Assembly (NCBI GenBank): GCA_028278125.1
Contig: JANQEY010000233.1
Span: forward strand, 1 to 47,684
DNA from: a bacterium
GTDB lineage: Bacteria > Electryoneota > Electryoneia > Electryoneales > Electryoneaceae
Reading direction: 5' to 3'
Length of the DNA: 47,684 nt
Positions 1 through 47,684 of this stretch are shown here, piece after piece; position 1 is the first letter of the stretch, and each line of letters opens with the position of its first letter. Below the pieces are notes generated by a model. The model saw only the letters and a program-made list of their open reading frames with translations. It did no database searches and was not told the origin of the DNA. Position numbers and translations under genes: made by a program.

Positions 1-636
1 AAGGCGGAAGAACGAAGTGTCTGGGTTGGAATGGCAAGGGAAACTGCCCACCAGTTGGGAACACCGATATCATCTTTGATGGGCTGGATAGAAGTCCTGG
101 GAGATCGTGAAGGTGAAATTTCCGACAAAATGAAGCAGGATATTGCTCGCCTCGAAAGGATAGCTGTCCGTTTCTCCAAGATCGGGACACGTGAATTATT
201 ACTTCCCCAAGCGATTAAACCGATTGTAGATGAAGCCATTCAATATATGAGCCAGCGGGTTGGAAGCGGGATCAAGATAAATTATACCGATGAAAATGTC
301 GGTAATGCCCCTGTCCAGGCTGACCTTATCAGCTGGGTGCTGGAAAACCTGGTACGTAACGCTGCCCAGGCAATGGAGGGAGAGGGAATCGTAAAAATAG
401 TATCTGGTTCCAGCAAAGATCATGTTTATATTGACGTGATAGATACGGGAAAAGGTATATCGCCGCGTGATTTTGAAACTATCTTCCGTCCCGGCTTTAC
501 TACGAAAAAACGTGGTTGGGGACTTGGACTGAGCCTCGGGAGGAGAATAGTCAGGGAAATGCATCGTGGTAGACTCTTTGTAGTCGAAAGTAAAAGTGGT
601 GAACGAACAGTTATTCGAATGGTGTTGCCAAATTGA
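1..636 (+). CDS. Sensor histidine kinase, C-terminal part (5' end outside window)
   Basis: The frame is already open at base 1, so the sensor region lies upstream of the window; the ATG at 31 is internal to the gene. The H-box reads ETAHQLGTP, with the phospho-acceptor His about 17 codons in, followed by a short dimerisation helix pair. The ATP-binding domain then shows an N-box (ENLVRNAAQAM), a G1 box (DTGKGIS), an F-box (IFRPGFTTK) and a G2 box (GWGLGLSL), so the catalytic core looks intact. The HQLGTPISSLMGW style of H-box is common in Bacteroidetes-like kinases. No cognate regulator is adjacent in the window. The stop codon overlaps the TTG start of the aspartate oxidase gene, so the two are probably cotranscribed. 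The signal it senses cannot be told from this part. Confidence 0.93.
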   Translation, partial: KAEERSVWVGMARETAHQLGTPISSLMGWIEVLGDREGEISDKMKQDIARLERIAVRFSKIGTRELLLPQAIKPIVDEAIQYMSQRVGSGIKINYTDENVGNAPVQADLISWVLENLVRNAAQAMEGEGIVKIVSGSSKDHVYIDVIDTGKGISPRDFETIFRPGFTTKKRGWGLGLSLGRRIVREMHRGRLFVVESKSGERTVIRMVLPN

Positions 637-2237
637 AAAACAACACTTATGACGTCCTCGTAATCGGCACAGGAATCGCCGGCTTATCATGTGCCCTCGA
701 ACTTGCCAAAACTTTTACTGTAGCGGTAATTACGAAAAAGGGCGAGGCTGATACTGCGACAAACTACGCTCAGGGTGGTATCGCCGCAGCGGTCGGGCAT
801 GATGATTCCATAGAACTGCATGTACAGGATACAAATACAACCGGATGTAATTTAAGCAAACCGGATGTGGTTGAACTTGTTGCCAGCGAAGGTCCTGACA
901 GAATACGCCGACTGATGGAATGGGGTACAAAATTCTCCCGTAGCGAAAAAGGTGAACTTGCCCTGGGACGTGAAGGAGGCCATTCGAAAAACAGGATTGT
1001 TCATTACGCGGATTATACAGGTCGTGAAGTAGAAAGAGCTTTACTGGAAAAGGCCAGGTCCCATCCGAATATTACTGTCCGTGAGAATACACTTGCCGTT
1101 GATGTAGTTACAGATCGCCACCTCAATTCAAAACGACGAAGGCAGAGCCGTAGATGTTACGGTGCGTACATTTTTAACCCGGAATCTAAAAAAGTTGACC
1201 TGATTACAGCGAGAACAACTCTGCTCGCATCCGGGGGGATGGGATGTGTCTGGCGGTATACCACTAACCCATCGATCGCAACAGGTGACGGTGTTGCCAT
1301 GGCCTGGAGAGCCGGCGCAAGGCTGGCCAACCTGGAGTTTATGCAGTTCCACCCTACCTCCCTTTACGAGGAGAGCCAGAAAGCACGATCATTCCTGATC
1401 AGTGAAGCAGTAAGGGGGTTTGGGGGAATTCTCAGGAATACCCGCGGCGAAAGATTTATGAAGGATATTCATCCCATGGCTGAGCTTGCACCAAGGGATG
1501 TTGTAGCCAGGGCGATAGATACTGAACTGGTTAAATGGGGAACCGATCATGTCTGGCTGGATGTTACCCATCTTCCCGCCGACAAACTCAAAGAACGTTT
1601 CCCGATGATATACTCTACCCTCCTTGAAGAACACCACCTTGATATTACAAAAGAACCTATCCCGGTTGTCCCGGCTGCACATTACCAGTGCGGAGGAATC
1701 ATAACAGATACTCATTCCCGGACAACCATTGAACGACTCTACGCCGCCGGGGAGGTTGCCCATACCGGACTTCACGGCGCAAACAGGCTGGCGTCAAATT
1801 CACTCCTCGAAGCTGTTGTCTTCTCAGGTCGGGCTGCTGGCGATATCAAGAAGACGCTTAGGGATAATAAAGACGAAAAGCTGCCACGTATTCCCAGGTG
1901 GGATGATTCAGGCACATACGACGCTGAAGAATGGGTACTTATTTCATACGATAGGCAGGAAATTCGGAAATTGATGCGTTATTATGTCGGAATTGTCCGC
2001 AGTACCCACCGTCTAAAAAGAGCTGAACGACGACTGGAGCTGATCACTAACGAAGTGGAAGATTACTGGCAGAGAACAGTTGTCAGCCCTGAGCTGGTGG
2101 AGCTTCGAAATATCGCCCAGGTCGCTAAGCTGGTCGTCCAGTGCGCAATGAGACGAAAAGAAAGCCGAGGATTACATTACACCACCGATTATCCTGATCC
2201 GGACGATTTACTCGGACCAAGGGATACAATTATTTAA
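633..2237 (+). CDS. nadB: L-aspartate oxidase
   Basis: Flavoenzyme that oxidises L-aspartate to iminoaspartate, the first step of de novo NAD synthesis in the cytoplasm. The N-terminus has the FAD-binding Rossmann motif (VIGTGIAGLS). It is followed by the NYAQGGIAAA segment, EGGHSKNRIVH, the substrate-side FMQFHPTSLY, EAVRGFGG, PRDVVARAID and the C-terminal HGANRLASNSLLEA block. That last block separates NadB from succinate dehydrogenase flavoprotein. The length of 534 aa is normal. The start is TTG at 633, overlapping the stop of the upstream kinase (TTGA), which suggests translational coupling. nadA and nadC are not in the window. A hairpin-rich stretch and a terminator follow. Confidence 0.97.
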   Translation: MKNNTYDVLVIGTGIAGLSCALELAKTFTVAVITKKGEADTATNYAQGGIAAAVGHDDSIELHVQDTNTTGCNLSKPDVVELVASEGPDRIRRLMEWGTKFSRSEKGELALGREGGHSKNRIVHYADYTGREVERALLEKARSHPNITVRENTLAVDVVTDRHLNSKRRRQSRRCYGAYIFNPESKKVDLITARTTLLASGGMGCVWRYTTNPSIATGDGVAMAWRAGARLANLEFMQFHPTSLYEESQKARSFLISEAVRGFGGILRNTRGERFMKDIHPMAELAPRDVVARAIDTELVKWGTDHVWLDVTHLPADKLKERFPMIYSTLLEEHHLDITKEPIPVVPAAHYQCGGIITDTHSRTTIERLYAAGEVAHTGLHGANRLASNSLLEAVVFSGRAAGDIKKTLRDNKDEKLPRIPRWDDSGTYDAEEWVLISYDRQEIRKLMRYYVGIVRSTHRLKRAERRLELITNEVEDYWQRTVVSPELVELRNIAQVAKLVVQCAMRRKESRGLHYTTDYPDPDDLLGPRDTII

Positions 2238-2519
2238 ACAAAAATCTCAGCAAATTCTTTATGCCATTAATCGTTAAAAATAAAAGACTATCGAAAACTT
2301 TCTGAAGAAAGTTAGGAATTCCTGACTCCTGGAGTCCATCCAACCCTTGACTATTCCCAAAAGATATGTTAGGTTGTCCTTACAGGTTGAGTGAAACCTC
2401 TAATGTATGATTCTCCCCCCCCTATACACCCTGAAGATGGTGTATGAATCCAGCCCCATCCTTACTTGTGAGGATGGGGTTAATATTTAAACTGTTTTAT
2501 CAGATGAGTTAAATAAAGA
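2238..2519. other. Convergent spacer with several consecutive hairpins
   Basis: No gene is seen in the spacer between nadB (+) and pfkA (-). It holds perfect or near-perfect inverted repeats at 2296-2313 (8-bp arms, 2-nt centre), 2324-2336 (6-bp arms, 1-nt centre), 2424-2445 (7-bp arms, 8-nt loop) and 2454-2479 (9-bp arms). These lie before the terminator at 2520-2539, so there are five hairpins in about 250 bp. It may be a structured 3' UTR, a small RNA or a decayed mobile repeat. The function is unknown. Confidence 0.5.
2454..2490 (+). terminator. Putative nadB terminator hairpin
   Basis: Arms at 2454-2462 (CCCCATCCT) and 2471-2479 (AGGATGGGG) form a 9-bp stem with an 8-nt loop, followed by a T-rich but broken tail (TTAATATTTAA). 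It lies 217 bases past the nadB stop, so it probably ends nadB transcription together with the next hairpin. Confidence 0.5.
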
Positions 2520-2546
2520 AGCCCGGCAATAGCCGGGCTTTATATT
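2516..2546. terminator. Bidirectional rho-independent terminator
   Basis: A perfect 8-bp GC-rich stem, AGCCCGGC (2520-2527) with GCCGGGCT (2532-2539), has an AATA loop. The + strand continues TTATATT, and the - strand continues TTCTTTATTT. It sits between the converging nadB and pfkA genes, so it can end both transcripts. Confidence 0.85.
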
Positions 2547-2566
2547 AATGAATATATCTTCCACAG

Positions 2567-3649
2567 TTATTTCGGTATAGGCCTTCCACAGAAAATTCCA
2601 AGTGATTCCGCAGTACGGACAAGTTCACCGTCCGGGTCGACCAGTTTCTGCTTACCGGCCGCTTCTGCGATGGGAACATCACTGATGTTGACACCATCAA
2701 GTGTAACCATGTTGCCAAACTTCTCCTTGGCTACAAGCTCGACCGCGTGAACGCCAAACCTTGTCCCCAGCATCCTGTCGAAACAGGTAGGTCCACCACC
2801 ACGCTGCAGGTGACCAAGGATAGTAGTACGAACGTCGACATCGAGATACTTGCTTACCATATCAGCAAACCAGGGAGCTGAGGAATCCGTTTTACGTCTT
2901 TTTTCAAATTTTTCAGTATGGTGATCTTTTGGTACTGCAGCCTCTGCGACTACCGCAATACTGAAAGTACTGCCACGGGCATAACGCTGGCGGATATATT
3001 TTAATGAAGCATCAAGGTCAAAAGGAATCTCAGGGATAAGAATGAGGTCAGCTCCACCGGAAATTCCCGCCTCCAGGGCTATCCAGCCGGCATCACGTCC
3101 CATTACTTCTAGAACCATGGTACGGTGATGGGCTTCAGCAGTGGTGTGGAGCTTATCGATAGCGTCGGTTGCGGTTGTAACGGCGGTATTGTAACCAAAT
3201 GTTACGTCCGTTGCCATCAGGTCATTATCTATGGTTTTCGGAACTCCAACAACCGGCATCCCCTTCTCTTCGAAGAACCGTTGGGTGATTGCCATAGTGC
3301 CATCACCACCGATTGCAATCAGGGCATCCAAACCGAGTGATTCAAAATTCTCCATACATTTATCAGACAAATCAAGACGAGTATCCCGTCCGTCCATTGT
3401 CTTGAGGTCATAATCGAATGGATTACCACGGTTTGTTGTTCCAAGGATTGTACCACCTTTCGGCAGGATTCCACGGACACTGTTTGAATCTAAATCTATA
3501 ATTCTCCTCGTATCTATCAGTCCGGCAAATCCGTCTTCGATGCCAATAACTTCCCAGTGGTAACGCTTACGAGCGGTCTTAACAACGGCACGAATTACCG
3601 CATTCAGACCGGGTGCGTCTCCACCGCCGGTGGTAATGCCTACTCTCAT
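2567..3649 (-). CDS. pfkA: 6-phosphofructokinase, group III type
   Basis: Phosphorylates fructose 6-phosphate to fructose 1,6-bisphosphate in glycolysis. The N-terminal phosphate-binding loop is GGGDAPGLNAVIR. The segment GGDGT (about 114-118) matches the ATP-type Gly at E. coli position 104, while PKTIDND (about 137-143) carries Lys at the position of E. coli Gly124. This Gly/Lys combination is typical of the group III, mixed-type PFKs. The MGRDAGWIALEAG and HLQRGGGP segments are also present. Two ATGs stand in tandem at 3652 and 3649; AGGAG is better spaced from the second, giving 360 aa. ATP as donor is inferred from the Gly and would need an assay. Confidence 0.95.
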   Translation of the reverse strand: MRVGITTGGGDAPGLNAVIRAVVKTARKRYHWEVIGIEDGFAGLIDTRRIIDLDSNSVRGILPKGGTILGTTNRGNPFDYDLKTMDGRDTRLDLSDKCMENFESLGLDALIAIGGDGTMAITQRFFEEKGMPVVGVPKTIDNDLMATDVTFGYNTAVTTATDAIDKLHTTAEAHHRTMVLEVMGRDAGWIALEAGISGGADLILIPEIPFDLDASLKYIRQRYARGSTFSIAVVAEAAVPKDHHTEKFEKRRKTDSSAPWFADMVSKYLDVDVRTTILGHLQRGGGPTCFDRMLGTRFGVHAVELVAKEKFGNMVTLDGVNISDVPIAEAAGKQKLVDPDGELVRTAESLGIFCGRPIPK

Positions 3650-3927
3650 CATATGCTCCTGAAACCTCTAATGCTGGATGTCGTATCAAAGAAACAACAG
3701 GTTTAAGTGAATTTTTGCATAATTTAGCTTTTGATATTACAGCGATAAAGGGTACACTTATTTAAATAATAAATGCAAGAGCAGTTTTTTGCTTTTTCTC
3801 TTTATTATACGGTTTTACTAGATAGAGCAGGATTATCAATGGTATATTTGGTAAATGTGAGTAACATTTTCTTAAATTGTTGTTTAAGAATTGAGATAAT
3901 TCCTGTTGATATGTCCTGATTAAATTT

Positions 3928-5748
3928 ATGAACACCCTTACTTTACATAAACTCAAATTTCCTGTTTTATCCACGATAATAATTATTATAATCCTGGTAA
4001 CCTCATCCCCGTTGGCAATAGCGTCGAACCACTACCCGGTAAAAGCGACAATCTCCTCATCAATGAATAATCTCGGGGCAATAAAACTTCGGCGGATAAT
4101 ATTCTCAGGAACTAAAAAATCAGGAAAAGATATTCTAAAACGATCAAGTGGACTGATTGAAGGAGAACTGTATTCTGTTGAGAATTTGATTTCGGCGATG
4201 GATACGTTAACTCATAGAATGAGGGAAACGGAAGGGTATCCATTCTTCAGCGTCCATGATCTAAATTTTGAGTTCTCTAAAGATTCAAGCAGGGTATCGA
4301 TCAGGATTGATATTGACGAGGGACAAGAGACAGTCGTAGACACTGTTGAGATTTATGGTGCACTAGGAGGAAGAAAAATAGAAGTAATGGAATTATTGTC
4401 TATAAAAACCGGGAGCAGGTTTGATCCCTCCCAGTGGCAGGATGACATAGGCACGGTTATTCAACATTTCGAACGATCAGGATATCCTTTTGTAGAAGTA
4501 GTCACTATGCCCCTGGTACCGACATACAGGGAAAATGAGGTAGGGGTGCGACTGGGAATGAAGATAACACCTGGTCAATCAGTAATTATCAATGATCTGA
4601 CATTTGATGGACTGGAAAAAACAAGGAAAAAAACGGCAGAAAGAATCCTTGGCTATAAAAAAGGTGGCAGATATAATCCTGATGTGGCAGAGATGGGTGG
4701 AAGAAAATTATACAGAACCGGTTGGTTCAGCGATGTTCAGGAACATCAACTATTTAGAAACAATAATGGTGAATACGGATTGTATTACACTGTCGCGGAA
4801 CGACCCACCAGCATAATCAGTGGAGCGATGGGATATGTTCCAGACCAGGGACAGGATGATGGCGGGCTCGCTGGGAGCGTGGAAGCAAAATTTTCAAACC
4901 TGGTGGGAACAGGCCGTGAGCTGGAAATCAACTGGAGACGAGACAGCGACAGCCAGAGGTCATTCTTCATATCCTACCGCGAACCATATCTTTTTAATAA
5001 GCCTTTCGATCTTAGTGCCGACTTCTCAGAGGAGGCTATAGAATCGCTATATGTATCGCTTGATTATGGCATCGGGCTCACCTGGCATGCCGGGTATACT
5101 CTCGATATTGGAATATCTGCAAGAAATCGTGAAATATCCGCGGACAGCCTGGCAGGAATATCTGCAATATCCGGCGGAAGGGTTGACAGCACATCGTACA
5201 GTATGATGGGTCTAACAGGTTTTATAGAGATTGATACAAGAGATAATCCTTTTAACCCTGCAGATGGTGGATTTTATAAAATATACTCCAGCAGGTATGT
5301 TACAAACGATCATATCTCTTTTAACAATTTGTACCGAAACGGGATAGATATCGAACAGTCAATCCCGGTAAGGGGCGACTGGATTGGTTATGCGGGAGTT
5401 CATGCTGAAGAAACCCATGTTGATGAAGGTTACCCACCGTTTGCAGAATGGACAAAGTTTGGAGGAGCGGGCTCGGTAAGAGGTTACTCGGAGAGAAGCC
5501 TGGCGGCTCAACGGGCTGGCTGGTCAAACCTGGAACTGCGAAGAGTCGTCGGTCCTGACAGCAGGGCATTTTCTCATATTGATATAACTGTGATAGATCA
5601 ACCCGGCGACACTTTCTGGAAATGGTCATATGGAATTGGTGTACAGGTTGACACCGGCGTAGGAATAATCACCTCAATATTCTCTCTTCCCGGAGAAGAA
5701 AACTTGAGTTCAGCGATTGTGCATTTCCAGGTACTCGCCAGGTTTTAA
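3928..5748 (+). CDS. BamA/TamA-family outer membrane protein (Omp85)
   Basis: Predicted Omp85 protein that inserts or exports outer-membrane proteins. An N-terminal signal peptide with a poly-Ile core (residues ~1-33, likely cleaved near AIAS) is followed by about three POTRA-like repeats (to about 290). These include the FEGLEKTRKKTAERIL-type segment seen in this family. A C-terminal beta-barrel of about 300 residues follows. The barrel has the family's VRGY motif (GGAGSVRGY, about residue 515) and ends in Phe, as expected for an OMP signal. At 606 aa it is nearer TamA than full BamA (about 800 aa with five POTRA). No tamB, skp or lpxD neighbour is present, so TamA versus accessory BamA is undecided. 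No clear Shine-Dalgarno precedes the ATG. Confidence 0.9.
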   Translation: MNTLTLHKLKFPVLSTIIIIIILVTSSPLAIASNHYPVKATISSSMNNLGAIKLRRIIFSGTKKSGKDILKRSSGLIEGELYSVENLISAMDTLTHRMRETEGYPFFSVHDLNFEFSKDSSRVSIRIDIDEGQETVVDTVEIYGALGGRKIEVMELLSIKTGSRFDPSQWQDDIGTVIQHFERSGYPFVEVVTMPLVPTYRENEVGVRLGMKITPGQSVIINDLTFDGLEKTRKKTAERILGYKKGGRYNPDVAEMGGRKLYRTGWFSDVQEHQLFRNNNGEYGLYYTVAERPTSIISGAMGYVPDQGQDDGGLAGSVEAKFSNLVGTGRELEINWRRDSDSQRSFFISYREPYLFNKPFDLSADFSEEAIESLYVSLDYGIGLTWHAGYTLDIGISARNREISADSLAGISAISGGRVDSTSYSMMGLTGFIEIDTRDNPFNPADGGFYKIYSSRYVTNDHISFNNLYRNGIDIEQSIPVRGDWIGYAGVHAEETHVDEGYPPFAEWTKFGGAGSVRGYSERSLAAQRAGWSNLELRRVVGPDSRAFSHIDITVIDQPGDTFWKWSYGIGVQVDTGVGIITSIFSLPGEENLSSAIVHFQVLARF

Positions 5749-5758
5749 CTGCTATTAA

Positions 5759-6178
5759 CTATTTCTGCGGTTTATCCCAACTTTCTTTAAATATCTTTTT
5801 ATCGGCATCAGGTAATTCAAAGTTTCCAATCTCACCTGGAGAAATCCATCTGAAATCAGCTATCTCTATTAATTGCGGATCACCGTCTTCTAGTTTTGCT
5901 TGAAAAACGATCAGTTCCACATTCTTTTCAGGATATTCGTGATATACTCTTATAAATTCATATTTTACTTCAATATTGATGCCGATTTCTTCCTTAACCT
6001 CGCGTATTAACGCGTCCGCAGGATTTTCTCCTGTTTTAATTTTACCACCAGGAAATTCCCAGAGACCTCCAAGGTGAGATCCGGCGGGTCTCTTTGTCAG
6101 AAGAAATTTGTCCTGCTTCCAGATTATTCCTGCGGCGACCTGAATGATCGATCCATTATTTATATTGTTAGCATCCAC
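5759..6178 (-). CDS. MutT-like Nudix hydrolase
   Basis: Small Nudix pyrophosphohydrolase, probably of the MutT / 8-oxo-dGTPase type that cleans oxidised nucleotides. The complete Nudix box runs from Gly45 to Ile67 (G-x5-E, then REVKEEIGI) with all metal-binding Glu residues. The LWEFPGGK approach and the FRWISPGEIGNFELPDAD tail fit MutT. The length of 139 aa is typical. The start is GTG at 6178, preceded by AAGGGA on the minus strand at a good distance. It converges on the Omp85 gene with only 10 bases between the stops. The substrate is inferred from the family and not proven. Confidence 0.92.
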   Translation of the reverse strand: MDANNINNGSIIQVAAGIIWKQDKFLLTKRPAGSHLGGLWEFPGGKIKTGENPADALIREVKEEIGINIEVKYEFIRVYHEYPEKNVELIVFQAKLEDGDPQLIEIADFRWISPGEIGNFELPDADKKIFKESWDKPQK

Positions 6179-6305
6179 AAACTGTTCCCTTGGTTATATC
6201 CTCAAATATGGGGATTGTTTATAAAAACTCCCTTGTCGTGAGATAGCAAGATTACTACATTATTCTTCATTATCAAACAATCACTATTTAACCATTGAAA
6301 ACGTT

Positions 6306-7376
6306 ATGCGCCAAGTTCCAATCGGAATGATCCAACCCGGATCGATTTTAGCTTCTAACGTCTACAACCAGGGAAAGATAATATTCCGCAAAGGCCAGGC
6401 TCTTTCCCGAAAAGATATCCGTGTCCTCCGCAGTTTTGGTATTCGAACTCTCCCGATAGAAGATGAGGACGAGATTCAGATGCGCAGTACAGGCATGATC
6501 TCGGAAGAAACCCGAAATCAGGCTGTTGAAACAGTATATGACGTTCTCAACGACTTCGAAAAACTCGATCCAATGAAGTTCGAGAGAGTACGTTCATCTG
6601 CGGGTACGATTGTTGATGAAATTCTCGATATTGACGACCTGAGAATCCCGGCCCATGATCTCCGTACTTTTGACGACTATACATACAGACATTCAGTAAA
6701 CGTTACCGCCATAGCCACTGCCATCGCCCGAATTATGGATTATGATGCGACCGATCTTCGGCTTTTAGCGTCTGGCGCCCTGATGCATGATATCGGGAAG
6801 ATGCGGATTCCAGAAGCAATTTTAAACAAACCTTCAAGGTTGGATGACGAGGAACGTGCTTGTATCGAGCAGCACCCAGTCTGGGGATTCGAAATGCTCA
6901 GTGACAGCACAAAAAGTGATCCCCTGATATGGTCAATTGCAAGACAACATCATGAAACTCTTGATGGAGAGGGTTATCCAGATAAACGATGGGGATCGGA
7001 GATTCATCCCTGGGCGAGAATTGTTACAGTTGCTGATCTTTGGGACGCCCTTAGGTCTGATAGACCTTATAAAAAAGGCTGGTCGGCTGATAAGGTGCTG
7101 GATTTCCTTAACAGTCCGGAAATCAAACCTAAACTTGATCCGGAAGTTCTCCGGATAATGAACGAAATTTCAGTTCCTTACCCGATTGGATGTACAGTTC
7201 GGCTTTCAAACAGGCTGCTGGCTGTGATAGTTCAACAGAACCTGGAAGATCCGGCACTACCCATCGTACGGTTAGCCCGGGAAGTTGATGGAAAAATAGA
7301 ATCGTCGGCTGATGATGAAGACGTCATTATGCTCAAGGACCATAAAGAAATTACGATCGTTGAAACTGTAGCATAA
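6306..7376 (+). CDS. HD-GYP domain protein (probable c-di-GMP phosphodiesterase)
   Basis: Predicted to degrade cyclic di-GMP. The N-terminal ~110 residues resemble the DUF3391-like region that precedes many HD-GYP domains. The catalytic part shows His129, HDIGK (161-165), His190, HHETLDGEGYP (215-225) and ADLWDALRSDRPYK (243 on), so the metal-binding and GYP motifs are intact. There is no transmembrane segment or receiver domain, so it is cytoplasmic and its input is unknown. No GGDEF cyclase lies in the window. The ATG at 6306 has no strong Shine-Dalgarno. A single-gene unit between oppositely oriented neighbours is likely. Confidence 0.92.
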   Translation: MRQVPIGMIQPGSILASNVYNQGKIIFRKGQALSRKDIRVLRSFGIRTLPIEDEDEIQMRSTGMISEETRNQAVETVYDVLNDFEKLDPMKFERVRSSAGTIVDEILDIDDLRIPAHDLRTFDDYTYRHSVNVTAIATAIARIMDYDATDLRLLASGALMHDIGKMRIPEAILNKPSRLDDEERACIEQHPVWGFEMLSDSTKSDPLIWSIARQHHETLDGEGYPDKRWGSEIHPWARIVTVADLWDALRSDRPYKKGWSADKVLDFLNSPEIKPKLDPEVLRIMNEISVPYPIGCTVRLSNRLLAVIVQQNLEDPALPIVRLAREVDGKIESSADDEDVIMLKDHKEITIVETVA

Positions 7377-7416
7377 TAGTCTGAATTGATTGTTACATTA
7401 TTTTCCAGGTTTAATA

Positions 7417-7752
7417 TTAACCCAGAATCGGTGGATTTCCCTGGTTATCGGGATTGATACCTTCCTGCTGGTTTCCCTCTTGTGAACCGTTTGGCGAGTC
7501 TCCCCGTACAGTTTGAATAATTCCCCATTTGCGAGGATTTTCCGGAATTTCTTTCATACTGGAGCTGTTTCGGACAATAAAGACAATCCTTACAAACACA
7601 TAAAATCCAACTATCACACCTAAAATTATATATGGGACCAATAGAGATTGCCTGATATTCAGAAGGAAAAATCCGGATATATAGAGTGCAGATAAAACAG
7701 TACAGACAAGACAATGCATAATTATGGTGTTTTTTAGTTTTTTCTGAGACAT
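7417..7752 (-). CDS. Small two-helix membrane protein of unknown function
   Basis: Not recognised. The 111-aa protein has two hydrophobic helices (about residues 10-32 and 38-62) joined by a short loop, then a polar C-terminal tail of about 45 residues rich in Gly, Asn, Gln and Pro. The topology suggests a small inner-membrane protein with a cytoplasmic tail. The neighbours (an HD-GYP protein and a ferritin-like protein) give no clear role. It lies convergent to the HD-GYP gene with a 40-base gap. The same stretch read in another minus frame looks like a shadow, since it has no coherent helix pattern. Confidence 0.65.
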   Translation of the reverse strand: MSQKKLKNTIIMHCLVCTVLSALYISGFFLLNIRQSLLVPYIILGVIVGFYVFVRIVFIVRNSSSMKEIPENPRKWGIIQTVRGDSPNGSQEGNQQEGINPDNQGNPPILG

Positions 7753-7876
7753 AATAATTACTTCGGTGATTTGATAATTATTCTTGAATATAAGCTATTG
7801 AATATTGATATTATAACGTAATGAATTATTAATACAATGTCTAATAACTTACTAAACCTGGAAGTAAAATCGAGAA

Positions 7877-7897
7877 TATTTTAATGATATTAAAATA
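7877..7897. promoter_or_regulatory. 21-bp AT palindrome, candidate operator
   Basis: Perfect 9-bp arms (TATTTTAAT and ATTAAAATA) flank a GAT centre. It lies about 160 bases upstream of the ferritin-like gene and about 125 bases upstream of the minus-strand small protein. It is a possible regulator site. AT-rich palindromes of this size can also arise by chance. Confidence 0.35.
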
Positions 7898-7975
7898 CTC
7901 CTTCCTTAGTTGGATGATTTTAGAAAAATGAGCACCAACAAAACTTAGGGCGAGCATCATCTGGAACGAATTTCC

Positions 7976-8005
7976 TTGACTTAAATTCATGCCTGCAATT
8001 ACATT
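7976..8005 (+). promoter_or_regulatory. Sigma70-like promoter for the ferritin-like gene
   Basis: A -35-like TTGACT (7976-7981) and a -10-like TACATT (8000-8005) are separated by 18 bases and lie about 50 bases before the ATG at 8057. The -10 match is moderate. Confidence 0.4.
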
Positions 8006-8056
8006 CGTATCTGAAATTAAACAATATCAGTTTAAATACCAAATCTGGAGAGTAAA

Positions 8057-8545
8057 ATGGGTGTATATGACTTCGCGATGCAGATGGAAAAAGATGGTGA
8101 AGCTTATTACAGAGACCTGGCATCAAATACTGGTGATAAAGGCTTACAGACAATTCTAACAATGATGGCTGACGAAGAAGTTAAACATTATAACACTTTT
8201 AAGGCGATGAATGAGGGTAAATCAGATATGCCTGAAAGTACTATAATGAATTCGGTTAAAAATGTCTTCGAGGAATTGCATGACCAGGGCGAGAACAAGG
8301 TTGGAGCCTTTGGAACTGAAGCACGCGATGCCTACCTGAAAGCCCAGGAAGTAGAGAAAAAATCGGAAGATCTTTATCGCGAAAAGGCTGAAGCAGAAGG
8401 TGATGAAAAGATCAAGAAAACCTTGCACAGGATAGCTGACGAAGAACACAGGCATTGGCAGATTCTTGAGAACATGATCGAGATGATTGACAATCCGAAA
8501 AGCTGGCTTGAAAACGCCGAATGGCGCCAGTCAAAACAATTTTAG
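8057..8545 (+). CDS. Ferritin-like diiron protein (rubrerythrin-type domain)
   Basis: A four-helix ferritin-like protein expected to bind a diiron centre and act in peroxide or iron stress. Two half-sites are visible. An early Glu pair (EKDGEAYY) with ADEEVKHY lies in the first half, and VEKKSEDLY with ADEEHRHW in the second, matching the E...ExxH pattern twice. There is no C-terminal rubredoxin Cys4 domain, so it is rubrerythrin-like, not a full rubrerythrin. The length is 162 aa. GGAGAG just upstream of the ATG supports the start. It is a single-gene unit, with its own promoter-like sequence before it and a terminator after it. Confidence 0.9.
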   Translation: MGVYDFAMQMEKDGEAYYRDLASNTGDKGLQTILTMMADEEVKHYNTFKAMNEGKSDMPESTIMNSVKNVFEELHDQGENKVGAFGTEARDAYLKAQEVEKKSEDLYREKAEAEGDEKIKKTLHRIADEEHRHWQILENMIEMIDNPKSWLENAEWRQSKQF

Positions 8546-8571
8546 TACCGGCTAAATTTATTCTGTTCACT

Positions 8572-8610
8572 AAACCCGATTCTTTTCAAGTATCGGGTTT
8601 ATTTTATTCT
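8572..8610 (+). terminator. Rho-independent terminator after the ferritin-like gene
   Basis: A 9-bp stem pairs AAACCCGAT (8572-8580) with ATCGGGTTT (8592-8600) across an 11-nt loop, followed by ATTTTATTCT. It lies 27 bases after the stop codon. Confidence 0.8.
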
Positions 8611-8704
8611 CTATACTGAGCAATGGAACGAATCATTATATAAATTGTACTTTAGATATTATCAATATTGGCTTAAACATGAAATCTTCCGGATATAAAA
8701 CAAG

Positions 8705-10813
8705 ATGAATTTTCTCAATCCAGCCCTATGGGCAGGAATTTTCCTGGCAACACTACCAATTATTATCCATTTGCTGGCCAGAAGAAGGCTGAAACGTCAA
8801 CCGTTCCCAACCCTTGAATTCTTGAGGCGGCTTCAGACCCAGAGAATGAGGAAAATAAAAATCAGGCAAATTCTACTCCTGGTTTTAAGGACGCTAGCCA
8901 TTCTCTTCCTGGTTCTGGCTTTTTTACGCCCGGCGATAAGTAACCTACAGGCATCAGGTTCTCAGCGGAGGGATACGGTAATCATTTTCGACCTTTCAGC
9001 ATCAATGTCTGCCAGGCGTGCTACAGGAATGCCAATAGTTAATGCCAGGGATACCCTTGAGGAGATAATTAAGAATAGTAGTAACAAAAGCAGGACTGCC
9101 CTGGTATTCACCGGTTCATCTGAAACAGATGATATTGATTGGTTTGTACCTGATGGTTCTGAAAGTTCCTGGATAAATAATCTGATCAGCGATGGTCAGG
9201 CTGGGAATTTTAAAAAATCATGGTCGAGGGCGGCAGGACTACTTCACGAAAGTGCTAGTGATGATAAAGAATTGATAATTATCTCTGATTTCTGCGATCC
9301 TGCACCCGACACAGTGGAAGATATACCACCAGGTGTAAACGTGTTCCTGCTACCAGCAATTCAAAACAATGATGGCATGCCTGGCAACTCGTATAATGAG
9401 AATTACGATATCTACAGTCCCAATATTACAGTAAAAGATATGGAAGCAGAGGTTTTATCTTTCCAGGATGAATCGACCATTAATCTAAGTCCAACGCTCC
9501 TGGGATTTGGCTTGACAGAAGCTTTGCCTGGAATTGCCTCGATTAATCTTGATGGACGAAGGATGGCCGAGAGCGAGTTTATAGTGCAACCAGGACAACC
9601 TACTCTTCTTACTTTCACCATCAATACTGCCAAAAAGGGACAGATCGCCGGTGAACTTGAAATTGAGACAAACGATATTCTTTCAATCGACAACCGCTAT
9701 CCCTTCATCCTTGATCTGCCGGGGCAATTGAATGTTCTTGTTACCGGTAATGATGAACAGATGAAGCAATACATCAGTCTTGCCCTTGATCCAAAAGAGA
9801 AAAACAGGGGTAAATATTCTGTCGATGTGAATTTTGGAAGACTTCAGAACGTTGATTTATCCAAGTACGATGCAATCATTGTGGCTGGCGCAAAATCACT
9901 AAATTCAAACGAAATACTTTTAGCCAAACAATTTTGCGAAGGAAACAAAGGGCTCTGGATCCTGCTCAGTTCACAATCGGATATACCATCTTACAATAGA
10001 GGTATTCTAAAAGAATTCGGTTATGAACCTGTTGCCGAATATGCTGACCAGGGAATCTCAGAGAACGTTTGGCACGAAATTGATAATTCTCATCCGGGAT
10101 TGAGCAGCCTGCTGGAAGGTAACGAGAATTATAACAGGCCGCGTGTCTTGCGAAATTTTAAAATTTATGAGAATCATAAAGATCGAACCATTATCCGTCT
10201 ATCCGACGGATCACCATTTCTCATCGAGCACACGATAGACTCAGGTCGAATCTGGCTCTCTACCTCTCCGGCTGATACACAATGGACTGACTGGCCGATC
10301 AGCGGTATTTTTGCTCCGTTGTTACAAGGTGGGGTAACTTACCTTGCTACCGGAGAAGGACATAGCAGAGCAGTGACCGATTGTGGCGATCCAATTTTCT
10401 GGAATATGAACGCCAGGGATAATTCTGAACTGCGTGAAACAGTGGATCCCATGGGCAGCAATATCCCTGCGATACCGGTATACCATTTAAATGCCAGGCA
10501 ATGGCGTACCGATGCAACTTACTGGCCTGGACATTATCGCCTGAACCAAAATGATCAAACTGTTGATTTAGCTGCGGCCAGGGTTCCACTGGTCGAGAGC
10601 AACCTGGATTTTTCTACAGAATCTCTTTCACAATGGCCGGGTGAAATTCTGTCTCTGGGTCAAAATCAAACAGTATCATCAGCTCTGGAAGAAAAAAGGC
10701 ATGGACACGAGATAAGCATCTGGTTGTTGATTTCAGCTTTTCTTCTCCTGATAGCAGAAATGTTACTCGCAAAAGAATGGAGAAAAAACGAACCGCAGGC
10801 AATTACAGTTTGA
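8705..10813 (+). CDS. BatA-like aerotolerance membrane protein with vWA-type domain
   Basis: The N-terminus is the BatA-type domain: a membrane helix (LNPALWAGIFLATLPIIIHLL), the RRRLKRQPFPTLEFL segment, and a second helix (about 57-76). A von Willebrand A-like domain follows with a DLSAS MIDAS start (DxSxS, about residue 95). After it comes a long periplasmic region including a glutamine-amidotransferase-like fold, then a C-terminal helix (about 675-692) ending in basic residues. The length of 702 aa fits the large BatA-like proteins of FCB and PVC bacteria. Such proteins usually sit with MoxR and DUF58 genes; none is present here, so this copy is orphaned. hflX follows 12 bases later and may be cotranscribed. 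The role is inferred from the family. Confidence 0.88.
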   Translation: MNFLNPALWAGIFLATLPIIIHLLARRRLKRQPFPTLEFLRRLQTQRMRKIKIRQILLLVLRTLAILFLVLAFLRPAISNLQASGSQRRDTVIIFDLSASMSARRATGMPIVNARDTLEEIIKNSSNKSRTALVFTGSSETDDIDWFVPDGSESSWINNLISDGQAGNFKKSWSRAAGLLHESASDDKELIIISDFCDPAPDTVEDIPPGVNVFLLPAIQNNDGMPGNSYNENYDIYSPNITVKDMEAEVLSFQDESTINLSPTLLGFGLTEALPGIASINLDGRRMAESEFIVQPGQPTLLTFTINTAKKGQIAGELEIETNDILSIDNRYPFILDLPGQLNVLVTGNDEQMKQYISLALDPKEKNRGKYSVDVNFGRLQNVDLSKYDAIIVAGAKSLNSNEILLAKQFCEGNKGLWILLSSQSDIPSYNRGILKEFGYEPVAEYADQGISENVWHEIDNSHPGLSSLLEGNENYNRPRVLRNFKIYENHKDRTIIRLSDGSPFLIEHTIDSGRIWLSTSPADTQWTDWPISGIFAPLLQGGVTYLATGEGHSRAVTDCGDPIFWNMNARDNSELRETVDPMGSNIPAIPVYHLNARQWRTDATYWPGHYRLNQNDQTVDLAAARVPLVESNLDFSTESLSQWPGEILSLGQNQTVSSALEEKRHGHEISIWLLISAFLLLIAEMLLAKEWRKNEPQAITV

Positions 10814-10825
10814 TTAATAAATGAT

Positions 10826-12145
10826 ATGAACAATAACAGCAACAATAATTCCAGTATTGATCCGATAACGGGCAAAGAACGTGAGAAAGCAGTTCTTGTG
10901 GCGGTTCTCAGGGCAAATCAGTCACAATGGGATGTTGAAGATCATCTCGAAGAACTTGCTGCGCTTGCTGATACCGCCGGGGCCGATGTTGTTGAAAAAA
11001 TTATCCAGCGACGTATGAAACCTGATCCGGCGACAATGGTAGGTTCCGGAAAGGTCAGCGAAATTGGATCGTTATCGAGAAAAGAAAAGGCTAAACTGAT
11101 AATCTTTGATGATGATCTGTCCCCTGTCCAGGTCCGTAACCTCGAAAAGAAAATAAAATCAAAAGTGATCGACAGAAGCGGACTGATCCTTGATATTTTT
11201 GCCTCCCGTGCTCGCACCAGGGAGTCAAAAGTCCAGGTTGAGCTTGCACAATTGGAATATTACTACCCTCGTCTGACAAGACAATGGAGCCACCTGAGAG
11301 GACAGCAGGGAGGTATCGGTTTCAGGGGCCCGGGTGAAACACAGCTCGAGGTTGACCGTCGAGCCGTGCAGAAACGAATTTCGAAATTAAAAAAGGATTT
11401 GCAGACTATCGCCCGCCAAAGGTCAACAAGGCGAAGGGGAAGACGTCATACGCCAACAGCCGCCCTGGTTGGATACACCAACGTCGGGAAATCTACACTG
11501 CTTAATACACTCAGTGGAAAACGTGATGCCTTTGTAGAGGACAGGTTGTTTGCAACCCTTGATCCCAAGGTGAGACGATTTGAGCCTGTACCCGGGCATC
11601 CGGTGTTATTAATTGACACTGTTGGTTTTATCAGGAAGCTGCCACATCACCTGGTTGCGTCCTTCCGCTCAACCCTCGAAGAGGCGCAAGAGGCTGACCT
11701 GATCATTCATATTGCAGACCTGTCGCATCCACATGTTCTGGATCAGATGCTTCAAACAAATAAAGTCCTTGAAGACCTTAATCTGTCCGAGAAACCACAG
11801 CTGCTGGTATTTAATAAAATAGATCTTGTGAACAACCCGGCGATAATCTCCAGAACACAGGAGAAATATCCTGACGCTCTCTTTATCTCTGCGGCAAAAG
11901 GACTCAGAACATGGGAGATCGCATCCCGGATGGAGCGGATGCTCTATGTTGGTCAGGGTACTATCGAGCTTAAGCTTTCGCCAAAAAGACTTGAACTTCT
12001 CGACAGGCTGGAAGATGGATTAGCGGTAAGCAGGAAAAGCTGGGAAGAGGGAAAAGTTCATGTGGTTTTAAACGGGCCTGAAAAATTGCTGAACGATATG
12101 GTTAAACGGTTAAATATTCAACCTGATGAACTGGTTGATAAATAA
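10826..12145 (+). CDS. hflX: Ribosome-associated GTPase HflX
   Basis: GTPase of the Obg-HflX family that binds the 50S subunit and splits or rescues stalled ribosomes under stress. The HflX N-terminal domain (with [10 protein letters not shown]) is followed by the signature [12 protein letters not shown] (169-180) and a coiled helix. The G domain then has G1 GYTNVGKST (216-224), the switch LFATLDP, G3 DTVGF and G4 NKIDL. A short C-terminal domain closes the protein. The length of 439 aa is usual. It follows the BatA-like gene closely and is followed by a glycosidase gene after 31 bases. No strong Shine-Dalgarno is visible. Confidence 0.97.
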
Positions 12146-12176
12146 TACAATTTTCTACTAATTATTTTTTAATCCC

Positions 12177-13388
12177 ATGAGTTCTGTCCTCATTGAGAGA
12201 GCGATCCAGGTATTAAAAGCCAATGACCGGGGAACATATACAGTTCCTTCGAAAAAGCTCTACCCTCACCAGTGGGCCTGGGATTCTGCATTCGCGGCGA
12301 TTGGATGGTCATATATAGATACCGACAGAGCGATACTCGAACTTGAAACTCTCTTTTCAGCACAATGGGAAGATGGTAGAATTCCCCATATAAGGTTCGA
12401 TCCAGATACTGCCGGATATTTCCCTGCACCGGAAGACTGGAAAAACGAAAAGACTTCTACGATCACCCAGCCGCCAATGGCAGCATTTGCATTGGCTCAG
12501 ATATATCGAATGCATGGTTCAAACGAGCGGATTAAAAACCTGATCCCGAAAATAGAAGCAAGCCACCGGTTTTATTACGAACAGCGTGATCCTCTGGGAA
12601 TCGGATGTGTGGCTGTTGCTCATCCCTGGGAAAGCGGACTCGATAACAGCCCGGCATGGGATATTCCCATGAAAAATATCGATCCTGATCTATCCCCGGA
12701 TTTCCAAAGAATTGACAATAAAATAATCACTGATTCAGCCCAACGTCCATCTGAGGAAGAATACAAAAAATACATGGTAATTGTATCAGAGATAGCTGAG
12801 TCAAGATTCGGTATGGGTTCTTTTTCTGTATATGATCCGATGGTTACAGCTATTCTCATAAAAGCAGAAATGTATTTAGCGTGGTTAAGTGATAAGTTAG
12901 GTATTTCCACAGATGCTCAATCCAGGGCTGATTCAATGAAAAACTCACTGATTGAGCATTTATGGGATAATGAGTCGAAACGATTCTGTTATTTTGAAGC
13001 TACTGCCATACAAAAATATTCACCCGATATCCTTGCAGCATACATCCCCATTATAACAAACCTGCCCGATGAGCTGAGATTTAACCTGGTTGAACAGATT
13101 ATCACAAAGTTTGCGTCAAAACTCTCCTTTGCTACAGTATCCAGGAATATGCCTGAATATGATCCCCGTTGTTACTGGCGTGGTCCAATCTGGATAAATA
13201 TGAACTGGTTTTTAATTCCATATCTGAACATTGGACGTTATGTTGTCGATACTTTAAAGTTGATATCTAATTCTGGATTTTATGAATATTATAATCCCGA
13301 AACCGGGGAAGGTTTGGGTGCAGAAGATTTCACCTGGACAGCAGCCTTGGCGATTGATCTGAATGAGAACCTGTTCTGGCTGGATTAG
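12177..13388 (+). CDS. GH63 / MGH1-like glycoside hydrolase
   Basis: An (alpha/alpha)6-barrel glycosidase related to mannosylglycerate hydrolase and other GH63/GH37-like enzymes. Visible family blocks are HQWAWDSAFAAIGW (about 26-40), QPPMAAFALAQIYR, HPWESGLDNSPAWD (about 148-161), YWRGPIWINMNW (about 330-341) and GLGAEDFTWTAAL near the end, which carries acidic residues likely to be catalytic. There is no signal peptide, so it is cytoplasmic. This points to a compatible solute or an intracellular glycoside as substrate. Mannosylglycerate is one possibility, but no synthase gene lies nearby. The length is 403 aa. Confidence 0.85.
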   Translation: MSSVLIERAIQVLKANDRGTYTVPSKKLYPHQWAWDSAFAAIGWSYIDTDRAILELETLFSAQWEDGRIPHIRFDPDTAGYFPAPEDWKNEKTSTITQPPMAAFALAQIYRMHGSNERIKNLIPKIEASHRFYYEQRDPLGIGCVAVAHPWESGLDNSPAWDIPMKNIDPDLSPDFQRIDNKIITDSAQRPSEEEYKKYMVIVSEIAESRFGMGSFSVYDPMVTAILIKAEMYLAWLSDKLGISTDAQSRADSMKNSLIEHLWDNESKRFCYFEATAIQKYSPDILAAYIPIITNLPDELRFNLVEQIITKFASKLSFATVSRNMPEYDPRCYWRGPIWINMNWFLIPYLNIGRYVVDTLKLISNSGFYEYYNPETGEGLGAEDFTWTAALAIDLNENLFWLD

Positions 13389-13574
13389 CGAACACTTTCA
13401 ATACAACTTTCCTTGCAAAGACTCTCACATGTTCTCCTCCTCCTATGGACTCTTTACAGAATACCATTGATATTGTATCATATTGGCTCGGATTAAAGAA
13501 CAGAGAATTAAGCAATAAGATTGTCGTAAATATTAAGTAAATTTTAGTGTTTGTTGCTGTGAAAGGACACGGAA

Positions 13575-15890
13575 ATGGCTGTTTCTGCAAATCTTGGTTT
13601 TCCCCGGCTCGGTTTGAAACGTGAGTGGAAAAAAGCCAGCGAAAGATATTGGTCAGGTAAAATCAATCTCGATGAGCTGGTTGATACTGCCGATATGCTA
13701 ACCGAAATCCATTGGGAGCTTCAGAAGAGCGCGGGAATTGATGTGATTCCATGTAACGACTTCGCGTTTTATGACCTAATGCTGGATACCGCTGTGCTTG
13801 TTGGTGCCATTCCACCAAGGTATACTCTGAATGACTGCAACGAGGTTGATATCGATACCTATTTCGCGATGGCGCGTGGCAGGCAGGACGAAACAACCGA
13901 TGTAACAGCAATGGAAATGACCAAATGGTTTGATACGAATTACCATTATATTGTTCCGGAATTTTATAAGAATACAGACTTTAAACTCAGCTCGAATCAT
14001 CCTTTCAGCGCTATTGAACGTGCACACAGGGTTGGTGTAGAAAAACCTCGACCGGTAATAATCGGGCCGGCAAGTTTTATCCTTCTGGGAAAATGTATTG
14101 ATGATGGTATTGAACTCCCGGCACTGATGGATTCACTTGTTGCCGTCTATAAAGAAGTGTTCAAGAAATTCTCAGAGATGGGGATAGAATGGGTACAGGT
14201 AGATGAACCCGTCCTGACACTTGACCTGGATTCGGAAGAGCAAGGGCTTTTCCACCAGGCATATAAACAGTTTAACAGTTTAAATGATCGTCCGAAAATG
14301 ATGATCACTACCTATTTCGGTACTATCGAGCACAACATCGACCTCGTTAAGAACTATGGTGAAGGATTGCATCTTGACCTGGTCAGGGCTCCCGGCCAAA
14401 TGGAAAAGGTTCTTAGTATTCTTGATGATCGGAAAGTAGTCAGCCTTGGTGTTGTTGACGGCCGAAATGTCTGGCGGGTTGATCTTGATAAACAACTGGC
14501 AGCTCTCCAGAAAGCCGCTGAGCTACTTGGTTCAACTGATCGTATCCAGGTTGCCCCATCCTGTTCGCTGTTACATTGCCCCATTGACCTCGACATAGAA
14601 GAAAAGCTTGATCCGGAAATCAAACAATGGATGGCGTTTGGAAAGCAGAAGCTTGAGGAGATCAATCTCCTCACTGAAGCCCTGAATGGAAATATGGAGA
14701 AGGTCAGTAACTTCTTTGATGAATCACGTGAATCTCTAAATAATCGCAGCAAATCACCGCGGGTAAACAATGCAGAGGTACAGAAGAGACTGGCATCAAT
14801 TGACGAGGGCATGACCTACCGTCAGACAAAATTCCAGGATCGTGTCAGGAAACAACAGGAGAAATTGAACCTTCCAAATCTTCCCACAACTACCATCGGA
14901 AGTTTTCCACAGACACGCGATATCAGGCGTTTGCGGGTTGACCTGAGGAAAAACAGGATTACTGCTGAAGATTACGAAAAGTCACTCCAGGAAGAAACGA
15001 TTAAAACCATCCGTTTCCAGGAGGAAGCTAATCTTGATGTTCTTGTTCATGGCGAGTTTGAACGTAAAGACATGGTTGAGTATTTCGGAGAACAGCTCGA
15101 AGGATATGTATTTACTCAGCACGGTTGGGTACAGTCGTATGGTTCTCGAGGTGTAAAACCGCCGGTAATCTATGGGGATATCGTCCGCCAGCATCCGATG
15201 ACGGTAAAATGGTCAAAATTCGCCAAGGATCATACAGACCACCCGATGAAGGGGATGCTTACCGGTCCTGTGACGATGCTGCAATGGAGTTTTGTGCGCG
15301 ACGACCAGCCCCGTGAAAAGACATGCGAACAACTGGCGCTGGTTATCCGTGATGAAGTAGTAGACCTGGAAGCAGCCGGAATAGAAGTAATCCAGATTGA
15401 CGAACCGGCTATCCGTGAAGGTTTGCCACTACGCAGGGCTGACTGGAACGAATACCTGGACTGGGCAATCCGTTGTTTCAGGATAGCTTCGTCAGGTGTA
15501 AAGGACGACACCCAGATCCATACCCACATGTGCTACAGTGAATTTAACGATATGATGGAATCTATCGCGGCTATGGACGCTGACGTGATTTCCATCGAAG
15601 CCAGCCGCAGTAAAATGGAACTGCTGGATGTCTTCGACCAGTCCGATTTTGTTTACCCGAACGATATCGGGCCGGGTATCTATGATATTCATTCACCACG
15701 TGTGCCGTCAGTTGAGGAGATGGTAGACCTGCTCAGGGCAGCCCTGAAACACGTATCCAAAGATCGTTTGTGGGTCAATCCCGACTGCGGTCTAAAAACA
15801 CGTGGCTGGGAAGAGACAGAAGCGGCACTGATTAACATGGTGAATGCTGCTAAGATTGTAAGAGAAGAAATTAATAAGTTAATACGGTAA
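13575..15890 (+). CDS. metE: Cobalamin-independent methionine synthase
   Basis: Transfers the methyl group of 5-methyltetrahydropteroyl-triglutamate to homocysteine, making methionine without cobalamin. Both halves of the duplicated barrel are present. The N-terminal half carries [15 protein letters not shown] and VDEPVL. The C-terminal half carries [10 protein letters not shown], the substrate loop [13 protein letters not shown], and the zinc site HTHMCYS, a Glu in SIEASRS and [11 protein letters not shown]. The length of 771 aa is typical. The start is well supported by AAAGGA nine bases upstream. The 186-base leader shows no riboswitch I can identify. A terminator lies about 230 bases past the stop, beyond a repeat element. 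Confidence 0.98.
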
Positions 15891-15943
15891 ATGTGGAAAA
15901 CGCCCTGTTTCTCCGACATTCTGATTTATAACAATATCGGCAG

Positions 15944-16050
15944 GGTGTCGTCCCCGTCTTGCCTGTCCGCCATAGCCATGGCGACGGCGGAATCGGGGCT
16001 TGCCCGCCAGTGTGTAAGGCGGGATCCAGTGTCGTTTGTTTTCTAAGGTT
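15944..16050 (+). repeat. Palindromic intergenic repeat, copy 1
   Basis: This stretch has the layout of the widespread GTCATTCC...GGGATCCAGTGTC intergenic repeats. It contains nested inverted repeats (CCCCG with CGGGG, CCGCC with GGCGG, CCCGCC with GGCGGG) and ends with a 19-base block at 16024-16042. That block recurs, reverse-complemented and exact, at 16972-16990. The left edge also resembles the far edge of the second copy. It probably belongs to a multi-copy family in this genome. It carries no coding capacity. Confidence 0.75.
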
Positions 16051-16119
16051 TAAGGATAAAAAACACTGATTTCAGATTGAAATTTATCTAAATCATCACA
16101 ACTTTGCGAATAATTAGTA

Positions 16120-16149
16120 ATGCCCAGTATTTTCCGGGCATTTTTTTAT
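16120..16149 (+). terminator. Rho-independent terminator downstream of metE
   Basis: The stem ATGCCC (16120-16125) with GGGCAT (16136-16141) is followed directly by a run of T. It reads as a plus-strand terminator, so metE transcripts would run through repeat copy 1 before ending. The minus-strand side has no good T-run. Confidence 0.7.
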
Positions 16150-16164
16150 AGTATGTATAAAATT

Positions 16165-16902
16165 TTATTTTACTCCAAATGTCACCCTGACAACAGCCAC
16201 AATATCCTTCTCCCGGGTGCTCGTATCATACATTCCGTAATCCGACACCATCGTTGAATTGGGTGGAACTACCTGGATTACTCCCATTTTAGCGTTACGG
16301 ATTGAACCGATTTTACCATTGGCGGCGGACGCTATTTTTTCAGCCCTCTTCAGGGCGTCACGAGTAGCTTCCTCCATCAACCCGATCCGCGCTTCTTCGA
16401 TATTGTTATAGTAATATTCAGGGCTGTAGAGCTGGACTGGTATCCCCTTCAACATAAGTGATTCGGCAGCTTCAGCGACTTTGGTCACAAGATCGATGTC
16501 GTCAGACCTTACGACAAATTCCTGGTTTACCTGGTATCCCAGGATTTTCCCTGTTGGCATTCCTTTATCGTTATATTCCTGGGTCGTATAGTTATAAGGT
16601 GTCATAAAGCTCACGATATCATCCGGCAATTCTTTTTCCTTGAAATAACTCTGAATTTGCCCACGATGATTCTGTAATTGCTCCGTGGCTTTCTGGAGGG
16701 TGGGCGCGTTCTCGTTGATGGTTCCACGCCAGGTGATAAAATCTGACGATACTCGCATCCGTGCCGAGCCGGTAACCGAAATTGTATCAGATGCTCGTTT
16801 TACAGCGCGTACTGCTCCACTGGCAATGGCTGCTGCTATCACAATAGCCAGCGCTATGACAAAATATCCCCAGAAGTTGGAGCGCAAAGTATTATTGTTC
16901 AT
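16165..16902 (-). CDS. SIMPL-domain protein (DUF541)
   Basis: An N-terminal membrane anchor (about residues 11-31) is followed by a single SIMPL domain with the typical start ISVTGSARMRVSSDFITWRG. The middle segment IQSYFKEKELPDDIVSF and the C-terminal block around RDALKRAEKIASAANGKIGSI are also typical. Members are exported or membrane-tethered with poorly defined roles in envelope or oxidative stress. The length of 245 aa is normal. The start is supported by AGGGAGG a few bases upstream. The gene is flanked on both sides by inverted copies of the same palindromic repeat. No partner gene is evident. Confidence 0.88.
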   Translation of the reverse strand: MNNNTLRSNFWGYFVIALAIVIAAAIASGAVRAVKRASDTISVTGSARMRVSSDFITWRGTINENAPTLQKATEQLQNHRGQIQSYFKEKELPDDIVSFMTPYNYTTQEYNDKGMPTGKILGYQVNQEFVVRSDDIDLVTKVAEAAESLMLKGIPVQLYSPEYYYNNIEEARIGLMEEATRDALKRAEKIASAANGKIGSIRNAKMGVIQVVPPNSTMVSDYGMYDTSTREKDIVAVVRVTFGVK

Positions 16903-16967
16903 TCATCCCTCCCTGAAAGAATGACGTTGACTTATTTCAGTGTACTTGATTATTTCAAACCAAATAA

Positions 16968-17056
16968 CCTTAAAACAAACGACACTGGATTGGCGAAGTT
17001 GAACTTCACCGAGCTACACTACGTTCCGGTTCAAGATCAAGTCTGGAATGACAACC
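16968..17056 (-). repeat. Palindromic intergenic repeat, copy 2 (inverted)
   Basis: On the minus strand this reads GTTGTCATTCC... through to a 19-base block (16972-16990) identical to the end of copy 1; beyond it the match continues with a 2-base gap. The centre differs from copy 1, as is usual when only the ends of such repeats are conserved. It lies 66 bases upstream of the SIMPL gene start. Confidence 0.75.
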
Positions 17057-17139
17057 TTGCTTGCTTTCTCAAAAACTGAAGCTCATTTATACTCAGCGAT
17101 TGATAATTGAGATAATATATCGAGTTCAATTTCGAAATG

Positions 17140-17607
17140 TTACACGGCGAGAGAATGCTCTGAAGAAATATCACCCGCCTGGTTATCCCTGATCAGACGC
17201 CCCAGAAGCAAAATGTCGTCTTTGAGTTTCACCATTGAGGTTAACGGATCATTAAGGCAATCTTCCATGGAAAGTAGGAATACCTCTTCTGATAGAAAGA
17301 TCGAACCTTTATATGAATTCATCGGACGGAGGGCTGCTTTCTCGATTATCTGGTTACTGGTAACCGTCATTCTGTTCTGATTACTGTTGCTTTCCACCAG
17401 GTACTCAAGCAGCATCTCAACAACAATAAACAGACCTTCCACCCTTGCCATGAGGGCTGATTCAGTGTACTTGTGCAGAGGCAGGAGTCTTTTTAAACCT
17501 TCCAGGAAAGATTCAGGGGTTTTAGGATAATTGAAAAATGTCCTGGTGGCAGCTTCTACATTTTTAACCTGGGTGGAGACGATGTATTGATAGGACCGTG
17601 CATGCAT
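17140..17607 (-). CDS. Uncharacterised protein, tandem paralogue A
   Basis: I do not recognise this family. The 155-aa protein is predicted mostly helical and soluble, with no signal peptide. It is clearly related to the next upstream gene (17895-18332). Shared blocks are PE at 31-32, LLP, RVEG at 55-58, ALRP (about 92-95), NDPLTS (about 119-124) and a K-L-x-x-D-I helix at the end. The start is set at the ATG at 17607 because GGGAGG lies just upstream. The ATG at 17631 has no such site, and with the later start PE and RVEG fall at identical residue numbers in both paralogues. The Cys in the C-terminal block is not shared. Confidence 0.8.
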   Translation of the reverse strand: MHARSYQYIVSTQVKNVEAATRTFFNYPKTPESFLEGLKRLLPLHKYTESALMARVEGLFIVVEMLLEYLVESNSNQNRMTVTSNQIIEKAALRPMNSYKGSIFLSEEVFLLSMEDCLNDPLTSMVKLKDDILLLGRLIRDNQAGDISSEHSLAV

Positions 17608-17894
17608 GATGGCCTCCCGAATTTTACCCATCCCGTAACGAAGCCAGTTATGTTGCTCTATAATAAACTATGAACTCGTTTTGCCCATTATCTATGACCA
17701 CTCTCACATAATTACACTGAAAAGCTCTAATTCCCGTTCCTTCTAGGGATATAATACAATAAAAAAACCAAATACACCAAAAAGTGTTTGAAAATGGTAA
17801 TCTAGACTGAATTTGGGTTTAATCGTTTGTTCAGAATTGAATAATAAGGCATAAACTACAGCAATAATAATCTCTTAGGAAACGCAAGGTTCAG

Positions 17895-18332
17895 CTATTT
17901 ATTATCCTTCTGCAGTTTTCTCAAGAGATCGGAGAGGGAAACAATATCTTCTTCCAGTTTTGTCAGAGAGGTACGTGGATCATTAAAAAATCCATCACGG
18001 GTCATTAAACTGCTGACAGGTTCACGAGATCCGGTTTTCCAGTGATAATGGCTTAAAGGACGTAAATCAGCTTCCTGTTCAATAAGCTCACGATCCCACG
18101 ATTGATCTGAATCCAGGTTAATTATGAAGTTTATTATGCATTCCGATACGTGATAAAATCCTTCAACACGTTTTTTCCATGTATCCGGGGTAGATTTTTC
18201 TATTGGCAGGAGATCTTTTAACAGTTTGACGAATTCTTCAGGATTTTGTTTAACATGAATATAGAGTTCCGCGGATGTATCCAGTTTTTCAACTAAGTTT
18301 TCATCCAGGTATGTATAGTCTTCACCAAACAT
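17895..18332 (-). CDS. Uncharacterised protein, tandem paralogue B
   Basis: Not recognised. The 145-aa acidic, mainly helical, soluble protein is paralogous to the gene at 17140-17607. It shares PE (31-32), LLP.EK.T (41-48), RVEG (55-58), DLRP (89-92), NDPRTS (117-122) and KLEEDI (125-130). A longer reading from 18437 is open, but the extra residues look like non-coding sequence. The ATG at 18332 is preceded by a GGGGG-containing site at normal spacing, which matches the paralogue's register. About 290 bases separate the two genes, so each may have its own promoter. Duplication followed by divergence is inferred. Confidence 0.8.
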   Translation of the reverse strand: MFGEDYTYLDENLVEKLDTSAELYIHVKQNPEEFVKLLKDLLPIEKSTPDTWKKRVEGFYHVSECIINFIINLDSDQSWDRELIEQEADLRPLSHYHWKTGSREPVSSLMTRDGFFNDPRTSLTKLEEDIVSLSDLLRKLQKDNK

Positions 18333-18454
18333 ATTATTGACCCCCGTTGCATTTTGACGACATAAAATTGTTATAATTACTATGGAATATGATTCCCTAT
18401 CATAAAAAAAATCTGGATCATATTGCAAGCATTTCAACAGTAATTAAAAAAGAA

Positions 18455-18491
18455 CTCGAAAAAAAGCTTCGCATCATTTATGATGCGAAGC
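18455..18491 (-). terminator. Strong terminator of the M24 peptidase gene
   Basis: A perfect 11-bp stem (18466-18476 with 18481-18491) has a 4-nt loop and is followed on the minus strand by seven T. It lies 24 bases past the peptidase stop codon, so it isolates that gene from the paralogue genes downstream. Confidence 0.9.
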
Positions 18492-18514
18492 ATTCATATT
18501 TAATGAAATAATTT

Positions 18515-19672
18515 CTAGATAATAAACGGATCAAGAGGAAGGTCTTTATCAAGAACCTCGTTGCCGTCCTCAGATATCAGGATCATGTTTTCTGTTCTGT
18601 ATGCTCCTTCACCCTTTTCATACATGCCGGGTTCCGAAGTAACGATCATCCCCGGTTCGAGTACGATTCCCTGCCTTAGTGGAATTCCGAAATCGTCAAC
18701 ACCGTCATCCAGTTTCGCCAGGACTGGTAATTCGTGGACATACGCGCCGCCGGTACCGTGACCTGCCCCGTGGAATGGTTTATCGATTCCCGCTGCTTTT
18801 AAACCGGCAACATACGCATTACCTGCATCACAGGCCTTACGTCCCGGCTGGCAGGCGTCAATAACGTCGGTCATCCATTTTTCCTGGAGAATTTTCATTC
18901 CCTCGATCATCGGTGGAATCTCTTTATTAAGCACAATCATCCTTGTCATATCAGTGCAGATACCCTTGTAGACAATTCCCCAGTCCACCAGCATCATTTT
19001 CCCATCTTTCAGCGGCCTGGGATCGCGTGTCATATCGGGATGGGGTGTATCCGCGTCATAGTCCATGGCGACAATCGTATCAAATGATACAGCCTCGACT
19101 CCAAGATCCGTTCCCCATTCATCCATCGCGTCACGGAAATCGAAGTCTGTTTTTGTTTCGAGGTTTGCCGGTAGCCATTCTTCCACCATGTACCTGAATT
19201 TACGTGTAGCCAGGTCAATGCCTTGCCTGATAAGATCCAGTTCCAAGTCGCCCTTGATCATTCTTAAACGATCAATAAATCCTGACGGTACTTTCAGGTT
19301 CTCTACACCAACCATCTTTGGCAATGCCAGGTAGATATCCAAGGCCATCCCACGTGTATCCAGGATCAGTGTGTCATATTTTCCAACCAGTTTTTTCAGC
19401 TCCGGGTAACGATGTGGATGTTCGGCTGCCCAGATAAAAGGTTCTACACCGGGAATTTCAGGGATCCTGTTTTCGTAACGACCATCTGTGATAAACCAGG
19501 TCTTATCAGGTGTCACGAGAAAGTGAGCGTCCTTTTGAAAATCTACCGGAATTCCTGTCAACCAACCAACATTGGAAGGATCGGTTACCAGCATTGGAGC
19601 ATTATCTTCGATTTTTAATGCTTCTTTCAGCCTGTTGATTCTTTCTACGAGCAGTTCAGTTGGTGCTGCCAT
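18515..19672 (-). CDS. M24-family metallopeptidase (Xaa-Pro aminopeptidase type)
   Basis: Predicted to remove N-terminal residues before proline in the cytoplasm. The N-terminal creatinase-like domain (about 1-150) has VTDPSNVGWLTG and WFITDGRY. The C-terminal pita-bread domain supplies the five metal ligands: Asp in LVDWGIVY, Asp in CTDMTRM, His in GAGHGTGG, Glu in TSEPGMYE and Glu in YRTENM. The length of 385 aa is slightly above the usual 350-360 of the short forms. GGGAGA precedes the ATG. It is a single-gene unit with a strong terminator and a possible operator (19698-19721) upstream. Confidence 0.93.
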   Translation of the reverse strand: MAAPTELLVERINRLKEALKIEDNAPMLVTDPSNVGWLTGIPVDFQKDAHFLVTPDKTWFITDGRYENRIPEIPGVEPFIWAAEHPHRYPELKKLVGKYDTLILDTRGMALDIYLALPKMVGVENLKVPSGFIDRLRMIKGDLELDLIRQGIDLATRKFRYMVEEWLPANLETKTDFDFRDAMDEWGTDLGVEAVSFDTIVAMDYDADTPHPDMTRDPRPLKDGKMMLVDWGIVYKGICTDMTRMIVLNKEIPPMIEGMKILQEKWMTDVIDACQPGRKACDAGNAYVAGLKAAGIDKPFHGAGHGTGGAYVHELPVLAKLDDGVDDFGIPLRQGIVLEPGMIVTSEPGMYEKGEGAYRTENMILISEDGNEVLDKDLPLDPFII

Positions 19673-20030
19673 GATGTATCTCCCAGCTTGTGAATTTATT
19701 TTTCATAATAACATGAAAAATCTTGATATTAGAAAGTTCAAATCTGATGTGATTTAGTGAAACAGAGAATTTATTTGAGAGATTGTTCATAAGCAAGGTG
19801 TTCGAGGAGGACTACAAAACCAAATAAGGAAATGCATTCCGTTGTCAACTGTATTTTTCCAGCACCTTTTAGTAAAAACATGGTCTCTCTGAATTTGAGT
19901 TGATCTTAACTGATTCCTATATTCTTTTACCCGCATCTTCAAGAAGTACTCTAAGTTGAATTGGTGTACCAGGTACTGATACACCTTGAGATCACGTCCA
20001 TGGCATCCCCGCTTATTAATGGGAGGTATT
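19673..20030. other. Divergent intergenic region without a convincing gene
   Basis: About 350 bases lie between the M24 peptidase (-) and the GT-C gene (+). A 65-codon minus-strand reading exists but has no Shine-Dalgarno site or family features. The region should hold promoters for both flanking genes. The only structure I see is the inverted repeat at 19698-19721. Confidence 0.55.
19698..19721. promoter_or_regulatory. Inverted repeat, possible operator of the M24 peptidase gene
   Basis: Perfect 9-bp arms ATTTTTCAT and ATGAAAAAT have a 6-base spacer. They lie 26 bases upstream of the peptidase start codon. This is suitable for a dimeric repressor, but the site is AT-rich, so chance is possible. 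Confidence 0.3.
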
Positions 20031-22061
20031 TTGAAATCCGGGTTAGCTAAAGGAACACCGCATACAATTTTATATGCTGCGCTTTGGACTGCTGTAGTAG
20101 CTCTCTTCTTGACTCTCAGGCTTGTTCATCAGAGTTATATGCTCACCTCTCCGCCGGGTAATATTTTAATAATCGATTCTCTCTATTATTACCAGTGGGC
20201 TGAAAAAATAGCAGGTGGCCATGGTCTTGGACCGACAGTATTTTTTATGAGTCCCCTCTACCCCATTTTTATTGCATTCGCGATTCAACTCAGTTCGTCG
20301 GGTGTAGCGGCTACATTCCTGCTCCAGATAATCCTCTCACTGGGTACGCTGGGTTTGATTGGAAATTTTACAGCCCGACGTTTTGGCCCTGCCGCCGGAG
20401 TTTTAGCCGGCCTGATCTACGCCATCTATGCCCCCTCGATTTATTACGACAGTGTAATCTTAAGTTCTACCCTGATCCTGTTCCTGACAATGGCCGCGAT
20501 TACCTGCCTGGATATCGCGGAACAAAAAGGACAAAGATTCCCGGTTATCCTGGCTGGTATAGCTATCGGATTGTCTGCACTTGCAAGGCCGAATGCTCTA
20601 ATCCTTCTTGTTGTGTTTGGTTTCGTACTGGTAAAAAGATGGAAAAAATACGGGATCGAACAGGCAGCCGTGCTGGTTATAACGACCCTGCTGGTCATTT
20701 TTCCAGCAGGACTTAGAAACTACTTGCATGGTGGCGAATGGTATTTAACCACAAATTCCGCCGGGGTAAATTTTCACATCGGAAATAATGAAGATTCCAA
20801 CGGATTATACACAGAAGCTCCATTCCTTTCATCCGCTGAACCAACTTTCGAAGCTGCGGAATACCGTTCAGTAGCTCAATTGCGAACAGGAAAAACTCTT
20901 ACCCTTACCCAAGCTTCTCGATACTGGATGGGACAGGGCTTGAGCTGGATTCTCTCAAATCCGGTTGAATGGCTGCTGTTGGAAGGTAAAAAGCTGGTCT
21001 ATTTCCTGAACAGGGTTGAATCTCCAAATAACGTCAGCTTTTATGGAATTCGAGAATACTCTGGAGTAGTCCGTAAACTGGGCTTTTTGAATTTTGGACT
21101 GATAGCCCCCCTTGGACTTATCGGCCTGGTCATAGCAAGGAAGGAAGCCGGTTGGCATTTATCAGCGGCACTTGTGATCGGTTACCTGGCTGCGTCACTA
21201 ATATTCTTTGTCGCCGGTGAATACAGGTACCCGATAATCGGGGTGATTATCGCCTATGGAGCTGGATCACTTGTTCGCATCTTTAGCAGGCTTCGACATA
21301 AGGAGATCGAACAGGCTCAGATTGCGATGATCGGTATCCTGGTATTGTTGATGATCTGCAACATCCCCTGGAAAACCATGCGTACCCTGACTTCACCACG
21401 CATGGATTATTTCAACTGGGCGTCCGTCTCATTCGCCAACAGGGATCTTATCAATGCCAGCCTGCTATTTACTGCGTCACTATCATGGGATCCTACCTGG
21501 CAGGAAGCTCATGTACAACTTGCCCAGGTATATGATGAGATGGAATTGACAGAGTTGGCTGATAAAGAATATTCAGCCGCCGGAATTACCAGGGAAGAGC
21601 TGAATGTAGCAAGGAAACGTGAACAGGTGGAAAACCTGATCCCCGACTCACTTGGAATTGATGGTGACCTGGAAAATATCTCTACAGAACGGTTGGCGAT
21701 CCTGGGATCCCATTTCCTGCGATTGGAAAAATTCCACCAGGCAGCACTGGTCTTTGAATCGGTTGTAGAACGTGACAGCACCGACCTTGACATCCTCTTT
21801 CAATACGCCTTTTCTTTAGAAGCTGTCGGAAATCGAAGAAAAGCCTTGCACTTATATTACTCCATTGAACAGAAAAAACCCGATGATCCATTAATACCTT
21901 ACCGGATTGCCTGGACTCAATTTGGGATGAACGAAATAAAATCTGCTCAGTCCACATTAGTACGGGTAGATAATAAAGGTGCAGAACTACCCGATAAAGA
22001 AAGTAGAGACTATTGGAAGAGAGTTGTAGAAAGGACAAGGAATACGTTTTTGAACTATTAG
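20031..22061 (+). CDS. Membrane glycosyltransferase (GT-C, GT39/ArnT-like) with TPR tail
   Basis: A polytopic membrane protein of the PMT/ArnT type, expected to move a sugar from a lipid-phosphate donor on the periplasmic side. Early features are the first membrane helix (about 13-33), the acidic loop IDSLYYYQWAEKIAGGHG and SPLYPIFIAFA, followed by about ten further helices. The last ~170 residues are soluble and contain TPR-like repeats. Three starts are possible: TTG at 19986, ATG at 20019, and TTG at 20031. The last has GGGAGG directly upstream and is chosen, giving 676 aa. The two-component regulator gene follows 28 bases later. The acceptor is unknown; the surface-polysaccharide locus nearby is a possible partner. 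Confidence 0.85.
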   Translation: MKSGLAKGTPHTILYAALWTAVVALFLTLRLVHQSYMLTSPPGNILIIDSLYYYQWAEKIAGGHGLGPTVFFMSPLYPIFIAFAIQLSSSGVAATFLLQIILSLGTLGLIGNFTARRFGPAAGVLAGLIYAIYAPSIYYDSVILSSTLILFLTMAAITCLDIAEQKGQRFPVILAGIAIGLSALARPNALILLVVFGFVLVKRWKKYGIEQAAVLVITTLLVIFPAGLRNYLHGGEWYLTTNSAGVNFHIGNNEDSNGLYTEAPFLSSAEPTFEAAEYRSVAQLRTGKTLTLTQASRYWMGQGLSWILSNPVEWLLLEGKKLVYFLNRVESPNNVSFYGIREYSGVVRKLGFLNFGLIAPLGLIGLVIARKEAGWHLSAALVIGYLAASLIFFVAGEYRYPIIGVIIAYGAGSLVRIFSRLRHKEIEQAQIAMIGILVLLMICNIPWKTMRTLTSPRMDYFNWASVSFANRDLINASLLFTASLSWDPTWQEAHVQLAQVYDEMELTELADKEYSAAGITREELNVARKREQVENLIPDSLGIDGDLENISTERLAILGSHFLRLEKFHQAALVFESVVERDSTDLDILFQYAFSLEAVGNRRKALHLYYSIEQKKPDDPLIPYRIAWTQFGMNEIKSAQSTLVRVDNKGAELPDKESRDYWKRVVERTRNTFLNY

Positions 22062-22089
22062 TCGTTTACAATTAGTGGAAACATAAAGA

Positions 22090-23457
22090 TTGAAATATCG
22101 CATTTTAATAGCAGATGATCACCCGGGAGATTCCAGGGAACTTAGAATTGCGCTGGAGGCCGAAGATTTTAAAGTTACTGTTGAAGCTGACGGCGCTGTT
22201 GCTCTTGAAGAGATTCTGGATGGTAAATTTGACGCGCTAATCTGTGAACTTGTTCTTCCCTCCATTGGTGGACCGGAGATTATACATCGTATCCTCTCCG
22301 AGTTCCCCGGTTTTCCAGTTTTTGTTTGGACAAGGTTTGGTTCAATCGATAAGGCTTTTGAATTCGCACAACTCGGGGCTGCATCTTTTTCCGTTAAAAC
22401 TGATAATTCTCTTGAATCATTTGTGGATGATATTTCTAATATTCTCTCCGGTGAATCAAAAACCACAGAAGAGACGGATCAGGAAGAATCGAAACTTCCA
22501 TTTACGCAATACATCTCCCGAAACGTTGAAGTAGAATCGATCTTTAAAACTGCGGTTGAAAAGATTGCAAAAGCTCCCACAACTGTGTTGATAACCGGTG
22601 AGTCCGGTTCAGGAAAGGAGTTGCTGGCAAAAACCATCCATCATTACAGTCCCCGCAAAGATAACCCGTGGGTAGCCGTTCACTGCGCCGCCCTGCCGGA
22701 AAACCTGATAGAGAGCGAATTGTTCGGTCATGAAAAGGGATCATTTACAAGCGCGTCCAGCCAAAGGCTCGGAAGGTTTGAGCAGGCAAATACAGGAACG
22801 TTTTTCCTTGATGAAGTTGGTGACTTAAGTCCGGTCGTCCAGACAAAATTATTGAGGGTTCTCCAGGAAAGAACCATTGAGAGAGTGGGAAGTAATAAAC
22901 CTGTAAAAGTTGATGTGCGAATAATCGCCGCGACTAACCGTGATTTAAGCGAAATGGTCAAGAGCGGTGATTTCAGGCAGGACCTGTTCTATCGAATAAG
23001 TGTTATCAATCTTGAATTACCCCCATTGAGAGAGAGGCCGGAGGATATACCGGGTTTGGCGAATTTTTTTGTAAACAGGTTCAGGAAAAAGGTAGGACGT
23101 GATGAAATGGTCATTCCTCCACGGACAATGTCTATCCTGAGGGACTACAGTTGGCCGGGTAATGTTCGTGAGTTGGAAAATGTTATCGAACGAGCGGTGG
23201 TACTGGCTGAAAAGAATATTATTGAACTGGAAGATTTACCTGATGAGATAATTCAATCAGACAAAACCGATATCGATACTTCAAGCCTGCGCGAAGCAAA
23301 AGCGGAATTTGAAAAAGAATTTATTATAAAAGCCCTGAGACTATCTTTCGGAAATGTGTCGGCTACTGCGGATACTCTCGACATTGCCAGGAAAAACCTG
23401 CAGGAGAAAATAAAAAAATACGAAATCGATGTTGATTCCATGAGAAAGGAAAAATAA
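22090..23457 (+). CDS. NtrC-family sigma54 response regulator with Glu at the phospho-site
   Basis: Three domains are present. The receiver (1-120) has DD at 9-10, Thr81 and Lys103, but the expected phospho-acceptor Asp is Glu53 (ICELVLP). The AAA+ sigma54-activation domain (about 140-375) has Walker A GESGSGKE (170-177) and Walker B FFLDEVGD (238-245). The sigma54-contact loop is GSFTSA (217-222) instead of GAFTGA. A C-terminal Fis-type helix-turn-helix (about 410-448) follows. Glu can mimic phospho-Asp, so the protein may be constitutively active or controlled in another way; this is inference. The start is TTG at 22090. A hybrid kinase gene follows, which suggests a functional pair. rpoN is not in the window. 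Confidence 0.93.
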   Translation: MKYRILIADDHPGDSRELRIALEAEDFKVTVEADGAVALEEILDGKFDALICELVLPSIGGPEIIHRILSEFPGFPVFVWTRFGSIDKAFEFAQLGAASFSVKTDNSLESFVDDISNILSGESKTTEETDQEESKLPFTQYISRNVEVESIFKTAVEKIAKAPTTVLITGESGSGKELLAKTIHHYSPRKDNPWVAVHCAALPENLIESELFGHEKGSFTSASSQRLGRFEQANTGTFFLDEVGDLSPVVQTKLLRVLQERTIERVGSNKPVKVDVRIIAATNRDLSEMVKSGDFRQDLFYRISVINLELPPLRERPEDIPGLANFFVNRFRKKVGRDEMVIPPRTMSILRDYSWPGNVRELENVIERAVVLAEKNIIELEDLPDEIIQSDKTDIDTSSLREAKAEFEKEFIIKALRLSFGNVSATADTLDIARKNLQEKIKKYEIDVDSMRKEK

Positions 23458-23552
23458 TCCGCGTAAAGTCTTATCTTATTACAACATTCTATTTGGAACA
23501 TACTTTTGTAGTAATGATTTAATAATATGTAATCTTGCATTTCGGAGCGAAG

Positions 23553-25148
23553 ATGACCGGCCGTAAATACAAATTACTTCTTGTAGACGATAATCCCGAG
23601 ATATGTGATGCCTATGAAACATTGTTGCCATCACATAATTTTACGGTGGAATCTGCCCGGACATACGAAGCAGGTCTTAAAAAACTAAAAGCGACCAGGT
23701 ATGATATAATACTCCTGGATATGAGATTACCTGACGGGACAGGGGAAGATCTGTTCATGGAGTTGCAGAACAATTTGGAATGTGAAATTAACAGAGAGAC
23801 TCCTGTTGCGATTTTTACAGGTTATCCTGATGATAAAACCCGGGGTAGGCTCCTGGACCTGGGCGTTGTCGCCTACCTTATCAAACCGTTCGATACCAAG
23901 GCACTGGCTAGTGTTCTCGACAACCTGATGGAAATCGAACGAAGAAAACGTCAAAATTTAAAACTTACCCGCCAGCTTGAAGATATTCAACGTTTTAATG
24001 ATCTTGTTTTTAACACACTCCCATCCGGATTAATAATTTTGGATGTAGATGATAAAATTGTTCTCGCAAACATCGCGGCACATAGTATCCTGGATTTTCC
24101 TGCTGATGAGTTAATTGGAATGAATCTTCCTTCAATTGTTGGTGAAGAAGAATTTCAACATATAATTTCACAGGTTGATAATTCACACTCGGAGAACCGT
24201 GAAATTGAAATCGAACTGGAAAACTTCACGTTAACAATTGGCTTTACAATCGCCACGCTAACCAACCGCGAAGAAAAGAATATCGGAAAGATATTAATTT
24301 TCAGAGATATAACAACAATAAAAGCCTTGGCTGAGGAAACTAAACGTGTTGAACGGCTGGCGAGTATGGGTACTCTTGCCAGTGGAATCGCCCACGAAGT
24401 AAAAAACCCTCTTGCCGGGATAAAAGCAATGGCGCAAGTTCTTGAGGGTGCAACCACCGAGGATCCGCAATTATCAAGCTATTCAAGAAGAATTATAGGA
24501 CAGGTAGATCGTCTTAACGGGCTCTTGAATAGTTTCTTCTCGATTGCCCGCGCAAAAAAGAGTGAACGGAGGATTTTCCCTCTTGATTCTGTCTTCCGGG
24601 AAGTAATCCCGTTAGTGTCAGGCACGGCAAAGAAAAGAATGATCGAGATAGAGCTGCAGGCCCCTGAAGACGTCGAGGTTTTTGCACGTCCGGATCAACT
24701 ACAGCAGGTTCTGCTGAACTTGATCCTTAATGCTATTGAAGCATCACCCTCAAAATCCAGAGTCTGTATCGAGGTTGATCCACCCGTGGAGAAGTCTGTA
24801 AAACGTCCAATTTTTGGCGAACATAGAGCTCCCGACAGACCATTCATGCAGACGGCAAACAGCGTGGTGATAAGGATAGTCGACAATGGACCTGGTATAG
24901 CAAAAGAGCAGGTTCAACGAATATTCGATCCATTTTATACTACTAAAGAGCAGGGTACCGGTTTAGGATTGTTTATTGTGCATCAACTGGTCAAGGATGA
25001 GCTGGGTGGACAAATTGATGTTCTTTCCAAAAATGGGGAGACTGTTTTTGCGTTTATTCTTCCAACATTGCCGATGACTATCGTAGCAGAACCTTCGCCA
25101 CTGGATTTACCGGGAACACCCGGTTTTATGGAGACAGATAATAGTTAA
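23553..25148 (+). CDS. REC-PAS-histidine kinase
   Basis: A soluble kinase that begins with a receiver domain (about 5-125; phospho-acceptor Asp56 in ILLDMRLP, KPFD at the end). A PAS domain follows (about 145-260), then a HisKA domain (GIAHEVKNPL, His281) and an HATPase with N, G1 (DNGPGIA), F (IFDPFYTTKEQGTG) and G2 (GLGLFIV) boxes. It has no membrane segment. The first ATG at 23553 has GGAGCG just before it, whereas the TTG at 23535 does not. The preceding gene is a regulator lacking the Asp, so phosphate may pass from this kinase to its own receiver rather than to its neighbour; that is inference. The length is 531 aa. Confidence 0.93.
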   Translation: MTGRKYKLLLVDDNPEICDAYETLLPSHNFTVESARTYEAGLKKLKATRYDIILLDMRLPDGTGEDLFMELQNNLECEINRETPVAIFTGYPDDKTRGRLLDLGVVAYLIKPFDTKALASVLDNLMEIERRKRQNLKLTRQLEDIQRFNDLVFNTLPSGLIILDVDDKIVLANIAAHSILDFPADELIGMNLPSIVGEEEFQHIISQVDNSHSENREIEIELENFTLTIGFTIATLTNREEKNIGKILIFRDITTIKALAEETKRVERLASMGTLASGIAHEVKNPLAGIKAMAQVLEGATTEDPQLSSYSRRIIGQVDRLNGLLNSFFSIARAKKSERRIFPLDSVFREVIPLVSGTAKKRMIEIELQAPEDVEVFARPDQLQQVLLNLILNAIEASPSKSRVCIEVDPPVEKSVKRPIFGEHRAPDRPFMQTANSVVIRIVDNGPGIAKEQVQRIFDPFYTTKEQGTGLGLFIVHQLVKDELGGQIDVLSKNGETVFAFILPTLPMTIVAEPSPLDLPGTPGFMETDNS

Positions 25149-25172
25149 ATTTATAGGAAACATGGAGCTGAT

Positions 25173-25829
25173 ATGCGAAGCTCTGACAAATTCAGAAAAT
25201 TGTTGCCGCGGACATGTTTTTTTCTATTGTCAATCTGCATAACAGTCTGTTTAACTTCATGCAAAAAAGAGCCCGCTAGCGATGTAAAAAAAGCCACTGA
25301 CCAGCAAGAGCAGACAATGCTAATCGGTCATATAAAGCCTGGAATTGTTCGGCTACCGGGATTAAACGTAGAATTTGAAATACCTGTAGCAGTTTACGCA
25401 AAGGATCATGGCGGCCAATGGTTGGCAAACTCGACTGGTGGAGGTTTTAAACTTGCTATTGCCCTGTTTGAAAACGCTGAAGGCAAGAGCGATCCATACG
25501 CTATTGTTAAAAAGCGCGCGAAAACATTACTGAGTGAAGCGGTAGATCCAGTCAAAATTGATACGACGTTGTTGAACAATCTAAACGCTGTAAAAGGTTA
25601 TGAATCAAGATTGATTCTAAAAGAATCCGCGGCACATAACAAAAAACTTATCTCTTCCAGGACTTATTATATACTGGCAGTACAGTTCACAGACAATAAA
25701 ATCCTTGTATTTTCAATTGATGCAAACGATAAATCTTTTGATAATACTGGCGAAACTTTCGATCAGTTGATATCGACTATTCGGACATTCAATAACCATG
25801 CGGGAAAATATGAAAAAACAGACACATAA
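25173..25829 (+). CDS. Putative lipoprotein of unknown function
   Basis: Not recognised by family. A signal peptide (1-29) ends in a lipobox LTSC with Cys30 as the lipid-attachment site, so it is probably anchored to a membrane and faces the periplasm. The mature ~190 residues are of mixed alpha/beta type (LPGLNVEFEIPVAVYAKD... SSRTYYILAVQF...). This resembles the PsbP/DcrB-like folds that handle small ligands, but that is only a guess from pattern. The ATG is preceded by GGAG at normal spacing. The gene follows the kinase by 24 bases and overlaps the next exported protein, so the group may be one operon. Confidence 0.75.
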   Translation: MRSSDKFRKLLPRTCFFLLSICITVCLTSCKKEPASDVKKATDQQEQTMLIGHIKPGIVRLPGLNVEFEIPVAVYAKDHGGQWLANSTGGGFKLAIALFENAEGKSDPYAIVKKRAKTLLSEAVDPVKIDTTLLNNLNAVKGYESRLILKESAAHNKKLISSRTYYILAVQFTDNKILVFSIDANDKSFDNTGETFDQLISTIRTFNNHAGKYEKTDT

Positions 25830-26403
25830 AACTAGAACATGGAATCATATAAGATCATTATATCTTCTTCACTTCATATTCCTCCTCTTTCTGCAACTGC
25901 CTTGTCTGGCAGGTGATGAAATGGAAGAAGTTAAATTAGACCTTGGAAACCTTGGAACGGTTATGGTTCCTGAGGGATGGTTCATACTGGAAAAAGGAAC
26001 GGATATGATAAAACTTTCCAGCGCTGACAGGCAATCGTTTGGTTATTACAGAAAGCTGGAAAACAGATCATATAACAAGACCGTTGAAGAGCTGGAAGCA
26101 CGGGCTGTTGAACTGGGACTGCCTAATAAAATCCGAACCGTGGATAAAAAATGGCTGAAAAAAACAGGCTTTGACAACGGCAAATTTGCGTTGGGTACTA
26201 CACACTTAGGCCTGGAAGCCGAAAAAAGCGACTCAAACGTTAGTTCAGAATCCAGTTTTACCAGGTACTATATGGTCGTCTTATATGAAAAAGGAGATGA
26301 CTGCTACTGGCTGGAGGCCTGGACGGATAGCCTACCAGACGATGCACTGCTTCTTAACAGGTTACAAAGGTCGTGGAGTTTGAATAAAAACGAGGACGAC
26401 TAG
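25810..26403 (+). CDS. Exported protein of unknown function
   Basis: Not recognised. An N-terminal signal peptide (about 1-35, hydrophobic core YLLHFIFLLFLQLPCLAG) precedes a ~160-residue domain starting EVKLDLGNLGTVMVPEGWFILEKG. The opening strand pattern is reminiscent of PsbP-like/DcrB-like proteins, as in the preceding lipoprotein. An alternative ATG at 25798 would lengthen the overlap with that gene; the ATG at 25810 gives a better signal peptide. The gene overlaps the lipoprotein gene and converges on the sugar-transferase gene with a 14-base gap. A shared function with the lipoprotein is inferred from position only. Confidence 0.7.
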   Translation: MKKQTHKTRTWNHIRSLYLLHFIFLLFLQLPCLAGDEMEEVKLDLGNLGTVMVPEGWFILEKGTDMIKLSSADRQSFGYYRKLENRSYNKTVEELEARAVELGLPNKIRTVDKKWLKKTGFDNGKFALGTTHLGLEAEKSDSNVSSESSFTRYYMVVLYEKGDDCYWLEAWTDSLPDDALLLNRLQRSWSLNKNEDD

Positions 26404-26417
26404 GAAGAATAAGAGAT

Positions 26418-27152
26418 CTATTTACCCACCGAGCTGATATTTGATTCCTCATTGGTACTACTCTCAACTTTATCTCTGTCAACGGATTCATTATTTAATT
26501 GATCAGGATTCAGCTCGATAATTTTAGCTTCTTTGGTAACTTTTCCACCATTTTTAATAACCGCGCGGTCAATTTCTGTAATAACTTCCCTGTTGATACC
26601 ACGTCTTTTTAGTACTGTCGGTAATGTTTTAAAAATTATCATCAGGTCAACGGTCAAAGATTGATGCTGCACGTACCACAAATCATGTTCGAATTTCTGC
26701 TTCCAGGTAATGGCGTTTCTTCCGTTTACCTGTGCCCATCCGGTGATTCCGGGAAGAGCATTAAAACGTTCCAGTTCACGTTCAGTACAATTATCTGTGA
26801 AACATGCAAGCTGTGGTCTTGGCCCAACGAGGCTCATGTCTCCACGGATGACATTGATCAATTGCGGTAATTCGTCAAGGCTAGTGTGCCGCAGGAAACG
26901 TCCCAGCAGCGTTAAGCGTTCTTCGTCAGGGAGTAAATCACCGTTAGCATCAACATCATTTTTCATCGTCCGGAATTTGTACATCTTAAAAGGTTTATTC
27001 CTGTACCCCATTCTCATCTGGCGAAAATGGACAGGTCTCTTGATAGTCAGCCAGATTAAAAAAACCGAAAGCAGGTATACCGGTGAAAGAAGGAAAAACA
27101 GCAACAATGCACCGAATAAATCGAAAAATCTCTTGGTCCGTGTGTAGGTCAT
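26418..27152 (-). CDS. Initiating sugar-phosphate transferase (WcaJ/PglC family)
   Basis: Transfers a sugar 1-phosphate to undecaprenyl phosphate to begin a surface polysaccharide. One membrane helix (FFDLFGALLLFFLLSPVYLLSVFLI) follows a basic start (TRTKR). After it come the family blocks RPVHFRQMRMGYRNKPFKMYKFRTM (about residues 37-62), TSLDELPQLINVIRGDMSLVGPRP and GITGWAQVNGR. The frame runs upstream to 27290, but the extra 46 residues lack family features, so the ATG at 27152 is chosen (244 aa). The C-terminal ~45 residues are polar and poorly conserved. It is divergent from the GT4 gene at 27403, with a 250-base spacer. The exact sugar is not predictable. Confidence 0.9.
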   Translation of the reverse strand: MTYTRTKRFFDLFGALLLFFLLSPVYLLSVFLIWLTIKRPVHFRQMRMGYRNKPFKMYKFRTMKNDVDANGDLLPDEERLTLLGRFLRHTSLDELPQLINVIRGDMSLVGPRPQLACFTDNCTERELERFNALPGITGWAQVNGRNAITWKQKFEHDLWYVQHQSLTVDLMIIFKTLPTVLKRRGINREVITEIDRAVIKNGGKVTKEAKIIELNPDQLNNESVDRDKVESSTNEESNISSVGK

Positions 27153-27402
27153 AATTCTTTCGAGAAAATAGATTGCCTGGAAAACCGTCAAGATTAAAAA
27201 TTCAGCCAAAGATACGGAGTCCCCGTGGAATTCGCAAGAAAACAATTGATTGGAATTTACTGGAAAGACACAACATGAGACATTGCTCACTCGATTTCTT
27301 ACAATAAGATATTTCGTTAATCACTGTTATTATCTGCTGAAATGCTGTATGTTTTTACCTGTTTGATTTTTATCTCAATATTAAATTCGGCTTGCGGAAC
27401 AG

Positions 27403-28548
27403 ATGAAGAAATTTGAAGGAAAAAAGCTTCTATTCCTGGTAAACAACGACTGGTTTTTTGTATCTCACCGGTTACTCCTTGCGAGAGCTGCAAAAAAGGA
27501 AGGATTCGAAGTTGTAGTAGCAACCCGGGTCAATGACGACGCCGATGTGATAGTACGTGAAGGATTTAAATTATATCCTCTGAAATACTTTTTTGGTGAT
27601 AACCTGAATCCCTTAAAAGAAATCCTGGCGATCTTTGAGCTGATAGCCATATATCTGAATGAACGTCCCATTATTGTTCATAACATCGGGTTAAAAGCTT
27701 CCCTGGTAGGTTCTGTTTCCGCGTTGATTTACAGGAAACCGGGAATTGTAAACTACCTAACCGGTCTCGGTTATATCTTTACACACCAAAAATTCAAAAC
27801 ACGGCTGTTGCGGAAAATTATCTTTTTTGTTTTTTCGATCCTGCAGAAAAGAAAAAAAACCCGGTTTGTATTCCAGAATGCCTTTGACAGGTCCGAGTTT
27901 ATAAATAATGACGCAGTATCAGAAAATAATTCACTGTTAATCAGGGGATCAGGTGTTGACACTGAGGCATACCGCTATGAACCTGAACCACCGGGAGAAC
28001 CGGTCGTTCTCTTTGCCGGTAGAATATTATGGGATAAAGGAGTTGGAGATTTAGTTGAAGCGGTAAAGATCCTGCGGCAACGAAAACTGAATTTTACAAC
28101 GATTATTGCCGGTACACCTGACAAGGGTAATCCTAATGCCGTACCGGAAAAAGTACTTGAACAATGGAATAATGATGGTACAGTGGAATGGATAGGATAC
28201 CAGTCTGATATGCCTTCAGTTATCGCAAATTCACATATAGTGTGTTTACCAACATTCTACCGGGAGGGTTTACCTAAAATACTTATTGAATCAGCATCAT
28301 GTGGACGCCCAATCGTGACAACAGATATTCCGGGATGTAATGACCTGGTGCGTCACCAGGTAAACGGTTTGCTTTGTCCGACCAAATCACCGGAATCCCT
28401 GGCAGACGCCATGCAAATACTGATCGAATCAAAAAAATTAAGGTCCAGCTACGGCCTGAAAAGCAGAAAACTGGTGCAGGAGCATTTTTCTATCGAAAAT
28501 ATAATTGAACAAACCTTTTCAGTATACAATGAGCTATTAAGCCAATAA
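27403..28548 (+). CDS. GT4-family glycosyltransferase
   Basis: A GT-B fold enzyme with an N-terminal Rossmann start (KKLLFLVNNDWFFVSHRLLLA) and an acceptor-side domain with HNIGLKASLVGSVSAL. The C-terminal donor domain carries FAGRILWDKGVGDLVEAV, the PTFYREGLPKILIESASCGRPIVTTDIPG block and the Glu-containing E-x7-E element typical of GT4. It uses a nucleotide sugar to extend a lipid-linked glycan; sugar and linkage are unknown. It overlaps no neighbour, but the ATP-grasp gene begins only 2 bases after its stop. Confidence 0.93.
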   Translation: MKKFEGKKLLFLVNNDWFFVSHRLLLARAAKKEGFEVVVATRVNDDADVIVREGFKLYPLKYFFGDNLNPLKEILAIFELIAIYLNERPIIVHNIGLKASLVGSVSALIYRKPGIVNYLTGLGYIFTHQKFKTRLLRKIIFFVFSILQKRKKTRFVFQNAFDRSEFINNDAVSENNSLLIRGSGVDTEAYRYEPEPPGEPVVLFAGRILWDKGVGDLVEAVKILRQRKLNFTTIIAGTPDKGNPNAVPEKVLEQWNNDGTVEWIGYQSDMPSVIANSHIVCLPTFYREGLPKILIESASCGRPIVTTDIPGCNDLVRHQVNGLLCPTKSPESLADAMQILIESKKLRSSYGLKSRKLVQEHFSIENIIEQTFSVYNELLSQ

Positions 28549-28550
28549 TC

Positions 28551-29591
28551 ATGAATATCCGTTTAGCCATCCATAACGAGGAACATCAGTATCATAACCG
28601 CTGGCTTCAGCGTTGCCGGGAACTTGGAATAGAGTGTGTTAAAGTTGATGCATTCGGGAATGATGTGGTTGAGAGGCTCAGGGAATTTGATGGTTTTCTC
28701 TGGCGATATGCCTTCCACGATACAGCAGAGATACGTTTCGCCCATTCTATCCTTACATCTTTAGAGATTATGGATTTAACAGTATTCCCGGATTATCAAA
28801 CCCGTTGGCATTATGACGATAAGGTGGCTCAAAAATACCTGCTGGAAACATCAAACTCTCCAATAGTGGACACGCATGTCTTTTATAACATAAATGACTC
28901 GCTGGATTGGCTGAAAGAAGCAGAGTACCCGCTGGTATTTAAACTAAGAACCGGTGCTTCTTCAGTGAATGTAAAACTGCTGAACTCCTTTTCTGAAGCG
29001 TATAAATTAACCCGAAAAGCTTTCAAAAAAGGTTTCACTTCCAGTGAATCATTGCTTGCAAACAGGGACGCAAAGATTAACAAAATTAAAAATATCAAAG
29101 GTTTTAAGAATAAAATAGGTAAACTGCGTTCAGGTTTCAGGAAACTGACTGCCCTTAAAAAGTATTCTCCCCGTGAGACTCAATATGTTTATTTTCAGAA
29201 ATTTCTCCCGGGAAACGAATATGATACACGAGTAGTGATTATTGGAAACAGGGGTTGGGCTTTCAGGAGGATGAACAGGAAGAATGATTTCAGAGCATCA
29301 GGCGGCGGTAACCTTCAATTTGATCCGGGAAAGATAGATACAGATCTGGTTAAAATAGCGTTCGATGTCAGTAAAATACATAGATTTCAATGTATGGCCT
29401 ATGATTTTTTATATGATCAGAACAGGCAACCCAGGATAAACGAGATAAGCTATTCTTTTGTGGGCGGTGAGGTTATAAATTCCTGTCCGGGATACTGGGA
29501 CAGGGATTTGAACTGGCATGAAGGGAATATGTACGCCGAAGATGCTATTTTGGACGATCTCGTAGAGGAGATTAAAAATAATCAGCTATAG
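28551..29591 (+). CDS. ATP-grasp ligase in polysaccharide locus
   Basis: An ATP-grasp-like enzyme of 346 aa. The visible blocks are a nucleotide-binding segment PLVFKLRTGASSVNVKLL, a later block YDTRVVIIGNRGWAFRR followed by ASGGG, and the metal-binding C-terminal part YDFLYDQ...RINEISYSFVGG. Between the first two blocks is a Lys/Arg-rich insertion (about residues 160-215) that is not general in the fold. Members join a carboxylate to an amine using ATP. In this locus an amide-linked glycan modification, for example an amino acid on a uronic acid, is a reasonable but unproven guess. It is cytoplasmic. It starts 2 bases after the GT4 stop. Confidence 0.82.
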   Translation: MNIRLAIHNEEHQYHNRWLQRCRELGIECVKVDAFGNDVVERLREFDGFLWRYAFHDTAEIRFAHSILTSLEIMDLTVFPDYQTRWHYDDKVAQKYLLETSNSPIVDTHVFYNINDSLDWLKEAEYPLVFKLRTGASSVNVKLLNSFSEAYKLTRKAFKKGFTSSESLLANRDAKINKIKNIKGFKNKIGKLRSGFRKLTALKKYSPRETQYVYFQKFLPGNEYDTRVVIIGNRGWAFRRMNRKNDFRASGGGNLQFDPGKIDTDLVKIAFDVSKIHRFQCMAYDFLYDQNRQPRINEISYSFVGGEVINSCPGYWDRDLNWHEGNMYAEDAILDDLVEEIKNNQL

Positions 29592-29663
29592 TATTTATCT
29601 TTTTAATAGTTTATAATTTCAGCTCCTTTACTACGGTTAACATTCTATAAATATAAAGAATTC

Positions 29664-31097
29664 ATGGCTCCGAAATTTTTAGGACACAGCGCTGTTTATT
29701 TCATTGCACGAGTAGTTTCCGGGGCAGTGAACATCCTTGCTATTGGTATATATACCCGCCTTCTTCAGCCAGACCAGTATGGACATTATGTAGTAGTCCT
29801 GGCAGGTATGGATTTCGCTCATCGTACCTTGTTTCGCTGGCTCGAGATGGGACTTGTCAGGTACTTGCCCGCTTACAAGGATAGACGATCTGTTTTCCTC
29901 TCAACAGCTGCTGCAGGATTTTCTCTTGCTGTTTCGATAACGGTTATAGTCGGAATTGTTACACTTATAATACAGCCCAAGGGATTACCCGTAAACCTGA
30001 TTTCCGCCGGTATTATTCTGCTCTGGGTAAATACCTGGTTCGAATTGAACCTTGAATTGATCCGCGCTGATCTCTCCCCGAAGCGTTATGGAATAATGGA
30101 GATAATCAGGTCAATTCTTGCGTTGGGCACTGGTGCCCTGCTTGCTTACCTGGGATATGGAGCCTTTGGAGTACTAACAGGATTAATCGTCGGAAGGATG
30201 ATCCCGGCATTACTTTTTATGATGAAGGAATGGCGGTTTGTCAGGTTCAGTAATATAGATTTATCTATTCTCAAAAGATTGTTGAACTACGGTTTACCCT
30301 TGATGGTCAGTTATGCCGTAGCCTTCCTGATAGATGCTTCGGATAGAATTCTGTTAAGTCTTTTTAAGGGTCCGGAGGCTTCAGGATTATATGCAGCCGG
30401 ATATGACATCGCCCAGCGAAGTATTGTCATGCTTACTGCTATTATCCACCTTGCAGCGTATCCACTTGCTGTCCGTGCACTCGAAGATGGTGGAATTAAA
30501 GCTGCCCAGGAACAGATGCGCCAGAATTTCCAGGGGCTTTTACTGGTAGCGATGCCTGCCGCTGTTGGTTTAATATTGTTGGCACCTAACCTTTCAGCAA
30601 CTGTTTTGGGTAAAGAATTCCAGGAGACTGCCAGGACGCTGATACCAATAATTGCGACGGGTATTTTCTTTTTCGCTATCAGGTCTTTTTACGCGAACTA
30701 CGCGTTTCAGCTTACGGGAAGAACATCATACCAGATGTGGATTGTTATAGTTACCGCAATTCTGAATGTCAGTTTAAATCTTTGGTTGATTCCCAAGCTG
30801 GGTATTACGGGTGCAGCGTACGCTTCTGTAAGCTCATATTTCTTCGCCATGATTCTCAGTATTTACATGGGAAGACGAATATTCCCGTTACCATTTCATC
30901 TCGGTGATATTTCTAAAATAGTCATAATTACAGGTTTAATGGCGCTGGCATTGTGGCCTACATTAAAATATGACGGAGTCATGATCCTGGCATTACAGAT
31001 TCTGATCGGCCTGGTAGTTGTCGTTGGAATGAGTATTATATATGATATCCTGGGAATCAGGTCGGTTGTGCTCAGGAGGATTAAGAGAAGATCGTAA
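29664..31097 (+). CDS. Polysaccharide flippase (Wzx-like)
   Basis: A polytopic membrane protein of the MOP/Polysaccharide_synt family that flips lipid-linked oligosaccharide to the periplasmic side. It has about 12-14 hydrophobic helices over 477 aa. The N-terminal part (VNILAIGIYTRLLQPDQYGHYVVVLAG) and the mid-protein segment (ISYAVAFLIDASDRILLS) match Wzx-type patterns. It lies between an ATP-grasp gene and a GT4 gene in the same orientation. Polymerisation would then need the O-antigen polymerase/ligase at 32307-33584. Confidence 0.92.
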   Translation: MAPKFLGHSAVYFIARVVSGAVNILAIGIYTRLLQPDQYGHYVVVLAGMDFAHRTLFRWLEMGLVRYLPAYKDRRSVFLSTAAAGFSLAVSITVIVGIVTLIIQPKGLPVNLISAGIILLWVNTWFELNLELIRADLSPKRYGIMEIIRSILALGTGALLAYLGYGAFGVLTGLIVGRMIPALLFMMKEWRFVRFSNIDLSILKRLLNYGLPLMVSYAVAFLIDASDRILLSLFKGPEASGLYAAGYDIAQRSIVMLTAIIHLAAYPLAVRALEDGGIKAAQEQMRQNFQGLLLVAMPAAVGLILLAPNLSATVLGKEFQETARTLIPIIATGIFFFAIRSFYANYAFQLTGRTSYQMWIVIVTAILNVSLNLWLIPKLGITGAAYASVSSYFFAMILSIYMGRRIFPLPFHLGDISKIVIITGLMALALWPTLKYDGVMILALQILIGLVVVVGMSIIYDILGIRSVVLRRIKRRS

Positions 31098-31138
31098 ACT
31101 GTTAGATTGATTATTTTATCTATTCAATATGCTCTTAT

Positions 31139-32305
31139 ATGGCAGCAAATTCGAATAAAAAACCTCGGATCCTGTTTATCATTGGATCCCTTACTCGAGG
31201 TGGAGCCGAGACACAGCTAACCCGTCTCGTGACTGCAATGAAAGCTCACAACTGGCAGGTTGCGGTTATCAGCATCCTTCCAGAAACAGGCTACGCGGAG
31301 GAACTTCGAAGAGCATCCGTTCCTGTATTTTCACTTTCTTCAGAACATCCATCCTTTTCTAATATTTTCTCAATAGTTCGATCATTTTATAATCATCTCC
31401 GACATCTTTCTCCGGATATACTCGTAAGTTTTTTGATCCATGCGGATATATTAGCCCGTATAGTAGGAAAAATCGCAAAAGTCCCTGTTATCATTAACTC
31501 TATCAGGAATGAATCATTTGCAGGATCACACGGACAAAAAAGTGTAAAAAACCTGGTTCGTGAAATGATGTACAGATCTACAAACTTTTTATCGGACAAG
31601 ATTGTCCTTAATTCAAAAAACGCCGAGAAGGTGCTAACAGAAAAGAAGGTTATCGACAGAAATAAGAACGAGTTAATCTATAATGGAATTGAATGTTCTG
31701 AATATGAATTCACAAAACAACAGGTAGTTTCCCTTCGATCTGAATTGGGTTTAACGGATAACAGTTTCGCCTGGTTTACGGCCGGCAGACTTGAGGAACA
31801 GAAAGACTATCCCCTAATGCTCGATGCGTTTGCGATCCATCAAAGGGAATATCCCAACAATTACCTTTTTATAGCTGGTGATGGATCGCTAAAGGATCAA
31901 ATCCTTGAAAAAATCAATCAACTCAATCTAAGTGATAACGTTAGACTCCTGGGATTACGGAAGGACATTCCCTTGTTATTAAACGCTATGGATGCACTGA
32001 TTTTATCATCAAAATGGGAGGGATTACCAAACATCGTTATTGAAGCATCCACAGCAGGGCTTCCGGTTGTTGCTACCGATGTTGGTGGCGTTCGGGAGAT
32101 AATAGAACCTGGAACAAATGGGTTGATTGTTTCACAGGGAAACGAAGAGATGTTAGCTGGAGCAATGGATACTATTGTTACTATGTCATCGGATAAACGC
32201 AGGGTGTGGGGAGAGGCAGGTAAATCTTTAGTAAAAGACAGATTTGAGCTGAACAGTATTGTAGATCAATGGTGCAGCCTGTTCGAAGAACTACATGCTC
32301 AATAA
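31139..32305 (+). CDS. GT4-family glycosyltransferase
   Basis: A GT-B enzyme with a glycine-rich start IIGSLTRGGAETQLTRLVTAM, typical of GT4 glycan-assembly enzymes. Its donor domain contains AGRLEEQKDYPLMLDAFA, the GLRKDIPLLLNAMDALILSSKWEGLPNIVIEA block and VATDVGGVREII, with the E-x7-E motif intact. The length of 388 aa is normal. It is probably cotranscribed with the flippase, 42 bases after its stop. Its stop lies 1 base from the stop of the converging ligase gene. The sugar transferred is unknown. Confidence 0.93.
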   Translation: MAANSNKKPRILFIIGSLTRGGAETQLTRLVTAMKAHNWQVAVISILPETGYAEELRRASVPVFSLSSEHPSFSNIFSIVRSFYNHLRHLSPDILVSFLIHADILARIVGKIAKVPVIINSIRNESFAGSHGQKSVKNLVREMMYRSTNFLSDKIVLNSKNAEKVLTEKKVIDRNKNELIYNGIECSEYEFTKQQVVSLRSELGLTDNSFAWFTAGRLEEQKDYPLMLDAFAIHQREYPNNYLFIAGDGSLKDQILEKINQLNLSDNVRLLGLRKDIPLLLNAMDALILSSKWEGLPNIVIEASTAGLPVVATDVGGVREIIEPGTNGLIVSQGNEEMLAGAMDTIVTMSSDKRRVWGEAGKSLVKDRFELNSIVDQWCSLFEELHAQ

Positions 32306-32306
32306 A

Positions 32307-33584
32307 TCAGAGGTGTCCAGTCACAGAAATACTGTACCGTCTTAACAACCGTTCACGTGCCGCTAAACCCAGCCCAATGATAAATCCAAGAGTGAGTGCG
32401 TCCTCCCCGTCCAGCAGGTAACATTGAAAAAGCGATGCCGCGAAAAAGCCACAGATGGCCAGGATCATTCCCCGGTAAATGTCCCTGGAGAAACTTACCA
32501 CTTTTGTTCTTCGCAGGTCTTTAATTCCATGCCATATAAGCAGAATTAAAACAACTGACACGGTTACAACACCAAGCAACCCGGTTGTTGCCCACATATG
32601 CAGAGGATCACTATGAGCATGCGCTATTGAATAATATTCATGTTCAGGCAGGTAGTCATCTCTGAACTTTGGCCAGTTTCCGGGACCAATACCAAGTACG
32701 GGATAATCCTTTCCAAGATCCCAGGCGGCCTGCCAGAGATATATCCGGTCCTGTTCACTCTCTGTCTTCAACTGGATACTGTTGACAACTCTCGTCCTGA
32801 ATCCTTCCGACACCAGGGCAAAAACAATTACAGCCGCAATCCCAATCAGTAGATACCTTATTGCTGCTTTTCTCCCCAGCGAGATAAAAAATATACTGGT
32901 GCCAACAAACGCACCGATCCAGGGACTCCTTTTATATAGAATGATCAACGACATCAGGATAATCGCCATCGCAATCCAGATCCACCTGGCCCGTTTACCT
33001 CTTGAGTTCCAGGCAGCAGGTAGCCAGAGTAGTAGAATCATCATCTGAACCCCGGCAAAAGTCAGTGTTGTATTCAGCAAACCACGGGGGGCATAAAGGT
33101 CTAAAACTTGTATCTCATTGATCGGACCTCGAATCTCCTGGTGGTATATGGGATCAAGTCCCGTCAAGTGCTGAAAAAGCGCGTACAGACTTGCTATTAC
33201 ACCGGCGATTAGAATTGTCTGCATCCCATACTTCAAAACACGCGGATGTCTACCAAGCAGTAATACGGATATCAATCCGACCAGAGGTAGCAGGTAATAT
33301 CGGGCAACAGTCGAAAGGGAATGCATAGGGTAATCACTCAAGATTGCTGATAACAATTGAACGAGCATTGCAGCGATTACCCCGTAGATGACGGGATGGA
33401 ACAAGGGACGATCAAGTCGCTGGTGCCAGAAAGAATAGAGAAACAAAATAACGCCGGTTCCTGCAACTACCTGGGGCAGGAAAATTCCTGTTTCAAGGCT
33501 GGCAGCAAAAACTGAAACATAAATTGTAGTTATATTGCGCCATTTATACCGGCTGCGAAGTGAGAAAACTTTAGGTGGAACCAT
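32307..33584 (-). CDS. O-antigen ligase / polymerase family membrane protein
   Basis: A polytopic membrane protein of about 10-12 helices over 425 aa. The Wzy_C-type periplasmic loop (about residues 275-320) reads RIYLWQAAWDLGKDYPVLGIGPGNWPKFRD and continues to HAHSDPLHMWATTGLLG. The Arg and the HAHS histidine pair of that loop are the usual active-site candidates. Such proteins either join O-antigen to lipid A core (WaaL) or polymerise repeat units (Wzy); sequence alone does not separate them. It converges on the GT4 gene at 31139 with a 1-base gap. Confidence 0.9.
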   Translation of the reverse strand: MVPPKVFSLRSRYKWRNITTIYVSVFAASLETGIFLPQVVAGTGVILFLYSFWHQRLDRPLFHPVIYGVIAAMLVQLLSAILSDYPMHSLSTVARYYLLPLVGLISVLLLGRHPRVLKYGMQTILIAGVIASLYALFQHLTGLDPIYHQEIRGPINEIQVLDLYAPRGLLNTTLTFAGVQMMILLLWLPAAWNSRGKRARWIWIAMAIILMSLIILYKRSPWIGAFVGTSIFFISLGRKAAIRYLLIGIAAVIVFALVSEGFRTRVVNSIQLKTESEQDRIYLWQAAWDLGKDYPVLGIGPGNWPKFRDDYLPEHEYYSIAHAHSDPLHMWATTGLLGVVTVSVVLILLIWHGIKDLRRTKVVSFSRDIYRGMILAICGFFAASLFQCYLLDGEDALTLGFIIGLGLAARERLLRRYSISVTGHL

Positions 33585-33702
33585 TTGTATCTCTAAATTA
33601 TCCGCTGTACAATGTAGTTACTAAGTAAATTCAAAGCTAACAATATTGCAGCGTTTGAAGTTTTGATCTATTTCCAACTTGCCAGCTAACTGATTCTAAA
33701 AA

Positions 33703-34137
33703 ATGTACCGGTTAAAAGAGATTGAACACACTGCCGATATTGGTTTCGTGGTGTCCGCTGACAGCAAGGTAGAGCTTGTACATGGCAGTATCAATGCCCT
33801 GACATCAATCATGGGTATTGATTTTCAATCCCAAATAGAAACCTTCAATATAAAGGAGAACGGTAGTATAAGAATTTCTGGAGAGGATGATGTAGATGCC
33901 CTAATCCAGACTCTGAACGAATGGCTGTACATGTGCCAGGTAAAAAGACAATATCATCTCCCGGTAGAAATAGAATGGAAGGGAAATATAATATTCATGA
34001 GATGTGATGTTTATCAGCTGGATGAAACAGTAAAGATCGAAACAGAGATTAAAGCAATCACATACCATAATGCTTATATAAATTCACCGAACAGAACTGA
34101 TCCTGAGTGGAAAACACTGTGGATCGCTGATATTTAA
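33703..34137 (+). CDS. Archease, RtcB activator
   Basis: A small protein that helps guanylylation and turnover of the RtcB RNA ligase. The N-terminal HTADIG motif (9-14, with metal-binding Asp12) and the C-terminal WIADI (Asp143) are the conserved acidic ends. The middle segment DALIQTLNEWLYMC matches archease. The length of 144 aa is typical. rtcB starts 16 bases after its stop, the usual bacterial pairing. It is cytoplasmic. Confidence 0.95.
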   Translation: MYRLKEIEHTADIGFVVSADSKVELVHGSINALTSIMGIDFQSQIETFNIKENGSIRISGEDDVDALIQTLNEWLYMCQVKRQYHLPVEIEWKGNIIFMRCDVYQLDETVKIETEIKAITYHNAYINSPNRTDPEWKTLWIADI

Positions 34138-34153
34138 CTCGAAATAGTTGAAC

Positions 34154-35608
34154 ATGAAAAATACTCTCCCAAAACTGGAACGGTTGGATTCATTCCGCTG
34201 GAAAATTCCCCGTGACAAATCACAGGGGATGATAACAGATGGAATCATCTACAGCTCCTCAAAGTTGATCGATGCAGTAAAGAATGACGCTTCAATCAAC
34301 CAGGTTGCAAATGTCGCAACGCTGCCGGGTATTGTCGGATCATCATTGGCGATGCCTGATATCCACTGGGGATACGGATTTCCTATTGGAGGTGTAGCTG
34401 CGTTTGATGTTGAAAATGGTGTTATCAGTCCAGGTGGTGTGGGATATGATATAAACTGTGGAGTAAATCTTACCCGTACAAATCTTACGGCATCCGAAAT
34501 TAAATCCCGGCTGCCGTTACTGGCTGATTCGCTATTTACCGGTATTCCCTGTGGTGTCGGGATTGGTGGTGATATACATCTTTCACAGAAGGAGTCCAGG
34601 CGGGTTGCGAAAAAGGGTGCCCAGTGGGCGGTTAAAAATGGCTATGGTTCAAAAGGCGACCTGGAAAAAATTGAAGAGAACGGCTGCCTTGATTCCGCGG
34701 ATGAATCCGTTCCCTCGGACAGGGCATATGAAAGAGGTAAAAACCAGCTTGGTACGCTGGGGAGTGGAAATCATTTTATCGAGGTTCAGCTGGTAGAAAA
34801 AGTATTTGATAAAAAAGCCGCGCAGATAATGGGACTGGAAGAGGGATTGGTAAGTGTAATGGTTCATTCCGGCAGCCGTGGTTTTGGTTACCAGGTTTGC
34901 GATGAACAACTGCGAAAAATGGGACAGACTGCAGGAAAATATAATATTTCGCTGGTAGACCGCCAGTTGGCCTGTGCGCCAATCAAATCACCTGAAGGAA
35001 TAACCTATGCGCAAGCGATGGCCGCGGCGGCGAATTACGCATGGGCCAACAGGTTGATACTTGTCCACAGGGTCAGGAGCACCTTTGAACAGGTTTTCGG
35101 GAGGGGGTACTCTACCCTGGGAATGAATCTCGTATTCGATGTTTCACATAACATAGCTAAGTTTGAAACTCACCTGGTGAAAGGGAAAAAACGGAAGCTA
35201 TGTGTACATCGTAAGGGAGCAACCCGTGCATTCAGCGCTGGAGATGACAGGGTGCCTGCACCCTATAGATCCATCGGTCAACCTGTCCTGATCCCCGGTG
35301 ATATGGGAACCGCAAGTTATGTTCTGACAGGCACAAAAACGGCAATGGAGCAGACTTTCGGATCTGCTTGTCATGGAGCCGGGAGGATGATGTCCCGTAA
35401 AGCAGCATTAAAAGCTACTCGAGGCAGAAACCTGGCAACAGAATTGGAAAAGAATGGGATTGAAGTGCGTTCAAGGGGTAAAAGAACTCTCGGCGAAGAA
35501 GCCCCGGAGGCATACAAGGATGTGGATAATGTAGTTTCAGCAGCAAGCGGAGCCGGGATAACAAACATCGTTGCCAGGCTTAAACCTTTGATTGTTATAA
35601 AGGGATGA
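34154..35608 (+). CDS. rtcB: RNA-splicing ligase RtcB
   Basis: Joins RNA 2',3'-cyclic phosphate or 3'-phosphate ends to 5'-OH ends using GTP and Mn2+, in RNA repair. Metal and active-site blocks are MPDIHWGYGFPIGGVAAF, GGVGYDINCGVN (Asp99, Cys102), GTLGSGNHFIEVQ, MVHSGSRGFG, VFDVSHNIAK and VHRKGATRAFSAG, whose His is the expected guanylylation site. It ends with the family's HGAGRMMSR...AYKDVDNV blocks. The TTG at 34148 is also in frame, but the ATG at 34154 is preferred, giving 484 aa. The archease gene directly upstream supports the function. No RNA-repair regulator such as rtcR is seen. Confidence 0.97.
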   Translation: MKNTLPKLERLDSFRWKIPRDKSQGMITDGIIYSSSKLIDAVKNDASINQVANVATLPGIVGSSLAMPDIHWGYGFPIGGVAAFDVENGVISPGGVGYDINCGVNLTRTNLTASEIKSRLPLLADSLFTGIPCGVGIGGDIHLSQKESRRVAKKGAQWAVKNGYGSKGDLEKIEENGCLDSADESVPSDRAYERGKNQLGTLGSGNHFIEVQLVEKVFDKKAAQIMGLEEGLVSVMVHSGSRGFGYQVCDEQLRKMGQTAGKYNISLVDRQLACAPIKSPEGITYAQAMAAAANYAWANRLILVHRVRSTFEQVFGRGYSTLGMNLVFDVSHNIAKFETHLVKGKKRKLCVHRKGATRAFSAGDDRVPAPYRSIGQPVLIPGDMGTASYVLTGTKTAMEQTFGSACHGAGRMMSRKAALKATRGRNLATELEKNGIEVRSRGKRTLGEEAPEAYKDVDNVVSAASGAGITNIVARLKPLIVIKG

Positions 35609-35644
35609 CGAAACAAACTTTATCCCGATAAATACCATCCATCG

Positions 35645-35660
35645 ACCAAGTTCACTTGGT
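35645..35660. other. Short hairpin after rtcB
   Basis: A perfect 6-bp stem ACCAAG with CTTGGT has a TTCA loop and is followed by ATTTCTCC. It lies 37 bases after the rtcB stop. It is weak as a terminator because the T-run is short. Confidence 0.35.
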
Positions 35661-35684
35661 ATTTCTCCTGAACAATTAGTATCT

Positions 35685-35715
35685 TTTTGATTGATTTTCG
35701 CTTCGTCAATCAAAA
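35685..35715. promoter_or_regulatory. Hairpin in the methyltransferase leader
   Basis: A perfect 10-bp inverted repeat (35685-35694 with 35706-35715) has an 11-nt loop and ends right before the AAAAGG that would serve as ribosome binding site for the TTG at 35726. It could partly hide that site or act as a weak attenuator. Confidence 0.5.
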
Positions 35716-35725
35716 GGTATCGTCC

Positions 35726-36814
35726 TTGGAATCATACTATAAAATTCAACCGGAACACCCCTTATACCTCCGTGCCAGCAAACGTGAAGCTGCAAGCTGG
35801 GGACGTGAACAGGTTAGAACACTCAGAAAAAAACGACCGCGGGATCATCCGATAATAAAGGCTTACCTGGCTCAGCTAATCAGCAATGATGATAAAGAAA
35901 CAGACTGGGTAGAGTGGTTTCTTAAAAATGCTGACAATTATGACAGCGCTCTCAGTCTCGGGTGCGGTTCGGGACATTTTGAAGAAGAGCTGATAAAAGC
36001 TGGAATTTTCAAGAAAATTGAGATGGTTGATATCAGCGAAGATGCTCTCAACTCATTTAAAGAAAAAGCGAAAGACCTGAATTCCAAAACCGTAATTACT
36101 ACAAACCAGGCCGATCTTAATTTTATTGAACTGTATGAAAACAAATATGATTGTATTCTCGCCCATACTTCACTACACCACATTATAAATCTTGAACATC
36201 TCCTGGAACAGGTACGGAAAGCACTTGTACCAAAAGGAATATTCCTTGTCCACGACTTTATCGGGCCAAGCGAATGGCAATGGTCATATAACACTCTCCA
36301 GGAAATTAACCGCGCGCTCGATCTATCTAGAGGACGTTATCCCCAGCTAAAAATCCACCAGGTTAAACGCCCCGACATTAATAAGGTAAAGGCTTTCAGT
36401 CCATTTGAATCAATCCGTTCCGATGAGATCCTTGAATTGTTGAGAACGGGTTTTGAACCACAACTGGAAATCCTCACAGACAGGCTGCTTCATGTTATCC
36501 TGAATTTTGGCGCAGAGATGGAAAACTGGAAGGATAAAGATCTGCAAAAGTGGCTCAGTGAAATGGTAGAATGGGAAGATTCGCTAAAAAACGGATGTGA
36601 ACTTCCACCATATACACTCTGGGGTGTGTACTATCCCAAACCGGAACCGATTCCGGAAACAACCAGGTGGTCTGAAGCTGAATTAAATGAAAAAATAAAA
36701 ATTTCAAAATTCTCCCTCAAAGCCGCAATGGCAGATTTTATCGATCGATTACCATGGCGCGATTCATTAGTCACCAAATGGATGCGTATGAAACGTAAAC
36801 ATGGCTGGTATTAG
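35726..36814 (+). CDS. Class I SAM-dependent methyltransferase
   Basis: A Rossmann-type methyltransferase of unknown substrate. Motif I is ALSLGCGSGHFEEEL, followed by the acidic residue in MVDISEDALN and then DCILAHTSLHHIINLEHLLEQVRKALVPKG, a typical class I layout. A ~130-residue C-terminal extension is not general to the family and ends in basic residues (KWMRMKRKHGWY). The frame is open to 35687, but that TTG sits inside a hairpin; the TTG at 35726 has AAAGG eight bases upstream and is chosen (362 aa). It lies between rtcB and a protein of unknown function in the same orientation. Target (RNA, small molecule or glycan) is undecided. Confidence 0.85.
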   Translation: MESYYKIQPEHPLYLRASKREAASWGREQVRTLRKKRPRDHPIIKAYLAQLISNDDKETDWVEWFLKNADNYDSALSLGCGSGHFEEELIKAGIFKKIEMVDISEDALNSFKEKAKDLNSKTVITTNQADLNFIELYENKYDCILAHTSLHHIINLEHLLEQVRKALVPKGIFLVHDFIGPSEWQWSYNTLQEINRALDLSRGRYPQLKIHQVKRPDINKVKAFSPFESIRSDEILELLRTGFEPQLEILTDRLLHVILNFGAEMENWKDKDLQKWLSEMVEWEDSLKNGCELPPYTLWGVYYPKPEPIPETTRWSEAELNEKIKISKFSLKAAMADFIDRLPWRDSLVTKWMRMKRKHGWY

Positions 36815-36846
36815 TTCAGCCCCCATTACCCGTTGCGAGATCAAAT

Positions 36847-38028
36847 TTGGAACGCACTCTGCAAATTGCTCCTTTTGAATTGTGGTTAGGTGATCGTTCA
36901 ATATTTAACCGCCCTGCCGCTGCCATCCTCAATTCTCGTCAGTCAAAATACCCAATCGCTTCGGACAAATGGATAACGAGTACAATTGATGCTGTAACCT
37001 GGGCCTGCCGTAAAGATTACAGCATCCTGACAGGTTTCGGAATGAAAACATGGGAGCTGGTGTTATGGGCTTCCGGTGAAGTACTGGGACCTGTGATTGC
37101 GCTTGTCCCAGTGCCGGTGAACCTCTCTACTGCCGCTATCGGAATAAAGCTGCAATCTATACTGAAAAGCTTTAAACTGGTTCAACAGAACTGCCTGTTA
37201 ATCCCATATTTCGTTAAAGAGACTCAGACAGAACAAAAAGCTGAAATGCATCTCAGGGATGATTGGATCGTTAACAAAGCAGATGTTTTAGTCCCTGTTT
37301 CAGTCAGGAAAAAAGGCTATTTCGAGAATGTTCTCAATAATCAAGATCATGGAAAAGAGGTTATTTCCGATTTTCTGGAGGAATATTCTCCAAAAAAATA
37401 TTCCTTTCCTGATCCTCCTGCGTCTGAATCGGTGGAAAAATGTCTGTCTGGAATTGAGTGGAACTATATAACACACTGGACGAGATCGGTAAGTAGTCCC
37501 TGGCCGGGTGAATATGACGCCGATTACTACAGGGAATTAGCTACTGCTAATGGAGTCTATCCCAGGACAGCGTTCGACACCTTAAAGAATATACTTGGCG
37601 AAGGTATCATCAGGGCTACTTCCTGGAGAATGCCGGCAGCAAGACCAATGGTTTCACTTACGGAAAAACATCCCAAAGACATTGTTGATATCATGATATG
37701 GCGTTCGAAACTTGTACGACCGAACTTTGAATTCTACGGGATAGCTATCGAAAAAGAGGAACTTAAAAAATATGGAGCACGTCAGGTTATTTACGGAACT
37801 GTTGAAGATCGAAAATTATTAAGCCTGCAGGACAGGTTGTATTTCCAGACTCTATCAAAAAAGGGAGCAAACTGGCCTGAAGAAGAGGAATGGAGGTATA
37901 ACGGGAACCTTGAATTAACAGGAATTAACCCGGAAAAAATGATAGTTCTTGTCAGAAATTCCAGTGAAAAAGAAAAGATAGAAAAATCATACCCGATTAA
38001 AACTATAGCAGTTGAAGGTTCGGACTGA
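36847..38028 (+). CDS. Unrecognised two-part protein (Rossmann/SLOG-like + DUF2971/ART-like?)
   Basis: I do not recognise a full family match for this 393-aa protein. The first ~150 residues (WITSTIDAVTWACRKDYSIL..GFGMKTWELVLW..GPVIALVPV) have a Rossmann-like pattern reminiscent of SLOG/DprA-type nucleotide-binding domains. The last ~190 residues (from about 205) contain THWTR, ARPMVSLTE (about 265-273), FEFYGIAIEKEEL and ARQVIYG (about 311-317), and EEEEWR (345-350). This order recalls DUF2971 and related ADP-ribosyltransferase-like families, in which the late E-W-R motif is characteristic. Both assignments are tentative. The start is TTG at 36847. It follows the methyltransferase by 32 bases. 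A defence or RNA-repair-linked role is possible but unproven. Confidence 0.72.
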   Translation: MERTLQIAPFELWLGDRSIFNRPAAAILNSRQSKYPIASDKWITSTIDAVTWACRKDYSILTGFGMKTWELVLWASGEVLGPVIALVPVPVNLSTAAIGIKLQSILKSFKLVQQNCLLIPYFVKETQTEQKAEMHLRDDWIVNKADVLVPVSVRKKGYFENVLNNQDHGKEVISDFLEEYSPKKYSFPDPPASESVEKCLSGIEWNYITHWTRSVSSPWPGEYDADYYRELATANGVYPRTAFDTLKNILGEGIIRATSWRMPAARPMVSLTEKHPKDIVDIMIWRSKLVRPNFEFYGIAIEKEELKKYGARQVIYGTVEDRKLLSLQDRLYFQTLSKKGANWPEEEEWRYNGNLELTGINPEKMIVLVRNSSEKEKIEKSYPIKTIAVEGSD

Positions 38029-38043
38029 ATTACTGACGTAAAT

Positions 38044-38733
38044 CTATAATTGAATTACAGCCTGAAACGCCTTGTTTATGATTGTAGTATTTTTTGAAGC
38101 TTGTTCTCTGAACAGATCTCCCGAAAGTGGTTCACTAGTAATTCCGTTGCAGTAATTGTCGACCATGGCAATAATACAGTGGGGAATATTCAATTCATTT
38201 GCAAGTGTTGCTTCTGAAGCGCACGTCATTCCAACAACATCTGCAGCTGATGACAGCCATTTTATCTCAGCTTTTGTTTCAAAACGAGGACCGAGGGTTT
38301 CAGCGTAGATCCCATGGTCTAAAGGTTTAAGATCCGCGTTTTTTAAAGCTTCGAAAATGTTCTTCCGCCAACTGGCGGATATTTCCGGTACAGTAAAATG
38401 AAGTTTATCATTGTTAAACGTTGCCGGTTTGAAAGGAGCGAAATAATCATCAACCATTACCAAGGTTCCGGGATGTAAGTCAGCGCTGAGACTGCCAACT
38501 GAACCAAAGGAAATTATCCTCTGCACACCTGATCTTTTTAACGCTGACAGGTGTTTTTGATGGTTTATTCTATGTGGTGGCAATTCACCCTTTTTACCCT
38601 GCCGTGCAATAAATAAGGCATCGCCGGAGCCATAGACGGTGCATGAACCGTAGGGTGTAACTATCTGTTCTTTTTCACAGGATGTTAAAACATCACTCTT
38701 AACAAATGATGTCCCACCGATTATTCCCAGCAT
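38044..38733 (-). CDS. MTAP/PNP-family nucleoside phosphorylase
   Basis: A phosphorylase of the purine nucleoside / methylthioadenosine phosphorylase family, cleaving a nucleoside to base and sugar 1-phosphate. Family blocks are LGIIGGTSF at the start, ELPPHRINHQ (50-59), SFGSVGSL, ETLGPRFETKAEI (145-157), VVGMTCASEATLANEL (166-181) and VDNYCNG (191-197). Asn193 occupies the place where 6-oxopurine enzymes have Asn and MTA phosphorylases have Asp, so inosine/guanosine or methylthioinosine is more likely than MTA. The length of 229 aa is short for the family. AGGTGA precedes the ATG. It is the third gene of the addB-addA unit, 51 bases after addA. Confidence 0.88.
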   Translation of the reverse strand: MLGIIGGTSFVKSDVLTSCEKEQIVTPYGSCTVYGSGDALFIARQGKKGELPPHRINHQKHLSALKRSGVQRIISFGSVGSLSADLHPGTLVMVDDYFAPFKPATFNNDKLHFTVPEISASWRKNIFEALKNADLKPLDHGIYAETLGPRFETKAEIKWLSSAADVVGMTCASEATLANELNIPHCIIAMVDNYCNGITSEPLSGDLFREQASKNTTIINKAFQAVIQL

Positions 38734-38784
38734 ATAATCACCTGATAAACCAATATGTGTTCTATCTATTCTATCGTTACTAAT

Positions 38785-41700
38785 TCATTTTACTGTTGCA
38801 AGCATCGATCTTAATCCAGTAGACAATGACATAATATTTTTCCTGTATTTTTCTTCTTCACCCGGTATATCCGCTACGTCATAGACGACGCCAGGTGCGA
38901 TGAAAACCAGCTTTTTCATTACAGAATCAACCTTCCACGCTTTCTTCAATGCCAGGCCGTAAAGTCTTAACTGGTGATCATATCCTTCTTTTGCAATCAG
39001 CTTTTCAATATTATCCTTCGGAATATCATTTGTTTTATAATCAATTACGGTAATGCCTGTTTCATTCTTGACGACGAGATCTATTCGACCTTTCATGATT
39101 ACATTCTCTAACCTGAGTTGTATCGGAAACTCCCTGAGTGCGTATAGATCATAATTATGAAGCCCGATTTTTCTACCATTTTCCAGCAATTGTTCAATCT
39201 TTTTCTGAATACCGGGAATTTCACCCTGGTCAATATCGAATCTTCTTACTAAACTTGAAAATTCGTTTTTTATCTCTTCCCAACTACATCCCGGGCCAAA
39301 CAACTGGTAAATATTGTGCAGTATGTTCCCGATTATGACAGCAGTTTCCGGATTATTGCCTGAACCGGTTTCTGTTGCGACATATAATTCCTCATCTTTC
39401 TCGTCACCACCAGCATTTGAATCAAGCAATGATAATAATTTCTCATCTGTGGGATTAGCTACATACCCGGCGAAAATCGTAATCGGAATAATCAGTTTGT
39501 CCTTTTCCGGAGGAGGTGAAAGGTTTACAGATGGATCGATACCCTCTTCCAATTCCGGCCAGGGATCAAGATAGTTTCGAATTTTACTTTTTGGAGATAA
39601 TCCTGCCTGTTTACTTTCTTCATCGTTAATATTGGTCAACAGAATATTATCATCGGGACATGTAAGTGATCTTTCTTCCTTATCATATCGAAGATCGAAC
39701 GCATTAATCCAGTTGAACAGGTGGCTCATCTCGCTGGCTTTTATGTCCTTACTTTTCTTCAGCGGGATTTTTGTGGTCAAAAGTAGTTTGTCTTTCGCAC
39801 GGGTGGCTGCCACATACATAAGTCTCTTTATCTCAGCTTTGGTTTCCAGCGGCGACAACTCATTTTCCATTAACCTTAAATAATGGGTATTGTCATCCTT
39901 TGGGACTAAATCCTTAAGAATTGGGTATGTGAACGGGTAATATTCATCAAATTCTACCAGGATGTTACCTCGTTCCTTCGTTTTGGTTGAGCTTGAATCA
40001 AGATCAGTCAGGATTACAAATGGGAACTCCAATCCCTTTGCGCCATGTATAGTTAGAACACGGACGCAATCGTCGTAACTGTCAAATATATCCTCATCAA
40101 TTCCTTCGTCTTCATATTTTGCTAATTCATCCAGGTGTTCACTTACTTCTCTGATTGTTACAATTCCCGTTTCTCCCATATCCCTGGTGCGGGAAATCAA
40201 GTGGTAAATATTGTCTATCCTTCGTTTTCCATCCCTGCCAACAGAGTATGCCGCTAAAGCACCACTTTCAACATTTGCATATAGCAATAGCTCTGAAGGA
40301 GTTAATTGACTTGCCTTTTGCTGTAAATCCTGCCAGAACCTGAGAGAATAATTCAGCAATTGAATTTCCCTGTTGCTGAAACAATTATCAGGCCATTCAT
40401 CAGGATAATTTCCTTCAGCCAGTTTTGACCAAGCCTTCTCAACGGACTGTTTCTTAAACCAGATTGCTGCGACAACATTGTCGGGAAGATTCATGAATGG
40501 ACTTCTCATTACACCCGTCAAGGCAATTTTATCCCTGGAATCTGCGAGAGCCGCCAGCAGGTTCATTTGGTCACGAACTTCCTGGTTATCGAAAAACTTT
40601 GATGCCTTTCCCACGATAAAGGGTATAGCATAATCGTTTAAAGCCTTCAACAGCTGGAATATCTTCGTTCTCGTGGGGATGAGGATTGCTATATCCGAGG
40701 CATTGAAACCATCACCTGTTTGTGTTTTTTTATCCAGCTCCTGCCTTATCCTGCTAGCGATATACCTGTAAATATCATTATCCGGTTTTTCAATCCCGTA
40801 AGCGAATTCACATGCATTTCCGACTCCAGGATAATCTCCTTTTCCAACCTTCAGTGGTTGAGGATCAGCTTCAAAGGAATATCTTTGCTTATTATCCGGT
40901 TTCAGCAATCTGTCGAACGCAACGTTTAACGGGTTAATCAAGTTCGAACTGGATCTGAAGTTTTCCCTCAATACAATACAATTTGTATCATCATTAGGGG
41001 TGGCTGAATCATCAGAGAACAGCTCCCTTGCCTGGTTAACAACAGTTACATTCGCATTCCTGAATCCGTAGATAGACTGCTTTTCATCACCAACAAGAAA
41101 CAGCTTGTTTTTGTCCGGTTCGCCATCATCACGAAGAACAAGTAGCCTGAAGATTTCCCATTGAATATTTGATGTATCCTGGAATTCATCAATTAGCAGG
41201 AATTTTATCGATGAATTGATCTCACGCCTTATATGCGGGTATTTCAGCAGGAGGTACAGTGCATACTGCTCCAGTTCGTTGTAGGTGATTCTTGTTGGCG
41301 GACTGGAATCATCGAGGAAAAGGGGCAGGGCAAAACGTGACAAAGATTTCAGAAGACCTATGAATTCGTCATAATTGTAGTTCACTACTCCAGGCATTTC
41401 ACCTGAAATTATGTTATTCAACTTCAAGTGTAACAGGTTTATATATTCCCTGACACGCACCGGATCTTTGCTAATAATCTCAAGGGCGTTCTGGAAGGGT
41501 ATATCGGAAAGAATATTCCTTAAAAGTTCTTCGATATTATCCCGCTTTTCGAGTACTTCAAGCAGTGATCTTAAATCAGGATCATGATCAATTGATTTTT
41601 GCTGAATATAGTCACGTATTTTACCAAGATTCTCGTAGTTGACTGCACCCTCGACAGCAAATGCCGGATCTACTCCTGCTTCGAAGGGATAGGCTCGTAA

Positions 41701-42027
41701 AATCGTAGAGCAAAGGTTATGAATAGTCCCTATTCTTGATCCGTTAAATAATTCAAGCTGTCTCTGCCAATACTCCTCCCTACCCTGGTCATTCTGCAGT
41801 TTATATTCAATGTTCTCATAAACCTTGCCTTCAAGCTGTGCAGCAGCTTTACGTGTAAAGGTGACAGCAACAATTTCGCCGGGATTCGCTAAACCTTCTT
41901 CCAGTATTCTGACATACCTCAATGCAAGGACGGTAGTTTTTCCTGATCCCGCACCAGCCAGTACAACCTTGCCGCTGGACAGATCCAGCGCCTTTTCCTG
42001 GGATTCTGTCAGCTTAAAGCCGTTCAA
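38785..42027 (-). CDS. addA: AddA-type helicase-nuclease subunit
   Basis: ATP-dependent helicase and nuclease of the AddAB double-strand-break repair complex. The helicase motifs are a Q-motif Gln10, Walker A GAGSGKT (25-31), VAVTFTRKAAAQLE, LLIDEFQDTSNIQWE (motif II), LRENFRSS, VRVLTIHGAKGLEFPFVIL (motif V) and LMYVAATRAKDKLLLT (motif VI). A C-terminal PD-(D/E)XK nuclease follows, with RIDLVV...ITVIDYKTND. The length of 1080 aa fits AddA. The start is TTG at 42027, overlapping the addB stop (TTGA) and preceded by GGAGA, so translation is coupled. Its partner AddB is encoded just upstream. Confidence 0.95.
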   Translation of the reverse strand: MNGFKLTESQEKALDLSSGKVVLAGAGSGKTTVLALRYVRILEEGLANPGEIVAVTFTRKAAAQLEGKVYENIEYKLQNDQGREEYWQRQLELFNGSRIGTIHNLCSTILRAYPFEAGVDPAFAVEGAVNYENLGKIRDYIQQKSIDHDPDLRSLLEVLEKRDNIEELLRNILSDIPFQNALEIISKDPVRVREYINLLHLKLNNIISGEMPGVVNYNYDEFIGLLKSLSRFALPLFLDDSSPPTRITYNELEQYALYLLLKYPHIRREINSSIKFLLIDEFQDTSNIQWEIFRLLVLRDDGEPDKNKLFLVGDEKQSIYGFRNANVTVVNQARELFSDDSATPNDDTNCIVLRENFRSSSNLINPLNVAFDRLLKPDNKQRYSFEADPQPLKVGKGDYPGVGNACEFAYGIEKPDNDIYRYIASRIRQELDKKTQTGDGFNASDIAILIPTRTKIFQLLKALNDYAIPFIVGKASKFFDNQEVRDQMNLLAALADSRDKIALTGVMRSPFMNLPDNVVAAIWFKKQSVEKAWSKLAEGNYPDEWPDNCFSNREIQLLNYSLRFWQDLQQKASQLTPSELLLYANVESGALAAYSVGRDGKRRIDNIYHLISRTRDMGETGIVTIREVSEHLDELAKYEDEGIDEDIFDSYDDCVRVLTIHGAKGLEFPFVILTDLDSSSTKTKERGNILVEFDEYYPFTYPILKDLVPKDDNTHYLRLMENELSPLETKAEIKRLMYVAATRAKDKLLLTTKIPLKKSKDIKASEMSHLFNWINAFDLRYDKEERSLTCPDDNILLTNINDEESKQAGLSPKSKIRNYLDPWPELEEGIDPSVNLSPPPEKDKLIIPITIFAGYVANPTDEKLLSLLDSNAGGDEKDEELYVATETGSGNNPETAVIIGNILHNIYQLFGPGCSWEEIKNEFSSLVRRFDIDQGEIPGIQKKIEQLLENGRKIGLHNYDLYALREFPIQLRLENVIMKGRIDLVVKNETGITVIDYKTNDIPKDNIEKLIAKEGYDHQLRLYGLALKKAWKVDSVMKKLVFIAPGVVYDVADIPGEEEKYRKNIMSLSTGLRSMLATVK

Positions 42028-45000
42028 TTGTTATCTCCATCGGAAATACTCTTGAATTCCTGGAAGCCAAGACTATAGACTTTGTCCAGGAATTCTTTCC
42101 CCAGGGAATCCTCTCGTTGGTGAAAAATATTGATATCACGCCTGCAGATATTAAAAAACGGGCAATAATTCTGTTTTGGCGATGAATTGCATAGTTTATA
42201 ATGCTGGCTCAGGGGATGATGAAAACGTCCTTCCCTGATTGCTTCTTGAATTTTTACTATCCGTTCAACAAGGTCTTCCTTATTCAATTCATGATCTTTT
42301 CGAGGCCATTTACCGGTTTTGCTCACTTTACCTTCATTCCGGATGTGATAATAGCACGCGAAGTCAATATTCTCGGAATCAATACTATGATCCGCGAGGT
42401 ATTTTTCCAGTGCAATCGTATAAACAAACAGTTGGAAGCTCAAACCATCCTTGACATCCTTCAAAGTAGAAAGCGAAGATCCTCCAACTTTATAATCCCA
42501 CACTCTCCACTTGCCTTTATCCGACAATGAAATCCGGTCAATTATACCGGAAAGTGAAACTTCATTCCCTTCATTTGAAACAGAGAACTTGCCACCAATA
42601 AACTCATTATCCTCTACGCCCGTTTGGGTGCCAAATCCCACCTCGGTGAATTTTATTGTTTCACCGGGAAGTTCCTTTATTTCAAATTTTAGAACGGCAC
42701 CGAGTATGCCAACTTCACCTCTAATATCAGCTAAACCGGCCAGGATTTTCTCTTTCTGATATTCCCAGAAAAGATTATCGAAAGGATAATTCTTAAAAAG
42801 TTTTCCGGCTATTTCCAGCATCAACTTCACGGTCAGATCGGGATCCTCGGAGATAGAAGGTTCCGGGTGCAATTCTTCGCCTAACCGTTCCACTAAAGTT
42901 GAAAGAATACTGTGAACAAGGGATCCTTTCTGCCGGGCGTCAATATCATCTATCAATTCGGGTTTCTCATCCAGTTTAAGGACATCCCCGAAAAGGTATC
43001 TCAACGGGCATTTAGCGTAGGAATCCAAACGACTGGCTGATAAAGGTTTTGATATTACCCGGTCACTTATAATTTTTCCAATTTTTGAGCTGCCAATATA
43101 TCCCTCAAATTTACTCAATGTTTCCGGCTGATTCCTGAGGAGTTGAATCCGTATGGCATTATAAGCCTGTGACCATTTTGAGCCGAATCTATCGGTAACC
43201 TGATCGTTGTACAGGGCAGCGGACAATCTTCTTCTTCCCCGTTCAAATAACTCATGTGAATCGAGGTCAGAACCTGAAGCAGGAAGTAGGTCAAGGGGCG
43301 AATAGAAATTTTTATCTTGAGGAAAACCGGAAATCTTCAAGCCGGCATTGATTAAAGATTTTATAACTGGACTGATTGTTTCACCTGAAGTACCGTCAAT
43401 CCTGCAGGGTGCGGATAACCAGAGATTTTCTGCGGATAGTATAGTCTCCAGCATTAACGCACGGCTCTCTGCCAGGTAATCATGTTTAATTTGTGAGTTC
43501 GCGGAAAACGGCTCGAGCAGATCCACGGGTGTACTACGTGGCCATTTTTTTGACGATAATCCGAGGAAAAATATGTGTTCTGTTCGTTGCCCACGGATGT
43601 CCAACGGTCCCGTAACATTGATACCACCACGAAATTTCGAATCTGTTCTATACCGCTTTTCCTTGAGTGAAATTTTCAGTAATTCACTATACCGTTTAAG
43701 ATGGCATTTTTGGACACCGGAAATCCGAAGTGAACGATCAACCAGTTTCAGGACAAGATTGAAAGAACTCCAAACCTGTTGTATTTCCAGATCATTATCG
43801 AATCTTTGGTTCAGTTCCGACCGGTTAAAATCTGCAATATTCAGTTTAAAAAGTAGATCCAGCATCCATTTTTTAATCTCTTCCGGGTTGTTTTCTGGCT
43901 TAAATTTAAGGATGTCTTTTGCCAGGATTTCAAACTCCCGGTAAGCCTCTCTGATCCATGCCGTTAAGTTCTCTTCTATCTCTATCGGACAATCAGAAAT
44001 AATATCTTTATCTGAAGAAGTAAGACCGGAACTGCCAGGTTGCTGGTAATCAAAGACCAGTTTTTTCAGCGGTTTTGACCAGGTTTCATTGAGATCGTTT
44101 GAACCACCGGAAATACGTGCGATTTTCAGCAGGGTATCAAGGTAGGTGACTTTATCTATTGAGTTGAGATTTTTTCCATAAGACGCATAGGGATTTGTCA
44201 GGACAGAGATAACATCATCCGCCGGCAGTTTTCGAGACTTCAGCTGAAACAATTGTAATACCAGGTGGATTAACGGATGAGTAGCAAGCGATTTACCAAG
44301 CCTGATATCAGAAGTTAGCCCAAAATATGGAAAAATCTCCTCGATGAGAGTTGAATATTCTTTCAGGTCGGTACAGACAACAGACACCTGGTTTTCGGTC
44401 AAATTTCTGATCCTTTGCAGTTCAGCAATTTTCCCGGCCACCGCCTTTACCTCCTCAACCTGGTTTCTGAATCCTTCGAGGTAAATTTGAGTTTTATCCA
44501 GCTTATCCTGGTTAATCTTTTCTGTAGTGAAGAGTACGTTCGCTAACTTTGATCTTCGTTCTGAAGAGGGGATAGTTTTTTCTTTTATGGTTGGATTCTT
44601 TTTCCATCTCTGGTAGTCATTTTCACCCAGCTTTAACGCCGGGCCGGGATTGGTAAGATAATCAACCAGGACAATCGTTTCCTGAACTTTACTGCTTAGT
44701 TTTGAAATTAAATCGTTTAAAGAGCTGGCCTGTGGACCGAGTGTATCAATTACAAGTAACTCCGGACCGTTTTTAGGGGAACCATTTAACCGCACTGAGG
44801 CAAATGATGGAAGGGCGGCTATATCAACCAGGTTTTCATCATTCAGCAAATCCTGGTAACGATCAAAGATTTCAACCATCCAGGGATATTTTGATCTGAG
44901 CTTCGATCTTAGAGATTTTTCCTCCTGAACCTGTTCCCAGTAATAAACCGTCTTTTTTATCCAACCCGGACTGGAATATGATCCAAGATTTGATACCCTG

Positions 45001-45302
45001 GTCACATCCTGAAAAATCTGCTGGAAAAGGAGTTCACGTACATCGGTGTCTACGGTTGGTTGTGATATCCCTGAAGCTTCGAGGACAAATCCGGCAAGTT
45101 TTCCAACAGGCATAACTTCAATCCCGGCGATAACCCCCCCGGAGAATTCGTGCAGAGATGTTTCTATCCTCTCAACACGTCTGATTGTATCTACCACATA
45201 CCAGGTTAATCTACCAGATGCTGAAGTATTCAGTACTCTATCAAGTAACTTGACTTTCCTACCGGAACCCGGCAGTCCAGTCCATAATTCGATCGATCCC
45301 AT
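42024..45302 (-). CDS. addB: AddB-type nuclease subunit
   Basis: Second subunit of AddAB, with an inactive-looking helicase fold and a C-terminal nuclease. The N-terminus is a Walker A-like loop GLPGSGRKVKLL, in which the usual Lys-Ser/Thr is Arg-Lys. The nuclease shows GIIDRISL... and VWDYKVGG. Four Cys that could hold an iron-sulfur cluster are present: one in YAKCPLRYLFG and three in KLCNSS...YCPFFNICRRD. The C-x5-C end is canonical, but the preceding Cys is separated by 8 residues instead of 2. The frame is open to 45452; the ATG at 45302 fits the start of the conserved domain, giving 1092 aa. It overlaps addA. Confidence 0.9.
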   Translation of the reverse strand: MGSIELWTGLPGSGRKVKLLDRVLNTSASGRLTWYVVDTIRRVERIETSLHEFSGGVIAGIEVMPVGKLAGFVLEASGISQPTVDTDVRELLFQQIFQDVTRVSNLGSYSSPGWIKKTVYYWEQVQEEKSLRSKLRSKYPWMVEIFDRYQDLLNDENLVDIAALPSFASVRLNGSPKNGPELLVIDTLGPQASSLNDLISKLSSKVQETIVLVDYLTNPGPALKLGENDYQRWKKNPTIKEKTIPSSERRSKLANVLFTTEKINQDKLDKTQIYLEGFRNQVEEVKAVAGKIAELQRIRNLTENQVSVVCTDLKEYSTLIEEIFPYFGLTSDIRLGKSLATHPLIHLVLQLFQLKSRKLPADDVISVLTNPYASYGKNLNSIDKVTYLDTLLKIARISGGSNDLNETWSKPLKKLVFDYQQPGSSGLTSSDKDIISDCPIEIEENLTAWIREAYREFEILAKDILKFKPENNPEEIKKWMLDLLFKLNIADFNRSELNQRFDNDLEIQQVWSSFNLVLKLVDRSLRISGVQKCHLKRYSELLKISLKEKRYRTDSKFRGGINVTGPLDIRGQRTEHIFFLGLSSKKWPRSTPVDLLEPFSANSQIKHDYLAESRALMLETILSAENLWLSAPCRIDGTSGETISPVIKSLINAGLKISGFPQDKNFYSPLDLLPASGSDLDSHELFERGRRRLSAALYNDQVTDRFGSKWSQAYNAIRIQLLRNQPETLSKFEGYIGSSKIGKIISDRVISKPLSASRLDSYAKCPLRYLFGDVLKLDEKPELIDDIDARQKGSLVHSILSTLVERLGEELHPEPSISEDPDLTVKLMLEIAGKLFKNYPFDNLFWEYQKEKILAGLADIRGEVGILGAVLKFEIKELPGETIKFTEVGFGTQTGVEDNEFIGGKFSVSNEGNEVSLSGIIDRISLSDKGKWRVWDYKVGGSSLSTLKDVKDGLSFQLFVYTIALEKYLADHSIDSENIDFACYYHIRNEGKVSKTGKWPRKDHELNKEDLVERIVKIQEAIREGRFHHPLSQHYKLCNSSPKQNYCPFFNICRRDINIFHQREDSLGKEFLDKVYSLGFQEFKSISDGDNN

Positions 45303-45472
45303 GTTCAAAAGGTAGCATCTTATATTGGTATAAAAAACAGGTCGGGTGCTGAACGGCAAATTCTTCTGTGGGTCATATTGACGGTTTACCTGTATTCCCG
45401 GTCTTCTCATCACTTGCGACACGATGTAGCGAATAATACCTTTCGGAATCACGCTTTCAAAGGAGATTTTCC

Positions 45473-45694
45473 ATGTTTATCGTTGACCTTGACAACAAAG
45501 TCGTTCACGACCAGTCACGCCCACAGTATGAATGCCAGATTACCAAGATTCCAAAGGAAAGCAGGAAAAAACTATTTACCGTTGACGGGATGAAACGATT
45601 TCTCGATGATCCTATTAATAAAGAATACAATGCCTGCAAGTATTGTATGCCTGATCAACACCAGTTTGACATGACGAGTATCTTCAAGTCGTGA
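45473..45694 (+). CDS. Small conserved-looking Cys-containing protein
   Basis: A 73-aa protein of unknown function, hydrophilic and without a signal peptide. It begins with a short acidic strand (MFIVDLDNKVVHD) and has a C-terminal CKYCMPDQH segment whose CxxC pair could bind zinc or act in redox. A further Cys lies near residue 21. The start is very well supported by AAAGGAGA upstream. Its stop overlaps the ATG of the eIF2B-like gene by one base (TGATG), so the two are coupled. It is too short to place by family from sequence alone. Confidence 0.8.
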   Translation: MFIVDLDNKVVHDQSRPQYECQITKIPKESRKKLFTVDGMKRFLDDPINKEYNACKYCMPDQHQFDMTSIFKS

Positions 45695-46626
45695 TGTTTT
45701 CACCGGAAAAGCCCTCGTGGCTTTTACAGATAGAAGAATTAGCAGCAGACCGTGAACATGGCGCTGCCTTTATAGTGCAAAAGGCAGCAGATATTTATAC
45801 AGAAGCATTTCAGAAGGAAATTGATTCGCACCAGGTAAAGGATTCCCTCCGAAAACTAGTCATTGGCCAGTCAAAAATGGCTCCTGTTCTTCGACTGGTT
45901 TCAGATCTATGGAACGCACTGGAAGAGAAGAATAGCCAGTCTGTATTCGATACAGCGAAACAATGGTCTGATGAACTCAGCGAAACCAAAGAGAAATTCC
46001 TCGTCAGCATCTCATCAAGTAATCTTCATAAGTTTACGGGTCCCTGGATATTTTTTTCTTCAAGTTCATCTATTAATGATGGAATAACCCGGCTTTCTGA
46101 AGAGTTTGGCTATAAATCTTTGGCGTTAGTTGGAGAATCAATACCTGGTGGAGAGGGAGAACAAACTGCGGAATTGATCGCGTCACTTGGATGGGATGTA
46201 ACCCTTTTGCCGGACAGCGTTTTATTTGACAGGATTTCTGGGTTAAAAAATGGACTAGCTGTTCTGGGATGTGATTCTTTATCTGAAGAGTACTTTATAA
46301 ACAAATCGGGATCAGGGGCACTTACCTCACTGGCCCATTCCAATAATATCTCCATCGAAATCTGGACGACAACACATAAAATTCTTCCACAGGGGATATT
46401 TGACCTGGTTGCCAACCAGGTTGCGGAAAAGGATGGTAGCCAAAACAAGGAAGAAATTTTTAGGAGGGAACGACCTCTTTTCGGAACAGGTAAAATAGAG
46501 CATATCAGTACTCTTAGGACAGAACTGGGTGTACTCTCAATTTCCGATTTGAGAGATTTGGCGCAAGCAATACCCGGTTTCAGCAAAGACATTATGGATG
46601 TAATAAGTTATCCTGGGGCAGGATAA
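45694..46626 (+). CDS. eIF2B-alpha / aIF2B-like protein, catalytic Cys apparently lost
   Basis: A Rossmann-type protein of the eIF2B / methylthioribose-1-phosphate isomerase / ribose-1,5-bisphosphate isomerase superfamily. Family blocks in order are DREHGAA (19-25), GQSKMAP (58-64), VGESIPGGEGEQTAELIASLGWDVTLLPDS (about 147-175), GCDSLSEEYFINKSGSG (192-208) and SIEIWTTTHKILP. The Asp of the GCDS block, usually catalytic in the isomerases, is kept. The stretch FFSSSSS (120-126) stands where those enzymes have the catalytic Cys, so isomerase activity is doubtful. It starts at the ATG overlapping the previous stop. A glycosyltransferase follows by 2 bases. The function is unknown. Confidence 0.82.
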   Translation: MFSPEKPSWLLQIEELAADREHGAAFIVQKAADIYTEAFQKEIDSHQVKDSLRKLVIGQSKMAPVLRLVSDLWNALEEKNSQSVFDTAKQWSDELSETKEKFLVSISSSNLHKFTGPWIFFSSSSSINDGITRLSEEFGYKSLALVGESIPGGEGEQTAELIASLGWDVTLLPDSVLFDRISGLKNGLAVLGCDSLSEEYFINKSGSGALTSLAHSNNISIEIWTTTHKILPQGIFDLVANQVAEKDGSQNKEEIFRRERPLFGTGKIEHISTLRTELGVLSISDLRDLAQAIPGFSKDIMDVISYPGAG

Positions 46627-46628
46627 AA

Positions 46629-47684
46629 TTGAAAATACTCTATATTTCACCACAACATGTTTCCGGTACACTTCATCTCTGGCAGGAGGAACACCGCCGC
46701 AGGGGAAACGAGTGCCGATATGTTACCCTTTACCCCACCCAGTTCAATTTCCCTGAGGATATCTGCCTGCATCTTCCACTTCACCCGGATAAGGGCTGGA
46801 TAGTCCAGGCACGCAAGGTTTTCCAGAGAATGGCACGCGGTCCTCTTGCCGATGACACTCCGATCCTGGAACGTCCCCCCTACCGTCCACCCCTGAATAT
46901 TGCTGAAAGGATGTTTTTCCCATTCCGTGATAAAATAATCGAACCTCTTATCGAAAAAGCTATCCGTCAATACGACCTGGATTCGTTCGATATTATCCAC
47001 CTCGACCAGGGACAGGGATTTCTTAAGAACGCGAATATCTGCCGTCGCTGGTACAGTGAGGGCAAAAAACTTGTCGCTTTCTACCATGGGAGCGATATGA
47101 GGAACAGGGGGATCTACAGTAATATCGACGATCTGGTATCCCTGCGTTTAACCAGTGAAGTTGACCTTCTCCACCTCGATGATCGACTTGAGTACCTGTT
47201 CCTGCCTTTCGACACGTCGAAATGGACACCGAAGAAAAAGGAACCTTCGGAAAAATTAAAAATCGTCCATACTGCACGGGTGCGTGCTTTTAAGGGAACG
47301 GAAACGATTATCGAAACAGTAAAAAGGCTGGAGAAAAAATACCCGGTTGAGCTTGTACTTATAGAAAACCTGCCCCACTCCACAGCGATGGAGATAAAGG
47401 CAGAATGCGACATAGCGATTGACCAGATCGCCGATACCGGCGGATGGGGTTACGGGATGAGTTCAGTAGAATACCTTTGCCTGGGTATTCCTACCTGTAC
47501 CAGCATGATTCCCGAGATGATTGAGTTTATTCCTGATCATCCTTTTGTACCGGTAACAGCCGAAACACTCGAAGAAAAACTGGTCAAACTGATCGAGGAT
47601 AAACAATTTCGTCAGGAGATCAGCGATAAGGGGCTGGAGTGGGTGAAAAAAAATCACGACATCAAGGCTGTTGGCGATAAATTA
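46629..47684 (+). CDS. Glycosyltransferase, 3' end outside window
   Basis: An open plus-strand reading of 352 codons without a stop runs to the end of the window; the minus-strand readings over it are shadows. The start is TTG, 2 bases after the preceding stop and preceded by AGGATAAAA. The N-terminus (KILYISPQHVSGTLHLWQEE) is a GT-B type start. The later blocks YHGSDMRNRGIY, KIVHTARVRAFKGTETIIETVKRL and GWGYGMSSVEYLCLGIPTCTS, ending with the Glu of SSVEYLCLG, resemble GT4 donor domains. It is likely cotranscribed with the eIF2B-like gene. Whether it acts on the surface polysaccharide is unknown. Confidence 0.85.
   Translation, partial: MKILYISPQHVSGTLHLWQEEHRRRGNECRYVTLYPTQFNFPEDICLHLPLHPDKGWIVQARKVFQRMARGPLADDTPILERPPYRPPLNIAERMFFPFRDKIIEPLIEKAIRQYDLDSFDIIHLDQGQGFLKNANICRRWYSEGKKLVAFYHGSDMRNRGIYSNIDDLVSLRLTSEVDLLHLDDRLEYLFLPFDTSKWTPKKKEPSEKLKIVHTARVRAFKGTETIIETVKRLEKKYPVELVLIENLPHSTAMEIKAECDIAIDQIADTGGWGYGMSSVEYLCLGIPTCTSMIPEMIEFIPDHPFVPVTAETLEEKLVKLIEDKQFRQEISDKGLEWVKKNHDIKAVGDKL

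Follow-up and report, generated by a model that had tools for sequence, protein, structure and literature searches.

Two small genes, here called A and B, lie in tandem between a SIMPL gene and an M24 peptidase gene on the 47,684-nucleotide stretch of DNA that was analysed (hereafter, the window), and they raise the question of what family they belong to and whether, as the first-pass annotation proposed, they act as paired or heteromeric partners. Our analysis shows that both are full-length members of a protein family confined, within the genomes searched, to one phylum, that A has selectively lost the loop that marks this family, and that pairing is the exception and not the rule.

Coding status and common ancestry of A and B

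On the minus strand the order is M24 peptidase gene, B (upstream), A (downstream) and SIMPL gene (Table 1). Both neighbours carry the names first given to them, the SIMPL gene by Pfam PF04402 (E 4.3e-25) and the M24 gene by PF00557 (E 2e-34), and, as was also anticipated, they give A and B no function. Translation from the starts set by Shine-Dalgarno sites reproduces the lengths already given for the two proteins, 155 residues for A (ATG at 17607-17605, Shine-Dalgarno-like GGGAGG at 17618-17613) and 145 for B (ATG at 18332-18330, GGGGG at 18345-18341). Codon statistics support the coding status of each gene in its own frame, with +0.165 for A and +0.240 for B, next to +0.145 for the SIMPL gene and +0.246 for the M24 gene, the five other frames being negative for both A and B.

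Both proteins contain all of the motifs named in the first-pass annotation, i.e. PE at residues 31-32, RVEG at 55-58, LRP, NDPxTS and KLxxDI, and its assertion that the match between them is too regular for chance is borne out by BLASTP (31% identity and 54% positives over 142 columns, E 2e-22 in a single comparison). A and B are thus full-length paralogues by common ancestry.

Table 1. Coordinates of the two genes and of local features in the window
Feature	Position	Strand	Description	Basis
Gene A	17140-17607, stop included	minus	155 aa; diverged paralogue without signature loop	translation, BLASTP to B
Gene B	17895-18332, stop included	minus	145 aa; near-canonical family member	translation
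B signature block, residues 90-119	17976-18065	minus	LRPLSHYHWKTGSREP...TRDGFFNDP	alignment, 87 members
A block matching B signature, residues 93-121	17245-17331	minus	YHYxTGSREP...TR part replaced	
Promoter-like site 5' of B	18399-18428	minus	TTGCAA, 18 nt, TATGAT; weak	
Terminator-like hairpin between M24 gene and B	18466-18491	minus	11 pairs, 6 G-C, then seven T	

A single shared operon is not evident, given the hairpin between the M24 gene and B and the 287 bp that separate the stop of B from the ATG of A. Promoter-like sites number 12 in 4 kb, as against 8.9 (sd 2.6) in shuffles, and terminator-like sites 9 across the region, as against 3.3 (sd 1.8). An inverted repeat, ATATGAT-N23-ATCATAT (18387-18423), overlaps the promoter-like site of B and is a possible operator; it occurs once in the window where 0.02 occurrences are expected, for a pattern that was picked after it had been sighted. 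Scanning the window for Rfam families and tRNA genes gave no match. Elsewhere in the window (38785-45452) are two long overlapping open reading frames of 1080 and 1142 aa that resemble, by eye, AddA/AddB-type helicase-nucleases.

An unannotated family of one phylum

The first-pass annotation recognised no family in either protein, and this judgement holds against the databases searched: for A and B, Pfam gave no match up to E 10 and PADLOC none up to E 1, the best PHROGs match (E 0.021) was at chance level, and so was a ClpS model of NCBIfam for B (E 0.012, 15 bits where the cut-off is 117). Single-sequence searches returned four relatives of B and, for A, nothing but itself, yet a profile built from these six rows (A, B and the four relatives) gathered 87 clusters, A and B included, with a weakest E of 1.3e-18. 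None of the 85 other clusters carries a Pfam domain, and when all 87 members were compared with the models nothing convincing emerged: the commonest Pfam match was SIR2_2 (9 members, best E 0.041), the lowest E among the 25 listed of 40 families was 0.0056 (DUF190), and one NCBIfam transporter model appeared in 15 members with a best E of 0.0048. The family profile reached no better than E 0.13 against PDB sequences; neither a phage search with B nor a search of viral contigs found a relative, and the one match of a plasmid search with member P0003 (E 0.3) was taken as chance. The few source names attached to family clusters read 'hypothetical protein', Calditrichaeota MAGs being the origin of two, and in the literature the string TGSREP was met in two unrelated computing papers.

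The shared signature consists of RVEG, LRP..YHYxTGSREP..TRDDYLNDP and KLxxDI, set in an alignment pattern of LLPIEK, RRVEG and then R..IV..A.LKPLSHYHYLTGSREP...LTRDDYLNDP.TALVKL.DDI. Nine residues do not vary in the 85 clusters without A and B (in B numbering E57, G58, G101, S102, R112, D114, D118, K125 and D129). These clusters were gathered with profile words, which biases the set toward the signature, and part of the invariance stems from that. The invariant residues are mostly charged or loop-type and not core hydrophobics, which is what a site would show. E57, K125 and D129 are kept in every one of the 26 copies taken from the genomes and from the window; all 16 signature residues stand in 8 copies, one to three are missing in 16, and six are missing in each of the remaining two, A and the copy at L052, the next worst copies lacking 3. 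The changes found in single-copy genomes (R81E and R112E in G005, E104I and D114Q in G008) indicate that parts of the signature may be less essential than they appear, and the clade of the window is variable at the signature overall (copies of G005, G021 and G022). Two further copies, L037 8986-9426 and L050 9001-9480, both of G006, have R103/E104 replaced (by N/V and S/V) with the remaining signature intact, and one copy of G022 (L048 544-1191) bears an acidic, low-complexity C-terminal tail of about 60 residues. B is a member by its full scaffold and by 14 of the 16 residues of the signature; A, whose loop is absent, is one by homology over its full length. We regard this as a real, unannotated and lineage-restricted protein family, on solid ground.

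Within a phylum set of 39 genomes, whose assemblies are fragmentary, the family occurs in 18, with 24 copies; scanning 291 relatives of G019, among them nearly all of the 39, returned the same 18 genomes and none further. Within the genomes searched, the family is thus limited to one phylum, which is probably the uncultivated Candidatus Electryoneota of the FCB group: of six family loci from the contig search, three are titled Calditrichaeota bacterium (one of them AABM5.125.24) and three bacterium, and a passage of one source equates AABM5-125-24 with Candidatus Electryoneota (PMC10439189). The family resembles those of the FESNov catalogue, 404,085 novel families by the count given there, which are likewise unannotated and restricted to uncultivated lineages (PMC10849945). 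The phylum-level synapomorphic rule of that study requires coverage above 90% and specificity of 100% (PMC10849945), and at 18/39 genomes (46%) the family is not synapomorphic at phylum level by that rule.

A survey of homologues also bears on whether they regularly occur in pairs, a question that the first-pass annotation had raised. They do not: in these fragmentary assemblies 14 of the 18 genomes hold a single copy, G006 and G021 hold two and G022 three on separate contigs, and G004 alone has a tandem array, of three copies, so that pairing is the exception. In that array (L034 8773-10426) the three genes lie upstream of a sigma-70 gene, two of them carrying all 16 signature residues and the third R81K.

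Selective loss of the signature loop in A

Over the 40 columns with at least 80% conservation, B keeps 32 residues and A keeps 25, and the shortfall of A is concentrated in one place. Before residue 90 each protein keeps 10 of 13; in the segment 90-114 B keeps 13 of 15 and A only 5; after it, B keeps 9 of 12 and A 10. Outside residues 90-114, A (20/25) is as well preserved as B (19/25). Of the signature, B retains 14 residues out of 16 (the changes being Y98W and D114G) and A 10; of the nine invariant residues, B lacks D114 only and A lacks G101, S102 and R112. The loss came about by substitution, with no frameshift seen in the other frames. A has therefore selectively lost the signature loop of the family and kept the scaffold, and it follows that A and B are not equivalent partners.

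G021 carries another stripped copy (L052 7103-7549, with S102F, R103S, E104A, R112L, D118A and Y98R), in an MmgE/glycosyltransferase context, the near-canonical copy of that genome being on another contig. The origin of A is seen differently by different trees. A quick tree of 110 rows places A outside the clade of B on the longest branch (3.39 changes per column), whereas in a careful tree of 29 rows, where its branch is again the longest (1.98), A and B fall within a 13-row clade together with copies of G005, G019, G021 and G022 (support 99/98.8) and A pairs with L052, not significantly (81/89). Holding A with B was not rejected (p-AU 0.585) and gave a likelihood 2.22 above that of the free search. 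With the trees in disagreement and the constraint not rejected, the data fit both a tandem duplication at this locus and an older split. The pair gives the impression of a gene duplication after which the second copy has taken its own path.

That path might be simple decay, in which A would be a redundant duplicate with an open frame, its loop drifting unselected and without partnership with B. The long branch of A in both trees, the clustering of its changes in the functional block and the variability of the signature across the window's clade, i.e. in the G005, G021 and G022 copies, would all fit; yet A is full-length, has neighbour-like codon usage and a Shine-Dalgarno-like sequence, and keeps 20 of the 25 conserved positions outside the block, whereas simple decay would strike all parts equally, and a similarly stripped copy is also present in G021. 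We hold decay to be possible, at rather low odds.

An obligate heteromer, in which the two proteins would bring complementary halves of the ancestral invariant site (G101, S102, R103 and R112 from B, D114 from A), is unlikely. Jointly A and B do hold all nine invariant residues, which neither holds alone, and the tandem arrangement and the retained scaffold of A agree with association; however, the complementarity was seen post hoc, D114 is lost in the sole copy of G008 and R112 in that of G005, the stripped and near-canonical copies of G021 lie on different contigs, and the 287 bp between B and A do not require one transcript.

Predicted fold and comparison with known systems

The first-pass prediction of a helical protein is matched by the structural model of B, which is all-helical with a pLDDT of 87.7 and a pTM of 0.84, and the family is predicted to be single-domain and all-helical. 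Structural searches with the model, Foldseek included, gave no significant match among those listed. A type VI secretion immunity protein (PDB 4nsr, 4noo, 4nso), which we take to be TsiV3, shares 13% identity with a Z within the tool's usual range for helical bundles.

Two known types of domain were considered for the signature region. In the first, RxxIVxxAxLKPLSHYHYLTGSREP would be a divergent helix-turn-helix of an XRE-type regulator, possibly autoregulatory or sigma-linked. By eye, the A..L..G...P spacing is the same as in XRE domains (PF01381, PF12844), from helix 2 to helix 4; HTH_19 matches 2 of the 87 members weakly (best E 0.11; residues 77-108 of P0049, E 0.14), 7 of 22 loci have a sigma-70 gene close to the family gene, and the inverted repeat lies over the promoter-like site of B. 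The family is nevertheless without profile similarity to these domains, and A and B are without a Pfam match. Against an XRE profile of 28 domains (from 30 loci, L062 and L077 being left out because their offset read through stops), hhalign returned a probability of 0.2% with one column aligned, and the best gapless profile score did not reach the average of 500 column-permuted controls (p 0.83). B and A are moreover acidic (pI 4.85 and 5.63; median of the 87 members, 7.95), in the helical pattern a 25-residue helix precedes the supposed motif and an insert follows it, and the sigma linkage belongs to one clade only. Having found no similarity by hhalign or by gapless comparison, we rejected the helix-turn-helix reading, which we consider quite improbable.

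The second is a HEPN-like RNA-binding or RNase domain, which the family resembles in its predicted helical bundle of similar size, with weak VIA-align similarity. Almost all HEPN families keep an Rx4-6H motif, either strictly or in part, and some are without it (PMC3710099). In our family that motif is not conserved, R91 together with H97 occurring in 14 of 87 rows and K..H in 58; the motif test thus failed and this reading, too, was set aside as very improbable.

Gene neighbourhoods

The 24 copies lie in 22 loci, and neighbours were listed for 19 of these loci (all except L035, L043 and L051), the counts referring to BLAST clusters of which one or two members each were compared with Pfam. The family gene mostly stands alone, with gaps mostly of 100-450 bp (extremes of 10 bp, downstream at L052, and 707 bp at L045) and small open reading frames intervening in a few; TTGACA/TATATT-like pairs are seen by eye upstream of several copies. 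Por-sorted secreted proteins flank it in 11 loci, an M49-like protein is near it in 6, and an MmgE/PrpD homologue in 4, accompanied in two of these by a glycosyltransferase. No single neighbour recurs in every clade, in keeping with a stand-alone role.

At L031-L034, L036, L037 and L045, all of one clade, the family gene has a sigma-70 gene close by on the same strand, with a MarC-type gene in between at L031 and L032; we take this linkage in 7 of 22 loci as inherited synteny of that clade and discarded a sigma-regulator role on that account. The M24 protein of the window shares 71% identity with its homologues in G019 and in G021, and a G005 locus has three more genes in common with the window, which probably comes from the phylum of the family as well. 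At 7 loci of the M24 homologue in six relatives (a G022 fragment being left out, and two G021 contigs ending inside the M24 gene), no family gene adjoins it.

Discussion

The reading that we favour, with a probability of roughly 30%, is that B is a lineage-specific protein that binds a ligand or a partner and that A is a fast-diverging paralogue stripped of the site. The mechanism of the family proteins, as far as a weakly supported proposal can be made, would centre on the signature loop (R81, YxY, TGSRE, TR, D114 and D118), which would be flanked by two long helices, the bearers of E57/G58 and K125/D129, and may form a conserved charged and aromatic patch. Such a patch could bind a ligand that carries phosphate, or else a single, fixed partner protein, and it is in B that we infer the binding role of the loop. 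B, as a stand-alone gene, would carry out the ancestral role, and A would be a duplicate in which the scaffold was retained and the binding loop is gone; with its scaffold retained, A is probably still able to fold and associate. A probably evolves fast as a variant without the site, and would either modulate the ancestral function or have left it.

As an orphan family, this is one among very many, and it should interest students of uncultivated phyla, and modestly those beyond. To our knowledge, no member of the phylum has been cultured. The phylum gains an unannotated family that is well defined and has charged residues that hardly vary; with the alignment, a good model and natural variants lacking the loop, a first biochemical test is easily designed. 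Should the conserved patch prove to be a centre of binding or catalysis, the family would provide a function particular to this lineage.
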